NCBI RefSeq assembly: GCF_020179605.1 | Contig: NZ_JAINZO010000001.1 | Span: 62,001-126,000 of the forward strand | DNA from: Geomonas agri | Lineage (GTDB): Bacteria > Desulfobacterota > Desulfuromonadia > Geobacterales > Geobacteraceae | DNA: 64,000 nt | Direction of reading: 5' to 3' | Translations under genes and position numbers: made by a program | Notes under the pieces: model-generated | What the model saw: the letters and a program-made list of their open reading frames with translations, nothing else | Told to the model about the DNA's origin: nothing | Database searches by the model: none | In this document: in pieces, positions 1 through 64,000 of the stretch | Layout of the letters: each line of letters opens with the position of its first letter | Position numbering within the stretch: the first letter of the stretch is position 1

Positions 1-1044
1 GGCCTGGGAACCTGGCAGCCGATGCTCGCCCTTGGGGGCTTCCTGCTGTTCTTCACCAACTTCGTCGCCATCATCCTGAGCTCCGACATCGTCTTTTTCA
101 TACTCGGCTTCAGGACCAGTCACGTTGAGGAGCCCCAGCACTCGCACCGCACCCGGCTGGCAGTCATCACTGTACTTTCCGTCCTTATCTCCATCCCGCT
201 GGTCTACACGCTGGCAACCGACGTGGCGAGGATAAAGAACGAGAAGCGGATCGGGCGGGTACTCAGGAGCCAACTGGACCGGGAGCTCGTCTCGCGCCTG
301 ACGGATTACCGGTACCGGCAGGAGGGTGATCAGCTGTTAGTTATGGCATCGGTCAACACGGTACGCTTCCTCAACAAGCCTGCACAAAAGGAGATCGAGA
401 AGGACCTGGCGCGGGAGGTGCGGCGCCCGGTGCGGCTGGAATTGGAACAGGTGATCGTCGCCTCGGAAAGCCAGCTCAAGGATCAAACCGCAAAGGGGGC
501 GCTGGAGCAGGCAAAGGCGCCAAAGGAGAGCCCGGCGGAACTCGCCGCGAAGGTAAGGCCGCTTGTGGCGCGGGTCGAGCAGGAACTTGCCGGGGCGCTC
601 GCTCCCTGCCTGGTCGGCCGGACCACCGTCGCTTTCAGTGGGGACCAGGAGCCCCTGCTGGTAAGCGCCACGCTTGGCAGGGACTACCCGGTGGCGCGAG
701 ACGAACGTCTGCTGCTGAGCCGACTGCTGGAGCGGGCGCTAGGGGTCCCGGTCCGGCTCCAAATCACGCTCGCCCCGATGCTGAAGCCGATGGTTTTCGC
801 CAAGGATGGCTCCCTCGCGGGGCAAAGCAGAGACGAACTGGAAGTGGTGCGCCATCTTCCCGAGGGACCAGCCGCGTTCCGGTTCATAGTGACCGGGCCG
901 AAGGAGAGCGGGAGAGAGCAGAGGAGCGTTCTCTCGCGGTATCTGACTGAACAGCTCGCGGTACCGGCGCAGGCGGTGACCACGATCAAATCCCCCGGCG
1001 GGGGGGGCGTGGTCACGCTGCGCGTCGTGCGCAATGACAAGTGA
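1..1044 (+). CDS. DUF389 family membrane protein, C-terminal part (cut by window edge)
   Basis: The reading frame is already open at base 1, so the start lies upstream of the window. The visible part begins in hydrophobic segments (roughly residues 1-40 and 55-75) typical of the C-terminal membrane portion of DUF389/TIGR00341-like proteins, followed by a soluble tail of about 260 residues rich in Glu, Arg and Leu. Function of the family is unknown; membership is my recognition of the pattern around the TNFVAIILSS segment. The stop codon lies only a few bases before the DapB-like start, so the two are probably co-transcribed. Confidence 0.6.
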   Translation, partial: GLGTWQPMLALGGFLLFFTNFVAIILSSDIVFFILGFRTSHVEEPQHSHRTRLAVITVLSVLISIPLVYTLATDVARIKNEKRIGRVLRSQLDRELVSRLTDYRYRQEGDQLLVMASVNTVRFLNKPAQKEIEKDLAREVRRPVRLELEQVIVASESQLKDQTAKGALEQAKAPKESPAELAAKVRPLVARVEQELAGALAPCLVGRTTVAFSGDQEPLLVSATLGRDYPVARDERLLLSRLLERALGVPVRLQITLAPMLKPMVFAKDGSLAGQSRDELEVVRHLPEGPAAFRFIVTGPKESGREQRSVLSRYLTEQLAVPAQAVTTIKSPGGGGVVTLRVVRNDK

Positions 1045-1051
1045 GGTGATG

Positions 1052-1819
1052 ATGAAAGTAGGACTTATAGGATTCGGCAAGACGGGCAAGGCGGTGGCGT
1101 CGGTGCTGCTGCAGAGCAAGGAAACAAACCTGCAATGGGTGGTGCGCAAGTCGCACAACCTGGAACACAGATCGGTGCCGGAGTTTCTGGGCATCGACTC
1201 GGACGAACCGGGCTACATCTACTCCTCGGAAGAGTTTGACGCTGAGGAACTGCTGGAAAGGTTCCCCGTGGACGTCATCATCGACTTCTCATCCGAGCAC
1301 GGAGTCCACTACTACGGGGAAGCGGCGCGTAACCGCGGCGTGGCGGTCGTGAGCGCCATTTCCTCCTACTCCGCGCAAACGGTCGCATACCTGAGATACC
1401 TGGCTCATAAGACCAGGGTGCTATGGTCGCCCAACATAACGATCGGCATCAACTTCCTGATCATAGCGGCCAAAATCCTCAAGAGCATCGCCCCGCACAC
1501 GGACATCGAGATCGTCGAAGAGCATTTCAAGGCAAAGCCCGAGGTGTCGGGGACGGCGAAAAAAATCGCCACCGCACTGGGACTTGAGGACGAGGTCATC
1601 AAGACGGTGCGTGCCGGCGGCATCATCGGGGTGCACGAGATCCTGTTCGGCTTCCCCTATCAGACGGTGCGCCTAAAGCACGAGTCGATAACCCGCGAGG
1701 CCTTCGGCAACGGCGTTCTCTTCGCCGCGAAGCACCTGTACGGCAAAAGCGTCGGGCTCTACAGCATGGAGGATCTCATGATCCCCTATTTCAACGCGGG
1801 ACCGGCCCAAGCTGGATAG
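1052..1819 (+). CDS. DapB-like dihydrodipicolinate reductase family protein
   Basis: A 255-residue NAD(P)-dependent reductase. It opens with a Rossmann glycine motif (GFGKTGKA) and later shows PNITIGINF and EEHFKAKPEVSGTAKKIA, which align with the catalytic and substrate-binding block of DapB (there usually HH..K.D.PSGTA). One of the paired His residues is Phe here, so it may not be the housekeeping lysine-pathway enzyme. I chose the ATG at 1052 because GAGG at 1043-1046 is then 5 bases away; ATGs at 1034 and 1049 are alternatives. The upstream gene ends at 1044 and otsA begins 22 bases downstream, so it sits in the osmolyte operon, where it could supply lysine-type precursors (inference). 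Confidence 0.7.
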   Translation: MKVGLIGFGKTGKAVASVLLQSKETNLQWVVRKSHNLEHRSVPEFLGIDSDEPGYIYSSEEFDAEELLERFPVDVIIDFSSEHGVHYYGEAARNRGVAVVSAISSYSAQTVAYLRYLAHKTRVLWSPNITIGINFLIIAAKILKSIAPHTDIEIVEEHFKAKPEVSGTAKKIATALGLEDEVIKTVRAGGIIGVHEILFGFPYQTVRLKHESITREAFGNGVLFAAKHLYGKSVGLYSMEDLMIPYFNAGPAQAG

Positions 1820-1840
1820 GGGCGGCCGCAGCGAGGCGCT

Positions 1841-4099
1841 ATGAAGAAGGCGATATCGAGCTCATCCCTGAAATCGCTCAGGCTCTCCCTGAGGTTCGTC
1901 GTGCCGCTCGCGGTGGCCCTGGGGCTGCTGGCCGTCACGGTGGTTCCCCTGGTGGACCGGCTCACCATGCACTGGTTCATGCGCGACATGGACATCCGGT
2001 CGCGCCTCATTGCCAACACCCTGCACGACCAGTTGGTGGAGTTGCTGCAGCAGGAGAACGCCGCCAAGGTCCGGTCGCTGTTGAACAGGGCCGTGCAGGA
2101 CGAGCGGCTTCTGGCGCTGGGGTACTGCGACCGCCGCGGCAAGCTTTTGTACAAGACCCCCGCCTTCCCGGAGGCGCTCGGCTGCCCGACGCCTGCGGCC
2201 GCGGAGACTGACAAGGGGCGGGTGCTCCACCTCCCCCAGGGGGCGGTACACGTGGCGGTGCACCCGGTCGGCATACCCTCGGCCGGGGCGGGGTCCCTGA
2301 TCCTGGTGCACGACATGAGCTTCGTCGAGCGCCGCAGCGAGGATACCCGAAATTACATCATCGCCTTCTTTGCGCTGCTCGGCCTGATGGTTTCCGCCAT
2401 TACCGTCTTCGTCGCCCATCTGAGCTGGCGCGGCTGGCTGGAAGGGGTCCGGGCCATGCTGCGGGGGGAGGGAATCGTGAGGCCGTTCTCTCAGCCGACG
2501 GTCGAGCCCGAACTGCAGCCGCTGGTGGGAGACCTGCGGGCGTTGCTGCGGGCCATGGACAGCGAAAGGCGCCTCGCCGACGACGCCACCGTCACCTGGA
2601 GTCCGGAAGCGCTGCGCAACCTCCTGCACAAGCAGTTGACCGGCGAACGGATCATCGTCGTTTCCAACCGAGAGCCCTACATCCACAGCAAAAAGGGGGA
2701 CGGTATCGAGGTGCACCGCCCGGCAAGCGGCCTCGTCACCGCCGTCGAGCCGGTAATGCGCGCCTGCTCGGGGACTTGGATCGCCCATGGCAGCGGCAGC
2801 GCGGACCAGCTGGTCACCGACCGGCAGGACCGGGTGGCCGTCCCGCCCGACCACCCGGAGTACACCCTGAGGCGCATCTGGCTCACCAGGGAGGAGGAGC
2901 AGGGATACTACTACGGCTTCGCCAACGAGGGGCTCTGGCCCCTGTGCCACATCGCCCACGTCCGCCCGATCTTCCGCTCCAGCGACTGGCGGCAGTACCA
3001 GGAGGTGAACCAGCGCTTCGCCGATGCCGTGGTGCGGGAGGCGGACAGTGACGACCCGGTGGTGCTGGTGCAGGACTATCACTTCGCCCTGCTGCCAGGC
3101 ATGATCCGCAAGGCCCTCCCCAAGGCCACCATCATCACCTTCTGGCACATCCCCTGGCCCAACCCCGAGTCCTTCGGCATCTGTCCCTGGCGCGAGGAGT
3201 TGCTGGAGGGGATGCTGGGGTCGACGATCCTGGGCTTTCACACCCCGTTCCATCGCAAGAACTTCCTGGAGACGGTGGACCGCTACCTAGAGACCCGCAT
3301 TGAGCATGAATCGTCCACCATCAGCCGGGGGGGGAACCTCACCATGGTGGAGAGCTACCCGATCTCGATCCAGTGGCCCCCCCCGTGGCAGGAACGGCAG
3401 CCCCCGGTGGCGCAGTGCCGGGAGGAGCTCAGGAGGGAACTGGGGGAAGGGGCCGGGCACCTGGTCGGCATCGGGGTCGATCGCCTCGACTACACCAAGG
3501 GCATCCTGGAGCGCTTCCGGGCCGTGGAGAAGCTCATGGAGCAGCACCCCGAACTGGTGGGTGCCTTCACCTTCGTGCAGATCGCCGCGCCATCCCGCTC
3601 CGCCCTGGATGATTACCAGGCCTTCGACGCCCAGGTGCATACCTTGGCCCAGCGCATAAACCAGCGCTTTTCCCGCAAGGGGTGGCAGCCCATCCTCCTC
3701 AAGGCCGAGCACCACGAACCCGAGGTGGTGAACCGCTACTACCGCGGCGCCGACGTCTGCATCGTAACCAGTCTTCACGACGGTATGAACCTCGTTGCCA
3801 AGGAGTTTGTGGCCGCGAGGGACGACGACCAGGGGGTGCTGGTCTTGAGCCAGTTCACCGGGGCCGCCCACGAGATGCACGAGGCCCTGATCGTTAACCC
3901 TTACCATATCGAACAGACGGCGGAGGCCATTTTCCGCGCGCTCACCATGCCGCAGTTCGAGCAGCGCGAGAGGATGCGCAGCATGCGGGCCCTGGTGCGC
4001 GACTTCAACGTGTACCGATGGGCCGGACGCATGCTCCTCGACGCGGCGCGCGTACGCCAGCGCGAGAAGCTCTCGGCCCGCATCAGGAGAGACCAGTAA
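1841..4099 (+). CDS. otsA: Trehalose-6-phosphate synthase with N-terminal membrane sensor region
   Basis: GT20 glycosyltransferase that joins UDP-glucose and glucose-6-phosphate to trehalose-6-phosphate. The catalytic part starts near residue 268 ([10 protein letters not shown]) and carries the family landmarks [47 protein letters not shown] and SQFTGAA. The protein is 752 residues, far longer than the usual 450-500, because of an added N-terminus: a membrane helix at about 16-37, an extracytoplasmic stretch of about 130 residues, a second helix at about 172-193 and a HAMP-like linker. This is the layout of a sensor protein joined to an enzyme. The stop overlaps the otsB start (TAATG), so translation is coupled. 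Confidence 0.92.
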
Positions 4100-4884
4100 T
4101 GCCCAGTTACCTGTTCCAATGTGAAGAACTCGCCGCTTTCACGCACCACGTGGCACCCGACACCCTTTTTGCCTTCGACCTGGACGGCACCCTGGCGCCC
4201 ATCGTCGATGAGTACGGAGAGGCCCGGGTCGCCAAGCCCGTGCGCAACGCCCTGCAGAGGCTGATGGGGCTGGCCAAGGTCGCCGTTATAACCGGGAGGT
4301 CGCGTCAGGACGCCATCGGCATCCTTGGGTTCCAGCCGCACCTCGTGATCGGGAACCACGGAGCGGAGTGGCCGGGACTAAGCGGCGGACGGCGCTGGGA
4401 GCACGTCCAGCTCTGTCTCAAGTGGCGGGACCGGCTGCACACAGCCCTCTTCTATGAGCAGGGGGTGGAGATCGAGTTCAAGGGGGAGTCGCTCACCCTG
4501 CACTACCGCAAGAGCGACGACCCGCAGCGGGCGCTGGCGATGATCCAGGCGGCCATCGGTGATCTCCAGCCGCAACCGCGCACCATCGGCGGCAAGTTCG
4601 TGGTCAACGTGCTTCCAGCGGAGGCCTGCGGCAAGGGGGAGGCGCTGGCGGCCGCCATGGAGGAACTGGGGTGCAGCAGGGCGATCTATTTTGGCGATGA
4701 CGAGACCGACGAGGAGGTGTTCCGACTGCCGCGCAGCGACGTCTTCGGCGTGCACGTCGGCAAGAACGAGCTGTCGGCGGCAACGTACTACCTGAACCAG
4801 CAGTCGGAACTACTGGGGGTGCTCAATTCCATGGTAGGCATCCTTGAGAACTGTGAGTACGAGGCACAGTGCTGTGACGGCTGA
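4099..4884 (+). CDS. otsB: Trehalose-6-phosphate phosphatase
   Basis: HAD-superfamily phosphatase of 261 residues that dephosphorylates trehalose-6-phosphate. The nucleophile motif FDLDGTLAPIVDE lies near residue 28, followed by ITGRSRQDA, a GNHGAEW block, and the acidic motif FGDDETDEEVF near the C-terminus. The start at 4099 is chosen because AGGAGAG at 4085-4091 precedes it and the ATG overlaps the otsA stop; a longer in-frame reading from 4018 would lie inside otsA. It completes the trehalose pathway with the preceding gene. Confidence 0.92.
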   Translation: MPSYLFQCEELAAFTHHVAPDTLFAFDLDGTLAPIVDEYGEARVAKPVRNALQRLMGLAKVAVITGRSRQDAIGILGFQPHLVIGNHGAEWPGLSGGRRWEHVQLCLKWRDRLHTALFYEQGVEIEFKGESLTLHYRKSDDPQRALAMIQAAIGDLQPQPRTIGGKFVVNVLPAEACGKGEALAAAMEELGCSRAIYFGDDETDEEVFRLPRSDVFGVHVGKNELSAATYYLNQQSELLGVLNSMVGILENCEYEAQCCDG

Positions 4885-4908
4885 AAGGGTACCACTATAG
4901 GAGGAACT

Positions 4909-5775
4909 ATGGCTGAGCACGTAGAAATCTTTGGCAATTCATTGGTGCAGCATGATCCGGCTGCACGTAGGGCGACACTGGCCCTGTTGGATCCGGAGGA
5001 GGCCCCGGGTGTCATCCGTCACTTGGAACTTCTGGCCAGCTCCCGTGGGTACACCAATGTCAGTGCCAGGGTCCCCGCCGCCCACGTCCGGCACTTCGTC
5101 GGCGCTGGGTATCGGCTGGAGGCCGCCATCCCACATTTTTACGGGGAAGGGGAGACTGCCTGTTTTCTCGTCCGCCATTTCGGCGAAGCCCAAGATACTG
5201 AAAGGATGCCGCTACTTTTGAGTAGAATCCTGGCGGCCACCGAGATGCATTCTCTGGCAGGTCCGGTGTCGTTACCCGAAGGTGGAGCTCTTAGGTTAGT
5301 GGAACCTTCCGAGATCGGCGACGTGGTCTCGCTGTACCGCAGGGTCGGAGTTGCCAAGCCAGCAGCGGTGGACGATCCGATCTTCCTCCACAACTTCCTG
5401 GGGCGGGGCGACCTCTTCCTTGGACTGTGGATCGAAGGCATTCTGGTTGCGGCATGCGCAGCGATCTTCGATCCGACAACGGGCACGGCAGAACTGGCTC
5501 ACTTCGTCGTACTGCCCGAGCACCGGGGGAAGGGACTCGCCCTGCTGTTGCTGCAGCGCATAGGGGAACTTTCTGCAGCTTGCGGCGCCAGGCTGCTGTG
5601 GTCAACCGTGCGCGCCTACGCCCCCGGAATTAACATTACCTTTGCAAAGGGGGGGTACCATTTCGGGGGAACCCTTACCAATAATTCCTACATTTACGGT
5701 GCGACGGAGAGCGTTAACGTCTGGCACAAGTGCCTTGCTGACGATCCTGCTCTGGCATGGAGTTCCCTCTTTTAA
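4909..5775 (+). CDS. ablB: Probable beta-lysine N6-acetyltransferase (AblB-like GNAT)
   Basis: A 288-residue protein with a C-terminal GNAT fold: the acetyl-CoA loop reads LPEHRGKGLALLLLQRI near residue 205. The N-terminal half matches my memory of the AblB family, which acetylates beta-lysine to the compatible solute N-epsilon-acetyl-beta-lysine. A clear ribosome site (AGGAGG) sits just upstream of the ATG. It follows otsB by 24 bases and is probably in the same operon, so two osmolyte routes are encoded side by side. The usual partner, lysine 2,3-aminomutase (ablA), is not in the window. A generic GNAT enzyme is the alternative. Confidence 0.75.
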   Translation: MAEHVEIFGNSLVQHDPAARRATLALLDPEEAPGVIRHLELLASSRGYTNVSARVPAAHVRHFVGAGYRLEAAIPHFYGEGETACFLVRHFGEAQDTERMPLLLSRILAATEMHSLAGPVSLPEGGALRLVEPSEIGDVVSLYRRVGVAKPAAVDDPIFLHNFLGRGDLFLGLWIEGILVAACAAIFDPTTGTAELAHFVVLPEHRGKGLALLLLQRIGELSAACGARLLWSTVRAYAPGINITFAKGGYHFGGTLTNNSYIYGATESVNVWHKCLADDPALAWSSLF

Positions 5776-5968
5776 CAAAATTCGGACGGAAGGTGCGATC
5801 ATAAGCAAAAAGATCATACTTTTTAAACAGGGACGCGCAATATCTTTTGATGGTAAACGTTTTTGAAAATTTACCTCATATATGCTTGAAATTAACATAC
5901 AGCTGAGCAATCCATATTTGTAGTGCAAAGGCAGCAATAACCTTAATATATTTTATTGTGGAGTAAAA

Positions 5969-7129
5969 ATGGTGGCAAGGGTTGTAAGGAAAAATTACAA
6001 AAAAATTACGGGACTTTTTTTCGACTTTTTCGAGAGCGAAAAAACTTCAGGAGTTCTGCTAATTGTTTGCACCGTTTTTTCCATACTAATGGCAAATTCA
6101 TCCGGTCGGTCCCTGTATATTGGTACGTGGCATTATGAAATTCTTGGACACAGCCTACAATACTGGATCAACGACGGACTTATGGCTATTTTTTTCTTGC
6201 TGATCGGGTTGGAAATCGAGAGAGAAATATATGTTGGCGAACTATCTAACCGACAAAACGCTTTGCTACCGATTGCCGCAGCCATTGGTGGCATGGCGAC
6301 ACCGGCACTGTTTCACTTCCTCCTCAATCGAGAGACAGCAACAGTGCACGGCGCTGGAATCCCCATGGCAACGGATATCGCTTTCGCACTTGGAATCTTA
6401 TCCCTGGTGGGAAACAAAGTGCCAACTTCGCTTAAGGTTTTTCTGGCAGCTCTGGCCATCATTGATGATTTAGGCGCTATTATAGTCATTGCTGTTTTTT
6501 ACGTGGCAGACTTTTCATTGATTTATTTTACCTTGGCTTTAGCGATATTTGGTCTACTCCTGCTGCTAAACCGCTGCAACATAAATCGCCTTTCTGTTTA
6601 TCTCATTCTAGGTGGCATCATGTGGTTTTTTATGCTCAAGTCTGGTGTCCACGCCACCATTGCCGGGGTCTTGTTAGCATTTGCTATTCCATTCCGGCAA
6701 ATCCGGAACAATTCGCCATCATATAGGCTACAGCACTTTTTACATAAGCCTGTTGCCTTTTTCATTATGCCAATTTTCGCTCTAGCCAATACAGGTATCA
6801 CGTTGACTGGAAACTGGGCAGAAGGACTTGCGACTTCCAATAGTCTAGGCATTATAGCAGGCTTACTGGGAGGCAAGCCGTTGGGAATATTCTTGTTTAG
6901 CTACCTCTCAGTTAAAGCAGGACTGTCAAAGTTGCCGAATCGTGTTGGCTGGAAGCATATCATCAGCGTTGGTTTTCTTGGCGGAATAGGATTTACAATG
7001 TCTATTTTTATCACGCTGCTTGCTTTCGGAGACTCCACAGTTGTTGAGAGCTCTAAGCTCAGCATTTTGCTCACTTCCGTGCTCTCCGGTACCATCGGCT
7101 TCATGTTGTTGAGCCGACAGTCAACATAG
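5969..7129 (+). CDS. nhaA: Na+/H+ antiporter NhaA
   Basis: A 386-residue inner-membrane antiporter exchanging H+ for Na+. Multiple hydrophobic helices are evident, with the ion-binding signatures ATDIAFALG (near residue 135) and AIIDDLGAI (near 165) that hold the conserved Asp residues, and GFLGGIGFTMSIF near the C-terminus. GGAG at 5961-5964 supports the start at 5969. The gene and the preceding 190 bases are distinctly A+T-richer than the otsAB-ablB genes, suggesting acquisition by transfer, although it fits the salt-stress theme of the cluster. Confidence 0.95.
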   Translation: MVARVVRKNYKKITGLFFDFFESEKTSGVLLIVCTVFSILMANSSGRSLYIGTWHYEILGHSLQYWINDGLMAIFFLLIGLEIEREIYVGELSNRQNALLPIAAAIGGMATPALFHFLLNRETATVHGAGIPMATDIAFALGILSLVGNKVPTSLKVFLAALAIIDDLGAIIVIAVFYVADFSLIYFTLALAIFGLLLLLNRCNINRLSVYLILGGIMWFFMLKSGVHATIAGVLLAFAIPFRQIRNNSPSYRLQHFLHKPVAFFIMPIFALANTGITLTGNWAEGLATSNSLGIIAGLLGGKPLGIFLFSYLSVKAGLSKLPNRVGWKHIISVGFLGGIGFTMSIFITLLAFGDSTVVESSKLSILLTSVLSGTIGFMLLSRQST

Positions 7130-7463
7130 GTTGTGGCTAATTTTTAAACAATACGTTGCCCAAATTAAACGGTATTTTGCCCCAGTATCGACATCCATGT
7201 TTGTGGAAAGGCTTCGAATTTTAAGCCAGTATCGGCGTCCCCACGGTGCCCCCCCTATGAACTATTGAGCCTTTACAGATTGAGAGGTGAGTCTCAAAAT
7301 ACCGATGTTGGGTTGAAATTGGATGACGATCGACAACTTATTATGCGATGTACTACATCAGCTACGGACTAATGAATTCAGCAAAGTGTGCGCAAAGCGT
7401 ATAATGAGTGGAGAGGCTGCCGGTACGGAGTCTTCATTCCATTGTACTTTCGGAGGAAAAGCC
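7130..7463. repeat. Intergenic stretch with two copies of an IS21-end-like repeat
   Basis: No gene seen here. Two partial copies of the same short motif occur: TTTTGCCCCAGTATCGACAT (7175-7194) and TTTTAAGCCAGTATCGGCGT (7219-7238). Related motifs occur at 11013-11035, 11396-11435 and 60997-61036. They resemble the reiterated terminal sequences of IS21-family elements; no transposase is left. Confidence 0.45.
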
Positions 7464-7928
7464 ATGAGATTCGCGAAAATTCTCGTTGTGAACCGCCTTT
7501 CCCAGTATACGCGGGACGCCGTGCGCTACGGGGGCATGCTGGCTACATGCTTCCAGGCCGACCTCCTCGTACTGCGGGTCATCTCAAATCCTGTGGACCA
7601 GGAGGCGTTGAACGCGCCGAGTCTGTTCATCAAGGGGGAAAAATACAAAACGATCAGCAGCATCGAGGAGCAACCCCGGGAGGATCTGGAGAGGGTGATC
7701 AGGGAAGAGGTGCCGACAACATTGTCGGTTACCGGATTGGTGACGGATCGTGATCCCCTCCCCGAGATAACCAGGATAGTACGGGAGGAGAAGGTCGATC
7801 TGCTGGTTGTCCTAGCCCACGAGCAGTCCCGTCTTGAGAACCTGCTGTTCCCCGATAACCACGGGCTGATCAGGACGCTGCCTTGCTCCATCCTCCTCAT
7901 GAAGCATGAGCCGCGTCCGGTAGGATAG
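7464..7928 (+). CDS. Universal stress protein (UspA family)
   Basis: A 154-residue cytoplasmic protein with the Usp alpha/beta pattern: an opening FAKILVVNRLS strand, a central VDLLVVLAHEQS strand and a terminal PCSILLMK strand. I do not see the Gly-rich ATP-binding motif near the end that some Usp proteins carry. The start at 7464 follows GGAGG at 7452-7456; an in-frame start at 7323 exists but has no ribosome site. It converges with the P-type ATPase gene. Confidence 0.85.
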   Translation: MRFAKILVVNRLSQYTRDAVRYGGMLATCFQADLLVLRVISNPVDQEALNAPSLFIKGEKYKTISSIEEQPREDLERVIREEVPTTLSVTGLVTDRDPLPEITRIVREEKVDLLVVLAHEQSRLENLLFPDNHGLIRTLPCSILLMKHEPRPVG

Positions 7929-7968
7929 GGGAAACGATGAGCGACGATATGCTGCAGCGAGGAGAGGG

Positions 7969-10572
7969 TCAGGCGATTACCCGCCCCTTGCGCAGCAGTC
8001 GGTAGACCTCGATCTTGGCCAAATCGTTAATGAAGAACCAGACAAGGGCGTAGCCCCAGACCAGCAGGGCGTAGCCCCAGCCGATGGGTGCGATGAACCA
8101 GCCGTAGACCGCGAAGAGTGTGGCCGCCATCTTGGTCGAGACTGCCGCCCAGAAGAGCAGTGAGGCCGGGTAGGGCGGTTGCCAGAACCGGCGTTCGGTA
8201 CGGGTCACGAATATGGTGAGATGACCGGCGATGGCTAGTTTTAAAAAGACGAAACTTTGCACCACGTCGGGGGGGAGTTTCAGATAGAGTTTGGCTAGGT
8301 AGAAGATACCGAAACTCGCGATTACGCCCAGGACGCCGAGCACCGTCGCTATGGTCATCACTTCGGTCATATTCCAGCGGATCGGCCGATCATCAGCCTT
8401 GGTGTTGTCTAAGGCTGTGGCGAGGATAGGGATGTCGTTAAGAAACGCCAGTATGATGATCATGATCGCGGTGACAGGGTAGAAGTTGAATATGAGAATC
8501 GAAGCGGTCATGAAAAGAATCACCCGGATGGTCTCCGCGATCCGGTAGATGCTGTAGCTTTTCATCCTCTCGAAGGTGATCCTCGCCCCCTTTATCGCCT
8601 CGACTATGACCGATAGTCCTGGTGTGAGCAGAATCAGATCGGCCGCGGCCCGTGCCGCGTCTGTCGCTCCGGAGACCGCTATGCCGGCATCTGCTTTTTT
8701 CAAGGCGGGAGCGTCGTTGACTCCGTCGCCGGTCATGCCGACGATATGGCCTCCCTTCTGCAGTTTGTCCACGATGAGATACTTGTCCTCGGGGAAAACC
8801 TGGGCGAATCCGTCGGCACCTTCGATAAGCGTGATGATCTCCGATTCGTGACTGTGCACGTATCCCTTGGGCAAAGCCAAAGCTCCGAATTCCCTTTCAA
8901 GGGCCTGCGCCACCGACTTCCCGAAACGCAGTGCCTCCTCTTCTTTCACGTCGGGTGACAGCTTCCCAAATACCGCCTTCGCAACCACCTCACCCAAAAG
9001 AACCAACTCCCGGGTGCTTGCCCCACTCAGTTCCTGCGCGCTCGAAATTTCAGCGCCGATTCCGAGTTCCTCGGCTATGTGCCTGGCTATGGCGATGTTG
9101 TCGCCGGTGACCATCTTGATATCGATGCCGAGACGTTTGGCCTCATCAATGGTGCTGCGCGAATCTTCCCTGGGTGGGTCGAAAAGGGGGATGAGTCCAA
9201 GGAAAGTGAAGAATTGCTCCTCGGGCCGCTTCCTCGCAACCCCCAGGGTCCGGAAACCGCTCTCGGCGAATTCCTCAACCCGCCTCGCTGTCTCAAGGTG
9301 CTCGAGACGCTCATCGCAGAGAGAGAAAACCACCTGCGGGGCCCCCTTGGTGACAACGGAACGCTCGCCCCCCGCTTCGACAACAGCCTCTGTCCTCTTG
9401 TTCACCGGGTCGAACGGAGTGAAGGATATCTGCCTGTATTGAGCAAGTTCGGTACCGCCACTGGCCTTGAGCAGGTCGAAGATGGGGCGCTCGATCGGGT
9501 CTTCGTTTTCTTCCCTGGAGGCGAGGGCGGCACAGAGGAGCAGTTCGTTCAGGTCATGGCCCTTGGCGGGCGACGGGTCCGCGACGGTCATCCTGTTCTG
9601 CGTCAAGGTCCCGGTCTTGTCGGAACAGAGGATATCAACCCCGGCAAGTTCTTCGATGGCGACCAAACGGCTAACTACCGCATGCTTCTTGGCAAGGTTC
9701 ATGGCTCCCACCGCCATGGTCACCGAAAGTATGGCAGGCATTGCCACGGGAATCGCGGCGACCGTCAGGACCAGGGCAAATCTTAGGATCTCCAGCATGT
9801 TCTCGTGGCGAAACATCGCGGTGAACAGGATGAGTGCCACAAGGAAGACGGTAAGAATGATCAAGTAATTGCCGATGTTGATGACCGCTTTCTGAAAATG
9901 GCTCTTCTCTTCCTGCTGCGCCTGAGCGACCAGCGCCACTGTTTTGCCGAAGAAGGTGTTTAGCGCGGTGTTGGTAACGACGCCAAGCATCTCCCCCTGT
10001 TTCACCACTGAATTGGCGTAGGCTATGTCACCTTCCTTCTTGCTTGCCGGCAAAGACTCACCAGTAAGCGCCGACTGGTCCGCAAGGATGTAATCCCCCG
10101 CGATGAGTTTTATGTCCGCTGGAATCAGGTCGCCGATCCTGACTTTGACGATGTCACCCGGCACAAGGCTCTTGGCATCGATGGTCTGGAACCCGCCGTC
10201 GCGAAGTACAAGGGCCGTTTTGGCCAGCTTCTCTTTCAGTACCGTGAGGGCGTTAAGGGCCTTCGATTCCTGCCAGAAGTCTATCCCCACATTGGTCATC
10301 AGGAGAGCCAGAATGATGGTGAAATCGTCCCATTTGGCGACTAACGCGGACAAAAGCGCGGCGATTTCGATCATCCCCGGGATCGGTCCCCAGAAACGCC
10401 TCAGTAGCCTATGCCCCAGCGACTCGATCTTTTCTGGTATTTCGTTGTACCCGTAGAGTTTCAGCCTTTGGCTTGCCTCGCTCGATGAGAGGCCGTTGGC
10501 CCTGTCCGTCCGCAACTCTCGCAGGGTCTCCTCAACGGATAATGACGAAAATGATTCGGTGCTCTTGGCCAT
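7969..10572 (-). CDS. Plasma-membrane-type H+-transporting P-type ATPase
   Basis: An 867-residue P-type ATPase. Seen in order: an N-terminal cation-ATPase segment, paired helices near 70-105, the actuator motif LTGES near 190, the phosphorylation motif CSDKTGTLTQN near 320, and the hinge MTGDGVNDAPALKKADAGIA near 620, then six C-terminal helices. The sequence around PVAMPAILSVTMAVGA and the overall length match the PIIIA proton-pump group known from plants, fungi and some bacteria. It lies 9 bases after the SpoIIAA-like gene on the same strand, so they are probably one operon; it would export protons at the cost of ATP. Confidence 0.9.
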   Translation of the reverse strand: MAKSTESFSSLSVEETLRELRTDRANGLSSSEASQRLKLYGYNEIPEKIESLGHRLLRRFWGPIPGMIEIAALLSALVAKWDDFTIILALLMTNVGIDFWQESKALNALTVLKEKLAKTALVLRDGGFQTIDAKSLVPGDIVKVRIGDLIPADIKLIAGDYILADQSALTGESLPASKKEGDIAYANSVVKQGEMLGVVTNTALNTFFGKTVALVAQAQQEEKSHFQKAVINIGNYLIILTVFLVALILFTAMFRHENMLEILRFALVLTVAAIPVAMPAILSVTMAVGAMNLAKKHAVVSRLVAIEELAGVDILCSDKTGTLTQNRMTVADPSPAKGHDLNELLLCAALASREENEDPIERPIFDLLKASGGTELAQYRQISFTPFDPVNKRTEAVVEAGGERSVVTKGAPQVVFSLCDERLEHLETARRVEEFAESGFRTLGVARKRPEEQFFTFLGLIPLFDPPREDSRSTIDEAKRLGIDIKMVTGDNIAIARHIAEELGIGAEISSAQELSGASTRELVLLGEVVAKAVFGKLSPDVKEEEALRFGKSVAQALEREFGALALPKGYVHSHESEIITLIEGADGFAQVFPEDKYLIVDKLQKGGHIVGMTGDGVNDAPALKKADAGIAVSGATDAARAAADLILLTPGLSVIVEAIKGARITFERMKSYSIYRIAETIRVILFMTASILIFNFYPVTAIMIIILAFLNDIPILATALDNTKADDRPIRWNMTEVMTIATVLGVLGVIASFGIFYLAKLYLKLPPDVVQSFVFLKLAIAGHLTIFVTRTERRFWQPPYPASLLFWAAVSTKMAATLFAVYGWFIAPIGWGYALLVWGYALVWFFINDLAKIEVYRLLRKGRVIA

Positions 10573-10581
10573 GGCGCCACT

Positions 10582-10944
10582 CTATTCGCTCAGCCAGCGC
10601 CGAGCATGTTTCAGGTCGTCGTTAGAGAAAATCCTGACCTGTCCGGGCATGAAAAAGCCGAACCCCTTAACCGCCGTGGCGATCCATCCCACGTCCGTGA
10701 CCACCGCCACCCGCTCCCAGGCGGCAAGATGCTGCAATCCAACTTTGGCATCCTCCCAAATGGCTTTAGCTTCAAACCCGGTGAACTCCTGCCCCAAGTG
10801 GTAAAGGAACCGTATCTTAATCTGCCGAGCCAACAGTTCCTCAACCGCCGGAATGAGCACCGACCGATAGTCGGCCCCGGTCACCTCTCCCCTCGCCTCA
10901 AATTCGAGCATATCGTCAGGCAGTTCGTTGATTCGCACCAGCAT
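10582..10944 (-). CDS. SpoIIAA-like (STAS/SEC14-type) small protein
   Basis: A 120-residue protein that matches the SpoIIAA-like family: an opening strand, GEVTGADYRSVLIPAVEELL, then YHLGQEFTGFEAKAIWEDAK and a final VRIFSNDDLKHARRWL helix. The family is thought to bind lipophilic ligands or act as a small regulatory domain, but no specific role is established. It is the first gene of a two-gene operon with the H+-ATPase. Confidence 0.8.
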   Translation of the reverse strand: MLVRINELPDDMLEFEARGEVTGADYRSVLIPAVEELLARQIKIRFLYHLGQEFTGFEAKAIWEDAKVGLQHLAAWERVAVVTDVGWIATAVKGFGFFMPGQVRIFSNDDLKHARRWLSE

Positions 10945-11012
10945 GATCGCCTCCTGATCTTAGACTGCTTCCTTCGTAATATTCTACCATCAGTGTATTG
11001 ATTCGGCGTCAC

Positions 11013-11435
11013 ACTTTAACCCAATATCGGCCTGCAAAGTCCCCGGTCATGTATGAACGCGGCGTCCTGCGCTGCCAAAAGCGGCGGTTGTCGCAGGACC
11101 GCCTGTGACTTTCTCTGAATTGATGTGATGTCGTAGCGGCGACGGGCTGTATCTTTGTCGGACGCTAATTTAACCGGAGAGTTGGGCAAATGCTGATAGG
11201 GACCCTCATGGTGCCCGCTCAACCGGTCGACCCGTTGAGGCCATGGTGTAACGGTCACCACCTTTGGCACGGGCAACCGAAAATACGGCACCTGCGCTGG
11301 CGCAGTTGATGGGGCACAGACAGATGATGACGATGGGATTTGGTGTGCGCACGAGCGCTACCAAGGCGGTGCTCTTTGACGGGAGGTCGATCGGCTTTGA
11401 AAATTGACCCAACATCGGCGTCCAAGGCCGACCCA
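11013..11435. mobile_element. Decayed insertion-sequence remnant (IS21-like ends)
   Basis: A segment bounded by two copies of the CCCAATATCGG / CCCAACATCGGCGTCC motif (11020-11033 and 11406-11423) and without any convincing coding frame. It lies directly left of the tRNA-bounded element. The whole gap 10945-11675 has no gene that I can support. It also contains a short palindrome (ACATGGTTAACATGT at about 11572-11586). Confidence 0.4.
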
Positions 11436-11675
11436 TCTCTTTCAAAATATCGGGCCATTACAGTTTGAAGTCGAAGAATGCCTATGGTAGGTTAATTGAC
11501 ATCTGGATTTCGTTTTTCGGTAGCCTTCGAAACAATTTTTCGTACCCTGTGTTGTACCCTAAAGTGTTGCAAACATGGTTAACATGTGATACACGGTAAA
11601 TCATCAGTGAGCGGCTAACCGCTCGAGATTTTAGCAAGTTGTTGGTTTTCTTTAAGTGGGTGAGAACGGTCGGTT

Positions 11676-11724
11676 GCTCTCATAACCCGAAGGTCACAGG
11701 TTCAAATCCTGTCCCCGCAACCAA
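11676..11724 (+). repeat. Left attachment site (tRNA-fMet 3' half) of the 9.6-kb element
   Basis: A 49-bp sequence identical to 21199-21247. It begins in the anticodon loop (CTCATAA), carries a full T-arm (AGGTTCAAATCCT) and ends in ACCA. The anticodon CAT and CCCGAAGGTCACAGG flank match initiator tRNA (fMet). The 5' half of the tRNA is absent here, so this is an att copy and not a working tRNA gene. Confidence 0.85.
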
Positions 11725-11732
11725 ACGATAAC

Positions 11733-11766
11733 GGCCAGTTAGCTTTCATAGCTAGCTGGCTTTTTT
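11733..11766 (+). terminator. Hairpin terminator after left att copy
   Basis: GCCAGTTAGCT pairs with AGCTAGCTGGC (one G-T pair) and is followed by six T residues. A near-identical hairpin follows the right att copy, so the terminator is part of the duplicated segment. Confidence 0.75.
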
Positions 11767-12746
11767 GTTATGTAGGCGCAGATAATGACGCAGGTAGAGG
11801 CTAGAACCCTGTCAGTGCTCATTCCCCCACAACAGCAACATTCTCACTATTCCGCATACCCCCCTCGGCACAGACCAGACTACCCACCTGAGGCACTCTC
11901 TCCAACAAACAGAACACCAATTATCATCAGCATATTAAACATACTCCTCATCTTCGACCTTAAGTGACCAGCATGCAAATGGAATAGACAACTTTTCATG
12001 TATGAATGGTTGCCGAGTGGAATAGTGCGGTTATTGGCATTTAAAGGGCATGGGGTGAGTAGTACCAACACATCCACCTACCGTACGTTCGCCAAGTCTC
12101 GACGCCTTTGAAGAAACATGGAGGTGGTAGGTGCTCAAGGTATCCGGTCACATAAGCAGATAGTAAGAAAAGCAAATCCCCAAGGTGATTTCATTTTATA
12201 TATATAGGCCGAGTAGAGTGGTTGATATGGCAGAGTCCATTTGCTCCGAAAGACAACCCCGGCATGACTTCTGCCAGAATATAAGAACCTCTTAGTCGGA
12301 AGCCATGGTCAAGTGTCACCCTGTAAGAGAACACCAGCTAGAAGGCTAATATGGTCGTCGGTTGAGAAGAAACCTGTTTCGGCCTCAGTCGCTTATTTGC
12401 TTCGCAAACAATCGCCTTCGATCCGAGTCGCCAGAACCTAAACCTGCTGATATGTATTGGTTTCCCAGCAGTCAGATAGACACAGTTTTTCAGAGTTAAG
12501 CGTCATAGATGTGTCGGTTGTTGTCTAAGTGGTTGATGTAGTGGCATTGTCTCAGGGTGTAGAACCCGTTGCTCCAAATCAAAGTAATAAAAACGGGATG
12601 TTGTGCTGGTGCTAACAGGGGTGAATGGTTCACAGAGAGGCCGCGGAAGTGCATGACGACCAAGAAATTTCACACGCCATGATTTTTTCGGATTGACAGT
12701 AATAGTCTATGCGCGTATATATGCTCATACGCAGAACGGAGGAGCG
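11767..12746. other. Gene-free left part of the integrated element
   Basis: About 980 bases with no supported gene. I see a small hairpin (TTTGCTTCGCAAA near 12400) but nothing that lets me name a function. This could hold a replication origin or regulatory RNA of the element, but the sequence alone does not show it. Confidence 0.3.
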
Positions 12747-13220
12747 ATGCCAAACAAAAATATCTATGTTGCAGACGAAGACATGCAGATCTTTCAACGA
12801 GCGCAGGAGGTCGCAGGAGAGTCTATCTCCAAGGTAATTGTACAAGCTCTGCGGCAGTACCTAGTACAAAAGGACCTTGAAGGGACGGAGTTTAAGGAAT
12901 GTGAAGCTATGAAGGGTATCTACCGTAATGGCTTGAGCATTGAAAAGGCTAGGTTCATCGGCAAGCATTTGTCGACTATGACGATTGGTGAGCCAGATGA
13001 TACCAAAATGTTCACCTACGACCTTTACACCACTCGCAAGGGTAAGTTTCTTCTCCAAAGCCAGGTTTGGTATGCAGATGATCCTGAAATAGGTGTGAGC
13101 TACGACTTTGAAGTCATAGAAGATTTTAGCAAGCTATACACAAGAGGTTTGCCCTCTAAGTTGATCAAAGATGCAGAAGAACAGTTAGGGAAGTCTCACA
13201 TTAGATTCCTTGATATCTAA
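12747..13220 (+). CDS. EXLDI-type protein of mobile elements
   Basis: A 157-residue protein. The N-terminus (MPNKNIYVADEDMQIFQRAQ) followed by a helix with SISKVIVQALRQYL and the terminal FLDI match my memory of the EXLDI family (TIGR04342), found mainly on plasmids and islands. The N-terminal part looks like a ribbon-helix-helix DNA-binding fold, which suggests autoregulation or partition (inference). The ATG at 12747 has a strong ribosome site (GGAGGAG at 12738-12744). It is the first gene of the element. Confidence 0.65.
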   Translation: MPNKNIYVADEDMQIFQRAQEVAGESISKVIVQALRQYLVQKDLEGTEFKECEAMKGIYRNGLSIEKARFIGKHLSTMTIGEPDDTKMFTYDLYTTRKGKFLLQSQVWYADDPEIGVSYDFEVIEDFSKLYTRGLPSKLIKDAEEQLGKSHIRFLDI

Positions 13221-13270
13221 TGCAAGGAGGTCTTTGGCTTGAGGATGGTCCGACAGCCAAAAAGTAAAAA

Positions 13271-13303
13271 GCCCCAAGAGACTGCGGGAACAGTCCAAGG
13301 GGC
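13271..13303. promoter_or_regulatory. Two-tier hairpin in the leader of the small-gene operon
   Basis: GCCCC pairs with GGGGC and, inside it, GACTG pairs with CAGTC. No T run follows, so this is unlikely to be a plain terminator. It lies about 100 bases before the next gene and could be a regulatory leader. Confidence 0.35.
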
Positions 13304-13407
13304 AAGGTCAATGAAACCCTGAGGGAGCACATCAACCAACGTCATCATAAGGGATAACACCCTGTGGTGCAACAAGAAAGACAGGGCTGGAGGCCCAACG
13401 AAAACAC

Positions 13408-13710
13408 ATGGAAGTAAAGAATTACACCGTAGAAGAAGTCACTAAGCTGTTTACCGATACCGTGATAGCCACGTTTGCTGGTACGGACGATGGCCAGAAG
13501 CACCTTAACCGCATTGCTAAGGCGATCACCAACGAGAGCCTAGACAAGCGCATTCAGAGTCAGAGAGAAACGCTTGCTGGGATCGCCTTCAACAAGGAAC
13601 TCGCCAAGGTGGCTACTAAGACACCTGACAAGGTTTCTGATCTCGTAAGCCGGAAGGCTGCTTGGATCGCTGACTACATTGTCAGGAAGTATGGTGAAGG
13701 CGATGAGTAG
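13408..13710 (+). CDS. Hypothetical small protein of the element
   Basis: A 100-residue, mostly helical, hydrophilic protein with no family I recognise. It overlaps the next gene by a few bases, so the pair is probably co-translated. The ribosome site is weak: GGAGG at about 13385 lies unusually far upstream. It belongs to the leftmost operon, before the polymerase-like gene. Confidence 0.6.
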   Translation: MEVKNYTVEEVTKLFTDTVIATFAGTDDGQKHLNRIAKAITNESLDKRIQSQRETLAGIAFNKELAKVATKTPDKVSDLVSRKAAWIADYIVRKYGEGDE

Positions 13711-13948
13711 TCCGACAGTTGCCGACCAGGATACGAGGCCGTGCAAACCGCCTTATGTAATCATTAATGATGCGGCCACTGATTCGTGCATGAACTCTGG
13801 GATGAGAACCATCGTCATGCATGAAGCTCACGTCGAAGAGCAGGCTGACGGAAGTGTTGTGGTAAAAGGAACCCCTGCATACGTGAACAGCTTAGATGCT
13901 GCCGTGACATGGGTGAAGATGCTTAGAGGCGACATCAAGCCGAAATAA
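13691..13948 (+). CDS. Hypothetical small protein of the element
   Basis: About 85 residues with no recognised domain. It contains three Cys residues near the N-terminus and a segment VVVKGTPAYVNSLDAAVTWV. The start is uncertain: ATG at 13691 (AGGAAG just before) or 13703 (GAAGG just before). It overlaps the end of the preceding gene in another frame, which is common in compact element operons. Confidence 0.55.
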   Translation: MVKAMSSPTVADQDTRPCKPPYVIINDAATDSCMNSGMRTIVMHEAHVEEQADGSVVVKGTPAYVNSLDAAVTWVKMLRGDIKPK

Positions 13949-14019
13949 CCGACACTACCGGTATCTTGAAAACAGGGGAGGCTAACACAGCTCCCCTCTT
14001 TTTGTATGGAGCTGATGCA

Positions 14020-15570
14020 ATGAGCGATGGCGGTAAACAAAATCCCTTTGACAATTCGCGTCTTTTAGATGTCCACCGATGGAGCCAGCACCCTAATGTC
14101 GTGAAGGCAATAGAAGCCTTAGCTGTTGAATTTGGATTCAAGGACAAACGGTTCGTGAAGTGTCTCCGTATGGTGGTGATGGATCTGTATCAAGCGTGGA
14201 GAGTTGACCGGACCCAGTACCTGACCTATTCACGTGGAGAGAATGAGTACCGTGGCGGCACACGGTATAACAAACTCAGAATCAAATACGACGCATTGAC
14301 GAAGACAGTGGATGCGCTTAAGGCCGAGGGGTACATTGAGCATCACATCGGAGGGTACTTCTTTAACGAGCACACCGGAACATATTACGGCTTCACCTCC
14401 CGCATGAGAGCGGCTAGGAAACTGATCCGTTTGATTGTTAGCCACAAGGTTAAGGCCAAAATGATATCCAGGTGGGAAGATCAAGAGCTAATCGTTAAAC
14501 GTTCGGTGCCGGTAGAGGTAAAGCAAGGCAAGAAGACCATCTGGGTTAAGGAAGATCTGGAGTATGAAGATGAACCCGCGACCATCACCCGCATGCGGAA
14601 GAGGCTGATGGCCTACAACGACCTCCTCAACAAAACCTACATCGACGTGGACGATGATCACCTAACGGCAGAGGAGCAGCACGAACTGAGACAATACAGA
14701 CTTGACCTCTCCCGAAAGAAAGTCCATCGGGTGTTTAACAACAACAGTTGGACACAAGGAGGCCGCTTCTATGGGGCGTGGTGGATGGAATGCCCTAAGA
14801 TCCTGAGAAAGTACATCATCATCGACGGGGACCCGACAGTAGAGCTTGACTACTCAGGGATGCACATACACCTCCTGTATGCGATTGAGAAGATCAATTA
14901 TGCTGCTGAAGGTGAAGATCCCTACGTCATTGAGGGATTTCCAAACAGGGGACTGAACAAGTATGTCTTCCTCATAGCCGTAAATGCTGAAGATGATGAG
15001 GACTGCATTCGGGGGGTGTGGAAACGATTGGTCGACAAGAGGAAGCTCAAAGAGTACGGGATCACTAGTCAAGACCAAATACGAGATGTTCTGCTAGCCA
15101 TTAAGGCAAAGCACCAACCGATTAAGAAATACATCGCGTCTGGATACGGTGTGAAGTTGCAATACATTGACTCTTGCATTGCGGATAAGGTGACAACCTA
15201 CTTCACTGAACGTAACATCTCGATATTGACTGTCCACGATAGCTTCATTTGTACCCAGTTGACTGAGATGGTGCTGCTCGATGTCATGAAGACAGCGTTC
15301 GTCTTTGAGATAAAGAAACTGGTCGATGTTGCTTATGTTAGCGATGCAGATGAAATTTGGTATAACACTGGTCTGGTAGAGAAAGAACAGGCCAATGACC
15401 CCATCATCGACGTTGACAGGAAAGCACTCTCTTATGAACAGTACATTGCTATAAAGAACAGTGTGAAACTGTATGACCAGCGGAGGCGGGAACTCAGGTG
15501 GAAGCTGACTGGTGACACAAATCTGCTGTGCAAGCTGACGAACAGAGAGCACTCGACTCAGGTAGGATGA
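14020..15570 (+). CDS. Polymerase-like protein with family A / T7-RNAP-type motifs
   Basis: A 516-residue protein. Three blocks resemble right-hand polymerases: ELDYSGMHIHLLYA with Asp277 (motif A), NRGLNKYVF with Arg310 and Lys314 spaced R-x3-K (motif B), and LTVHDSF with His406-Asp407 (motif C). Upstream is a strongly patterned region NNSWTQGGRFYGAWW. I recall similar uncharacterised proteins on other islands, usually near integrases. The A-to-C distance of about 130 residues is compact compared with Pol I. I infer a primer-extension or replication role for the element. The ATG at 14020 has GGAG eight bases upstream. The assignment rests on motifs only. Confidence 0.6.
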   Translation: MSDGGKQNPFDNSRLLDVHRWSQHPNVVKAIEALAVEFGFKDKRFVKCLRMVVMDLYQAWRVDRTQYLTYSRGENEYRGGTRYNKLRIKYDALTKTVDALKAEGYIEHHIGGYFFNEHTGTYYGFTSRMRAARKLIRLIVSHKVKAKMISRWEDQELIVKRSVPVEVKQGKKTIWVKEDLEYEDEPATITRMRKRLMAYNDLLNKTYIDVDDDHLTAEEQHELRQYRLDLSRKKVHRVFNNNSWTQGGRFYGAWWMECPKILRKYIIIDGDPTVELDYSGMHIHLLYAIEKINYAAEGEDPYVIEGFPNRGLNKYVFLIAVNAEDDEDCIRGVWKRLVDKRKLKEYGITSQDQIRDVLLAIKAKHQPIKKYIASGYGVKLQYIDSCIADKVTTYFTERNISILTVHDSFICTQLTEMVLLDVMKTAFVFEIKKLVDVAYVSDADEIWYNTGLVEKEQANDPIIDVDRKALSYEQYIAIKNSVKLYDQRRRELRWKLTGDTNLLCKLTNREHSTQVG

Positions 15571-16024
15571 TCGGCACTGTATCCGGTAAAGGTGGCAGAA
15601 GTACAAGGCTGATCTGATGCTACCCCCAGTTCCTACATTACTTGCGGCTTTTCTGGTGTAAGGATTTGAAAACATTATATATTTGTGAGCGAGGGCGATT
15701 GTGGTGTTGGAGGGTGGTTGGAGTCATTTGGGGTATTAAGGCTTCTCTCTATTCCACTACGTAGGAGATTGGTTGAAATGTTAGTGGCAATTAAAATTAA
15801 AAAGCTTCCACCTCGGTATGCCTCTATAGTATAGGTTTTTAAAACGCACTCATGTTGACTTATTCAGGTGTCATCAAAAGGGAAGGCGGCGAGGTGGTTG
15901 TTGTCGGAGAGGTGCCCAGATTGCTGTCGTTATAACTATTAGCCTTTGGATTGCCTCTTTTGCTGCGGAATTTTAAATAGTTAGAGTAATAGTATTCTTA
16001 TGATACTTGAGGAGGATTAAGTTT
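15571..16024. other. Gap before the A+T-rich gene trio
   Basis: No gene seen. Composition becomes A+T-rich toward the right. The promoter of the following trio probably lies here, but I cannot fix its boxes. Confidence 0.3.
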
Positions 16025-16669
16025 ATGAGTGACTCCAGTCTAATTGATGCTGTGTCTGAGGCTGCGTACAGCGAATTTAATCAGCTTGTGAGTATGTATC
16101 AAAGGACAGATGGTTTAGAGAATTGTATTCACTTGATGCAACCAAATGTTATTATCGAGATAGTGCAAAATGCAAGTAATAATCTTGCAGAATTGGGTGT
16201 AGATGTTATGAATAGTATGTATGAGTTTTATTATGATAGGCTTGATTATCAACAAAAGATGAATTATCAGCCATCGTTGAAGATACAAAAAGGACTTCAC
16301 GGCAGTCTACTGGAAGGATCTGACGCTCTGCAAAGGGAGATTGATCACTATGGTGTTGTTTTTAATAGATCACTAGAAAGACTGCAGCATGGTTCCGGTG
16401 CTAATTCTATTGGTGGTGCAGCACTTGGTGGCGTAATAGGGTCAATATTTGGCCCAATAGGGAGTGTCCTTGGCGGACTAGCTGGAGGAGCTTTAGCCGG
16501 GGACGCTGCAAATAATGACTTGTCACAGGTTGCCCAACAGTTGTGCGTCGAGTTTGGTCATGTCGTTGAGTCAACCAATACTTTTCTTGAAACAATGGCT
16601 AATAGAATGCTTGAGACTATACGCAAATACAACCTCCTGTTCGAGGGCGATAGTATGTTGAACTATTAA
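16025..16669 (+). CDS. Unknown protein with glycine-zipper membrane segment
   Basis: A 214-residue protein, A+T-rich codons. The N-terminal and C-terminal parts are helical and soluble; in between lies a Gly/Ala-rich hydrophobic stretch (about residues 130-160, including GGAALGGVIGSIFGPIGSV). Such glycine zippers insert into membranes and occur in pore-forming toxins and some phage-defence effectors. The start at 16025 follows GAGGAGG at 16009-16015. First of three consecutive unknown genes. Confidence 0.6.
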   Translation: MSDSSLIDAVSEAAYSEFNQLVSMYQRTDGLENCIHLMQPNVIIEIVQNASNNLAELGVDVMNSMYEFYYDRLDYQQKMNYQPSLKIQKGLHGSLLEGSDALQREIDHYGVVFNRSLERLQHGSGANSIGGAALGGVIGSIFGPIGSVLGGLAGGALAGDAANNDLSQVAQQLCVEFGHVVESTNTFLETMANRMLETIRKYNLLFEGDSMLNY

Positions 16670-16717
16670 TAATCATCTATGCAGATTTTATAGTTACAGT
16701 AATGCTAAGGGGGGGGT

Positions 16718-17092
16718 ATGACTGTTGATGAGCGTTTCCTTGCGTTGATTAGGTCAAAGTCGGTAGATGAATTGAAAACGTTTATAGAGGAGAAATACAA
16801 TTATTTTATTAAAAGACATGGTATCCCAGATGTTTCATTCGGAATCAATGGCGCTAACGAGTTCATAGCTGCACTGTTCTTAGCAGATTATGACCAAACT
16901 ACTACAAAAAAGATCTACGACAATTTGGATATGTACTTCGGATCAAGGTGTAGGAATCCCCTCCATTTCAGTGATTTTATGGATACAGTCGTAAACGAAA
17001 GTTGCATAAAGTACCAAACTTGGAGTGAGGCCTTTAAATATTTTTATTATAGCCACAAGGCCTGGATTAGGTATCTTAGGTGTGCTAGTTAA
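16718..17092 (+). CDS. Unknown 124-residue protein of the A+T-rich trio
   Basis: No recognised domain. It is aromatic-rich (many Tyr and Phe) with an end reading EAFKYFYYSHKAWIRYL. The ATG at 16718 follows a G-rich ribosome site (AAGGGGGGG). Its position between the glycine-zipper gene and the third unknown gene suggests a joint function. Confidence 0.55.
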   Translation: MTVDERFLALIRSKSVDELKTFIEEKYNYFIKRHGIPDVSFGINGANEFIAALFLADYDQTTTKKIYDNLDMYFGSRCRNPLHFSDFMDTVVNESCIKYQTWSEAFKYFYYSHKAWIRYLRCAS

Positions 17093-17148
17093 ATTTTTCC
17101 GTACTCATAGTGTGGTGTAAATTCAATATTTAAAATGGAGTGAATGTT

Positions 17149-17721
17149 ATGTCTGTTAATCCATGGAGTGGACCCAGTGTAGATGCTGCATTTAACCACT
17201 ACGATCAGTATGTACAAAAAAGTGGTTTCGGATTTAACGAGAAACTTTACAGCTCTTACTTCCCTAACTATGACATTCAACAAATAGTGGCGCCAGGCTT
17301 CAAAGTTGCAGAGTATGTGCACACACATTACTTCAAACAATTTGGTACCAGCGATGTTAAGAATAAAGCTTGGAGTGAGCTGTCAGAGTGGTATCATAGG
17401 ATTATTTTGACTGGCGCCATGGTAGCATATAAATTGATCGAAAAGTCACTGTCTAATTACAATATTGATGCCCAGTGTAACAATGTTCATTCTCTCCTTA
17501 TTGACTCTCAGAACACTGATAAAATGGTAACTCTTTTTCATAAAGCTGCTGAAATCGATGGAGTTTTATTTCAGCTTTTTGAAAAACAATTTTACAGGCT
17601 TATGGATGATATCCGAGGCACTTGGATAGATGATGGGCAGTTAGTAGCAACAATCATGTACAGAAATTTCCATCATGGTTACTTTGGATTGCTGTTGAGC
17701 AATACTTATTTAAAGTCATAA
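17149..17721 (+). CDS. Unknown 190-residue protein of the A+T-rich trio
   Basis: No recognised domain; a predicted helical protein with a moderately hydrophobic stretch near residues 80-95 (IILTGAMVAYKLIEKSL). The start at 17149 has TGGAG at 17136-17140; a GTG at 17140 is the alternative. The gene is followed by a strong terminator, closing the three-gene unit. Confidence 0.55.
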   Translation: MSVNPWSGPSVDAAFNHYDQYVQKSGFGFNEKLYSSYFPNYDIQQIVAPGFKVAEYVHTHYFKQFGTSDVKNKAWSELSEWYHRIILTGAMVAYKLIEKSLSNYNIDAQCNNVHSLLIDSQNTDKMVTLFHKAAEIDGVLFQLFEKQFYRLMDDIRGTWIDDGQLVATIMYRNFHHGYFGLLLSNTYLKS

Positions 17722-17744
17722 CAATATAATGAATACGTCTTAGT

Positions 17745-17775
17745 AGGCCTTGCATGATGTGCAAGGCCTTTTTTT
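17745..17775 (+). terminator. Rho-independent terminator of the trio
   Basis: AGGCCTTGCA pairs with TGCAAGGCCT around a short loop and is followed by seven T residues. Confidence 0.85.
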
Positions 17776-17920
17776 ATGTCTTTTACTTTATATCCAATCT
17801 AGTCTCGCCTTCAGTCAACCGCAATCTTGTTTCCAGGCAATCATTAACTAGGACAATATGTATATGCCATCGAGGCACAGGTGCGTCTACTGTCCTACAC
17901 AATCAAAAGGAGGAGTAACC

Positions 17921-18808
17921 ATGTGTAAAGTCTACGATCTCATCAACAGCCGAATCATGGAGTTATTGGAGCAAGGAACCGTACCATGGAGGAAGACATG
18001 GAGTGCAGGTGGCAACTATCCGAAGAACATCAGTGGTCGTGAGTACAGAGGTGTCAATGTTTTCATTTTGGCATGTCAGGAGTTCAGCTCTCCATATTGG
18101 ATGACTTTCAAACAGGTGCAAGATCGTGGTGGTCATGTCATCAAGGGATCACGCAGCGTACCTGTGGTGTTCTGGAAATGGGTTAATCGTAAGGATGTCG
18201 ATGGTGCTGATAGTGAGGAGGGCCGTAATGGCAAGGTTCCATTAGTCCGGTACTATAGCGTGTTCAACCTTGAGCAGACTGAGGGTGTCACGCATCCAGA
18301 GTCTCCGGTGGCAATCAACGATCACCAGCCATTACCGTTGCCAGAGCAGATTACTATGGGGATGCCACACAGACCAGACATTAGGTTCGGAGGCAACAGA
18401 GCATACTACTCACCAACTCTTGATTATGTGCAGTTACCACACCTTAGCTCGTTTGAAACACCAGAGGAATACTACTGCTGCTTGTACCATGAGTTGTCAC
18501 ATAGCACCGGCCATGCCAGTAGGGTTGGCCGTAAAGGGATCATTGAGCTGAGCTACTTTGGTTCCCACGAGTACAGCAAAGAAGAACTTGTGGCTGAGAT
18601 GTCAGCAGCATTCCTATGCGGGTACACTGGGATTGAGAACATCACCATCGAAAATAGTGCTGCTTATATCGCTGGGTGGCTGAAAGCTCTTAAGAACGAC
18701 AAGACGCTCTTGATCCATGCCGCAGCACAAGCTCAGAAGTCAGCAGATTACATCCTTAATAGAAAAGGAGGTGAAGATGACCAAGTAGCAGATGACACCG
18801 CAGAATAG
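17921..18808 (+). CDS. ArdC-like antirestriction protein (zincin)
   Basis: A 295-residue protein with the N-terminal ArdC single-strand-DNA-binding domain (TVPWRKTW, YPKNISGREYRGVN, GGHVIKGSRSVPVVFWKW) and a C-terminal metallopeptidase-like part with the zinc motif HELSHSTGH and a following EELVAEMSAAFLC helix. ArdC proteins protect incoming plasmids or islands from host restriction. The ATG at 17921 follows AAAGGAGGAG. It marks the element as transmissible or formerly so. Confidence 0.88.
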   Translation: MCKVYDLINSRIMELLEQGTVPWRKTWSAGGNYPKNISGREYRGVNVFILACQEFSSPYWMTFKQVQDRGGHVIKGSRSVPVVFWKWVNRKDVDGADSEEGRNGKVPLVRYYSVFNLEQTEGVTHPESPVAINDHQPLPLPEQITMGMPHRPDIRFGGNRAYYSPTLDYVQLPHLSSFETPEEYYCCLYHELSHSTGHASRVGRKGIIELSYFGSHEYSKEELVAEMSAAFLCGYTGIENITIENSAAYIAGWLKALKNDKTLLIHAAAQAQKSADYILNRKGGEDDQVADDTAE

Positions 18809-18881
18809 ACCACGAAGTAATCCCCCCCCTTGGCAGCCCTCTTATTTTACCACTAGTAACATTCTTTCAAACTAAGCCTCT

Positions 18882-18994
18882 ATTAATCCCACTAGTTAAA
18901 CCCATATCCTCACCTGTCCCTAAGTCTAAATTCCCGTCAGAAATCAAATTTGGAAGCCTATTAGCCAGGTCTGTCACTCATTAATCCCACTAGT
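18882..18994. repeat. Direct repeats between ardC and the integrase
   Basis: The 15-mer ATTAATCCCACTAGT occurs at 18882-18896 and again at 18980-18994, and a shorter form (CCACTAGT) at 18851-18858. Repeats at this place could be recombinase or excisionase binding sites. Confidence 0.5.
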
Positions 18995-19062
18995 CCAAGT
19001 AGCAGTCAACTAAGGAGCTAACCAGCTCCTATTTTTGTGTCCAAACCACAGGAGGTATTACA

Positions 19063-20064
19063 ATGTCAGTCTACAAACGTGGAGCTAAAGGTGTGTTCTA
19101 CATGAACTTTACCGTTAACGGTGTCCGTGTGTTCAAGAGCACTGGTAAGTTTACCAAGAAGGAAGCTAAGCATGCTGAAGCAATGGAACGTCAGAAACTG
19201 ATGGAACAGGCTAGTCTGACACCGCAGGAGATAGCAGCACGTACACCGTTATCGGAGGCTATTGAGCAGGTCTACCAGACTCGTTGGAAGAACAACAAGG
19301 ACGGTAAGCAGTCCCGCACCAGAGCGCTTAGGCTAATCGAGCTGATCGGTGATGTACAAGTCGGTTCAATTAACGAGGATGTTGTCAGGACGATCATCTA
19401 CAAGTTGGAAGTCACCAAGGTCAAGTCTGCTACTGTGAACCGTTACCTTGAGGTGCTGAAGACCATCCTCCGGTATAAGAGGCAGGAGTGGGATTTCATT
19501 CACCTGAAGAAACAACCGAAGGGGCGTATCCGCGTACTGTCCAAGCAGGAGGAAGATAAGGCTATCAAGCTGTTACGCGAGACGGATCATTGCAGCAGGA
19601 GACATTTCTACCCTCAAGTAGCCGATCTAGTTGAAATCCTTCTTGATACGGGATGCAGGTTAAGCGAGGTACTGAACCTCCAGTATGATGATGTCAACTT
19701 CGACACGAACCTGATCTCTATCTGGATCAACAAAGGTGACCGACCGAGGAGCATTCCGATGACCTCCAGGGTGCGCGGGATTCTACTGGAGCGACAGAAG
19801 AGTAATAAGAAGAAGCCTTTTACGGTTACCATCTATCAGGCAGGTAAGGCGTGGGCATGGGTACGCAAAGAGATGGCGCTTGAAAGGGATAACGAGTTCG
19901 TGTTACATGCTCTTCGACACACTTGTGCTACCAGGCTAGTTAACAAGGGTGTAGACCTTTATGTTGTCAAGGAATGGCTTGGCCATAGCAGCATTCAGGT
20001 CACGGAGCGGTATGCTCATTTGTCTCCGCATAAGTTAGCCCATGCTGCTAAGATGCTTGAATAG
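19063..20064 (+). CDS. Tyrosine recombinase / integrase of the tRNA-fMet element
   Basis: A 333-residue phage-type integrase: N-terminal arm-binding part, a SAM-like core-binding domain, and a catalytic domain with Arg in DTGCRLSEV, HALRHTCATRL (His..Arg), LGHSS (His), and the nucleophile Tyr in TERYAHLSP. A ribosome site GGAGG precedes the ATG. It lies about 1.1 kb from the right att copy and presumably made the 49-bp direct repeats by integration at tRNA-fMet. Confidence 0.93.
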   Translation: MSVYKRGAKGVFYMNFTVNGVRVFKSTGKFTKKEAKHAEAMERQKLMEQASLTPQEIAARTPLSEAIEQVYQTRWKNNKDGKQSRTRALRLIELIGDVQVGSINEDVVRTIIYKLEVTKVKSATVNRYLEVLKTILRYKRQEWDFIHLKKQPKGRIRVLSKQEEDKAIKLLRETDHCSRRHFYPQVADLVEILLDTGCRLSEVLNLQYDDVNFDTNLISIWINKGDRPRSIPMTSRVRGILLERQKSNKKKPFTVTIYQAGKAWAWVRKEMALERDNEFVLHALRHTCATRLVNKGVDLYVVKEWLGHSSIQVTERYAHLSPHKLAHAAKMLE

Positions 20065-20151
20065 TATTCTGCGGTTATAGGCAAGGGACCAGTCACCATT
20101 AGCTGGTCTCTTGCTGTGTATTTACGTTAATTCTGTAAAAGGAGGTCGGAG

Positions 20152-21036
20152 GTGACACACAAGTACTATCGCCTTCTTAATAACGATGATAAAAGTCTTG
20201 ATACTTCTTCTATATCACAATCACTTAGTAAGATAACTGGTTTTGGCTCAAACGATTATATAAGGCCAGTAGTTGCAGGAGGGGGAGATATAATCTCAGT
20301 TGTAGCTGACGAATCAGAATTTAAGGGGCATTTTTCATCTGGCATGGTGGTTCTACCATATCAAAATGTTAAGGTGGAGCTGCCGAGTGTTGAGCGCAAG
20401 CTGGAAGCTTTGATAAATAAATACGGTCTCGTCAATATTCACTTTACTGAATTATTTGGTAGAAGCAAAATCTTAAAACACAAACTACCTGATTTTCTTG
20501 CTGACTACTTAGAAATAGTAAGAAACCCACATATGACATGCTTGTCTATTTCTAAAACAGATAAAGAATTATTAGAGGTGTTTAGGTGTAGTAAGGCAAC
20601 AAGGGAAGAAATATTTTTCATGTTATTTTGGAATAATATGGATAGACTGGTGAATGCCATACCAAATAACAGCATCATTCATATCTACATGGAGCAAGAA
20701 TACAGTTTAGACAATAGGTCGTTTATCAAACCAGCAGATAAACTGTTTTCAAAATTGCATTCTGGTATAAGTCAACTCATCGAGAGAAGGCCTGATAAAT
20801 ACATATCTATTTGTAAACACCCTCATTTTTTCACCAAGAAGGCACTTTATTACAGTTCATTATCAGATCTTATATCTTATGCTTCAAATAAAATTCAAAA
20901 TAAAATCGATGTTGGAGTGAATGAAAAGAAAATTATCAAAGAGTACAGACCCGTATTGCGTTTATTAAAGGCACTATTCCCAAACACATCAGGATTGGCG
21001 AGCGAGAAGTTAGTTGAACTGATTGATAAAGGTTAG
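20152..21036 (+). CDS. Unknown 294-residue protein at the right end of the element
   Basis: Starts with GTG; AGGAGG at 20139-20144 gives a spacing of 7 bases. The codons are A+T-rich compared with the integrase. I recognise no family with certainty. Patterns such as LVNIHFTELFG, SIIHIYMEQEYSLDN and the alternating strands and helices faintly recall DUF3800-type RNase-H-fold proteins, but the acidic signature is not clear. Its place between integrase and att site is a typical cargo spot for defence genes (inference). Confidence 0.55.
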   Translation: MTHKYYRLLNNDDKSLDTSSISQSLSKITGFGSNDYIRPVVAGGGDIISVVADESEFKGHFSSGMVVLPYQNVKVELPSVERKLEALINKYGLVNIHFTELFGRSKILKHKLPDFLADYLEIVRNPHMTCLSISKTDKELLEVFRCSKATREEIFFMLFWNNMDRLVNAIPNNSIIHIYMEQEYSLDNRSFIKPADKLFSKLHSGISQLIERRPDKYISICKHPHFFTKKALYYSSLSDLISYASNKIQNKIDVGVNEKKIIKEYRPVLRLLKALFPNTSGLASEKLVELIDKG

Positions 21037-21198
21037 CAGCCTCTGTCGGAAAAGCTCGCACATGCAGCAGCTATACTAGAGACATATCATGGTTCCGCTG
21101 ACGCAAGGTTGACGCAGATATAAGAAGATAGTGTTACAAGGACCATGTAGAGTGAATGGCTAAGTGTCCGAAATGATGAGGGGTGAGGTGTAGCCGAG

Positions 21199-21247
21199 GC
21201 TCTCATAACCCGAAGGTCACAGGTTCAAATCCTGTCCCCGCAACCAA
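21199..21247 (+). repeat. Right attachment site (tRNA-fMet 3' half)
   Basis: Identical over 49 bp to 11676-11724. Again the 5' half of the tRNA is missing. Similarity to the left copy extends beyond the tRNA end through the following terminator to about 21320, at lower identity. Confidence 0.85.
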
Positions 21248-21255
21248 TCAATCAA

Positions 21256-21289
21256 GGCCAGTTAGCTGAAACAGCTAACTGGCTTTTTT
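21256..21289 (+). terminator. Hairpin terminator after right att copy
   Basis: GCCAGTTAGCT pairs perfectly with AGCTAACTGGC and is followed by a run of T. It is the counterpart of 11733-11766. The stretch 21290-21770 beyond it holds no gene that I can support. Confidence 0.8.
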
Positions 21290-21770
21290 GTTATTCAGCC
21301 CGCAGGCAATGACTTAGGTGGAGGCAAGGACCTCCATCAAAACTCATACAGAGCAGGAAGGCTTTTCCCCTACCTAGCAGCCCACCAAGTTCATCCTGTC
21401 ATTCAACACCTAAAAATATAATAAGAACAGGGATGTCAGCAGTCCCGGAGCATTTCTCCATCTCGCCTAATGTCATTGCCACGGACGTATACATCGGATC
21501 TTCCTTTGTTGCCTCTGCTATCTGTGGGGCTTCACCAGGCAATCTGCCGTAGTTATCATAGGTTCTCCCCCAGGCAAAAATCGTGTCAGAGTGGTGGTGC
21601 TCAAAAATTGGTTCCTTCTGTTCAGAAAAAGTTCACTATACGCAGCTCTTCGGCTCAAGTACACAAATTCATTTGATTACATTTTGCTAATTTTTGGCCT
21701 GTATTTTGTATTCCCTAATGGAGGTATCCGGATACCAGCGGGAAGAGACTATGCACCCAAAGGGGGAATT

Positions 21771-22094
21771 ATGAAAAAGATCTTGGTAATATTGGCGTTC
21801 ACGCTGCTACAGGTAGGTATTGCTACAGCGGGCGATCACAGTGGCAGCTACGGGAGTGGTTACGGAAGTAGTTACGGAATTGGCAGCAGTTATGGAAGCA
21901 GGTACGGCTCTTCTTCTGTCACAGTTCGAGACTCCGGCAGCATGAATACATACCGCGGGTATAGAGATAACTCGGATGGTTACACACGAGTTAGGGACTA
22001 CGAAGGCAATACTCTTCGTGGAACAATAGACAATGATGGATATGGCCGACTGAGGGATCAAGACGGTAATGTACACAAGGTAAGGGGATGGTGA
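21771..22094 (+). CDS. Small secreted Gly/Ser/Tyr-rich protein
   Basis: A 107-residue protein with a signal peptide (MKKILVILAFTLLQVGIATA, cleavage probably after TAG). The mature part starts with SYGSGYGSSYGIGSSYGS repeats and ends with a patterned region (DGYTRVRDYEGNTLRGTI, then DGYGRLRDQDGNVHKVRGW) that looks like two copies of a short beta unit. Exported to the periplasm or beyond; role unknown. The start at 21771 follows GGGGGAAT; longer in-frame starts would lack the signal peptide at the N-terminus. Confidence 0.6.
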   Translation: MKKILVILAFTLLQVGIATAGDHSGSYGSGYGSSYGIGSSYGSRYGSSSVTVRDSGSMNTYRGYRDNSDGYTRVRDYEGNTLRGTIDNDGYGRLRDQDGNVHKVRGW

Positions 22095-22236
22095 TTGTGA
22101 GGTGGACTGGGCAGTGGTTATGTTGTCCAGCGCGCTAGAGCAATACAAGCAGTGAATCTGGCTGTGGTGAGCAAATGACAAGTGAACAATGATGGGAAGC
22201 AACAACCCCGCCTCGGAGAGAGGCGGTGGCAAGTGG

Positions 22237-22265
22237 GCCACCTCCTTACGGAGGTGGCTTTTTTT
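22237..22265. terminator. Terminator between convergent genes
   Basis: GCCACCTCC pairs with GGAGGTGGC around TTAC, followed by seven T residues on the plus strand. It lies between the secreted-protein gene and the convergent Ig-like gene, so it may serve both. Confidence 0.85.
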
Positions 22266-22287
22266 CATGCCGGGCCAATGCCCCGCG

Positions 22288-22617
22288 TTAGTCGTTGTAG
22301 CGTTCCTTGCGCTTGAAGCCGAGTTCGCTGATGGTCGCCTTACGGTAGATCACGTTGCGGGTGACAGTGCTGCTGTTGCCGGCCGCGTCGGTCGCGGTCA
22401 CGGTGATCACGTACACTCCGCTTTTCAGGAACCTGAGCTGCTGCTTAAAGACACCGGTGCTGTCGACCCTGGGCTTGTAGGTGCGGCCGCTCATTTTTAC
22501 CGCGACGGTGGCGTTGCCGGCGGTGTCGGCGACGCCACCGGTCAACACGATGCTGCTCTTGCTGGTGGTGATGTCCTGCGCCGGATTGGTGACCGCCATG
22601 GTTAGGGCACCGTGCAT
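22288..22617 (-). CDS. Ig-like / bacterial surface-domain protein, short
   Basis: A 109-residue protein with one Ig-like beta-sandwich (GVADTAGNATVAVKMSG, then LKSGVYVITVTATDAAGNSS). Such domains normally occur in long secreted proteins; here there is no signal peptide and only one domain, so it may be the remnant of a longer gene. GGGAG about 10 bases before the ATG is a possible ribosome site. Confidence 0.5.
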   Translation of the reverse strand: MHGALTMAVTNPAQDITTSKSSIVLTGGVADTAGNATVAVKMSGRTYKPRVDSTGVFKQQLRFLKSGVYVITVTATDAAGNSSTVTRNVIYRKATISELGFKRKERYND

Positions 22618-22666
22618 AGAATGTTGCTCCCGGCGACGGCGGTGACGATGGCCGGAGCGGGGCTAG

Positions 22667-23140
22667 CTATAGGGGCAGGGAGGTCTTGCTCACCACGGTG
22701 CGCAGGGCGAAGGAGGACTGCACCCGCAACACGCCGGGGAGGCCGGTCAGCTTGTTGTGCAGGCGCAGGTAGTCGTCGGTGTCCTTGACGATCACTCGCA
22801 GCAGGTAGTCAACGTCGCCGGACATGAGGTAGCACTCCATCACCTCGGGCACGGTGGTGATCGCCACCTCGAAGCTGGACAGCTTTTCCCGCTGCTGACC
22901 GTCCAGGGTGACGCGCACGAAGACGTTGCCCGGCTTGCCAATCGCCCCCTGGTCCACCAGCATCACATAGCGATCGATGATGCCGCTTTGCTCCAGATGG
23001 CGCACCCGGCGCAGACAGGCCGATTCTGAAAGGCCGACCAGTTCGGCCAGTTGCACGTTGGAGAGCCTGCCGTCCCTTTGCAGCTCGGTCAGAATGGCCC
23101 GATCAATCTTGTCTACGGCTCCTGGCGCAAGATCCTTCAT
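22667..23140 (-). CDS. Lrp/AsnC family regulator, probable activator of ald
   Basis: A 157-residue regulator: winged helix-turn-helix at residues 10-60 (DRAILTELQRDGRLSNVQLA, ESACLRRVRHLEQSGII) and a C-terminal RAM ligand-binding domain (VMECYLMSGDVDYLLRVIV). It is transcribed away from alanine dehydrogenase, the usual arrangement for an Lrp-type protein that senses alanine and controls ald (known for AldR-like proteins; inferred here). Confidence 0.9.
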   Translation of the reverse strand: MKDLAPGAVDKIDRAILTELQRDGRLSNVQLAELVGLSESACLRRVRHLEQSGIIDRYVMLVDQGAIGKPGNVFVRVTLDGQQREKLSSFEVAITTVPEVMECYLMSGDVDYLLRVIVKDTDDYLRLHNKLTGLPGVLRVQSSFALRTVVSKTSLPL

Positions 23141-23306
23141 CCTGCCTCCTTATCCTTGAAATATTCTGCGAAAAAGTACCCTCTTCGCCCGTGATTCGCA
23201 AGGAAAAACGGGCCCTTTTTTGGTATGCTTTCCTACAGGTGCCGGAACTCCGGCCGCGGCTGGGTGAACAGCTTGCAACTGACCAAAAAAAGGAAAGGAA
23301 ACTAAG

Positions 23307-24422
23307 ATGATCGTCGGGATTCTCAGGGAAATCAAGGTAGAGGAAAATCGCGTCAGCATGACCCCGGCGGGGGTGGAGGTCATGGTGAGTCACGGGCACA
23401 CCCTGCTGGTGGAGGCCGGCGCTGGCGCCGGCAGCGGCTTCGCGGACGAGGCCTACCTCAAGGCCGGCGCCGAGATCGTGGCCACGCCCGCGGAGATCTA
23501 CCGCCGCAGCGACATGGTCATGCACGTCAAGGAACCGCAGCCCAGCGAGTACGACCTGATCCGCGAGGGGCAGATCGTCTTCACCTACTTCCACTTCGCC
23601 GCAGCCGAGGGGCTGACCCGCGCCTTCATCAAGAGCAAGGCCGTTGCGGTCGCCTACGAGACCATTACCGGCCCGGGTAACTCGCTGCCGCTTCTGACCC
23701 CGATGAGCGAGGTCGCCGGCCGCATGGCGGCGCAGCAGGCGGCCAAGTACGCCGAGCGGGCCCAGGGCGGGCGCGGCATCCTCCTGGGCGGGGTCCCGGG
23801 GGTGGCGCCTGCCACCGTGGTGGTCATCGGCGGCGGCGTCGTCGGCACCCACGCGGCGCAGATGGCGTGCGGCATGGGGGCCAAGGTATACCTGTTGGAC
23901 ATGAGCCTGGAGCGCCTGCGCCACCTCTCCGAGGTGATGCCCAAGAACTGCTTCCCGGTGATGTCGTCGCCGGCCACCATCCGCGAGCTCGTCAAGGAGG
24001 CGGACGTGGTGATCGGGGCGGTGCTCGTGCACGGCGCCAAGGCCCCCAAGCTGGTCACCCGCGACATGCTGAAAACCATGAAACCGGGTGCGGTGCTGGT
24101 GGACGTCGCCATCGATCAGGGTGGCTGCTTCGAGACCTCACGCCCGACAACGCACCGCGAGCCGACCTACATCGAGGAGGGAGTGCTGCACTACTGCGTG
24201 GCCAACATGCCGGGCGCGGTGCCGCTTACCTCGACGGCGGCGCTCACCAACGCCACGCTCCCCTATGCGGTGGCGCTGGCGGACCGCGGCTGGCACGACG
24301 TGGCGCGCAACAATCCCGGTGTCAGGGAGGGGATCAACATCGCGCTGGGGCAGGTTACCTACCGCGGCGTCGCCGAAGCGTTCGGGCTCGAGTACACCCC
24401 GGTGGACGAGGTGCTCGCCTAA
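23307..24422 (+). CDS. ald: Alanine dehydrogenase
   Basis: A 371-residue enzyme converting L-alanine and NAD+ to pyruvate, ammonia and NADH. It starts with IVGILREIKVEENRVSMTPAG, has the catalytic MHVKEPQPSEY block, the dinucleotide-binding VVVIGGGVVGTHAA near 170 and the C-terminal NMPGAVPLTSTAALTNATLP signature. Length matches the family. A ribosome site AAGGAAA precedes the ATG. It is divergent from the Lrp gene and ends in a strong terminator. Confidence 0.96.
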   Translation: MIVGILREIKVEENRVSMTPAGVEVMVSHGHTLLVEAGAGAGSGFADEAYLKAGAEIVATPAEIYRRSDMVMHVKEPQPSEYDLIREGQIVFTYFHFAAAEGLTRAFIKSKAVAVAYETITGPGNSLPLLTPMSEVAGRMAAQQAAKYAERAQGGRGILLGGVPGVAPATVVVIGGGVVGTHAAQMACGMGAKVYLLDMSLERLRHLSEVMPKNCFPVMSSPATIRELVKEADVVIGAVLVHGAKAPKLVTRDMLKTMKPGAVLVDVAIDQGGCFETSRPTTHREPTYIEEGVLHYCVANMPGAVPLTSTAALTNATLPYAVALADRGWHDVARNNPGVREGINIALGQVTYRGVAEAFGLEYTPVDEVLA

Positions 24423-24450
24423 GCGGGACGGATATGCAGTAGTAACAGGA

Positions 24451-24484
24451 AGAGGCCAGCCGGTAGACGGCTGGCCTCTTTTAT
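24451..24484 (+). terminator. Rho-independent terminator of ald
   Basis: AGAGGCCAGCC pairs with GGCTGGCCTCT and is followed by a T-rich tail. Confidence 0.88.
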
Positions 24485-24585
24485 TTTCGTGGGTGTTGTT
24501 GTCACGCCGTGTGCACCCGTGGCGGCGTTATGCTGGAGCGGTTGCGGTAAGAAGCAGCGGGTGCCGCTGGAGTGGCTGCAACGGG

Positions 24586-25437
24586 TTACGGCAACCTCAG
24601 GCGCAGTTTGCGCAGCACGCTGTCGTTCACCTGGAGCCGGACCTTGCGGGGGTCGAGCACCGGGATTTTCTGGTAGGTGCCGTTGCGTAACAGGGAGGAG
24701 ACCAGCTCGCCAGTCTGCACCCCGATGTCGTAGGGGTCGACGTCAAGGGAGGCGGCCGCGCCGTCTCTCAAGTACTGGCCGGTGAATGTGACGGTGGGGA
24801 TGCCCTGGGTCATGGAAAACAGCAGCAGCGCCTCCATGTTGACCGTGGTCACCACGGTGCTGTCCGGCAACAGCCACAAGAGGTCCACCTCTCCCTTGAG
24901 CTTCTCCAGTTTCCCCTGCAGGTCGCGCGAGTGGCGCACCGGTTCCATGGTCAGGGTGATGCCATAGTCGGCCGCATCGGCGGCGGCCCGCTTCAGGTAG
25001 AGTCCCGACAGCTTCGGGTCGTAGAGGACCCCGACCCGCTTGGCACCCAGGTGGCTGAACACCTCCAGGTAGCGCTCGGGGGGCGCCACCATGGCGATCC
25101 CGCCGACCCGGTCCGACTGGGGCTTTTGCGACAGCGACAGGGAGAGCATGGATACCACCGGCACCTCCCTGATCTTGCGACAGGCGCTCAGGGCCTGGTC
25201 CCCGACGGCGACCACCAGCCGCGGGCGCTCCTCCCGGACCAGGCGCTGCACGTCCACTTCGGCGTAGTCGGAGAGTACCAGGGGCTGCTCGTTGGTCCTC
25301 GCCGCGGCGCGCAGACCGCGCAGGGCCTCGGAGTAGACCGGGCTGCGGCTCGACTGCAGGATCAGGAGGTCCGAGGCCAGCGCCGGGGCAGCAACGGCAC
25401 AGGCGACCAGCAGTATGCACAGGAACAGGGGGCGCAT
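24586..25437 (-). CDS. ABC-type periplasmic substrate-binding protein
   Basis: A 283-residue exported protein with a signal peptide (cleavage near ALAS, residue 22) and the two-lobe fold of the PF04392 'ABC substrate binding' family: PRLVVAVGDQALSACR, GAKRVGVLYDPKLSG, DLLWLLPDSTVV. Ligand unknown; no permease or ATPase gene is adjacent. Its ATG overlaps the TonB receptor stop (ATGA), so the two are translationally coupled and probably serve the same uptake or sensing path. Confidence 0.8.
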   Translation of the reverse strand: MRPLFLCILLVACAVAAPALASDLLILQSSRSPVYSEALRGLRAAARTNEQPLVLSDYAEVDVQRLVREERPRLVVAVGDQALSACRKIREVPVVSMLSLSLSQKPQSDRVGGIAMVAPPERYLEVFSHLGAKRVGVLYDPKLSGLYLKRAAADAADYGITLTMEPVRHSRDLQGKLEKLKGEVDLLWLLPDSTVVTTVNMEALLLFSMTQGIPTVTFTGQYLRDGAAASLDVDPYDIGVQTGELVSSLLRNGTYQKIPVLDPRKVRLQVNDSVLRKLRLRLP

Positions 25438-27314
25438 CAGAAGCGGAACCTCCCCCCGAATTCGAACCAGCGCGGCGCAGCCTGGCGGAAGTCGTACTCG
25501 TACAGCTTGGTGTCGAAGATGTTGCGCAGCGAGAAGAACAGTTCCGGCGAGTAGTCATGGGACGGCAACAGCTTCTGGTTCACGTGCAGGTCGACAAGGG
25601 TCGCCACCGAGTGCGCGCCGGGGGTATCGAGGTCCCAGTTGGTGTAGTTGCCGGTCAGGACGCAGGTGAGGCCGGCTGCGGCGTTGTTGTAGCTGAGCGA
25701 TCCCTTGGCGGCGTGGCGGGGGCCCCTTTGGTTGCTGTCGAGTTCGGCGCCGGTGTTGCTGTTTCTCGCGTCGGTGAAGGTGTAGGCGCCGGTGAGCGCG
25801 AAGCCGTGCCAGGGGGAGGTGCGCAGCTCCAGGTCGACGCCGTGGCGGTGCTGGCGCTGCTTGCGCATCGTACCGGACTGGTAGTCGTACTCCTGGACGT
25901 TCCAGACGTTGTTGTGAAACAGCATCCCCTTGAGCCAGAGGTAGGGGACTGCGTTGCTCTCCATGCCCCACTGTACCGTGGTTACCTGCTGCAGCTCGTG
26001 CTGCACCTCGCCGTTGGTGGAGCCGAAGAAGCTGATCATGGGGAGGCTGTAGCCGCTTGCGGCATAGCCGCGCATGAGGGTGTTTTCGCCCATACGCATG
26101 GTGGCGCCCAGGGTGGCGCTGACGGCGTCGTCGAGCAGGTTCAGGTGGTCGACGCGCACGCCCGGGAGCAGCGAAAAGCGGCCGAGGGTGAAGGTACCGT
26201 TGGCGTAGGCGGAGTAACGGGTGAGGGTGAGGTCGGCGTCGCTGCCGGGTGCGTGCCGCACCAGTTCCTGCTGGGTCACCCCGATCCGCTCGTACTCCAC
26301 GCCCGCCTTCACCCCCTGGTGGGCGTCACCCAGGTTCAGGGCGGCCGTGTACCCCTGGTGCACTTCGCGCGCCTCGGCGTTGAAGACAACGAGGCTTTGG
26401 GAGAGCAGGCTGCGGCGGTCCACCGTGTCGCGCAGGCCGCCGCGCCCGGTGACCTCGAGGCTGGCGCGTTCGGCCAGCGGCACCTGCAGGGCGAGGTAGC
26501 CGTCCACGTAGTGCGTCGTGCCGGTCTGGGACATGTCGAAGAGCGTCGAGCTCATGGTGCCGGCGTCGGTGTAGCGGGCGTCGACGCCCAAGGTGGCCTT
26601 GGCGCCTCCCAGGAAATCGTAGGTGATCTTGCCGAAGCCGTGGCGGAAGTCGACGTCGTTGCCGGGGACCAGCCCATCGGAGCGGATGGTCCCCCCGGTC
26701 AGGTAATAGCCGAACCGGTCGCTGGTGCCGCTTACCTCGCCCCTCAGGTCGCTGGTCGCCCTCTTGCCGATGGAGGCGGAGGCGAGGCCGGCGGCGCTAC
26801 GGTCAGCCACCGGTGACTTGGTGACGACGTTGATGACGCCGCCCAGCGCCGAGCCCCAGGCAGCCGAGGCCGCACCCTTGACGATCTCGATGCGCTCGAT
26901 CATCTGGACCGGGATCATGCCCAGGTGGGCCAGGTTGTCCGAGGAGACGAAGTTCTGGGGCACCCCGTCGATCTGCACCAGGATCTGCCGGTTGGTCGTG
27001 CCGAGGATGTCGTAGAGCACGATGCCGCCCGGGGTCTGCAACTGGTCTATCTGCACGCCGGGAACGGTCTGCAACACGTCGGCCACGGTGTGGGCGTTCA
27101 GTTGGGCGATTTCATCTGCGGTGACTACGGTGACGTTTTCAGCGATGAGTGATGCGGGGCGGGGCAGGCGCGAGACGCCGACGGGCTGTTCCTCGGAGAG
27201 GCCCAGCGAGCGGGTCACCTCGTCCCCGTCTTCTCCCCTGGCGTTAAAGGGCGCCAGCGGGATCAGGAGCATCAGTGAGGCGAGCAAAGATTTGCGGAGA
27301 AATTTACCTGTCAA
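25437..27314 (-). CDS. TonB-dependent outer-membrane receptor
   Basis: A 625-residue receptor with signal peptide, a plug domain (NVTVVTADEIAQLNAHTVAD, VLQTVPGVQI, IDGVPQN, ERIEIVKGAASAAWG, ALGGVINVVTKSP) and a 22-strand-type barrel ending in GGRFRF with a terminal Phe. The sequence does not reveal the substrate (siderophore, corrinoid or sugar). It heads a two-gene unit with the substrate-binding protein and is divergent from a sensor kinase. Confidence 0.92.
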   Translation of the reverse strand: MTGKFLRKSLLASLMLLIPLAPFNARGEDGDEVTRSLGLSEEQPVGVSRLPRPASLIAENVTVVTADEIAQLNAHTVADVLQTVPGVQIDQLQTPGGIVLYDILGTTNRQILVQIDGVPQNFVSSDNLAHLGMIPVQMIERIEIVKGAASAAWGSALGGVINVVTKSPVADRSAAGLASASIGKRATSDLRGEVSGTSDRFGYYLTGGTIRSDGLVPGNDVDFRHGFGKITYDFLGGAKATLGVDARYTDAGTMSSTLFDMSQTGTTHYVDGYLALQVPLAERASLEVTGRGGLRDTVDRRSLLSQSLVVFNAEAREVHQGYTAALNLGDAHQGVKAGVEYERIGVTQQELVRHAPGSDADLTLTRYSAYANGTFTLGRFSLLPGVRVDHLNLLDDAVSATLGATMRMGENTLMRGYAASGYSLPMISFFGSTNGEVQHELQQVTTVQWGMESNAVPYLWLKGMLFHNNVWNVQEYDYQSGTMRKQRQHRHGVDLELRTSPWHGFALTGAYTFTDARNSNTGAELDSNQRGPRHAAKGSLSYNNAAAGLTCVLTGNYTNWDLDTPGAHSVATLVDLHVNQKLLPSHDYSPELFFSLRNIFDTKLYEYDFRQAAPRWFEFGGRFRF

Positions 27315-27676
27315 ATATCCTGCCCATCAAAAAAAGAACGTTGACAGCTGCATCTTTTTCTGGAAAAACTGACTCAAAAGAGGTGGTATACGTATCAGCT
27401 TGATGTGTTGCTGTCAAAGCAATTTCCATTAATACTATTTGATCTCTCTTTTGTGGTTAGTAGTCTACAGTGTTGTTGCTGGATCCTCACTGCAAGCAAT
27501 AGTTCTACTGTTTCATATCCTTTTGTCACACAAGCATGGCGTCAATTGATCCGGGTTCCGCACCTGCCGCCTGACAAGTGCCCCCTGATCCTACGCCGAC
27601 CGCGACCTCGGTCATTGCACTCCTGTCCGCCACCCGGCCAAGGGCACTGACGGGGCCAGCCCGGAAAGGGCCCTCC
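27315..27676. promoter_or_regulatory. Divergent promoter region, receptor / sensor kinase
   Basis: A 362-base gap that must hold the promoters of the receptor operon (leftward) and the kinase (rightward). I see a TTGACA at 27341 but no convincing partner box. Confidence 0.35.
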
Positions 27677-29620
27677 ATGAACAGGTTGCCGTTGCCCCAG
27701 CGCTTTTGCACCTTCCGCTCCAGCTTTCAATTCAAGCTGCTCCTGCGCTTCACCCTTTTCTCCGCGGTGATAGCCGTGGTCTGCGGCACGCTGTTCGTGC
27801 TGTACCAGATCCACCAGAACAAGAGCCATGCCGAGCAGATGCTGCAACTGCAGGCGCACGCCCTGGCTGACTCGGTGCGCCTGCCGCTGTACGCGGAAAG
27901 CATCGAGCTATTGGAAGCCCATGCCATCGACAGCCTGCGCCTTCCCGAGATCCGGGGCGTCGAAATCGTCAGCGCCCGCGGCAAGGTGCTGGTCCGGCTC
28001 CCCGCCTCCTTTGCCGGCCCGTCCGATGACATGATCCGTCAGCGGGTCGAGGTGCACGGCCATCCCATAGGCCTTGCGCCGGAAGAGGTCCTCGTCGGCG
28101 AGTATGGCACCCCGGGAGACCTGGTGGGGGAGGTGCGGCTGTACCGGGGCACCGACGATCTGTGGCGGGATGGGCGCCGCCTGGCGGCCCTGAGCGTGAT
28201 CCTTGCCACCGTCTGCTGGCTCTTCGTGAGTCTTTCCTGCTACGTGATCCTGAGACGCGTGACCGCCTCCTTCAACAGCTTGATGCGCGGGATGGAAAAG
28301 GTTCACGGCGGGGACTACGTCTCGCGCATCGACATCGTTTCCGACGACGAACCGGGGCGTGCCTCGGCGTCGCTCAACGAGCTGGCCGAGTCGCTCAGGC
28401 AGCGCGAGGAGGAGAACCGCCGTCTGCACGCGGAACTCATGGCCGCCATGGACTTCGAGATCGCCTCCAAGGAGCAGCTGGTCTCCGTCAACCTGGACCT
28501 GGAAAAGGAGATCGAGCAGAGGACCCAGGCGCGCCAGGAGCTGAAGAACCTGGTGCAGCAGCTCCCCTTGGGCATCGTCTGGTCCGATGAAAAGGGCGAC
28601 ATCGAGTACCTCAACTCGTTCATGCTGGACACCTTCGGCTACGGTGCCGAAGAGGCGCCCGATCTGGACGCGCTGTTTACCCTCATCTGCCCCGATCCGG
28701 ACTACCGCGCCGCGGTCCTCGAAAAGCGGCGCGGCTCCATCGCGGCGTGGGAACAGGGAAACCTGGTCACCTTCTACGAGGTGCGCGCCCAGTGCCGGGA
28801 CGGGTCGCCGCGCCACCTCAACTGCAGCAGCCAGCGTTCCGGCACCAGGATCGTCGACCTCATGATCGACATGACCGAGCGCGAACTCTTGCAGCAGCAA
28901 ATCGTCCGCAACCAGAAGCTGGAATCGATCGGCGTCTTGGCCGGCGGCATCGCCCACAACTTCAACAACGCCCTGACCGGGGTACTCGGCTACATCTCCT
29001 TCGCCAAGAAGTTCCTGGACCCGGGCCACGGCGCCCACGAACTGCTGCTGCAGGCGGAAAAGGCGACCAAGCGCGCCGCCGGTTTTGCCAACCAGCTCCT
29101 GTGCTTCGCCAATGGGGGCGCCCCAATGAGAAAGGGGGTGCCGGTCGCGGCGCTGGTTGAGGAGGCGGTGCAGTCCTCCACCATGGGGACCCGGGTTCGT
29201 GCCGCCATCGAGCTCGCCGATGATCTCCCGCCGGTCTTCGTGGACGACGGGCAGATGCGCCAGGCCTTCAACTGCATCTGCATCAACGCGGTGCAGGCCA
29301 TGCCGGAGGGGGGGGAGCTCATCGTGCGGGGGAGACTGGTCTCCAGCGACCGGGAGCGGCTGCCGGCTCCCTTGCACGGCTGTTACGTGGAGCTTTCCTT
29401 CCGGGACCAGGGGTGTGGCATCCGCGACGAGCACAAGTCCAGCATCTTCACCCCGTATTTCACCACCAAGGCGGAACTGGGAACCGGGCTGGGACTCGCC
29501 ACCGTGCACTCCATCGTCACCAGGCATGGCGGCATGGTCACCTTCGACTCGCAGTGGGGGAAGGGGACCACCTTCACCCTCTACCTCCCGATCTTCTGCA
29601 TGGAATCGTCCGGGTCCTAG
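27677..29620 (+). CDS. Membrane sensor histidine kinase (HAMP-PAS-HisKA-HATPase)
   Basis: A 647-residue kinase: membrane helix at about 20-43, periplasmic stretch, second helix at about 172-195, HAMP domain, coiled coil, PAS domain around 300-410, dimerisation block with phospho-acceptor His427 in GGIAHNFNNAL, and ATPase motifs (FRDQGCGI, TGLGLATVHSIV, GKGTTFTLYLP). The ATG at 27677 has GGAAAGGG six bases upstream. No response regulator gene is adjacent. Divergent from the TonB receptor, which it may control. Confidence 0.9.
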   Translation: MNRLPLPQRFCTFRSSFQFKLLLRFTLFSAVIAVVCGTLFVLYQIHQNKSHAEQMLQLQAHALADSVRLPLYAESIELLEAHAIDSLRLPEIRGVEIVSARGKVLVRLPASFAGPSDDMIRQRVEVHGHPIGLAPEEVLVGEYGTPGDLVGEVRLYRGTDDLWRDGRRLAALSVILATVCWLFVSLSCYVILRRVTASFNSLMRGMEKVHGGDYVSRIDIVSDDEPGRASASLNELAESLRQREEENRRLHAELMAAMDFEIASKEQLVSVNLDLEKEIEQRTQARQELKNLVQQLPLGIVWSDEKGDIEYLNSFMLDTFGYGAEEAPDLDALFTLICPDPDYRAAVLEKRRGSIAAWEQGNLVTFYEVRAQCRDGSPRHLNCSSQRSGTRIVDLMIDMTERELLQQQIVRNQKLESIGVLAGGIAHNFNNALTGVLGYISFAKKFLDPGHGAHELLLQAEKATKRAAGFANQLLCFANGGAPMRKGVPVAALVEEAVQSSTMGTRVRAAIELADDLPPVFVDDGQMRQAFNCICINAVQAMPEGGELIVRGRLVSSDRERLPAPLHGCYVELSFRDQGCGIRDEHKSSIFTPYFTTKAELGTGLGLATVHSIVTRHGGMVTFDSQWGKGTTFTLYLPIFCMESSGS

Positions 29621-29686
29621 CCGCATGGTCAATAAAAAAGCAGCCAGCCCGCGAGCACCTTCTGCTCCAGGTCGGCGATGGGGACC

Positions 29687-29717
29687 AGGACGGCCCGGAC
29701 CGTCCTTCTTTTTTTCT
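29687..29717 (+). terminator. Terminator between sensor kinase and hgcA
   Basis: AGGACGG pairs with CCGTCCT and is followed by TTCTTTTTTTC. It separates the kinase transcript from hgcAB. Confidence 0.8.
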
Positions 29718-29727
29718 GGACATAAAC

Positions 29728-29757
29728 TTGACCGGCACCTCAGAAAACCGCTATAGA
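29728..29757 (+). promoter_or_regulatory. Probable sigma-70-type promoter of hgcAB
   Basis: TTGACC at 29728-29733 and TATAGA at 29752-29757 with an 18-base spacer, about 35 bases before the hgcA ATG. It lies just after the upstream terminator, as expected for an independent operon. Confidence 0.55.
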
Positions 29758-29792
29758 GAGAAGGTGTCTGAGACAACGGGCAAGAGGTGACT

Positions 29793-30938
29793 ATGGAGAT
29801 CAGGCAGTTCAAGAAAATCGCGGTCAAGCAGAACGCATGCAACAGCGCGCCAGGTGTAGCGGGGGACACCGCGACTCCTCCCTGCTGAGGTCCCCCCACC
29901 TCCGCGGGCGGCGGAGAAATCAGCGAAAAGGTTCCCGGTTTCCTACAGTGGGTCCCGGTGCTGTCCGGACGGGCGCCTCGGATCGCTACCGAACTCACGT
30001 TCAGGGACCACGCTGGCGCCTGCCTCGCGCGCTGGGGGATCAACCGGATGACCTTCATGGTCCCTCCCGGCCTCTACGCCATCGGTGTGCCCGACAGCGA
30101 GGCGCCGGTCGTGGTGACCGCGAACTACAAGATGAGCTACGACCTCGTGCGCCAGACGCTCGCGGGGAGGACCGTCTGGCTCCTGGTCCTGGAGACCTAC
30201 GGTATCAACGTCTGGTGCGCGGCGGGGAAGGGGACCTTCGGCACCGGCGAACTGGTGCGCCGCATCGAAGCGACCGGGCTTGCCGGCGTGGTGAGCCACC
30301 GGCGCCTCATCCTCCCCATCCTGGGCGCGGCCGGTGTCTCGGCGCACCGGGTGAAGCAAAAAAGCGGCTTCGAGGTCGCCTACGCCACGGTGCGCGCCGC
30401 CGATCTTCCCGCCTACCTCGACCGCGGCGAGGCGACGCCCGCCATGCGCGAACTGCGCTTCAACTGGTACGATCGCCTGGTACTGATCCCGGTGGAGCTG
30501 GTCCTGGCCGCCAGGCCGGTGCTCCCGGCGACGGCGCTGGTCTACCTCGCGGCGCGACTTTTGTGGGGTGCCGATGTCGCGGCCGCCGCGGCGCTGGCCC
30601 TTTTGGGCGCGGTCTTCACCGGTATCGCGATCGGGCCGCTCTTGCTGCCGGTGCTGCCGGGACGGAGCTTCGCGGTCAAGGGCGCCTGCGCCGGAGCCGT
30701 CTACTCTGCGCTTCTGTACGCCTGGGCTGGAGGCGCGGGGTGGGTTTGGGCGGCGACGCTGGCCTGTTTCCTGGCACTGCCGGCGGTCTCCTCCTTCTAC
30801 ACCCTCAATTTCACTGGCTGCACCACCTACACGTCCAAGTCGGGGGTGAAAAAGGAGATGCGCCTGGGACTCCCGGTCATGGGGGGAGCCGTGGTCGCCG
30901 CGCTGTTCATCGTCATAGCCGGTCGCCTTCTGGCCTGA
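29793..30938 (+). CDS. hgcA: Mercury-methylation corrinoid protein HgcA, probable selenoprotein (UGA at 29886)
   Basis: HgcA transfers a methyl group from its corrinoid to Hg(II), making methylmercury. The diagnostic cap-helix motif GINVWCAAGKGTFGT is present, followed by the corrinoid-domain block and about five membrane helices in the C-terminal half. The frame conserved in HgcA (VPGFLQWVPVLSG, LTFRDHAGACLARWGI) extends upstream of any good start until an in-frame TGA at 29886-29888. The same frame opens at ATG 29793 with an excellent ribosome site (AAGAGGTGA). If UGA is read as selenocysteine the protein has 381 residues with Cys31-Sec32 (TPPC-U-GPP). A SECIS-like hairpin follows. Otherwise only an N-truncated HgcA from a GTG near 29958, which lacks a clear ribosome site, would be made. 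Confidence 0.9.
29886..29916 (+). promoter_or_regulatory. UGA codon and SECIS-like hairpin in hgcA
   Basis: After the TGA (29886-29888), CTCCGC (29900-29905) pairs perfectly with GCGGAG (29911-29916) around the loop GGGCG. The loop begins 17 bases after the UGA. Bacterial SECIS elements lie just downstream of the UGA, with a short stem and G at the start of a small loop, and this fits those rules. It needs selA, selB and selC elsewhere in the genome. Confidence 0.65.
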
Positions 30939-30947
30939 GGGGAAGGT

Positions 30948-31241
30948 ATGAAAGGATTCAGATATCTGGAAGGGGTGGCCACGCTGGAGCTGGACGGGGC
31001 GCTGTGCATCGGCTGCGGCAGGTGTGTCGAGGTATGTCCGCACCAGGTCTTTTGCATGGAGGGGAAACGGGCCGTCATAGTGGACCGTGACGCCTGCATG
31101 GAGTGCGGCGCCTGTGCGCTCAACTGCCCCGCCGCCGCGCTCAAAGTGGACGCCGGGGTGGGGTGCGCCAGCGGCATGATCCACGAATGGCTCAGGGAGA
31201 AGAAGCTTCCCGGCCTCAACGGCGGGGGATGTTGCGGGTAG
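30948..31241 (+). CDS. hgcB: Mercury-methylation ferredoxin HgcB
   Basis: A 97-residue ferredoxin with two 4Fe-4S motifs, CIGCGRCVEVCP and CMECGACALNCP, and the paired cysteines at the very C-terminus (GGGCCG) that are typical of HgcB; a further Cys lies at VGCASG. It is thought to supply electrons that return the HgcA corrinoid to Co(I) and possibly to hand over Hg(II). It begins 9 bases after hgcA, with GGGGAAGG as ribosome site, so hgcAB form one operon. Confidence 0.95.
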   Translation: MKGFRYLEGVATLELDGALCIGCGRCVEVCPHQVFCMEGKRAVIVDRDACMECGACALNCPAAALKVDAGVGCASGMIHEWLREKKLPGLNGGGCCG

Positions 31242-31323
31242 TCTCCACGCCGGCTTGACTATCAAACCTGTTCTGTTAAAACCTCCTAATGTGCGAAGGG
31301 GGCTACCTAAAAGGAGGCAGAAC

Positions 31324-31623
31324 ATGGAAGAGAAGCAGATGGTCAGGATCAACTCCTGCAACGTTACGCAGTGCGCCTACAATAAACATAATTCCTGCCA
31401 CACGCTCGCCATCACGGTGGGGGGACCCGGCGACCTCTGCCCCGAGTGCGATACCTTCATGCAGGGGAGCCAGAGGGGGGGGATCATCGACGTCCAGGGC
31501 GGCATCGGCGCCTGCAAGGTGGAGAATTGCAGCTACAACCAGTCCCTTGAGTGCACCGCTCCCGCCGTCGACGTCGGCATGCACGAGTCGCATCCCGACT
31601 GCTTCACCTACAAGCCGAAATAG
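31324..31623 (+). CDS. DUF1540 cysteine-rich protein
   Basis: A 99-residue protein with two copies of the DUF1540 pattern: VTQCAYNKHNSCHTLAITV, ending CPECDTF, and KVENCSYNQSLECTAPAVDV, ending HPDCFTY. The ordered Cys residues suggest metal binding, and no biochemical role is known. AAAGGAGG just upstream sets the start at 31324. Its position behind hgcAB in a run of small Cys-rich genes may be coincidental. Confidence 0.85.
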   Translation: MEEKQMVRINSCNVTQCAYNKHNSCHTLAITVGGPGDLCPECDTFMQGSQRGGIIDVQGGIGACKVENCSYNQSLECTAPAVDVGMHESHPDCFTYKPK

Positions 31624-31768
31624 CCCGTCACTGTATCGCCATTCCCCACGAACCGCAGCCCCCTTCGCAGCGTAATCTCTTTGTTCCCGCCCCGCCCCGG
31701 GCGGGTTCGACATTTACCGATCTTCGTGTATCTTTAATCGGTTGCGAGTTTGGATGCGGAGGGAGCCA

Positions 31769-31957
31769 ATGTCGAACCAGGTGTACGTTGATCAGCAGGT
31801 CTGCATAGGGTGCGGGCTTTGTGTGAGCATCCTCCCGGGGCTGTTCCGGTTGAACGCCGACGGCGTTTCCGAGGTGCACGGCCAAGGGGGCGCGGACAGG
31901 GAGAAGATCCAACAAGCCATAGACAGCTGCCCGGTCAACTGTATCGCTTGGCGCTGA
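31769..31957 (+). CDS. Single-cluster ferredoxin
   Basis: A 62-residue 4Fe-4S ferredoxin: three cysteines in VCIGCGLC and the fourth in SCPVNC near the C-terminus, the D. gigas type arrangement. Acidic overall. GGAGGGAG before the ATG at 31769 sets the start. It probably carries electrons in the cytoplasm; its partner is not shown by the context. Confidence 0.88.
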   Translation: MSNQVYVDQQVCIGCGLCVSILPGLFRLNADGVSEVHGQGGADREKIQQAIDSCPVNCIAWR

Positions 31958-31977
31958 CTCGCACCCAGGGAGGGACC

Positions 31978-32250
31978 ATGACATCCGGATTGAACGATGA
32001 ACGGCTACAGGAGCTTTCCGAGAGCAACTACGTGATGCTGAAAGAGGCGTACTGCCTGTCGCAGCAGTTGAAGGGGCTGGTGGACGGTCTGCACCTGCGC
32101 TATCTCAAGCAGGGGATCGTCGAGGAGATGGACATGGTGATGGCGATCAAGCTGACCTCCGACCGTCTCTACGAGGGGCTGGAGCGCTATCTCCGTCCGG
32201 AGTGCGACCCCGACAGCGCCTACGACCCCGCCAAACCCGAAACCGAGTAA
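31978..32250 (+). CDS. Hypothetical helical protein after ferredoxin
   Basis: A 90-residue protein that is nearly all helix (LQELSESNYVMLKEAYCLSQ and following), acidic at the C-terminus, no recognised domain. AGGGAGGG precedes the ATG, 20 bases after the ferredoxin stop, so the pair is likely one operon ending at the following terminator. Confidence 0.7.
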   Translation: MTSGLNDERLQELSESNYVMLKEAYCLSQQLKGLVDGLHLRYLKQGIVEEMDMVMAIKLTSDRLYEGLERYLRPECDPDSAYDPAKPETE

Positions 32251-32330
32251 ATCGTTAGCCACGGAGAAAATCTGGGCCAGAAGAACTCAGATGTTTCCCG
32301 TGGCCAATGAGTTTGCCGTTGAAAAGAGAA

Positions 32331-32356
32331 AGCCCGCCGTTGCCGGCGGGCTTCTT
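32331..32356. terminator. Terminator between convergent genes
   Basis: GCCCGCCG pairs with CGGCGGGC around TTGC, then TTCTTCTTT. The ferritin-like gene converges from the right. Confidence 0.82.
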
Positions 32357-32376
32357 CTTTGTTCGCGCAGGCGCTG

Positions 32377-32856
32377 CTAGAGCTCCTGCCTATTGCTGAA
32401 CTCGCTCCAGGCCAGGAAAGTTTTCGGCGTCTCCACGAAAGAGTAGATGTTGGTCACCTTTTGCAGGTGGCGCCGTTCTTCCTCGGCCAGTATGAGCAGA
32501 CACTTGCGTGTGGTCTCGTCCGTTGCTGCTGTTGCCAGTTCTTCGTAGAAGCGGATGTCCTGTTCCTCGTTGGATACCGCGAAGCGGTACAGGTTCGGGT
32601 CCCGTTCCGTTTCCTCCAGCAGTTCTTTCTGGCTGAGCAGCGGTCTGAACCTGCAGACGTTGACGGTCAGGCCATCGAGGTGGGCCGCCGTCATCCTCTT
32701 TCTGAGTCTTCTCAGTTTCCTTTGGTGTTCCTCTTCGGAAGCGGCAAGCATCGAGAACAGCACCTTCATCTCGGGTTCCATGGCTTCGGCTTCCAGTCCC
32801 TGGTAGTACTCTTTTGTTTCTTCCTCTATCTTTATGGCGCAATCGAAAATGTTCAT
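32377..32856 (-). CDS. Ferritin-like / rubrerythrin-type protein
   Basis: A 159-residue four-helix protein with the di-iron pattern of rubrerythrins: EEETKEYYQGLEAEA, ASEEEHQRKL, then NEEQDIRFYEELA and AEEERRHLQKV, giving paired E..E..H ligands. No C-terminal rubredoxin domain is present. Probably handles peroxide or iron in this anaerobe. The ATG at 32856 follows a strong ribosome site (GGGGGAG); a longer start at 32895 has none. Confidence 0.8.
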   Translation of the reverse strand: MNIFDCAIKIEEETKEYYQGLEAEAMEPEMKVLFSMLAASEEEHQRKLRRLRKRMTAAHLDGLTVNVCRFRPLLSQKELLEETERDPNLYRFAVSNEEQDIRFYEELATAATDETTRKCLLILAEEERRHLQKVTNIYSFVETPKTFLAWSEFSNRQEL

Positions 32857-33344
32857 GGTGCTCCCCCTTACTCTCAGACAAAGCGTGACAGGCAACTCTG
32901 GTGCCGATGCCTAATTATAACAAAAATGACAACAAAAGATACTGATCATCACTATCAAAAAAAATCGCATCCCCTCTACCCCTTCATCCCTGCTTGTCCG
33001 TGGTTTTTGCTTTCGGGGAAAAGAAGACCGGCTCCGCCAGGTGCCTGCCCCTTGAGGCTCTGTGCCTTTAAGGGGCGTAGCACATTTAGAGCGTTCGGTT
33101 TCGTGTTGTCTCTGGGGCTTTGCGTTTTTGCCTACCAAAAACGAATTGAAACGCAAAACCGCAGAGCTGCAAAGAAAAACGGAGGAATAAATCCTTCAGG
33201 TTTACACCTATAGTCTTTGCGCCTTAGCGCCTCGGCGTCTTTGCGTTAAGTCTTTTGTTCCTTTCGTCTACGCTCTGGAAAAATCCCGCCGATTCGGTTA
33301 TTGTTCTTCTCCCAAGAAGGGACGACCGTTCCCGGAGGTGCCGC
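32857..33344. repeat. Gap with 'cgcaaagacgcc'-type dispersed repeats
   Basis: No gene seen. It contains several copies of a motif of the type TTTGCG / CGCAAA (for example TCTTTGCGCCTTAGCGCCTC at 33216 and GTCTTTGCGTTAAGTC at 33237). The same family recurs at 58150-58345. Probably a degenerate dispersed repeat. Confidence 0.45.
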
Positions 33345-34391
33345 CTGCCCGTCTTCACCGGACAACTTTTTGCCATGCTTTCCGCCGCGCTCTTCGGCGT
33401 GTCGCCGGTCTTTTGCAAGCTGCTCATTGGCGATATGTCGCCGGCCCTGCTCGCCGGGCTGCTCTATTTGGGCTCCGGGCTCGGGCTGCAGCTGCTGCTC
33501 CTGTTCCAGCATAAGAGCTCCCTGGCCGAACTGCGCCTGCTCTCCCCGGGGCACCGGCTGAAACTCGTCGGCGCCGTCATCGCCGGCGGCATCGTCGCAC
33601 CGCTCTGCCTCGCCTTCGGGATCAAGTACGGCACCGCCTCCGAGGTCTCGCTGCTGCTCAACCTGGAGACCGTCGCCACCACCCTGATTGCGTGGCTCGT
33701 CTTCAGGGAATACATCGGCCCCTACGTCTGGACCGGCAAGGTTCTGATCCTGTTCGGCGCCGGGCTCGTCATCCTCAGGGCGCAAGGGGGGCTTTCCTTC
33801 TCGCTCTCGGGACTCCTGGTCGTGGTCGCCTGCGTCTTCTGGGGCATCGACAACAACCTGACCCGCGACGTGGACGAGATCTCCTCCACGGTGCTGGCGT
33901 CGGTGAAGGGGCTCGCCGCCGGGCTCTTCTCCATCATCCTGGCCCTCGTCTTCAGCACCGGCACCGCGGCGCCTGGGCAGATCGCGGGAGCCCTCGGCGT
34001 GGGCGCCATGAGCTACGGTCTCAGCCTGGTCCTCTTCGTAGAGGCCCTGCGCCAGATCGGCGCTGCCCGTACCGCCACCTTTTTCGCGGTCGGCCCCTTC
34101 TTCGGCACGCTCCTCTCGGTTGCGCTGCTGGGTGAGCGTCCCCCCGCCGCCTACTGGGTTGCCACCGCGCTGATGCTGGCCGGGATCCTGCTCCTCTACG
34201 TGGAGGTGCATGGCCATCGCCATACCCACGAGGAACTGGCCCACGCCCATCCGCACCGTCACGACGAGCACCACGATCATGAACACCCGGAAGGGGAGCA
34301 GGCGGAGACCCACGACCACTTTCACGTGCACCGGCCGGTCACGCATTCCCACGTGCACTGGCCCGACCAGCATCACCGGCATGAGCACTAG
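33345..34391 (+). CDS. DMT/EamA-family transporter with His-rich C-terminal tail
   Basis: Ten hydrophobic helices in two EamA repeats (LFAMLSAALFGVSPVFCKLL and ACVFWGIDNNLTRDV begin the halves). After the last helix there is a tail of about 65 residues with more than 20 His (for example HGHRHTHEELAHAHPHRHD), which points to metal sensing or metal transport. The start is uncertain: GGAGG at 33334-33338 fits a rare CTG start at 33345; the next ATG is 33375, and the open frame begins at 33255 (TTG). Confidence 0.85.
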   Translation: MPVFTGQLFAMLSAALFGVSPVFCKLLIGDMSPALLAGLLYLGSGLGLQLLLLFQHKSSLAELRLLSPGHRLKLVGAVIAGGIVAPLCLAFGIKYGTASEVSLLLNLETVATTLIAWLVFREYIGPYVWTGKVLILFGAGLVILRAQGGLSFSLSGLLVVVACVFWGIDNNLTRDVDEISSTVLASVKGLAAGLFSIILALVFSTGTAAPGQIAGALGVGAMSYGLSLVLFVEALRQIGAARTATFFAVGPFFGTLLSVALLGERPPAAYWVATALMLAGILLLYVEVHGHRHTHEELAHAHPHRHDEHHDHEHPEGEQAETHDHFHVHRPVTHSHVHWPDQHHRHEH

Positions 34392-34436
34392 CTGCCGCCG
34401 TAACGACACAAAACACTACCAGCAGGAGGTATGACA

Positions 34437-34964
34437 ATGGCAGAAGAAAAAAAGGAGCCCTGGCTCAACTATCTCGCACTCACCACCGTGGTCCTCGCCG
34501 TGTGCGCCACGCTGGCCACCTTCAAGGGGGGCGGCTTCTCGACCAGGTCCGTCCTGGTGCAGAACCAGGCCTCGGACCAGTGGGCCTTTTACCAGGCCAA
34601 GAGCATCAAGCAGTCCCTGGCCGAGACGGAGCAGGGGCAACTGGAGCGTGAGCTGTTGCGAACCGGCGACCAGAAGGTAGCCGCCGCCATGGAGGCCAGG
34701 GTGCAGGCGCTGAAAGGAAAAATCGCCAAGTATGACCAGGAGAAGGCGAAGATCCAGGACGATGCCAAGAAACTGGAAAAGGAGAGGGACGACGCGCAGC
34801 GTCACGGCCGCCCCTTCGGGCTTGCCGTCATCTTCCTGCAGATCGCCATCCTGCTTTCCTCCATTGCCGCGCTCTTGAAGAAGAAAATCGTGTGGTTGGC
34901 GGGTCTTGCCGTTGGCATCTGCGGCCTGATCCAGTTTGCCAACGGCTTCATGCTCTTCATGTAG
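34437..34964 (+). CDS. DUF4337 family membrane protein
   Basis: A 175-residue protein: one helix at about 10-30, a long charged coiled coil at about 60-125 (KIAKYDQEKAKIQDDAKKLE), and two helices at the C-terminus. It opens with KKEPWLNYLALTTVVLAVCA and has the WAFYQAKSIKQ block of DUF4337. Function unknown. AGGAGG at 34424-34429 selects the ATG at 34437 rather than 34431. Followed by a strong terminator. Confidence 0.8.
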   Translation: MAEEKKEPWLNYLALTTVVLAVCATLATFKGGGFSTRSVLVQNQASDQWAFYQAKSIKQSLAETEQGQLERELLRTGDQKVAAAMEARVQALKGKIAKYDQEKAKIQDDAKKLEKERDDAQRHGRPFGLAVIFLQIAILLSSIAALLKKKIVWLAGLAVGICGLIQFANGFMLFM

Positions 34965-34988
34965 CCAAGGTGCCGACCTTGAACGCAA

Positions 34989-35025
34989 AAAGGGGACGCA
35001 GCCCACGCTGCGTCCCCTTTCTTTA
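34989..35025 (+). terminator. Terminator after DUF4337 gene
   Basis: AAGGGGACGCAG pairs with CTGCGTCCCCTT, followed by a T-rich tail. Confidence 0.88.
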
Positions 35026-35177
35026 TGTTCATCGAAGCACCCGTGAGCGAGGAATACCTCACCGGCAAACGTTGCCCTGACAATGAAAATGCCAGCTGAC
35101 AGCTGGAGTCCCCGTTGACAGGGGGAGAGTTGCACGTGGCGATGCCTTTGGCCACGAAGCACTGCGCGAACCGACAG

Positions 35178-35217
35178 GTCCCCCCCCTTGCGAAAGGGGG
35201 GGCAGGGGGGATTTGCC
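35178..35217. repeat. G-rich REP-like repeat
   Basis: CCCCCCCTTGCGAAAGGGGG followed by GGCAGGGGGGATTTGC. Variants occur at 39716-39760 and 45219-45242. Each is an imperfect palindrome of C and G runs between genes; probably a dispersed REP-type element. Confidence 0.55.
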
Positions 35218-35246
35218 TTGCCTGTTGCCCCCTCGCTCGCTTCCCC

Positions 35247-36935
35247 CTACCTCTTCCCGAAATACTTCCCGTAGTTGCGCCAGTACTCCGTCAGCCGCGC
35301 CTCGTACTTCCACTGCGCCGCCGCCTTGGCACTCTGTTTCAGAAAGCTTGCACAGCGCTGCGATGGCGCTGTGGCACCGGGCACCTCTCCGGCGCACGCC
35401 TCGACCGTCTTCCCCTTGGCCACGTCCGCCCACAGCGGGGCCCCCGCCATGAAGCTGTACTGCAGGCTGTTGCGCCCAAGGTACTGCAGGTCATCACGGG
35501 TGAGGCCGTATTTTCTGACCCCATAGATCCATTCGTCGGTGAGGTTCGTGTGGGACACCCCCTCGTCGTCGCTGGCGAAGGCAACCGGGACTCCGTAAGT
35601 CCGGTACTGTGCGAAGGGATGCGCCGTACCGGCGATGCCGAGGATCTGGGCGTTGCTGGTGAACATGATCTCGACCAGCGCGTTGTTGCGCCTGAATAGC
35701 TCCGCCACTTCCGACTTCTCCTTGTCCTTCAGAAAGGCGAAAGAGACCCCGTGGCCGACCCGCTTCGCCCCCGCCTTGAGTGTGCCGGTCAGGTGCTCCT
35801 TCAGTGCCGGGTTGTCCCTCCCCACGAAACAGGGGGTGAGTTCTCCGGCGTGCAAGGCGATGTTGACCTTGGGGAAGGTCTCGTGGAAGTAGCCGAAGAT
35901 GCGCATCTGGTCCCGGAAAGCGGCCAGCGACACCGGGGCGTCCTCCTTGCTCAAGAGGTTCACGCCGACCACGCGCTCCTCGGAGGAGGAGAGCAGCATG
36001 GAGAAGGCGGCCTGGGTGAATACCTTGGCCAGATCAGGACTGCCGTCAGCCAGCACGGAGGTGCGGTTCACGGTCGCCACGAAGGCATAATCGACGCCGC
36101 AGGCCGGTTCGGCGTCGGCACCGCCGCAGTTGAGCAGCGTGCGGGTCCTGTTGACGTACTGCGCGATTTCGGTGCGCGCGGCGGCTACCACATCGGCAAG
36201 TCCGGCATCGAGCAGGAAGCGCTGCATTGCGGGGAACTGGCCGTTGTCCCGGTACGACGCCTGCGCGGGGAACTGCTGCCTCAGTTGCCTGGCCAGCGCG
36301 CTCACCGACGAGGACTGGAACGAGAGCATGGTCTCCAGGTAGGAGACGCCGTCCTGTTGGGACTGCCTCAGCACCTCCGCGAGCATGGGGGGAGTGTTGC
36401 AGGCGTTGTCGGAGACTGCCCGGAACCTGGCGAAGGTGGCGAAGAAGTGGTCGTGTCCCGCCTGGGTGTCGGGATAGCCGAAGCGGTACATGGACAGGGA
36501 TTGCAGGAGCCGCTCCTGCTCCGTCGCGGAAGCAGCTGAGATCGGCCTGAAGCCGTCGCCGCAGCGGCCGGATGAGTTCGCCGCCTCCAAGGTCAACTGC
36601 GCGGTCGTCCCCTCGGGCCCATAGCAGGCACCGTCGGCACCTGCCATCGCCAGGTACTTTTCCGCCTGGACCGTGCCGGAGAGATGGTTGTGCAGATCCG
36701 CTCCCTTCGGGAACAGGCGCAGCGCCTCGGCCAGCTCCGGTTGCTCCGCCCGTGTCTTTTCGATCACTCCGGCGTACTCCCGCACCGCGTCGTTGGACTG
36801 GGCGCAGATCTCGTGCAGTCCCGCCGGTCCAGGGGATGCGGCATGGCCGCCGGCCGCAAGGGACGGCGCGACGGTAAAAAGCGATGCCGTGACGAGCGCA
36901 GCTAGGGTGCGGCCTGTCATGGTGAAAAGGTTCAT
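35247..36935 (-). CDS. Secreted adenosine deaminase-family protein
   Basis: A 562-residue protein with a signal peptide (cleavage near SLAAG) and the amidohydrolase fold of adenosine deaminases: metal-binding GADLHNHLSG, NIALHAGELTP, GAKRVGHGVS and the late FASDDEGVSH. It is longer than cytosolic Add because of extra N-terminal and internal segments, as in exported ADGF-like enzymes. It would deaminate adenosine or a related nucleoside in the periplasm. Single gene. Confidence 0.88.
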   Translation of the reverse strand: MNLFTMTGRTLAALVTASLFTVAPSLAAGGHAASPGPAGLHEICAQSNDAVREYAGVIEKTRAEQPELAEALRLFPKGADLHNHLSGTVQAEKYLAMAGADGACYGPEGTTAQLTLEAANSSGRCGDGFRPISAASATEQERLLQSLSMYRFGYPDTQAGHDHFFATFARFRAVSDNACNTPPMLAEVLRQSQQDGVSYLETMLSFQSSSVSALARQLRQQFPAQASYRDNGQFPAMQRFLLDAGLADVVAAARTEIAQYVNRTRTLLNCGGADAEPACGVDYAFVATVNRTSVLADGSPDLAKVFTQAAFSMLLSSSEERVVGVNLLSKEDAPVSLAAFRDQMRIFGYFHETFPKVNIALHAGELTPCFVGRDNPALKEHLTGTLKAGAKRVGHGVSFAFLKDKEKSEVAELFRRNNALVEIMFTSNAQILGIAGTAHPFAQYRTYGVPVAFASDDEGVSHTNLTDEWIYGVRKYGLTRDDLQYLGRNSLQYSFMAGAPLWADVAKGKTVEACAGEVPGATAPSQRCASFLKQSAKAAAQWKYEARLTEYWRNYGKYFGKR

Positions 36936-37100
36936 CGGGTCTCTCTCTTGATCGAAGATAGGTCGCGCGGGATGCCTTCGGCAAAGGGAATCTATGCCCG
37001 TTGGCCCTTGTTGTCAACGGCTTAAAGCTCGGGGCAGGGAGGCGAGAGCATAGTACAGGCCATGCGCCGTTGTGAAATCCACAGTGTCCGGCAGCTGGCA

Positions 37101-37136
37101 TAAAAAGAGCCGGCGCCTTCTACTCGCCAGCTCTTT
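37101..37136 (-). terminator. Terminator of the chemoreceptor gene
   Basis: On the minus strand AAAGAGC.GGCG pairs with CGCC.GCTCTTT, followed by TTTTTA. Confidence 0.7.
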
Positions 37137-37169
37137 CTCCTTCACCACTTGAGGTCTGGATTTTTACCC

Positions 37170-39296
37170 TTAGCCGCGGGCCGCCGTCTCGCCCTGGAGC
37201 CGGAATGCACCCGCTCCCTGCTGCAGCACGTCCACCTGGCTGGCGAGATCGCTGGCGCCGGCCTCCAACTGTGCCGCAGCCTGTAGGCAGCGGTCGGCAT
37301 CGGAGTGGATCTCGGCCACCGCCGCCGCTATCTGCTGGTTCTCCTGCGCCTGCACCGCGCAGGCCGCTTCGATCTTCCTGGACATCTCGCTCACGTCGAG
37401 GATCGAGTCCGATATCGCGCGTCCCACCTTGCTCTGCTCGCGGGTGGCGCTGTGGAACTGCGTCGCCAGCTCCCTCATCTCCTCCGCTGCCAGCATGATC
37501 GCCTCCTTGGCTCCCGCCTGTTCCCTGATGGCCCTTTCGATCTTCTCGGTCATATGGGTGACCCGGTCCATGGCCTCGCGGATCAGGCTGGTCCCCTTGG
37601 CCTGCTCGGCGGTGGCCAGCGCAATGCCGCCGACATGGCTGCGGGCGCTGGAGACGCCGCTGACGATCTTTTCCAGCGCCGCGCTGGAACGTGAACTCAG
37701 CTCCTCGCCCGCCGCGATGCGCTGATCTGCCTCCTTGATCGCCTTCACCGCGTGCTCGGTCTCCAGCTGCACCGCCGCGATCAGGGCGGCGATCTCGTTG
37801 GTGGAGTTGGCAGTGCTCGATGCGAGCATCTTGATCTCCTCGGCCACAACGCCGAAGGGCTTGCCGTGTGCGCCGGCCTGGGCCGCGATGATGCTGGCGT
37901 TGAGGGCGAGCAGCGAGGTCCTCTTGGCGATATCGTCGATAACCGAGGAGATGACCCCGATCTCGTGAGTCCTGGAGGTGAGCGTCGCGATGACTTGGTT
38001 GGTGACGCCGGAGGAGGCGCGGATGTCGCTCATTCCCTGGCGCATGGCCCGCATCGCCTCCACCCCTTTCAGTGCGTCCGCCTCGACCCCTTCGGCCACC
38101 TCGGCGGTCAAAAGCGCGTTCCCCTTGACGCTGTTGGTGGCCGCTTCCATCTCAAGGATCGAGGATGCGGTGGAAAGCGACGAGGAGACCAGCGACCCGG
38201 TGTGCTCGCCGATCTCGCTGGTGGCGGAAGCGCTCTGCATCATGGCCGCGGTCACCTCGGCAACCAGGTTGGTCAGTCGCCCCGCGTTCAATGCCACCTC
38301 GTCGGTGCTGGCAGTCATCTCCAGAATAGCCGAGGAAGACTCGGAGGCCGCCTGGGCCAGCCGCTGGGTCCCGTTCTGGATCTCTTCCGCCTTGTCGGCG
38401 ATGGTCCGCACGTAGGCCGAGGCCTCGGTCACCTTGTCCTGCTGGTGCTTGGCGGCTGCCACGGCATGCACCGCTTCCGATGCCAGCCGCCCGGAGATCC
38501 CTTGTAGCGCGGCGGCCGAGCCGGCAAGTCGGCTGATCATGCCGCACAACCCGGCGACCATCGTCTTCAGCGACCCCAGCAGCTTGCCCGCCTCGTCTCC
38601 CCCGCCCGCCGGGATGGTCACGGTGAGGTCCCCTTCCGCCACGGCCTCCGTTATGGACACCGCCTTGCCCAGCGGGAAGAGCAGCATTCTGGTGAACCAG
38701 GCCGCGATGCAACTGGCCAGCAGGGTAAAGCCGATGGCAAGGGAGATCACCACGGTCCGGGTATGCTCGAAGGACTGCAGGAAGTCGGCGGTCTTCACTC
38801 CAACGTAAAGCGCGCCGATGACGTGGCCCTCCTCGTCAAGAATGGGATCATAGGCAGTAAAATAGGGGACATTGAGGATGGGGGCAACGCCGCGGTAGGA
38901 CTCTCCCTTGCGGAACACCGCGTCGAAGGCCGGCCCTTGCAGTTTGGTCCCCACCGCCCGGCTGCCATCCTCCTTGATGACGTTGGTGGCCACCCGCTCA
39001 TCGTTCATGAATATGGTCGCGGTCCCGCCGCAGATCTTGGCCACCTTGTCGGGGAGTTCGTTGTTGCCATTGATGGCGTAGTCGCCGGCCATGAGGCGAT
39101 TGCCGACGATCTTCAGCTCCCCTTTCTGTCTCAAAAGCTCCCAAAAGGTGTTGATCCTGCTCTCTTGCGACGCCGTTGCCACGCGCACCATCTCCTGCCT
39201 CATCTGTGTCAGAGATATATATGTCGTGACGGTCACCGCCGTGATGACGATGATGATAATCAGGGATGTGATCTTTTTTACAATACTTACTTTCAC
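37170..39296 (-). CDS. Methyl-accepting chemotaxis protein with single Cache domain
   Basis: A 708-residue chemoreceptor: helix at about 9-29, periplasmic sCache-type domain at about 35-180 (GYREVAP-like YRGVAPILNVPYFTAYDPIL, GHVIGALYVGVK), second helix at about 183-203, HAMP, then the long signalling coiled coil with the hairpin tip DIAKRTSLLALNASIIAAQA and GKPFGVVAEEIKMLAS. It binds a small ligand outside and signals to CheA. Ligand not evident. Confidence 0.93.
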   Translation of the reverse strand: MKVSIVKKITSLIIIIVITAVTVTTYISLTQMRQEMVRVATASQESRINTFWELLRQKGELKIVGNRLMAGDYAINGNNELPDKVAKICGGTATIFMNDERVATNVIKEDGSRAVGTKLQGPAFDAVFRKGESYRGVAPILNVPYFTAYDPILDEEGHVIGALYVGVKTADFLQSFEHTRTVVISLAIGFTLLASCIAAWFTRMLLFPLGKAVSITEAVAEGDLTVTIPAGGGDEAGKLLGSLKTMVAGLCGMISRLAGSAAALQGISGRLASEAVHAVAAAKHQQDKVTEASAYVRTIADKAEEIQNGTQRLAQAASESSSAILEMTASTDEVALNAGRLTNLVAEVTAAMMQSASATSEIGEHTGSLVSSSLSTASSILEMEAATNSVKGNALLTAEVAEGVEADALKGVEAMRAMRQGMSDIRASSGVTNQVIATLTSRTHEIGVISSVIDDIAKRTSLLALNASIIAAQAGAHGKPFGVVAEEIKMLASSTANSTNEIAALIAAVQLETEHAVKAIKEADQRIAAGEELSSRSSAALEKIVSGVSSARSHVGGIALATAEQAKGTSLIREAMDRVTHMTEKIERAIREQAGAKEAIMLAAEEMRELATQFHSATREQSKVGRAISDSILDVSEMSRKIEAACAVQAQENQQIAAAVAEIHSDADRCLQAAAQLEAGASDLASQVDVLQQGAGAFRLQGETAARG

Positions 39297-39772
39297 AAAG
39301 ACGTCCTTATTTTACTATCTTGTTGCTTTCGACAACATGAAATACTGGTCGAAACCATGTCAATATTCGTATTGGTTGGTATATCCCGGCTGTCAGTGCG
39401 GTTTTTTGTTGAAATGTAGAAATGATTAATTGGTTTAAGTGTATAATTTGACGGTAGATATTTGTATTACATTACGCGCTGGCGTTTATATCTGAAAAAA
39501 GTATCGCCATCAAGTTTTTCGTAAACGACAAAGTGTATACACATTGTAGAGATGGGAATGTGTGAAGGGCAAGTACCTAGTGCACAGATCATGAAGTTCA
39601 TGCCGAGATAAATCCATCGCTCGGACGCCGCGGGAACGACATTGAGAGGAGGGGGTATTGGGGGGGGATTGCGGAGGAACTAACCGGAAAGGAAACTATC
39701 AAGTGCTGGACGTGCCCCCACGTCCTCCCCTTTGCGAAGGGGGGACAGCGGGGGGATGCCGTTGCTGCTTTC
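39297..39772. other. Upstream region of the chemoreceptor with a REP-like repeat
   Basis: No gene seen. The part next to the chemoreceptor is A+T-rich and should hold its promoter; TTGACA occurs on the minus strand near 39360. A G-rich REP-like repeat lies at 39716-39760. Confidence 0.4.
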
Positions 39773-40894
39773 TCACTGTACTGCCGCGATAACAGCGGAC
39801 ATAGCCGCTTCGTCAATCCTGTGTCCTGTGTCGCAGATGACATGGCGGTAATCAAGGCCGTGGCTGAAGCTGAGCCAGGCGAAGCAGTCGAGGATGTAGT
39901 TTCTCGGGAAGATCTCCACCACCCGGCAGGGGGAATCGCACCAAGCGAGGTTGCTGAGGCCGGCGCCGTGGCACCCCACCACGACCTCCGCCTGGTGGAA
40001 GGCGCGGACCTGTTCCGCGAAGGAAAGTTCTTCGCAATGCAGTACGGTGAAGCCTCTCTCCCGCAGTCTCGCCTCGAGTTCGGCCTCGCCAGCGAGGCGG
40101 CGCCTGCTTTTCTGCCGCGACACGTAGATCCTGGCGTCGGTGCGGTCCCCTCTAGTGCTGGAGTGCCCTTGCGGAACCACCTGGGCCTTTACCGCCGACC
40201 GCAACAGCTCCAGCACCTGGGGCGGGGTGAACTCAGGCTGGGTGTGATACTGCGGCACCACCAGCCGCTCCACCCGGATCGGCCCGGAGCAGAACAGGAA
40301 GCTGTGCTGCACATCGGGACCTAGCGCGGTGGCCAACCCCTCCATAACGTAGCGCGGAGGGTTTTCCGGCAGCACGATCTTCACGTCGGGGAATGTGGCG
40401 ACGGCATAGAGGACGTTGGGCAGGACCTCGAGGAGCCAATGGTAGTAGGTGCCGGGATGGCAGACGACCACCGGTTCGGGGACGCGCAGTTCCCTTGCCG
40501 ACAGCAGAGGTTCGTGCAGCACGTCCCCCCAGTCCATGATGCGGCGCAGGGAGCCCACGCTCTCCTCGATGATCCTGTTGCGGATCCAGGCCATGCCGGA
40601 GTGGGGCGAGACGGTGGCGTTATGCAGCAGGTACAGGTTTTTTTTGCCGAAGACGGCCTCGGTTCGTATGAATGGGGGGAGTTTGGCGGTGACCTCGTGC
40701 TTGACGATGCACGCCTGGGCCACCGGGACGATGTCCAGGATGTGCTGCTGCACGTTGGTGTGGTATGAAGCTTTCTCCAGCGACTCGATGCTCGACTTGG
40801 GCATCCTGCCGGAAACCGGCCCGAGCAGGTCGCTGGCAATGAAACGCAGCAGCTGCTGGCACCTTTTAGCGTCTGTTTTGCTTAAACCCGTCAT
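39773..40894 (-). CDS. Glycosyltransferase family 61 protein
   Basis: A 373-residue protein with the GT61 (DUF563) signature: GTYYHWLLEVLPNVLY, ARIYVSRQKSRRRLAGE, and the C-terminal VVGCHGAGLSNLAWC. Family members add sugars to surface glycans. No other glycan gene is near, so the acceptor is unknown. No membrane segment. Confidence 0.85.
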   Translation of the reverse strand: MTGLSKTDAKRCQQLLRFIASDLLGPVSGRMPKSSIESLEKASYHTNVQQHILDIVPVAQACIVKHEVTAKLPPFIRTEAVFGKKNLYLLHNATVSPHSGMAWIRNRIIEESVGSLRRIMDWGDVLHEPLLSARELRVPEPVVVCHPGTYYHWLLEVLPNVLYAVATFPDVKIVLPENPPRYVMEGLATALGPDVQHSFLFCSGPIRVERLVVPQYHTQPEFTPPQVLELLRSAVKAQVVPQGHSSTRGDRTDARIYVSRQKSRRRLAGEAELEARLRERGFTVLHCEELSFAEQVRAFHQAEVVVGCHGAGLSNLAWCDSPCRVVEIFPRNYILDCFAWLSFSHGLDYRHVICDTGHRIDEAAMSAVIAAVQ

Positions 40895-41005
40895 GCGGGC
40901 GATCCTAGCACAGGAGCTGTTTTCTTTCCAGCCGCACGGATAGCTGAGCTGATTTTCGAGCTCCTGGATGGACTCCGCAGTAATCTCGGCCCGCGTGCTT
41001 GCCGA

Positions 41006-41236
41006 CTAGTACTCCTTGGGCGGCTCCGTATAGAGGCACTCGGGGTTTTCCTTGACGTGCACGAAGTGCGCGACGTGCTTGTCTCCGGCGGCGCGGGGGC
41101 GCACCGGCTTGCCGCACTTATCGCACTCGAACAGAAGCGAGTGTCGGTGCTGCGGCGTCGCTCCGTCCCTTACCGACAGCGCCTTGTCGATGGTGATGAT
41201 GTGACCGAAAAACTTGCACTGTTTTGCCAGACCCAT
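41006..41236 (-). CDS. Small zinc-ribbon-like hypothetical protein
   Basis: A 76-residue protein with FECDKCGKPVRP and a later Cys (NPECLY), suggesting a metal site, and several His. The ATG at 41236 is preceded by AGGAGT on the minus strand. No known family. Confidence 0.6.
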   Translation of the reverse strand: MGLAKQCKFFGHIITIDKALSVRDGATPQHRHSLLFECDKCGKPVRPRAAGDKHVAHFVHVKENPECLYTEPPKEY

Positions 41237-41624
41237 TGTCCTACTCCTTTACGGAATTGTTCGGGAACCTTCCCCGCGGAGGCGACTGCCGGCGCAGTGG
41301 CGTCCGGATACCTAGAACAATGTATTATTTTCCTTCTTTTTTGTCAATCCCCGCGACACGGGGAGTCTGCCGGGAGAGGAGAGGAGTGTCTGTATCAGGC
41401 ACCCCACTTGAATCGGGACCGTATAAACGCCGTTTAGTGCATTGGACGTGGAGGGGGGCGTCTTGGTCCGGCGGGGAAAGGAATGGAATGGGTGGTTTGG
41501 GGTTGTAATAACAGGGGCTTCTGTTGTATTAAAACATTTTGCCCCTTCACCCCTGTTCTCCGACAAACGTCCAGATACAGGTAGTGTCGGTGCATTAATT
41601 TCAATGCAGGAGGAGACTAGCTAC
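41237..41624. other. Divergent gap upstream of the outer-membrane protein
   Basis: A 388-base stretch without a supported gene. It contains a small hairpin (CCCCGCGACACGGGG near 41348). Promoters for both flanking genes are expected here, but I cannot place them. Confidence 0.3.
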
Positions 41625-42452
41625 ATGAAAAAGATGGTTTTGGCAGTACTGGGCGGGATACTCATGACAACGGCCAACGCACATGCGGAGCACAAACTGC
41701 TGGTAACGGACGTCCTCGACAAGAAGCAGGTCGAGGCACAGGCTCTGTTCGAGTATTCCCACCTCAAAGGAGACGTAACTATTCTCGGTGATTCCGGGAA
41801 GCGCACCGTCAATGCCACCGAGTCGCTCTATTCCGTGGGCGTAGGTCTCGGTCACGGCCTGGAAGTGTCCGCGTCCGTCCCCTACATTTTCAGCGAGCGC
41901 GATAAAGTTGAGCTCGACGGTTTCGAGCCCGAGTACGGCAAGACTGATGGTTTTGGCGACTTGGCGCTCGAGGCGAAATACCGCCTGCTTGGTGGTGAAG
42001 AGGCGCCGTACACTGTGGTTGCTGGTCTCGGACTTAAATTCGACACCGCCGGCGAGGCGGGGACTGGCACCACCAACGTGAGCCCCTTCATCGCGGCGAG
42101 CGCCAACCTTGGGCACCACAACACCCCGTACGCCATCTACCGTGCCACCATCAGGAACCACGATGAGTACGATACCCATACCGTCTCGGTGGGCTTCGAG
42201 AAGGAGCTGAACCACACCGTGACTCTCGACGCCAAGGTGGACGCCAACTTCAACACCGCTACCCGCGACGTCACCGCCAACGAGGACTTCAACTTCGAGG
42301 TCTCGAGCTACGTTCAGCTGGCGCACAACTTCTACGTGCTGCCCAGCGTTGCCTACGTGGTCTCCACCGATGTCCGGAGCAAGGACAACGCCCTCCGTGC
42401 CGGTTCCGCTGACGGCATCCGCGCCGGCTTCTCCCTGTACTACCTGTTCTAG
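41625..42452 (+). CDS. Outer-membrane beta-barrel protein
   Basis: A 275-residue protein with a signal peptide (cleavage after NAHA) and about twelve alternating amphipathic strands, ending in LYYLF with a terminal Phe. It resembles the PF13557 'phenol MetA-pathway' transporter group. Substrate unknown. AGGAGGAG about 10 bases before the ATG at 41625 supports the start; a longer in-frame reading from 41442 would hide the signal peptide. Confidence 0.78.
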   Translation: MKKMVLAVLGGILMTTANAHAEHKLLVTDVLDKKQVEAQALFEYSHLKGDVTILGDSGKRTVNATESLYSVGVGLGHGLEVSASVPYIFSERDKVELDGFEPEYGKTDGFGDLALEAKYRLLGGEEAPYTVVAGLGLKFDTAGEAGTGTTNVSPFIAASANLGHHNTPYAIYRATIRNHDEYDTHTVSVGFEKELNHTVTLDAKVDANFNTATRDVTANEDFNFEVSSYVQLAHNFYVLPSVAYVVSTDVRSKDNALRAGSADGIRAGFSLYYLF

Positions 42453-42490
42453 TCGGGGCGCAGCCCGGACTTGCCGTTGCGGCTAACAAA

Positions 42491-42528
42491 AAACCGGAGC
42501 TCCTTTTCAGGATGCTCCGGTTTTTTTA
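42491..42528. terminator. Terminator after the beta-barrel gene
   Basis: AAACCGGAGC pairs with GCTCCGGTTT, followed by a run of T. A close copy with the same loop start (TCCTTTT) lies at 48474-48497. Confidence 0.85.
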
Positions 42529-42544
42529 TGGCAGCGGTAAGTGG

Positions 42545-43453
42545 TCAGGGGATCATGCGCGTCAGCCAGTAGATGGCGGGAAGGGTGCCGAAGGAGAGGA
42601 TGATGCCGATGCCGATCATGGCCACGGCGAGATCCGCTTCCATGCCAGCGACGACCGCCAGGGCGCCGGCGGTCACCATGGGCGGCATGGCCGCCTCCAG
42701 TACCGAGACGTCAACCACCATGCCGGCGAGCCCGGCCAGGCGGCAGACCGCCAGGGCCGACAGCGGGGCGATCAGGAGTTTCATGGCGAGCCCGAAGCTC
42801 AGCGGCCCGATCACCCGGCGCGGCAGCCTGAGCCGCATCTGCATGCCGATCGCGGTCATGACCACCGGTACCAGGGTGAGGGAGACGTTGTGCAGCACCT
42901 GGGCGAGTTTGTCGGGGTAGGCCCAGCCGCGGGCCAGAATTCCCACCATGAGGGCGATGCTGGGCGGAAAGAAAAGCATCTTGCGCACCATGGCTGACAG
43001 CTGCACCGAGCCATCCTTGCCGTAGAGGGCGAGGATGAAGGACCCATAGGTGACCATGATGATCATGGTCCCGATCTGGTCGTAGATGATCAGGTAGGGA
43101 AGCCCGGCCGCGCCGAAGAAGGCCTGGATCATGGGGACACCCAGGAATGAGGTGTTCCCCAGCGGCACCACTAGGAGCAGCACCCCGCGCGTGGCGCGGT
43201 CCCAGCGCCAAAGGCGCGCCGCCGCGAGCACCGATGCGATGGAGAGGAGCAGCATCCCCCACGGCACGACCGCGGCGGTCACGATTTCCCGGGACAACAC
43301 GATCTGCGGCACCTTGAGGAGTATCAGCGCCGGCAGCGATACGTAGAGGGCGAACATGTTGAGGGTCTGCGCCGAGTCCTTGGGGAAGGCCTCAAGGCGA
43401 CGAAAGAGCATCCCCAAGAGGACGAAGACCCCGATCAAAACGAAATTTTCCAT
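42545..43453 (-). CDS. AEC-family transporter (auxin efflux carrier type)
   Basis: A membrane protein of about 302 residues with ten helices and the AEC patterns LPALILLKVPQIV, VVPLGNTSFLGVPMIQ and a C-terminal half mirroring the first. In bacteria such proteins move malate or other organic acids. The ATG at 43453 is chosen; an in-frame ATG at 43477 is possible. Confidence 0.85.
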   Translation of the reverse strand: MENFVLIGVFVLLGMLFRRLEAFPKDSAQTLNMFALYVSLPALILLKVPQIVLSREIVTAAVVPWGMLLLSIASVLAAARLWRWDRATRGVLLLVVPLGNTSFLGVPMIQAFFGAAGLPYLIIYDQIGTMIIMVTYGSFILALYGKDGSVQLSAMVRKMLFFPPSIALMVGILARGWAYPDKLAQVLHNVSLTLVPVVMTAIGMQMRLRLPRRVIGPLSFGLAMKLLIAPLSALAVCRLAGLAGMVVDVSVLEAAMPPMVTAGALAVVAGMEADLAVAMIGIGIILSFGTLPAIYWLTRMIP

Positions 43454-43558
43454 CCTGCCACATTCTCCTGCTGACATCGTGTACGGCGGCTGTACCGCCT
43501 TATGCTGTTTTCGGGAAGAATTCCTCCCAGTTTTTCGACTGCACCCGCAGGGTCACCG

Positions 43559-43575
43559 GCCCAAATTGATCCAGA
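43559..43575. repeat. Short repeat CCAAATTGATCCAG, possible IS end
   Basis: A related CCAAAATGATCCAG occurs at about 44446-44459, so the two copies flank the reductase gene in direct orientation. They resemble insertion-sequence terminal repeats but no transposase is present. Confidence 0.35.
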
Positions 43576-43725
43576 AGCCTTTGCTGTAACACAGGTGCGA
43601 TGCCGCCACAAGGAAAACAACATCATAAGCCATGGCAGCCACATGCCGCCAGGGAGTATACTCTGGTGAAGAGGGAATTATGCCGCAGAGGAGGGACCAA
43701 GCCAGCAGACAAGGAGGACCCTGAC

Positions 43726-44364
43726 ATGAGAGTAAGAAAGATTGGTATAGTCGGATCGGGCCACATCGGTGGCAACCTGGGAGTGATGTTGGGTAAAGCG
43801 GGCTACGAGGTGTTGTTCAGTTCACGGCACCCGGAAGACCTGCAGGAACTGGTGGCAGACGCCGGGCCCGCTGCCCGTGCCGGGAGCGTAGCGGAAGCGA
43901 TCGCCTTCGGTGACGTGGTCCTGCTCTCCGTGCCGCTCAAGGCCTACCGGGAACTGGATAGCGCAACGAAGCAGGCGTTGCAGGGCAAAATCGTCATCGA
44001 CACCTCCAACCCGTACCCCGAACGAGACGGGGCGATGGCGGTCGAGGCGAGACAGGATCCGGGAGGGATGGGGAGCGTGGTGGCGCGGCTCCTTCCCGGA
44101 GTGAGGATCGTGCGGGCGTTTAACTCGGTCTATTTCGAGGACCTGAGGAAGACCGTGAACAAAAACGGCGACACCATCGGCATCCCGATCGCCGGTGACG
44201 ACCAGGAAGCGGTGGACGTCGCGGTGGAACTGGCCCGCAGTGTGGGGCTGGATCCGGTGGTGGTAGGTGGGCTGACCGCGTCGAAGCTCTTCGACGTCGG
44301 CACCCCGGTCTATGCGACCAGCGCCTCCGCATCGGAAATAAAGGCGAAGTTGAGAATAGAGTAG
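43726..44364 (+). CDS. F420-dependent-NADP-reductase-like oxidoreductase
   Basis: A 212-residue protein with an N-terminal Rossmann motif (IGIVGSGHIGGNLGVMLG), the LFSSRHPEDL cofactor-selecting loop and IVRAFNSVYFEDL further on, matching the 'NADP oxidoreductase coenzyme F420-dependent' group. In organisms without F420 these act on other substrates, so the reaction is open. AAGGAGG precedes the ATG at 43726. Confidence 0.82.
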   Translation: MRVRKIGIVGSGHIGGNLGVMLGKAGYEVLFSSRHPEDLQELVADAGPAARAGSVAEAIAFGDVVLLSVPLKAYRELDSATKQALQGKIVIDTSNPYPERDGAMAVEARQDPGGMGSVVARLLPGVRIVRAFNSVYFEDLRKTVNKNGDTIGIPIAGDDQEAVDVAVELARSVGLDPVVVGGLTASKLFDVGTPVYATSASASEIKAKLRIE

Positions 44365-44534
44365 ATCCCGCCTAGCAGCAGCCGGGGGAGTGCCTGTAAA
44401 GCGCAGGCGCCCCCGGTCTGTCCCCAGAGCCCCAGCTCCAGCGACCCAAAATGATCCAGCGAAATTCTTAGGGTTGACCGCCACAAACTCCCATGTAAAA
44501 TTAGCAAAATCTAACCTGTTGGGAGGAAAAAGGC

Positions 44535-45185
44535 ATGAGCGTCTCAGATAAATTCGAAATGAACCATGAGGAGATGGATCCGCCGACATTTGTCCTTTGG
44601 CTTGATGACGCTGCCACTTTGCAGGATGGGCATGCGAAGATAATCCAGAAAGACCAATGGGTGCCGGGGTCGGTCCAATTCAGAGCACACAAAGAGCTGA
44701 TCTCGAAGGAGTGGGATAGGGCGTGCGCCCTCAACGTCCATAGTACCAGTGAATTGGAGGCGGCGGTCGCGGCAGCATTGGAGGACGTGAGCATCAACGC
44801 CAGCTATCTGGTACTCAGGGCGAAACAGGAAAAAGATGAAGCATGGCTTCACAATAACGGATACCAGCCCAAGGGAAAGCCGAAGAGGGTGTATGACAGA
44901 CCGGTTTCCGCCGCCGCCCTGGGGATGAAAGCCAAGAATGGACCGGGGATTGGCGAGATCACCCTGACCTGGGATAAAGACCTTGCAGCGGGTTCTTACC
45001 AGTTGCAGATTTGTAAGGGGCATCCGCAGGGGGACGAGTCTTATGCCGACTACGGTTTCCTGAAGAAGGTCCGGATCGTCATCGGCAACCTGGAGAGGGC
45101 ATCCTGGTACCACTTCCGAATCAGGAGCATCGGCCACAACCAAAACGGCCCGTGGAGTGAACCGGTTGGAATCATCGTGACATAA
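44535..45185 (+). CDS. Hypothetical protein with C-terminal fibronectin type III domain
   Basis: A 216-residue protein without signal peptide. The N-terminal 120 residues are unrecognised; the C-terminal 90 form a fibronectin-III-like sandwich (ITLTWDKDLAAGSYQLQICK, WYHFRIRSIGHNQNGPWSEP). TTGGGAGGAAAAA precedes the ATG. The tandem-repeat array starts 200 bases downstream. Confidence 0.65.
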   Translation: MSVSDKFEMNHEEMDPPTFVLWLDDAATLQDGHAKIIQKDQWVPGSVQFRAHKELISKEWDRACALNVHSTSELEAAVAAALEDVSINASYLVLRAKQEKDEAWLHNNGYQPKGKPKRVYDRPVSAAALGMKAKNGPGIGEITLTWDKDLAAGSYQLQICKGHPQGDESYADYGFLKKVRIVIGNLERASWYHFRIRSIGHNQNGPWSEPVGIIVT

Positions 45186-45385
45186 GTCGAATAAGTTTCT
45201 GCTCGAATGCTCCGTTCCCCCCTCGTAGCAAGGGGGGAACGGCTCCCGCCTCCACCTTCCTCGCAATCTACCGCTGCACAACAAGCTCACCTGCACCTGC
45301 AGGAATCACCTCTGCGCCGCCTGTGGCCGCGCTCGTCTCCGCCTCCTGTCAACTGCATTTTCCGCCCTAGCATCCATCGCCCACC

Positions 45386-45846
45386 GGAAGCATTCTCCGA
45401 GAAACGGAAGGCATCCGCCGCTCAGCGGAAGCTTTCTTCGCGAAACGGAAGGCATCCGTCACTCAACGGAAGCTTTCTCGGAGAAATGGAAGGCATCCGT
45501 TGATCGACGGAAGCTTTCTCCGCGAAATGGAAGGCATCCGTTGATCGACGGAAGCTTTCTCCGCGAAACGGAAGGCATCCGTCGCTCAGCGGAATGTTTC
45601 TCCGAGAAACGGAAGGCATCCGTCGCTCAGCGGAAGCTTTCTCCGCGAAACGAAAGGCATCCGTTGCTCAGCGGAAGCTTTCTTCGAGAAACGGAAGGCA
45701 TCCGTCGCTCAGCGGAAGCTTTCTCCGCGAAACGAAAGGCATCCGTCGCTCGACGGAAGCTTTCTCCGGGAAACGGAAGGCATCCGCCGCTCGTCGGAAG
45801 CTTTCTCCGCGAAACGGAAGGCATCCGTCACTCAGCGGAAGCTTTG
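45386..45846. repeat. 41-bp tandem-repeat array, 11 units plus a partial one
   Basis: Units begin at 45386, 45427, 45468, 45509, 45550, 45591, 45632, 45673, 45714, 45755 and 45796; a partial unit follows at 45837. Each starts GGAAGCTTTCTCCGCGAAAC (with variants) and ends around GGCATCCGTCGCTCAGC. Each unit can form two hairpins: TTTC/GAAA and TCCGY/RCGGA. The unit length is not a multiple of three and lacks stops on both strands, so the open frames across it are by-products. The remainder of 45186-46202 holds a REP-like repeat at 45219 and no gene. Confidence 0.95.
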
Positions 45847-46202
45847 TTTGGGGGGAAGGCGTAGTGTGTAAATAGCCTCTTAGAATACAGGTAGCGCCTC
45901 ACGGTTGGACGGCGCCACTTCAGCTTTGACAGAGATGGATAATCACTATATATTGCCGATCATGTGTTCGAACACATGAAGGCTGTCCTCATCATAACAA
46001 AAGAAGTTTTTACATGGGGGGGAGAAGGGATGGCCAGTTTTCTGGCCATCCTCCCAATCGGCACAAATTCCGGTTTTTGTCGAAAGCAATTTCAGGAAGT
46101 TGCCGTGCTCGGAGAATTATCAAACCGTTGATCATTTACGAAATGTAGTTGTTGAAGACAATTTCCAACCAATAAGTAGTTGGACAAAAAGGAAATTGAT
46201 GC

Positions 46203-46790
46203 ATGGATGAAAAAAACATGACCCCGGCGATTTCTTCTTTCGAACCCCCTCTGCCTGGAAAGGAAGAGCTTTTGGTAGAACTGCGGTGGAAGAAATGGGT
46301 TTATTTCTTCACGATCTTAGTCATTATATTGATTAGCTTGTTCTATGTCTTCGGGGTAATCATCCCATATCTGACGACCGGCGATTTTAACGAGATATGG
46401 CCGGCCCATAAATACAAAGCATCTGCAAAGGTAAAGTTTTTATTATTTTCACCGGTTTGGTTGTTGCTTTTACCGGTTTTTGCTGGTGCCTTTCGTATTG
46501 GCGTGATTTCATTCTATGAAACATATGTCGAGCAGAGACCATACCTACCATTTTTCAAGAAGGTAACTATTCCTTACAAAGCCTTACACATAAAGGAAGG
46601 AAGCAACGGACTGAGGCTTACGAACGGGGGCGTTCCGCCGTGGTTTGGAAATCAGTTCAAATATTGGAAAATATCATATTGGGACGCCATTGTTATCTCG
46701 GTGGTCGATATGGTTTATAGCAATCCGGAATGCCATCCAAAGGCGATAGAAATTGGTCGCAAATGGGCGGTCAAGATCGACAGGTCGTAG
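46203..46790 (+). CDS. Membrane protein of unknown function
   Basis: A 195-residue protein with two helices (about 34-57 and 80-100) and a soluble C-terminal part that resembles a PH-like fold (YVEQRPYLPFFKKVTIPYKA). Codons are more A+T-rich than those of neighbours. No family recognised with confidence. Confidence 0.6.
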   Translation: MDEKNMTPAISSFEPPLPGKEELLVELRWKKWVYFFTILVIILISLFYVFGVIIPYLTTGDFNEIWPAHKYKASAKVKFLLFSPVWLLLLPVFAGAFRIGVISFYETYVEQRPYLPFFKKVTIPYKALHIKEGSNGLRLTNGGVPPWFGNQFKYWKISYWDAIVISVVDMVYSNPECHPKAIEIGRKWAVKIDRS

Positions 46791-46802
46791 TCTTGGCATT
46801 GG

Positions 46803-46872
46803 GGGACGTTGCTGAGATTTTGAGATTTGCAGACGCAACAAAGACAGAAAGTCAAAATCTAACGAACGTCCC
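46803..46872. repeat. Long inverted repeat, RAYT/REP-type remnant
   Basis: GGGACGTTGCTGAGATTTTG at the left pairs with CAAAATCTAACGAACGTCCC at the right, about 21 bp with three mismatches, around a 28-base loop. It resembles ends I associate with REP-associated transposases. No transposase remains; 46873-47157 shows nothing else. Confidence 0.6.
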
Positions 46873-47157
46873 TCTGTCACTCTAACGCCAACATCCTGAA
46901 ACACTTTGATCTGCCTCCTCGCACACCCACATGGCAGAGAATCAAAGGGGTTTTTCTTCAAGGTTAGGCTAAGGCCAGGTAGGCTTGGGCCATGCTTGCA
47001 AAGTTGTAAAGTCTGTAAGAATGCTGAGTGACATTGCGATATTGCGGGCCTGAAAAGAAGGCACCTCCGGGTGAAGGTGGAAAGACTTCCTGATATGCTT
47101 AAAGACCCGAATGTTTAAAGGCAGGGGGGGAATTGACTTGCCCTTGATGAGGTGGCC

Positions 47158-47832
47158 ATGACCAGAGTAAACGAGAAAGTGGGGGGTGTTGCAACGGCTG
47201 TGAGGTCCCGCTGGCCCTCACTGTGCGCATTGTTGGCACTTGGCGGCCTGTATGCGGCACTACCTTCCTCTTTACTTCTTGGTGGTCCGCGCTGGCTCCT
47301 CTTGGCGATCATTTCGGTGCTCACGGTGCCACTTATCGTCACGCACTACAAAGGAGCTCACATCACAAACCAAGTGATCGGCTTCGTCTTGAACGGCGTG
47401 GTGACAGCAGCCATGATCATCTCTTTGGCGCTACTGATACGAGCCCTGCCCCTGCACCTGGAAAAACCGCAAGACCTGCTGTTGTCTGCCGCGGCACTGT
47501 GGCTGTCCAACATCCTGGTGTTCGCATCTTGGTACTGGAGGCTTGATGCTGGTGGCCCCCATACTCGAGCTCAACGCCGGGATCACGTCAAGGGAGCTTT
47601 TCTCTTTCCCCAAATGACGCTGCCCCCGGAGAAAAAACACGCTGCCGGCTTGAACGAGTGGACCCCGAACTTCGTGGATTACCTCTTCCTTGCCTTCAAC
47701 ACCTCCACAGCATTCTCGCCAACCGATGTTCCCGTCCTGTCTCGTTGGGCAAAGGTCTTAATGATGCTGCAGTCGATTATCTCACTGCTGGTGATTGCCC
47801 TGCTTGCGGCACGGGCGGTGAACATCTTGTGA
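47158..47832 (+). CDS. DUF1345-like integral membrane protein
   Basis: A 224-residue protein with about six helices. The C-terminal part (VDYLFLAFNTSTAFSPTDVP, then a long helix) is the pattern I associate with DUF1345-like proteins, related in shape to ion-channel pore segments. Function unknown. GATGAGGTGG precedes the ATG at 47158. Confidence 0.65.
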   Translation: MTRVNEKVGGVATAVRSRWPSLCALLALGGLYAALPSSLLLGGPRWLLLAIISVLTVPLIVTHYKGAHITNQVIGFVLNGVVTAAMIISLALLIRALPLHLEKPQDLLLSAAALWLSNILVFASWYWRLDAGGPHTRAQRRDHVKGAFLFPQMTLPPEKKHAAGLNEWTPNFVDYLFLAFNTSTAFSPTDVPVLSRWAKVLMMLQSIISLLVIALLAARAVNIL

Positions 47833-47920
47833 TTCTTTTGGGGCACCGTTACCATGGTTGTGTGTACGCTCTTTGACAGCTCCGCGTCGGGGGCTGATTG
47901 CTAGCTGATGGGGGGAGTTC

Positions 47921-48352
47921 ATGAACAGATTTATTGATCGAGTAGAAGAAGTCATTGTTTGGACGTTGGTACTTATGCTGCTGGTGGCGGTATTGCTGGG
48001 CACACTGGGACTGGGGCGAACGCTTTTCCAAATAATAATCGACTCACCTCCCTATCTCCTCATTGACCCCAAGATGCTTTTTCAATCCTTTGGTCTCTTT
48101 CTCATTTGTCTGATAGGGCTAGAATTGTTGAAGCTTTTGAAGTTTCACGTTTCTCATCACTCTGTCAAACCTGAATTGGTTGTGGAGGTGGCCATAATCG
48201 CGTTGTGCAACAAGATAGTTACCCTTGATCTTAAAGAAACAGCACCCGTGTCGCTTTTAGGCCTTGCGGCTATGATTTTTGCACTTGCTGCCGGATATTA
48301 CGTCTTCATTCGCCACGGAGAAGAAAAGGGTCAGGCCTCGTCACGAGACTAA
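47921..48352 (+). CDS. PsiE-like membrane protein (phosphate-starvation family)
   Basis: A 143-residue protein with four helices and conserved LLKLLKFHVSHHSVKPELVV and ALCNKIVTLDL, the PsiE pattern. E. coli PsiE is induced by phosphate starvation; its activity is unknown. A 10-bp-stem terminator follows at 48406-48445. Confidence 0.8.
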   Translation: MNRFIDRVEEVIVWTLVLMLLVAVLLGTLGLGRTLFQIIIDSPPYLLIDPKMLFQSFGLFLICLIGLELLKLLKFHVSHHSVKPELVVEVAIIALCNKIVTLDLKETAPVSLLGLAAMIFALAAGYYVFIRHGEEKGQASSRD

Positions 48353-48405
48353 ACAGTAACAAACGAATAACGAGCAAAGTTCAACCAGAAAAAGCATGAA
48401 GACGG

Positions 48406-48445
48406 AAAAGGGGACAGGCTACTTTGTGGCGTGCCCCTTTTCCTC
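48406..48445 (+). terminator. Terminator of the PsiE-like gene
   Basis: GGAAAAGGGG pairs with CCCCTTTTCC around a 20-base loop; the T run is inside the stem end. Confidence 0.6.
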
Positions 48446-48473
48446 TTGGAAACATGCAGAAAGCCGGAGCTCC

Positions 48474-48497
48474 TTTTGGGGAGGCTCCGGTTTTTTT
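48474..48497. terminator. Second hairpin terminator, copy of 42491-42528
   Basis: CCGGAGC pairs with GCTCCGG, followed by seven T residues. Sequence and loop start match the terminator after the beta-barrel gene. Confidence 0.75.
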
Positions 48498-48671
48498 ATC
48501 AGGTCACTTCGCCAGTTCAGACCGCGCCTGCTGCGCCATGACACCGTGTACCTATTCGGAGGGATAGATGCCGTCCTAGCAGTGACAGTTGTCACTTTGC
48601 GATTTCCCGGTATTCTCATCCGTCAAGAGCGGACAGTCACAGAGACGGTAGTATCATGCACGGAGGGGGAC

Positions 48672-49454
48672 ATGGACTTGAAGAACCTGTTACTGGAAGT
48701 AACTGATCGGATTGCGACGGTGACGGTGAATCGCCCGTCGGCGATGAATGCCATGACGCCGGAGACCCTGGAGGAGCTGCAGCGGGTGGTCGCCGAGATT
48801 GACGACAGCGATGAGATCCGCGCCGCGGTAATCACCGGGGCGGGCGCCAAGGCCTTCGTCGCCGGCGCCGACATCTCGCTCATGCGGGACATGAGCTCGA
48901 CCCAGGCGCGTGACCTGGCGCTTAAGGCACACGGCATCTACGCGGCCATCGAGCGCTCCTCCAAGCCCTTCATCGCGGCGGTCAACGGCTATGCCCTCGG
49001 CGGCGGCTGCGAACTTTCCATGGCCTGCGACATTCGCATCGCTTCCGACAACGCGAAGTTCGGGCAACCGGAGATCAACATCGGCATCCTCCCGGGGTTT
49101 GGCGGGTCGCAACGACTTCCCAGGCTGGTGGGGAAGGGGAGGGCGCTCGAGATCATCCTCACCGGGGATATGGTCGATGCCGCAGAGGCGTTGCGCATCG
49201 GCCTGGTTAACCGGGTGGTGCCGCAGGACGAGTTGCTGAGCGAGGCGCGCAAGCTGGCGACGAAAATAGCCTCAAAGGGAAGGGTTGCCGCGAAGCTCTG
49301 CAAGGAGGCCGTGGTCAACGGCCTGGAGATGGACCTAGCCCGGGCCTGCGTCTACGAAGCGGAACTCTTTGGCTACAGCTTCGCCACCGCTGACCAAAAG
49401 GAGGGGATGAGCGCCTTTCTGGAAAAGCGGACGCCAGTGTTCCAGGACCGTTAG
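48672..49454 (+). CDS. Enoyl-CoA hydratase / 3-hydroxybutyryl-CoA dehydratase (crotonase)
   Basis: A 260-residue crotonase: AFVAGADISLM forms the oxyanion-hole block, NGYALGGGCELSMACDIRIA the second, and the catalytic Glu pair lies in FGQPEINIGILPGFGG. It hydrates trans-enoyl-CoA in fatty-acid or butyrate-type metabolism; the closest group by pattern is 3-hydroxybutyryl-CoA dehydratase. GGAGGGGG precedes the ATG at 48672. No other beta-oxidation gene is adjacent. Confidence 0.92.
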   Translation: MDLKNLLLEVTDRIATVTVNRPSAMNAMTPETLEELQRVVAEIDDSDEIRAAVITGAGAKAFVAGADISLMRDMSSTQARDLALKAHGIYAAIERSSKPFIAAVNGYALGGGCELSMACDIRIASDNAKFGQPEINIGILPGFGGSQRLPRLVGKGRALEIILTGDMVDAAEALRIGLVNRVVPQDELLSEARKLATKIASKGRVAAKLCKEAVVNGLEMDLARACVYEAELFGYSFATADQKEGMSAFLEKRTPVFQDR

Positions 49455-49711
49455 GGCGAGCTTTTTGGTGTAGAGGGGAGGCTTAAGAAAAGATTCGCAG
49501 GGGGAATATATTCACACCGGCGTAAGATCCCTACATTACAAGTAAAAATGTCGAAAAGCGTGCCGGTAGTGGAAAAAAATCTTACCCGTCCCCTTTCGTG
49601 ACCCCCGCGCAAGTTGCTTATTTTATTGCTGAGAACGTACTGGCACGCCTCCTGCTATCTCATGGTGGAAAGCTTCGGAAACACAGGCCACCAATGAAAG
49701 GGAGGATGTTT

Positions 49712-49972
49712 ATGTACGGTATCTACCAAATCGCGTCTTTTGCCGCCCCGACTCCGCTGTTGAAATTCGACCGCGAGAGCGACGCCGTCAGTTTTCTCCA
49801 GCAACTGGCCGAGGTGACACGGCAGCAGATTGAAAAGCCCGCCGACGTGCAGGCTTTCAAAAGGCACTTCAGGCATTACGGCATCCACTTAACCGACGTC
49901 GTTCTCCTCGATGACACGATCCTTGGAGTCGCCAGGCAAAAGTTCGATCCCGCCACAGTAGAAATATTCTGA
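49712..49972 (+). CDS. Small hypothetical protein
   Basis: An 86-residue soluble protein, no recognised domain (YGIYQIASFAAPTPLLKFD at the start, DTILGVARQKFDP near the end). GGGAGG at 49700-49705 favours the ATG at 49712 over upstream in-frame starts. Confidence 0.6.
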   Translation: MYGIYQIASFAAPTPLLKFDRESDAVSFLQQLAEVTRQQIEKPADVQAFKRHFRHYGIHLTDVVLLDDTILGVARQKFDPATVEIF

Positions 49973-50072
49973 GCGCCCTCTGGCCGGCGTTAGCCGCAAC
50001 TATCTGAACTGGGGGGCGTGGCAGGGGAACGCTGGCGCGTGAGGCGATGGCTCAGCAAGAGGTCCCTCTTCT

Positions 50073-50894
50073 TCACCAGGGCTGGCACTTCACGTTGGTG
50101 GGGCTGTCCTTGAGGTATTGCCCGGGAGATGCCCCCAGGGTCTGACGGAACATCTCGATGAAGGCGCTGAGGCTCTGGTAGCCCAGGTCGAAGGCAACGG
50201 TAGTGACATTTTGTCCCGCTGCAAGGCGCCGGATCGCCTCCTGAAGGATCAGTCTTTTCTTCCATGCCCCGAAGGTGAGGCCGGTCTCGCGGATGAAGAG
50301 CCTGGCCAGGGTGCGGGGACTGGTGCAGGCGACCGAGGCCAGCACCTCGATCGTTTCGATCGCGCCGGGGTCCGCTACCATCTTCTCTATGGCCCGTTGC
50401 AGGCGCTCATCGTGCCCCATCGGGAGACGCAACTCGGTCGGCTCGGCTTGGCACAACTCGTCGATCAACACCGTCATGAGACGATACCCAGCGCTTTCGG
50501 GGGTATAGCTCTCACCGATAATGACCGCCTTGAGGATGAGCTCCCGCAGCAGGGGGGATACCTTCAGGATGGTGCACTCCCGGGGCAACCTGCCGGACAC
50601 ACCCCTTTCCAGGAACAGATTCCTCAACGACACCTCCCCGGGGAAATAAACCTCGTGCTCGACGTCGGGCGGTACCCACACCGCCTGCGACGGAGGAACC
50701 ACGAGCACCTCTTTACCGCTCACCACCCTCATCACACCTTGGCTGGCGTAGATGAGCTGGCCGCGGGGATGGGCGTGGGGTGCGGCGCACCCGGCCTGAC
50801 TCACCTCCATAGACAGGGGGATAACCGGCAAATGCGGTTCCGTTCTCCAGCCGATCTCTATGGGAGCGAGTTTTGGCAGTTTAGCGACAATCAT
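50073..50894 (-). CDS. AraC-family transcriptional regulator
   Basis: A 273-residue regulator with an N-terminal cupin (CAAPHAHPRGQLIYASQGVM, VVPPSQAVWVPPDVEHEV) and a C-terminal double helix-turn-helix (ASVACTSPRTLARLFIRETG, VAFDLGYQSLSAFIEMFRQT). It is divergent from a methyltransferase gene, its likely target. The start at 50894 is preferred; a longer reading to 50930 would reach into the divergent promoter. Confidence 0.9.
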   Translation of the reverse strand: MIVAKLPKLAPIEIGWRTEPHLPVIPLSMEVSQAGCAAPHAHPRGQLIYASQGVMRVVSGKEVLVVPPSQAVWVPPDVEHEVYFPGEVSLRNLFLERGVSGRLPRECTILKVSPLLRELILKAVIIGESYTPESAGYRLMTVLIDELCQAEPTELRLPMGHDERLQRAIEKMVADPGAIETIEVLASVACTSPRTLARLFIRETGLTFGAWKKRLILQEAIRRLAAGQNVTTVAFDLGYQSLSAFIEMFRQTLGASPGQYLKDSPTNVKCQPW

Positions 50895-50965
50895 TGGCCG
50901 TTTATAGCAAGACAGCCATGGCCATGGCAAGCTATTGTCAGCATCATTGCAAAAGGGGGATCACC

Positions 50966-51739
50966 ATGGCCGACGACAAAGAGCAGAAGCACCGGGAAAA
51001 GGTCATCGAGCAGTTTTCACAGCAGGCAGTGCCGTTCACGCAGGTGCCGGGACATTACGATGCGCTGCAGGTCCTGCTGGAACTCTCCGGAGTAGGCACG
51101 AGCGACGAGGTGCTGGACGTAGCGTGCGGCCCGGGGCTGGTTGCCTGCGCCTTTGCCAGGCACGCGAAGCACGTAACGGGAGTCGACATCACGCCTGCCA
51201 TGATCGAGCAGGCCAGGCAGCGCCAGGGTGAACAGCAACTGGTCAATCTCTCCTGGGACGTCGGCAACGCGGTGCCGCTGGCTTACCCGGACAGCTCGTT
51301 CTCCTTGGTGCTCACCCGTTACAGTTTTCACCATCTCCTTGACCCGCAGGGAGCGCTGTCCGAGATGATCCGCGTCTGTCGGCCCGGTGGCACGGTGATG
51401 GTGGCCGACGTGGCCATCCCGTCGGCAAAAGCGGCGGCCTATGATCACCTGGAGCTGATCCGCGACCCTTCGCACACCCATGCCTTGACCGAGGAAGAGT
51501 TCGAGGTGCTGTTCCAGCACTCCGGCCTGGTCGACTGCCGCCGCAGCGCCTACGGTGTGGATATCGAGCTGGAGACCCAGATAAAGGCGTCGTTCCCAAA
51601 GCCGGGAGGCGACCGGGTGATCCGGGACATGGTGACGTCCGATGTGGGCATTGACAGTTTAGGCATCAACGCCCGCGTAAAAGACGGCAAGATAGTCTAT
51701 ACCGTGCCGATCGCGGTGTATGCGGGGAAGAAAAGGTAA
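50966..51739 (+). CDS. Class I SAM-dependent methyltransferase
   Basis: A 257-residue enzyme with motif I VLDVACGPGLVACAFA, motif post-I GVDITPAMIEQA and the later SFHHLLDPQGALSEMIRVCR, PGGTVMVADV of UbiE-like methyltransferases. Substrate unknown. GGGGGATC precedes the ATG at 50966. Confidence 0.88.
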   Translation: MADDKEQKHREKVIEQFSQQAVPFTQVPGHYDALQVLLELSGVGTSDEVLDVACGPGLVACAFARHAKHVTGVDITPAMIEQARQRQGEQQLVNLSWDVGNAVPLAYPDSSFSLVLTRYSFHHLLDPQGALSEMIRVCRPGGTVMVADVAIPSAKAAAYDHLELIRDPSHTHALTEEEFEVLFQHSGLVDCRRSAYGVDIELETQIKASFPKPGGDRVIRDMVTSDVGIDSLGINARVKDGKIVYTVPIAVYAGKKR

Positions 51740-51856
51740 AGGGGGGGGCGGAGCAGGCGACTCCGTTAAGCGACCAATGACGAGAGGGTGGTGCTTCTCC
51801 GGTCTTTGACTCTCCTCGATACCCTGCGGCTGTTGGCAGAATGCCTATTTAACAAA

Positions 51857-51890
51857 GAAGGGGGACCGTGCAATCGGTCCCCCTTTTGTT
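51857..51890. terminator. Terminator between methyltransferase and nrdJ
   Basis: AAGGGGGACCG pairs with CGGTCCCCCTT around TGCAAT; T or A runs flank both sides, so it can serve both convergent genes. Confidence 0.88.
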
Positions 51891-51955
51891 TACTGCTATC
51901 CTTCTTGCCCAGCCAGTCTCTCCTGGTCTGCGCAGGAGTAATGCTCAGCTACCCT

Positions 51956-54190
51956 CTAGGCGCACTCGGAGTAGCCGCAGACGCGGCAGACTGCGCAGCC
52001 ACCTTCGTGCTCGACGACGCCGCCGCACTCGGGGCAGGCGCCCCTCTCGAAAGACGGGGCCTCGATCACTTCACCATGACCGGTGATGGCCAGGTGCGAC
52101 TGGATCGCTTTCGCGACGGCGTCGGCGCAGGAGAGCACCTTGTTGTCGCCGAAACCGCTCGGGCTGTGGCAGGAAATGCCCAAGAGCTGCTTCACGACCT
52201 GGCGGGCCTGCACGCCGCTTCTCCAGGCGAGCGACACCATGCGGCCGATGGCCTCGGACTGGCTGGCGGCGCAACCGCCGGCTTTGCCCATGGTGGTGAA
52301 GACTTCGAAGAGGCCGGTGGCGTCCTCGTTGATGGTGATGTACAGCGGACCACAGCCGGTCTGCATCTGGTAGGTCCACCCCTTGAGTGCTTTCGGACGC
52401 TCGCGCTTGATGCTGCGCTTCTCTTCGAGGGTGAGCGGTGCCGCAGCCTTGGGCTCTTCCTTCTTCCCGACGGAGAGCACCTGCTCGTCGCGGGAGCCGT
52501 CACGGTAGATGGTGACCCCCTTGCAGTTCATCTGGTAGGCCAGACGGTACACTTCCTCGACGTCGTCGATGGTGGCTTCCTGAGGGAAGTTCACAGTCTT
52601 GGAGACGGCGTTGTCGGTGTGACGCTGGAAGGCGGCCTGCATGGTGATGTGCTCTTCCGGGGTGATGTCGTGGGCAGTGACGAACACGTCGCGCACGTCC
52701 TCGGGGATGGCGCTGATGTCGTGCACGGTGCCGTGCTCGGCGATGCGCTGCATCAGTTCCTCGCTGTAGAAGCCCTGCTCCTTGGCGACCTTCTCGAAGA
52801 GCGGGTTCACCTCGACCAGGATGTTCTTGTCCATCACCTGGCGCACGAAGCTGACCGCGAAGAGCGGCTCCACGCCGGAGGAGGCGTTGGCGATGATGGA
52901 GATGGTGCCGGTCGGGGCGATGGTGGTGACGGTCGCGTTCCTGATCGGATCGGCGCCGGCCACGTCGTAGATGCTCCCCTTGAAGTTGGGGAAGGGGCCG
53001 CGGGTCTTGGCGAGTTCGCGGGAGGCAGTCTTGCCTTCCTCGTTGATGAACTGCATCACCTTCTCGCCCAGCTCCACGGACTCCTCGGAGCCGTAGGGGA
53101 TGCCGAGCATGATCAGCATGTCGGCCCAGCCCATGACGCCCAGGCCGATCTTCCTGTTGGAGCGGGTCATCTCGTCGATCTGCGGCAGCGGGTAGTTGTT
53201 CACCTCGATGACGTTGTCCAGGAAGTGCACGGAGGTGCGCACGGTTTCTTTCAGCTTGTCCCAGTTCACCTTGCCGTGGGTGACGAACTTGCCCAGGTTG
53301 ATGGAGCCCAGGTTGCAGGACTCGTAGGGCAAAAGCGGCTGCTCGCCGCAGGGGTTGGTCGACTCGATCTCGCCGATGTGCGGGGTCGGGTTGTCCTTGT
53401 TCAGGCGGTCCAGGAAGATGATGCCCGGCTCGCCGTTCTCCCAGGCCTGTTTCACGATGCGGGCGAAGACTTTGCGGGCGTTCAGCGTGCCGGCGGGCTT
53501 CTTGTCGCGCGGGTTGAACAGGGTGTAGTCCTTGTCCGCGTCGACCGCCTTCATGAACTCCTCGGTGATCCCGACCGAGATGTTGAAGTTGTTCAGCTGG
53601 CGCTGGTCGTTCTTGCACATGATGAAGTCCATGATGTCGGGATGGTCGACACGCAGGATCGCCATGTTCGCGCCGCGGCGGGTGCCGCCCTGCTTGATGG
53701 TCTCGGTGGCCACGTCGAAGACGCGCATGAAGGAGAGCGGGCCACTGGAGATGCCGGTGGTGGACATGACCACGTCGTTGGCCGGGCGCAGGCGCGAGAA
53801 GCTGAAGCCGGTGCCGCCGCCGGACTTGTGGATCAGCGCGGTGTACTTGACCGACTCGAAGATTTCCTCCATGCTGTCGCCCACCGGCAGCACGAAGCAG
53901 GCGGAAAGCTGCCCCAGTTCGCGGCCTGCGTTCATCAGGGTCGGGGAGTTGGGGAGGAACTCGAAGTTGGTCATCATGTTGTAGAACTTGTCCGACAGCG
54001 CGGAGATGTCCGCCTTCTTGTCGAACACGGCGTCAGCCTGCGCGATGGCGGTTGCCACGCGGCGGAACATGTCGGAGGCAGTCTCAAGGGGTTTCCCGGC
54101 CTGGTCCCTCTTCAAATAGCGCTTCTCGAGCACCGTCAATGCGTTCTTGGTGAGACCCGGGATTTGACCCTTCTCGACTGTTTTCTTCAT
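51956..54190 (-). CDS. nrdJ: Adenosylcobalamin-dependent ribonucleotide reductase (class II)
   Basis: A 744-residue enzyme that makes deoxyribonucleotides with B12 and no oxygen. Visible landmarks are SACFVLPVGDS, GTGFSFSRLRP, STNPCGEQPLLPYESCNLGS with the active-site Cys and Glu, TGTISIIANASSGVEP, and a C-terminal zinc/thiol tail (CPECGGVVEHEGGCAVCRVC). CCTCAAGGAGGACG-type ribosome site upstream. Single gene with its own promoter. Together with hgcA it makes two corrinoid-dependent enzymes in this window. Confidence 0.96.
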   Translation of the reverse strand: MKKTVEKGQIPGLTKNALTVLEKRYLKRDQAGKPLETASDMFRRVATAIAQADAVFDKKADISALSDKFYNMMTNFEFLPNSPTLMNAGRELGQLSACFVLPVGDSMEEIFESVKYTALIHKSGGGTGFSFSRLRPANDVVMSTTGISSGPLSFMRVFDVATETIKQGGTRRGANMAILRVDHPDIMDFIMCKNDQRQLNNFNISVGITEEFMKAVDADKDYTLFNPRDKKPAGTLNARKVFARIVKQAWENGEPGIIFLDRLNKDNPTPHIGEIESTNPCGEQPLLPYESCNLGSINLGKFVTHGKVNWDKLKETVRTSVHFLDNVIEVNNYPLPQIDEMTRSNRKIGLGVMGWADMLIMLGIPYGSEESVELGEKVMQFINEEGKTASRELAKTRGPFPNFKGSIYDVAGADPIRNATVTTIAPTGTISIIANASSGVEPLFAVSFVRQVMDKNILVEVNPLFEKVAKEQGFYSEELMQRIAEHGTVHDISAIPEDVRDVFVTAHDITPEEHITMQAAFQRHTDNAVSKTVNFPQEATIDDVEEVYRLAYQMNCKGVTIYRDGSRDEQVLSVGKKEEPKAAAPLTLEEKRSIKRERPKALKGWTYQMQTGCGPLYITINEDATGLFEVFTTMGKAGGCAASQSEAIGRMVSLAWRSGVQARQVVKQLLGISCHSPSGFGDNKVLSCADAVAKAIQSHLAITGHGEVIEAPSFERGACPECGGVVEHEGGCAVCRVCGYSECA

Positions 54191-54248
54191 AACCTTTCGT
54201 CCTCCTTGAGATATTCAACGTGTAGCCATGTCATTTGCCTGGGGCCCT

Positions 54249-54298
54249 ACATTTTGTGGGCGGCCAGAAATAAACCACAAGATGTATGACGAAGTCAA
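54249..54298 (-). promoter_or_regulatory. nrdJ promoter with overlapping inverted-repeat operator
   Basis: On the minus strand TTGACT (54298-54293) and TTTATT (54274-54269) form a -35/-10 pair with an 18-base spacer. ACATCTTGTGG lies in the spacer (54275-54285) and its inverted partner CCACAAAATGT just after the -10 box (54249-54259). This is the layout of a repressor operator; NrdR is the natural candidate although the boxes do not match its consensus closely. Confidence 0.45.
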
Positions 54299-54427
54299 GC
54301 GTTAATAGATTAAAATTTCGGCCTGTCATAAAAATCGAAATTGCCGGCGTTTATACCGCTCCGCCATTTACAAGCGGGGCGCCGCTGTGCTATTGATGTG
54401 ACGTCAATTTTCCTGCCGGGAGCCTCC

Positions 54428-55498
54428 ATGACCCAGTGTGATTGCAACAGCCAAAAAGAGTCGCTTGAGTCCCAAGTCAAGTCGCTCAAGGACCTGATCG
54501 AGGTCGCCAAAGCCGTGGTGTCGACGCTGGACCTGGACACGGTGCTGCAGGCCATCCTGACTTCTGCCATGAGATTTGCGGAAACTCCGGCCGGCAGCGT
54601 CGCGCTCTACTACGACGCCAAGCGTGAACTGAGCCTGCACGCGCACTCGGGGCTGACGGCGGATTTTGTGAAGAAGGAGCGCTGGGAGGTGAGTGCCGGC
54701 GGGCTGACCGAGCAGGTGCTCCGGGCGGGGGAGATCTTCTATATAGAGGACACCGAAAAAACTCCCTTCTTCAACAACCCGATTGCGCTGAACGAGGGGA
54801 TTCGTTCGCTGGTCTGCGTGCCGCTCATCTTCCAGGAGCGCATTGTCGGTATCCTCTACCTGGACGATTTCGCCCCGAGGCAGTTCGACCGCGAGAAGCT
54901 GAACCTCCTCTCCGTCCTGGCCTCCTTTGCCGCTATGGCGATCCACAACGCCACGCTGCACAAGCAGACCAAGCTTTTGGCGATCACCGATTCGCTTACC
55001 GGTCTGCACAACCACCGCTACTTCAAGCAGTACTTCCGGCAGGAGATGGCGCGCGCCAAGCGCTACCACAAGCCGTTCTCCATCATCATGATGGACGTGG
55101 ACGACTTCAAGTCCTACAACGACAGTTACGGCCACGCCGCCGGCGACCGCCTCCTGGAGCTGATGGGAGAGCTGATTATGCAGACCATCCGCGGCGTGGA
55201 CGTCGCCTTTCGCTACGGCGGCGAGGAGTTCATCGTGCTGCTGCCCGAGACCCGGCTGGAGCAGGCCATCCTGGCCGCCGAGCGCCTGCGCGACGCTGTG
55301 CAAAACGGTACCGCCACGAGGCTCGTCGAGGGGACCAACCGCGGCGTGACGGTGAGCATCGGGGTGGCGAGCTATCCCGAAAACGCCGACAAGATGGACG
55401 AGCTGTTCAACATCGTGGACTCCCTGCTCTACCTGGCCAAACGCTGCGGCAAGAACAAGGTCTACCACCAGGAAAGTCTCCAGATCCCAACGACATGA
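54428..55498 (+). CDS. GAF-GGDEF diguanylate cyclase
   Basis: A 356-residue protein: short coiled N-terminus, GAF domain at about 25-170, and a C-terminal GGDEF domain whose active site reads FRYGGEEFIVLLP, a functional variant. It makes the second messenger cyclic di-GMP. No membrane helix, so it responds to a cytoplasmic signal. The stop overlaps the next ATG (ATGA). Confidence 0.92.
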   Translation: MTQCDCNSQKESLESQVKSLKDLIEVAKAVVSTLDLDTVLQAILTSAMRFAETPAGSVALYYDAKRELSLHAHSGLTADFVKKERWEVSAGGLTEQVLRAGEIFYIEDTEKTPFFNNPIALNEGIRSLVCVPLIFQERIVGILYLDDFAPRQFDREKLNLLSVLASFAAMAIHNATLHKQTKLLAITDSLTGLHNHRYFKQYFRQEMARAKRYHKPFSIIMMDVDDFKSYNDSYGHAAGDRLLELMGELIMQTIRGVDVAFRYGGEEFIVLLPETRLEQAILAAERLRDAVQNGTATRLVEGTNRGVTVSIGVASYPENADKMDELFNIVDSLLYLAKRCGKNKVYHQESLQIPTT

Positions 55499-56745
55499 AA
55501 AGACATCTCCTCGCACTTATCTTCGGCGGGCCGCTTCTGGCGGCCCTTTTGCTTCCCACCTCCGCTAAAGCTTCGGCCTTCGCTGAAGCTACGGCCGGCA
55601 AGACGGCCGACGAGTCGGTTGAGGGGGAGGTGGGCACGTCTCGCTTCGCTGACAAGGCTTTGGTCCTTGTCGCGGCGGCGGGAGAGACGATGGTTCCGGC
55701 GGCTACGGCTCCGGTTGTGACGGCTCCTGCCCAGACGATACTCCTGCGGCTCGAGGCGCCCTTCAAACCGCAACTTTCCTACGGGGACCAGGTGCTGGCG
55801 GAGGACACGGTCTGGCGCGGAGAGGTGCTGGTGGAGGGGGCGGTGACGGTAGCCTCCCAGGCAACTCTCACCGTGGAACCGGGGACGGTGGTGCGCTTCA
55901 AAAAGAGTGAGGGGCACAATCCGGCCTTGGTTGTGCAGGGGCGTATCGCTGCTTCCGGTACCAAGGAGGAACCGATCCGTTTCACTTCGAACTTCGCCAC
56001 TTCGGCCGCGGGGGACTGGCTGGGGATCACGCTGCTGGGCAGCGAAAAGAAGAATGTCATGGAGAACTGCCGCATCGACGGAGCCCAAACCGGGCTGGAG
56101 GCGCTCTTCTCCAACCTGACCCTGAAAGGGGTGCGCGCCGAGCGATGCGCCCTCGGGATGCGTTTCCAGGACGCCCTGGTGCAGATGGAAGCCGGCGGCG
56201 CCTCGGACTGCGATGCGGGCCTGGTCTTCGCCAACAGCGAGGCGACCCTGCGTGGTCTGAACCTGATCGGCAACCGGGTGGGGATCTCGGCGCAGAAGAG
56301 TTCCATCTACCTGCAGGACGCCAGTCTCGCCATGAATCGCTCTGCGCTGTCGTGTGACAACTGCCGGGTCAAGCTGGCCGGCGGGGCCGTGCTGGACAAC
56401 GGACGCGGCGTGACCCTTTTGGAGAGCGAGGGGAGTGTCAGCGGCATGAAACTCGCGCGCAACACTGATTACGGCATCTCGCTGACCGGGTCGCGGGTCC
56501 GGGTGGAGGGGAACCTGATCACCGGCAACGGCACGCAGGGAATGATCGTTTTCGACGGCGCGGCCGTGGCGTGGGGCAATATCATCAGCGGCAACAGCGG
56601 GCACGACATCTACAACGCCGGGACCGAGGAGTTCCGCGCTCCCAACAATTTCTGGGGCGAGATCGGCCCGAGGATCTACGACAACGGCGGCCGCGGCAAG
56701 GTGAGCATCGTGCCACAGCTCAAAACAGCGCCTAACGGCAATTGA
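55495..56745 (+). CDS. Exported right-handed beta-helix protein
   Basis: A 416-residue protein with a signal peptide (cleavage near AKA, residue 26), an Ala/Thr/Glu-rich linker at about 27-85, then a parallel beta-helix of repeating 22-24 residue coils (NCRIDGAQTGLEALFSN, NLIGNRVGISAQ, NLITGNGTQGMIVFDG), ending with NNFWGEIGP. Periplasmic or surface. Translationally coupled to the diguanylate cyclase, so perhaps part of a c-di-GMP-regulated exopolymer system (inference). The linker DNA contains palindromes, see findings. Confidence 0.8.
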   Translation: MKRHLLALIFGGPLLAALLLPTSAKASAFAEATAGKTADESVEGEVGTSRFADKALVLVAAAGETMVPAATAPVVTAPAQTILLRLEAPFKPQLSYGDQVLAEDTVWRGEVLVEGAVTVASQATLTVEPGTVVRFKKSEGHNPALVVQGRIAASGTKEEPIRFTSNFATSAAGDWLGITLLGSEKKNVMENCRIDGAQTGLEALFSNLTLKGVRAERCALGMRFQDALVQMEAGGASDCDAGLVFANSEATLRGLNLIGNRVGISAQKSSIYLQDASLAMNRSALSCDNCRVKLAGGAVLDNGRGVTLLESEGSVSGMKLARNTDYGISLTGSRVRVEGNLITGNGTQGMIVFDGAAVAWGNIISGNSGHDIYNAGTEEFRAPNNFWGEIGPRIYDNGGRGKVSIVPQLKTAPNGN

Positions 56746-56834
56746 AAAACCTCAAACCTGTCACAGGGAAAATCTGAGGAAATCTGAGAAAAGCAGGCAG
56801 TATATTGAACGTTGAACATCTTTTGGGAGAGAGC

Positions 56835-57554
56835 ATGACACGCACAAACGGCCGCGCGGCCGACGCACTGAGAGAAGTAAAAATCACCCGCAACTACCTC
56901 AAACACGCCGAAGGCTCGGTACTGATCGAGTTCGGCGATACCAAGGTCATCTGCAACGCGACCGTCGAGGGGAAGGTGCCCTCGTTCCTGAAAGGGAAGG
57001 GGACCGGCTGGGTGACCGCCGAGTACTGCATGCTGCCGCGCGCCACCCACACCCGCAACCAGCGCGAGTCCGCCAAGGGGAAACTCTCGGGACGCACCCA
57101 CGAGATCCAGCGCCTGATCGGCAGATCGCTGCGCGCGGTGGTGGACATGGAAAAGCTGGGTGAACGTTCCATTCTCATCGACTGCGACGTGATCCAGGCC
57201 GACGGCGGCACCCGCACCGCTTCCATCACCGGCGCCTACGTGGCGCTGGCCGACGCGCTGCAGACCCTGGTGAAGAACGGAGAACTGGCCGAGAGCCCGC
57301 TGCGCGAGGCGGTGGCCGCGGTGAGCGTTGGCATCGTCGACGGCGTCCCCTTCCTCGATCTCGACTACCCCGAGGACTCCAGCGCCGAGGTAGACATGAA
57401 CTTCGTGATGACCTCGTCCATGCGCTTTGTCGAGGTGCAGGGAACCGCAGAGGCGGAGCCGTTCACCCTCGAGCAGATGGACGCCATGCGCAGCCACGCC
57501 ATGCTCGGGCTGTCCCGGCTCTTCGAATTGCAGCAGGAGGCGCTTCAGGCATGA
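56835..57554 (+). CDS. rph: Ribonuclease PH
   Basis: A 239-residue phosphorolytic exoribonuclease that trims tRNA 3' ends. It opens with [20 protein letters not shown] and shows [16 protein letters not shown] and [27 protein letters not shown] precedes the ATG at 56835. It overlaps rdgB by four bases, and a tRNA cluster lies 900 bases downstream. Confidence 0.96.
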
Positions 57555-58147
57555 AAGAGCTGCTGGTCGCGTCGGGCAACAAGGGGAAGTTGAAGGAGTT
57601 CGCCGAGCTGTTGCGCGGGGTGGTGGGCACCATCCTGTCTCCTGCCGATTTCCCGGAACTGCCGGATGTCGTCGAGGACGGCGACACCTTCGAGGCCAAC
57701 GCCATCAAGAAGGCGCTCTCCGCGGCGCAGTTCACCGGGAAGCCGGTACTGGCCGATGATTCCGGCCTCTGCGTCGACTACCTCGGCGGGCGTCCCGGCG
57801 TCTTCTCGGCGCGCTTTGCTGGTGAGCACGCCAGCGATGCCGACAACAATGCGCTCCTTCTGAAGGAGATGGCCGGCGTGCCGCGCGAGGAGCGCACCGG
57901 TGCTTTTCACTGCGTCATCGCGCTCTGTCTTCCGGACGGGACCTGCCAGACCTTTGATGGCATGCTCGCCGGTGAGATCCTAGAGGCACCGCGTGGCGAG
58001 GGGGGCTTCGGGTATGATCCGCTGTTCCTGGTACCCGAGTACGGGCAGACCTTCTCGGAGCTCCCGATGGAGGTGAAGAATTCCATCAGTCACCGCGGGC
58101 GCGCCATGCAGATGCTGAAGGAGGCGCTGTCCTTGCAACAGGGGTAA
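57551..58147 (+). CDS. rdgB: XTP/dITP pyrophosphatase (RdgB/HAM1)
   Basis: A 198-residue enzyme that hydrolyses non-canonical purine nucleotides. Motifs: [46 protein letters not shown] and [10 protein letters not shown]. The rph-rdgB pair with overlapping ends is a common arrangement. Confidence 0.95.
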
Positions 58148-58149
58148 GG

Positions 58150-58345
58150 CAAGCTGCTTAACGCAAAGGCGCCAAGACGCGAAGATGAGGCAAAGGCGAA
58201 AGACTGGATTTAACGCAAAGCCGCCAAGACGCAAAGGGTGAAGCAAAGGCATAAAGCGTGGTGGAAAAGCAGAGACAAAGATACCAAGGGACAGGACAAA
58301 GTGCTCCTGGTTGTCTTTGCGACTTTGCGGCATTGCGTTAAATTG
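58150..58345. repeat. 'cgcaaagacgcc'-type dispersed repeats
   Basis: Copies include AACGCAAAGGCGCCAAGACG (58160), AACGCAAAGCCGCCAAGACG (58212) and an inverted TTTGCGACTTTGCGGCATTG (58315). The gap between rdgB and the tRNA cluster has no gene. The same family is seen at 33205-33250. Confidence 0.6.
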
Positions 58346-58439
58346 GGGGGCGTTTCAAGATGTGAAAAAAATGCTGCGGGGGCTCAAAAAAAGGGCTTGC
58401 GCGGCATCAGAGGCTATGCTATAAACGTGGTTCTTGAAT

Positions 58440-58517
58440 CGGGGTGTAGCGCAGCCTGGCTAGCGCACCTGCCTTGGGAGCAGGGGGCCGGAGGTTCGAA
58501 TCCTCTCACCCCGACCA
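58440..58517 (+). tRNA. tRNA-Pro (UGG)
   Basis: Complete cloverleaf: acceptor CGGGGTG pairs with CACCCCG, anticodon loop CTTGGGA with TGG, T-arm GGTTCGAATCC, and an encoded CCA. First of four tRNA genes. Confidence 0.95.
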
Positions 58518-58538
58518 CTCATTGCAGGCTTTACTTCT

Positions 58539-58615
58539 GCGCCTGTAGCTCAGCTGGATAGAGCAACGGCCTTCTAAGCCGTAGGTCAGAGGTTCGAACC
58601 CTCTCAGGCGTGCCA
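58539..58615 (+). tRNA. tRNA-Arg (UCU)
   Basis: Acceptor GCGCCTG pairs with CAGGCGT (one G-T pair), anticodon loop CTTCTAA with TCT, T-arm GGTTCGAACCC, encoded CCA. Confidence 0.95.
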
Positions 58616-58626
58616 CAATTGAATAT

Positions 58627-58703
58627 GGTGGGTATGGTGAAGCGGTTAACACAAACGACTGTGACTCGTTCATGCGTGGGTTCGAATCCCACTACCCACC
58701 CCA
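58627..58703 (+). tRNA. tRNA-His (GUG)
   Basis: Acceptor GTGGGTA pairs with TACCCAC, with the extra 5' G (base 58627) opposite C73 that marks tRNA-His; anticodon GTG in CTGTGAC; encoded CCA. Confidence 0.95.
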
Positions 58704-58712
58704 ACCTATAAG

Positions 58713-58743
58713 AACAACCCCGTTTACCAGCGGGGTTTGTTGT
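58713..58743 (+). terminator. Hairpin between tRNA-His and tRNA-Leu
   Basis: AACCCCG pairs with CGGGGTT around TTTACCAG, then TGTTGTTT. Probably ends the Pro-Arg-His transcript. Confidence 0.7.
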
Positions 58744-58760
58744 TTCAGCTGTTCGATTTT

Positions 58761-58845
58761 GCGAGAGTGGCGGAATTGGCAGACGCACCAGACTTAGGAT
58801 CTGGCACCGCAAGGTATAGGGGTTCAAGTCCCCTCTCTCGCACCA
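58761..58845 (+). tRNA. tRNA-Leu (UAG)
   Basis: Acceptor GCGAGAG pairs with CTCTCGC, anticodon loop CTTAGGA with TAG, a long variable arm typical of Leu tRNAs, T-arm GGTTCAAGTCC and encoded CCA. Its 3' end is the likely integration site of the adjacent island. Confidence 0.95.
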
Positions 58846-58879
58846 CAAAGTTGTAAGATGATGTGCGGAAACGTAAGTT

Positions 58880-58905
58880 AAGCCCTGAGAAATCAGGGCT
58901 TTTTC
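58880..58905 (+). terminator. Terminator after tRNA-Leu
   Basis: AGCCCTGA pairs with TCAGGGCT around GAAA, followed by TTTTTCT. Confidence 0.88.
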
Positions 58906-59025
58906 TGTTTTGGCTTGTTCGGTGTAGTCCGGTGATGTAAGATAAAATTCGGTTGTTTTGATGGTAGTCGAAGCCTAAGGTACCATCAAGCCCCAAAATG
59001 GATACCATCAAACCCGGAGGTTCTT

Positions 59026-60261
59026 ATGCCGAAGCGGATTCAGCCACTTACCGACATGAAGATCAGGGCTGCCAAGCCCAAGGACAAGGAGTTCAAGCTG
59101 TCGGACGGCTTGGGGTTGCATTTACTTGTGACCCCTTCAGGAGGAAAGCTGTGGCGCCTTCAATACCGGTTCGCTGGCAAACAGAAACTGCTGTCTTTCG
59201 GCGCGTACCCAACCGTTTCGCTGACTGATGCCAGGAAGCGGCGGGACGACGCCAAGGAACTCTTGGAACAGGGTACCGATCCAGGTGAGGTGAAGAAGGC
59301 AAAGGCCGCGGCAGTTGCGGCAGCCGCCAGCAACACCTTCAAGGCAATAGCTGAGGATTGGTACGCAGGGCTCAAAGAAGACTGGTCTGAGAGTCACGCG
59401 GTCCATGTGAGGCGCTGGCTCGACCAGAGGATTTACCCCGTCATCGGTGACAGGCCAATTTCCTCCCTCGAAACCGTGGAACTCGTTCAGATCCTGAAGG
59501 CAGTCGCCTCAAGCAGTCTCGAAACAGGCCACCGCATCAAGACCATCTTCCATCAAGTATTCCGCCATGCCACATTCACTGGGAAGCTCAAGCACAATCC
59601 CGCGACCGACTTCAAAGGTGCAATCAAACCGAAGAACCCCAAGGGGATGGCCGCACCGGTGGAGCCCAAGGACGTGGCCCCGATGTTGAGGGCTTTCGAA
59701 GGCTTCCGGGGCTCTTACGTGGTGCAGTGCGCGCTGAAACTTGCACCGCTGTTGTTTTGCCGGCCTGGCGAGCTGCGTCAGATGGAGTGGGCAGAGGTCG
59801 ACCTGGACGCGGCGATCTGGAGTATCCCCGGAGAGAAGATGAAAATGGGGCTGCCCCACCTCGTCCCGCTGTCCACTCAGGCCTTGTCAATTCTGAAGGA
59901 CATCAGGGTGCTGACCGGTCACGGCCAGTACGTGTTTCCCTCCGCGAGATCCTTCACCCGCTGCATGAGCGAGAACGCGGTCAATGCCGCTCTGCGCAGG
60001 ATGGGGTTCGAGAAGGACGAGATCACCGGCCACGGGTTCCGCGCCATGGCACGAACCATGATCCGAGAGCAACTGCATGTCGAAGCGGAGTTCATCGAAA
60101 TTCAGCTAGCTCACAAAACCAAAGCCCCCAACGGAACAGCCTATGATCGGGTTGCTTTTCTCAAAGAGCGCAGACAGATGATGCAGAACTGGTCCGATTA
60201 TCTGGACCAGCTCAAGGCCGGTGCTAAAATCGTCCGTTTCGAAGCTAGGGCCACAATGTAG
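59026..60261 (+). CDS. P4-type tyrosine integrase
   Basis: A 411-residue integrase with the N-terminal DUF4102 arm-binding domain (LSDGLGLHLLVTPSGGKLWR), a core-binding domain at about 100-200, and catalytic residues Arg in CRPGELRQMEW, His/Arg in TGHGFRAMART, His in QLAHK and nucleophile Tyr in GTAYDRV. It points away from tRNA-Leu (UAG), the normal arrangement for an island inserted in the tRNA 3' end. Confidence 0.95.
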   Translation: MPKRIQPLTDMKIRAAKPKDKEFKLSDGLGLHLLVTPSGGKLWRLQYRFAGKQKLLSFGAYPTVSLTDARKRRDDAKELLEQGTDPGEVKKAKAAAVAAAASNTFKAIAEDWYAGLKEDWSESHAVHVRRWLDQRIYPVIGDRPISSLETVELVQILKAVASSSLETGHRIKTIFHQVFRHATFTGKLKHNPATDFKGAIKPKNPKGMAAPVEPKDVAPMLRAFEGFRGSYVVQCALKLAPLLFCRPGELRQMEWAEVDLDAAIWSIPGEKMKMGLPHLVPLSTQALSILKDIRVLTGHGQYVFPSARSFTRCMSENAVNAALRRMGFEKDEITGHGFRAMARTMIREQLHVEAEFIEIQLAHKTKAPNGTAYDRVAFLKERRQMMQNWSDYLDQLKAGAKIVRFEARATM

Positions 60262-60796
60262 GTCGATACCGATTTGGCTGGATGGCCGATAGGCCGTCAA
60301 ACCGCCTTTCCTGGGCGGTTTCCCGCAGGCTAATACCAGGACATGCGACAGGAGGCATGTGATGCCCATTCCAGGTGATCTTTACCCCATGCTGCTCAAG
60401 TACCTGTCCTCGTAACGAACTATCTTGAAAAGTACCTGACGAAGGAACAAATAAGGCGATTCGAGGCCGTGCACTTTGTACCAGGAGCACCTTATTTACC
60501 ATCCCGCCCAAAAAACCTATAGAAATCCGCCTAAATCAAATAGCACCTGCATCTAGCTGTGATAACTGAGCGCAGGTGCTATTTTTACTTTCCCCCAAAA
60601 AAATCTCTATTGGTTGTTCCCATCGAATGTGGCCGGACCACAGCTAATGCGCGGCAGGCACACCACAGGGAACGTCCTTCCTAAAGCAGCCCTCCCACGT
60701 CGGTTGCTGGCCTGCACAAGAAAGGCAGGAAACATGATCACCATAGTGATGGTATCCGCCACTGAGCCGGAATATCCACCGTAGGGGAGGTAAGAC
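60262..60796. other. Gap behind the integrase with two hairpins
   Basis: No gene supported. AACCGCC..GGGCGGTT at 60299-60321 may terminate the integrase. TAGCACCTGC pairs with GCAGGTGCTA at 60541-60581, followed by TTTTTA, a good terminator. The sequence between looks like degenerate remnant DNA. Confidence 0.4.
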
Positions 60797-60982
60797 ATGG
60801 ACAACGCCATCCAGCTTTATCGAATGAAGGATCTCACGAGCATGCTCAAGCGATCCAGAACGCAGATCTACGACGACATTGCAGCCGGTAAATTCCCCCG
60901 CGGGATTCTCCTCGGCGAACGCACACGCGCTTGGACGCGGAAAGAGCTCGAGGAGTGGCTGGCGGGCAGGCCGGTCGCCTAA
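60797..60982 (+). CDS. AlpA-family small regulator
   Basis: A 61-residue helix-turn-helix protein: LYRMKDLTSMLKRSRTQIYD, then AAGKFPRGILLGERTRAW and a closing ELEEWLAGR helix, the AlpA/excisionase pattern. Such proteins control the integrase of P4-type islands. GGGGAGG precedes the ATG. Confidence 0.88.
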   Translation: MDNAIQLYRMKDLTSMLKRSRTQIYDDIAAGKFPRGILLGERTRAWTRKELEEWLAGRPVA

Positions 60983-60996
60983 ACTATGGATCGGCG

Positions 60997-61036
60997 TTGA
61001 ATTTTGACCCAGAATTGGCGCTCAAGGCGGACCCAT
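60997..61036. repeat. IS21-end-like repeat
   Basis: TTGAATTTTGACCCAGAATT, then GGCGCTCAAGGCGGACCCA. It matches the motif at 11396-11435 (TTTGAAAATTGACCCAACAT, then CGGCGTCCAAGGCCGACCCA). Remnant only. Confidence 0.5.
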
Positions 61037-61108
61037 GCAAAAAATGAAAAGGCTCAATCCTTAGATTGTTAACGAATTAGGCGGGAATCGTATCCATATT
61101 TTCCCTTC

Positions 61109-61160
61109 ATTTAACTGGCGGAAGTTGATCAGCGCTGCCGGTCCAACTTCCTGGTTGTGA
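61109..61160 (-). repeat. attC-like site 4 (downstream of the 216-residue gene)
   Basis: Read on the minus strand: TCACAAC, then GGAAGTTG pairing with CAACTTCC, then GTTAAAT, a perfect match to the attC GTTRRRY end. It lies 48 bases after the gene's stop. Confidence 0.5.
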
Positions 61161-61208
61161 CCTTTCACTTCCACTTAGTCCCGCTTCCAAGGTGGGCTTC
61201 CCTCGTTA

Positions 61209-61859
61209 TTAACACTTAGCCTCAAACTGGCAAAGCTCGGTAATCTTAGTCGGCCATGGATATGTAACACATGGGGTACAGTGAGAAGGCATATTATTTT
61301 TTAGTAGTCTCTTAAGATGTTCGCTGTCATCGCCTACCGCCATCCAAGCTGTCCGGCAGTCCTCCCAATATTGCTGGTAGTTCGCCCATCCACGTTTGAC
61401 AAGCGTGTTGTCGAATACGAAGAATGCGCTAGGTAGTAGGAAGTGGCATAGTTTACTGGCAAACATAGGGCCGTCGACTCCCTTGATGTCTTTGGCTACC
61501 AGGAAGAGGGGCTCAATATCCTTCCAAGTGACGTTTTCGATAGTTGGTAGAATAAGTTGTTGCCCCACAAGGATGTTGAATCGTTCACGGAGGATCGGTA
61601 ATAGCTGCTGTCCTTTCTCTCTAATAGACTCCTTTGTGTGGTCTGCAGTCCCACGTATTGCCTTCCATTGCGCAAGGCTGTCCATCAAAAACGACCAACA
61701 TCGGGTGTCGATACCGCTTGAGCGATATTCTTCCATCTTGCTATACAAATCATTGTGGAACAGCCAGATGCCTTTACTACCTCTACGCTGGTTGAGTCGA
61801 CGAAATACAATGTCGATTCCCTGTTGTAGATTTACTGCCGTAACTTGTTTCACAGTCAT
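61209..61859 (-). CDS. Hypothetical protein of cassette-like unit 3
   Basis: A 216-residue soluble protein, no recognised family; conserved-looking blocks are GSKGIWLFHNDLYSKMEEY, GVDGPMFASKLCHFLLPSAF and FVFDNTLVKRGWANYQQYWE. GGGAGG five bases upstream selects the ATG at 61859 over 61877. Preceded directly by attC-like site 2. Confidence 0.65.
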   Translation of the reverse strand: MTVKQVTAVNLQQGIDIVFRRLNQRRGSKGIWLFHNDLYSKMEEYRSSGIDTRCWSFLMDSLAQWKAIRGTADHTKESIREKGQQLLPILRERFNILVGQQLILPTIENVTWKDIEPLFLVAKDIKGVDGPMFASKLCHFLLPSAFFVFDNTLVKRGWANYQQYWEDCRTAWMAVGDDSEHLKRLLKNNMPSHCTPCVTYPWPTKITELCQFEAKC

Positions 61860-61881
61860 ACGGACCTCCCGTTCCACCCTT

Positions 61882-61945
61882 GTACAACGTCGTGGGGGCG
61901 CAGCGGCAAGCGAAGCGCAGCCCGTATGCCGCCTCCTGGTTGAAG
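61882..61945 (-). repeat. attC-like site 2
   Basis: On the minus strand it starts CTTCAAC immediately after the stop codon of the upstream gene, contains GAGGCGGCA pairing imperfectly with TGCCG and CCCCC, and ends GTTGTAC. Outer arms CAAC/GTTG pair. Confidence 0.45.
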
Positions 61946-62440
61946 CTATTTGCGTTTAGCTGTTCTCTTCAGCTCTGCATGTGTCGTAATGCTTCCAGCG
62001 AAAAAAGCACAGACCATATTTGTGAATAGACTCAGAAGGTCCTTAACGTCAGTGGGAAGTTCACTCTTTCCTTTGGTACACTTTTCTAAACAGTGACGAA
62101 AAGGCAGAAGATCCTTATCAGTTACTGTTGCGCTGATATTATGACTGAACTTATTGCGCAGTGAATTCAGGTGTTTGATGGCTGGATTGAAGTCGTATGG
62201 TTCTGGGAAAGGTAACTTTGAAACAAGAGAGATCTTCTGTCCAAAAGTAAGTTTTGCCTCTTGCCAGCCGAAGGAAGCGCTAGTGCAGGTTGCAAGATAG
62301 TTATCAAGGTAGTGCTCTATGATCAAATGGCAACTTAGCAGATAACCGAGAGTATCGTAGTCAACCGTTTCTATCCTCTGCCATGTGACTTTACCGTCTG
62401 TGAAGCCTCCCACAAGTGGTGGTAATCCATGCTTTGTCAT
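61946..62440 (-). CDS. HEPN-like hypothetical protein of cassette-like unit 2
   Basis: A 164-residue all-helical protein. LNSLRNKFSHNIS carries the Rx4H motif (Arg-Asn-Lys-Phe-Ser-His) of HEPN domains, many of which are RNases in toxin or defence systems; others are inactive. GAGAGGATAA precedes the ATG. The stop codon abuts attC-like site 2. Confidence 0.6.
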   Translation of the reverse strand: MTKHGLPPLVGGFTDGKVTWQRIETVDYDTLGYLLSCHLIIEHYLDNYLATCTSASFGWQEAKLTFGQKISLVSKLPFPEPYDFNPAIKHLNSLRNKFSHNISATVTDKDLLPFRHCLEKCTKGKSELPTDVKDLLSLFTNMVCAFFAGSITTHAELKRTAKRK

Positions 62441-62482
62441 TTATCCTCTCGTATTGTTTGGACCTATTTGTTTTTTTCTCCG

Positions 62483-62543
62483 CTTCAACAGTTGAGGGCT
62501 GACCGGCCGGTTTTGCTATGGCCGGTCCAGCTTTTTGTTGAAC
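62483..62543 (-). repeat. attC-like site 1
   Basis: On the minus strand GTTCAAC (RYYYAAC) opens and GTTGAAG closes the site. TTCAAC pairs with GTTGAA, and GACCGGCC pairs with GGCCGGTC around a small loop, with unpaired bases between the two stems as in attC folds. Confidence 0.55.
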
Positions 62544-62558
62544 TGTTAGTCGACCAGA

Positions 62559-62948
62559 TCAACAAATTGGCAGTTCCTGCTCCACGACCTCCCCATTTTC
62601 GACTCGAAGTTCAATAAAATGATCTTTCTTTACTTCTCTACTTCCGATTTGAAATTGACCTGAAAAAGCTATAGATTTATGGAACTCAATTAAATTCACA
62701 TAGAGATTCAGAAGATAACCAAGAAAGTTCAAGTCGAAGTGGGGAGTGTGCTCCAGAATTTTTTTCTTGAGATAATTTTGGTCTTTCCATTTGCTGGCTT
62801 TATATCTACACACTGTCTTAACGAATTTGAAAAACCTTTCCATGTCCGCCCAATGTCCTGAATCCGGAAAATTGTTCATCCATTGGTAGAAACTGTATTC
62901 AACAGGATTTTTTATTCTAAAAAGGCTCACGTTGGTTTCCCTTTTCAT
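62559..62948 (-). CDS. Hypothetical protein of cassette-like unit 1
   Basis: A 129-residue soluble protein, no recognised family, A+T-rich codons. The ATG at 62948 is only two bases from attC-like site 3 and lacks a ribosome site; a GTG at 62930 has AAGGGA upstream and may be the real start. The stop is 15 bases before attC-like site 1. Confidence 0.6.
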   Translation of the reverse strand: MKRETNVSLFRIKNPVEYSFYQWMNNFPDSGHWADMERFFKFVKTVCRYKASKWKDQNYLKKKILEHTPHFDLNFLGYLLNLYVNLIEFHKSIAFSGQFQIGSREVKKDHFIELRVENGEVVEQELPIC

Positions 62949-62949
62949 A

Positions 62950-63007
62950 AGATAACGGGGTACCCGGTTGACCGGCCATCAGGCCGCGTCTAACTGGCTG
63001 GTTGAAC
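62950..63007 (-). repeat. attC-like site 3
   Basis: On the minus strand it opens GTTCAAC and ends GTTATCT. CAGTTAGACGCGGCC pairs with GGCCGGTCAACCG except for two bulged bases, the kind of extra-helical base that attC folds show. Confidence 0.5.
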
Positions 63008-63125
63008 TATACTTGCCGCTGAGATTGTCTTATCTTGTCATACACTGTCCTCGCGTTTTCGATATTTACAAAAGCGGGCGGAGCATTCCGACCGCCTCCG
63101 GGGATGGAACTTACGGAAGATATCA

Positions 63126-63493
63126 TCAAGCAGGGAAAGGGCCGGTAGTTCCAAAAATAATCGTACCGGTGCGATCTCCTTTTTCTGAGAGTGATATTTC
63201 ACACAGCGTTTTCAAAGAAAGCGACCTGAGACTACGACTGAAAAGCCCGCCACTGATCAGAACGCGCTCGTTAGTGATGGCATAGTTTTCTCACGAGACT
63301 TTGTATCTGCAAAGAACCGCCCAATGACCATATAAAGACCGACCAGCACAAAAGGGATTCCCCAAAGCTTAAAGAAGAACGGCGCATTGGTGGCAATCAC
63401 GGAACTTTCCCAAAATATGGCAAACCCGCACCAAAGGTTGCTAAATGGAATGAAAAAGATGTCTCCTGGAGACAAACTACAGGTACTCTCAAG
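63126..63493 (-). pseudogene. Frameshifted bacterial PH-domain membrane protein
   Basis: The first part reads SPGDIFFIPFSNLWCGFAIF and LWGIPFVLVGLYMVIGRFFA, two helices of a common PH-domain membrane protein, then changes frame near 63284. In the next frame it continues ITNERVLISGGLFSRSLRSL and EKGDRTGTIIFG, the PH-domain body. A single-base deletion in the AAAACTATGCC stretch explains the break. The N-terminus is also missing. It lies just behind attC-like site 3. Confidence 0.7.
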
Positions 63494-63930
63494 TCAGAAA
63501 AATTCAGGCCTACAAGAAATCAACAAACAACATCATCCCCGTAACTCACTGTATTAAAGCGTTTGTCTCTCGGAGCAAATGTTCCATTTGGCCTGATGAG
63601 CGGTTTTATGCTCAATGACCTGCGCCACTTTCACCGCACCAAATGTATAACTTATTTTTAACTGTGGTCAATGTCCAAGATTTCATTCTAACTGTTGCCT
63701 GGAAGAGATTAGCGGGGCGGAACTCATCTCTAGGTACGCGACCATTGTGCCCCTGCAGTCGAATCCTCCTTAGATGTAGGTCCCTTACCATTTTGATCCT
63801 CTTGTATCCCGTGGGATCCACTTGATAGTTTTACCCACGCGATAGCGATTCCTTCATAGGATTGAGAAAGGCGTATTCCCCGTGATGGAAGTTTTCGGAC
63901 GAAGATGCCTCTATTAGATGGGGAGGATTT
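63494..63930. other. Gap at the right end of the window
   Basis: No gene I can support. A 69-residue minus-strand frame at 63612-63821 is open but has no convincing features. Confidence 0.3.
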
Positions 63931-64000
63931 ATGAAACAGAAAAACATCGACTCTCGGCGCGCTTTTGAGGTTGTTCAAGGTGGCAAAAATAGTGGTGGTT
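63931..64000 (+). CDS. Start of a gene cut by the window edge
   Basis: ATG at 63931 preceded by GGGAGGA with suitable spacing; 23 codons are open to the end (MKQKNIDSRRAFEVVQGGKN). Too little to name. Confidence 0.4.
   Translation, partial: MKQKNIDSRRAFEVVQGGKNSGG

Follow-up and report, generated by a model that had tools for sequence, protein, structure and literature searches.

Is the UGA codon that lies within the hgcA gene of Geomonas agri the end of a short peptide, or is it read as selenocysteine (Sec) in a predicted mercury-methylating protein? HgcAB makes methylmercury, the form that accumulates in food webs, and selenium binds mercury very strongly. The field has yet to settle how Hg(II) gets to the corrinoid. 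Having analyzed a stretch of 64,000 nucleotides (the window) from a genome of 4,684,271 bases, we consider it highly probable, at roughly 0.94 on the evidence of sequence comparison, that Sec is inserted at this UGA by SelB and tRNA-Sec, and that a hairpin at positions 29900-29916 directs the insertion. This reading follows from a conserved UGA, a hairpin that tracks it, homologues with Cys, and complete Sec machinery in the genome, and every check named in the original prediction of selenocysteine that was run supported that interpretation.

The core claim is already known, as a prediction, since the accessible part of the review PMC13188914 lists HgcA (NF040863, motif CU, WP_250697417.1) as a selenoprotein, citing for it references 61 and 63, the latter being Haft and Gwadz 2023, and lists HgcB (NF040864, motif GVGU) as a selenoprotein as well. 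The listed HgcA and that of the window share a profile family, a Cys-Sec motif and a single Sec per protein; in this part of the review, the HgcA entry comes without an organism range, a SECIS analysis or counts of Cys/Sec exchange, and genes in which Sec is not preceded by Cys fall outside the listed CU motif. With no claim to priority, we add to that partial view of the listing the frequency of the UGA in the sampled phylum, the presence of unrelated hairpin sequences at one spot, statistics relating UGA, Cys and hairpin, and the retention of Sec where its Cys neighbor has disappeared or is found on the opposite side; a disordered arm bearing the pair, predicted by modeling, is also added. 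HgcA does not appear in the available part of a 2006 list of Geobacter selenoproteins (PMC1794560), and a word search in the main text of both PMC2398784 and PMC5029168 did not find HgcA described as a selenoprotein. Among titles and abstract openings, a range that leaves most subscription journals outside, no experimental report of selenium in HgcA was found.

The hgcA gene and its neighbors

The hgcA frame (forward strand, 29793-30938, 381 residues counting the Sec of codon 32) begins at an ATG at 29793, preceded by AAGAGGTG, and direct reading confirmed the prediction that it is broken only by the TGA at 29886-29888 and otherwise open to the stop TGA at 30936-30938. The codon immediately before the UGA is TGC (Cys31), giving the predicted context TPPC-U-GPP, and the ribosome site that had been proposed before the ATG corresponds to a likely ribosome-binding site, AGAGGTG, at 29784-29790 on the same strand. 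A profile search identified the protein as HgcA (NCBIfam NF040863, 429 bits against a cut-off of 275, E = 1e-128), with the match beginning only at residue 62 and the cap-helix motif NVWCAAGK located at residues 139-146, and the gene is a clear member of the HgcA family for which mercury methylation is predicted. From residue 225 onwards the structural model shows five long helices, a putative C-terminal transmembrane domain. Among the 80 best loci taken from at least 575 in named genomes, the nearest HgcA genes are those of Geomonas strains, with Citrifermentans bremense also present.

If the UGA is taken as a stop, the frame listed instead is a UGA-free frame of 326 codons on the forward strand (29958-30938), which starts with the GTG at codon 56. 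Gene callers that read UGA as a stop would thus lose at least the first 32 hgcA codons, or 55 if the GTG at 29958 is taken.

Directly downstream of hgcA, hgcB (forward strand, 30948-31241) encodes a two-cluster ferredoxin of 97 residues (NCBIfam NF040864, E = 1.9e-36) that ends in Cys-Cys-Gly. Codon 73 of this gene is TGC, i.e., the Cys of a GVGC motif, which rules out Sec in the window HgcB in the manner of the GVGU variant. No UGA was seen at the GVGC-type site in a survey of the 198 distinct loci described below, where Cys was present at all 120 readable sites (for 73 further loci the stretch retrieved contained no hgcB-like frame, and five had another or an unreadable frame). A small protein with two DUF1540 matches is encoded 3′ of hgcB (forward strand, 31303-31623). 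Upstream of hgcA lies a gene for a PAS-type sensor histidine kinase (forward strand, 27578-29620) with a HAMP match under its cut-off, and the terminator-like hairpin between the two genes (29687-29706) is no better than those given by shuffles. Upstream of the kinase gene, on the opposite strand, are genes encoding a TonB-receptor plug-domain protein (25437-27314) and, adjoining it, an ABC substrate-binding protein (24586-25437, also on the reverse strand).

The UGA site across relatives

We identified an HgcA match in 40 of the 48 genomes of the window's own family. In all 37 family genomes in which the site was read, the window's own included, UGA is present at the same codon, exactly 107 codons before the NVWC motif; the three remaining matches (G002, G032 and G043) are fragments and stand outside these readings. 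A scan of the phylum covered 395 genomes drawn from a larger group, 295 of which gave some match at E ≤ 0.001; many of these matches are weak, and many of the weak ones resemble relatives of the corrinoid protein CFeSP. The phylum genes used are full-length and high-scoring, and were chosen by eye among the matches listed, with short, partial or weak matches left out (e.g., G183, G066, G078, G290, G325, G400 and G088). The named genomes, with at least 575 loci, contributed the best 80. Loci that lack the motif, six in number (L055, L060, L074, L082, L113 and L216), were left out, and removal of duplicates from 213 motif hits gave 198 distinct HgcA genes.

UGA is present at the site in 105 of these 198 genes, and it lies 105-111 codons from the NVWC motif in every one of them, at exactly 107 codons in 93. 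Cys-Cys occurs at the site, 104-112 codons from the motif, in a further 42 genes, as found by a plain CC pattern that makes the assignment approximate in distant genes. This agrees with the original expectation of a Cys at position 32 in homologues. The other 51 genes comprise 15 with a Cys pair elsewhere, i.e., outside the 104-112 codons, which were placed in neither group for the hairpin comparison; 28 with no recognized pair, some of them truncated; and 8 with a spurious UGA. The pair is therefore not universal, with the reservation that truncated genes are included among the 28 of 198 that lack it. The eight apparent UGA hits were dropped by eye (L048, L096, L131, L138, L193, L206, L208 and L217), and all eight look like sequence 5′ of the gene start: seven have a different spacing to the motif (97-104 or 117-128 codons), and L096, at 104 codons, has a non-gene context. 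HgcA proteins with Cys at the site may poorly represent the group with Sec; that of Pseudodesulfovibrio mercurii ND132 presumably has Cys-Cys at the Sec position.

Two loci of the survey are unusual in their genomic setting. Genome G331, with a contamination estimate of 6%, contains two HgcA genes (L042 on contig C5 and L112 on contig C2), and the site reads UGA in one of them (CLUGP) but not in the other. A contig labeled Nitrospirae GWC2_56_14 contains a Geobacter-like HgcA gene (L169) with PCUGPP, 58% identical to the query, which may reflect either transfer or an error of binning.

On a tree of the HgcA proteins, UGA and Cys have exchanged at least 10 times among 148 genes, compared to 31-43 changes in 100 label shuffles, and at least 17 changes are required between UGA and everything else; this is a quick, single-protein FastTree tree, built without the site itself, on which gain is indistinguishable from loss. 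The tree counts used a range of 100-112 codons, which assigned 104 genes to UGA, 44 to Cys and 49 to other states, out of 197. The closest UGA/Cys pairs on the tree are L161 with L168 and L154 with L019.

The hairpin downstream of the UGA

The SECIS-like hairpin (forward strand, 29900-29916), read in the sequence and found as a helix in 18 relatives, consists of a perfect 6-bp stem (29900-29905 with 29911-29916) and a GGGCG loop (29906-29910), and its stem begins 12 bases past the last base of the UGA; stem, loop and spacing are all exactly where the original prediction had placed them. We scored hairpins on the basis of a contiguous stem of at least 4 pairs, a loop of 3-7 nt, a UGA-to-loop distance of 13-24 nt and a G at the first or second position of the loop. 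A hairpin scoring at least 12 is present in 104 of the 105 UGA-type genes, the single exception being L121, vs 5 of the 42 Cys-type genes. The background at this score is 226 of the 1978 TGA triplets of the window (both strands, with the hgcA UGA included) and, among TGA codons that terminate hgcA genes, 11 of 78. The window hairpin scores 17, a value reached or exceeded at 41 of the 1978 triplets (2.1%). The presence of the hairpin thus tracks that of the UGA, in support of the earlier proposal that it is a SECIS element.

The hairpin beats synonymous shuffles at p < 0.05 in 85 of the 105 UGA-type genes vs none of the 42 Cys-type genes, and for the window hairpin alone p = 0.075 against synonymous-codon shuffles; because the score was adopted after a folding-energy test had given little and hairpins had been seen, these p-values do not belong to a test fixed in advance. 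Better controls than the p-values are provided by the Cys homologues and by the tree-based pairs, and the strength of the hairpin case comes from comparison within the family. For example, the hairpin is found on the UGA side in a mean of 7.5 of the eight UGA/Cys pairs that are independent and supported, with conflict in 0 and no difference in 0.5, and in the set of genes used for the tree it is present in 103 UGA-type genes and absent from 1, and present in 6 Cys-type genes and absent from 38.

Folding energy was tried over segments of several lengths. The folding of a 23-nt piece around the window hairpin was bettered by only 2 of 200 shuffles. For the window segments of 43 or 48 nt, the minimum free energy was not unusual compared to shuffles. 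As a SECIS test, the folding energy of the whole segment was rejected (UGA-type mean z of -0.37 against synonymous shuffles; p = 0.95 for the window); the UGA-type and Cys-type groups do differ in this measure (Mann-Whitney p = 0.005), yet it is a poor test.

The stem sequences are unrelated between lineages, yet they occur at the same place after the UGA. In the 18 close sequences, 99.1% of stem cells pair, and the stem covariation score was reached by none of 500 shuffles and lowered by every slide of one strand against the other. Two of the six pairs have changed on both sides, a number equalled by 85 of 500 shuffles of these 18 sequences, and the need to encode Ser-Ala-Gly-Gly-Gly holds part of the stem fixed.

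Decoding of the UGA and the role of the Cys-Sec pair

The search for selA, selB, selC and selD that the original prediction had called for found all four in the genome above their cut-offs (SelA, 602.6 bits; SelB, 395.9 bits; tRNA-Sec, 74.9 bits; SelD, 359.2 bits). The SelD gene of this genome (G000:C2:65544-66458, L034) itself contains an in-frame UGA, in the context AAGUAAK, followed by a SECIS-like hairpin of the same geometry with a score of 20. Like hgcA, it therefore has a UGA and then a GC-rich hairpin at similar spacing with a G in the loop; unlike HgcA, SelD is an enzyme of Sec synthesis (selenophosphate synthetase), and the two proteins are different. Presence of tRNA-Sec was rejected as a discriminator, as it was found in 38 of 40 UGA-type genomes and in 36 of 40 other genomes (sampled from 54) without separating them; being nearly as common where HgcA lacks Sec, it is necessary but not telling. 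The two UGA-type exceptions both contain SelB, with no tRNA-Sec over the cut-off in G164 and a match of only 47 bits, at the cut-off, in G344. The four other genomes without tRNA-Sec are G412 and G278, which contain SelB, and G329 and G423, which also have no SelB over the cut-off; UGA is absent from the site in both of the latter, whose Cys pairs lie outside the codon range taken for the site. In another Geobacteraceae genome (G030, contig C38), the tRNA-Sec gene (120021-120114) lies approximately 700 bases from hgcA (120793-121890, L026), on the opposite strand and directed towards it.

Were the UGA a true stop, a peptide of 31 residues would be made and a working HgcA would start from the GTG at 29958; that frame is open and contains the corrinoid motif, and the profile match, which starts at residue 62, would be contained in it. 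We regard this as very improbable, since protein conservation extends to both sides of the UGA. Among relatives, compared in three groups, dN/dS is 0.05-0.27 over the last 12 codons before the UGA and 0.20-0.51 from the UGA to the GTG, consistent with the earlier remark that the frame looks coding on both sides, and over the 30 codons before the UGA it is 0.32-0.57, above the 0.16-0.19 of the core. C31 and C/U32 are at least 90% conserved among 40 sequences, and the region upstream, the absence of which from homologues had been named as grounds for doubt, is thus conserved. A start at the GTG would also remove a conserved segment and the larger part of the first predicted strand (residues 50-56), at the end of which codon 56 lies, and would leave the exchange of UGA and Cys with a tracking hairpin unexplained. 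A sequencing error or a decaying pseudogene, for which nothing speaks beyond the stop codon itself, has a negligible probability: the same UGA in all 37 family genomes read argues that it is not an error, UGA is present in named isolates such as those of Geomonas and Citrifermentans, and elsewhere the frame is unbroken and shows purifying selection.

With the UGA at 29886 decoded as Sec by SelB and tRNA-Sec under the direction of the hairpin, HgcA would have, in front of its corrinoid-binding domain, a disordered N-terminal arm that bears the pair Cys31-Sec32. A structure prediction from 40 sequences (mean pLDDT 86.5) gave a pLDDT below 50 for residues 1-37 and predicted most of the remainder well, which suggests that the pair is probably on a flexible arm of approximately 37 residues. 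This pair may take up Hg(II) and pass it to the corrinoid site or to Cys73 of HgcB, a tentative proposal, to which we give somewhat less than even odds, based on likeness to the proposed role of the C-terminal Cys pair of HgcB, which, according to the available part of PMC7305189, may transfer Hg2+, methylmercury or both from a flexible tail.

A redox or structural role for the inserted Sec, e.g., in keeping thiols of the corrinoid site or the HgcB tail reduced, is at least as likely as the role of Hg(II) ligand, with a chance of about one in two. Sec is commonly found in redox-active sites, and a Cys directly beside it in 99 of the 105 UGA-type genes (preceding Sec in 95 and following it in 4, namely L068, L072, L088 and L098) would permit a selenenyl-sulfide. 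Against this role, the arm is predicted to be disordered, and 3 of the 105 genes (L061, L067 and L126) have no Cys within four residues of Sec, such that an obligate selenenyl-sulfide with a near neighbor is not general. These same counts indicate that Sec is retained more steadily than its Cys partner, a pattern more in keeping with a role as ligand than with an obligate neighbor pair.

Given the strong binding of mercury by selenium, the presence of Sec in HgcA in many Geobacter-type bacteria suggests that selenium and methylmercury are connected in a way that can be tested. The broader proposition, that mercury methylation is selenium-dependent in many Desulfobacterota, with the flexible Sec arm as an Hg(II)-capturing ligand, Sec as the residue that selection retains even where its Cys neighbor is absent or displaced, and at least 10 Sec/Cys switches among lineages on the HgcA tree, we consider rather unlikely; if true, selenium supply would limit or tune methylmercury formation in nature.

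The HgcA of P. mercurii ND132, as described in the available parts of PMC11588087 and PMC7305189, resembles that of the window in having corrinoid and transmembrane domains (the latter putative in the window protein) and HgcB as a partner. It differs in that the protein studied was made in E. coli from cloned genes, and the discussion in these parts concerns Cys93 of HgcA and Cys73, 94 and 95 of HgcB and not an N-terminal pair. The only solved relatives detected by sequence (E ≤ 0.01) are large (gamma) subunits of CFeSP (2h9a, 2ycl, 4c1n, 4djd and 9fzy), which have the corrinoid domain in common with HgcA; their matches begin at HgcA residue 88 or 89, and the Cys-Sec arm therefore lies outside them.
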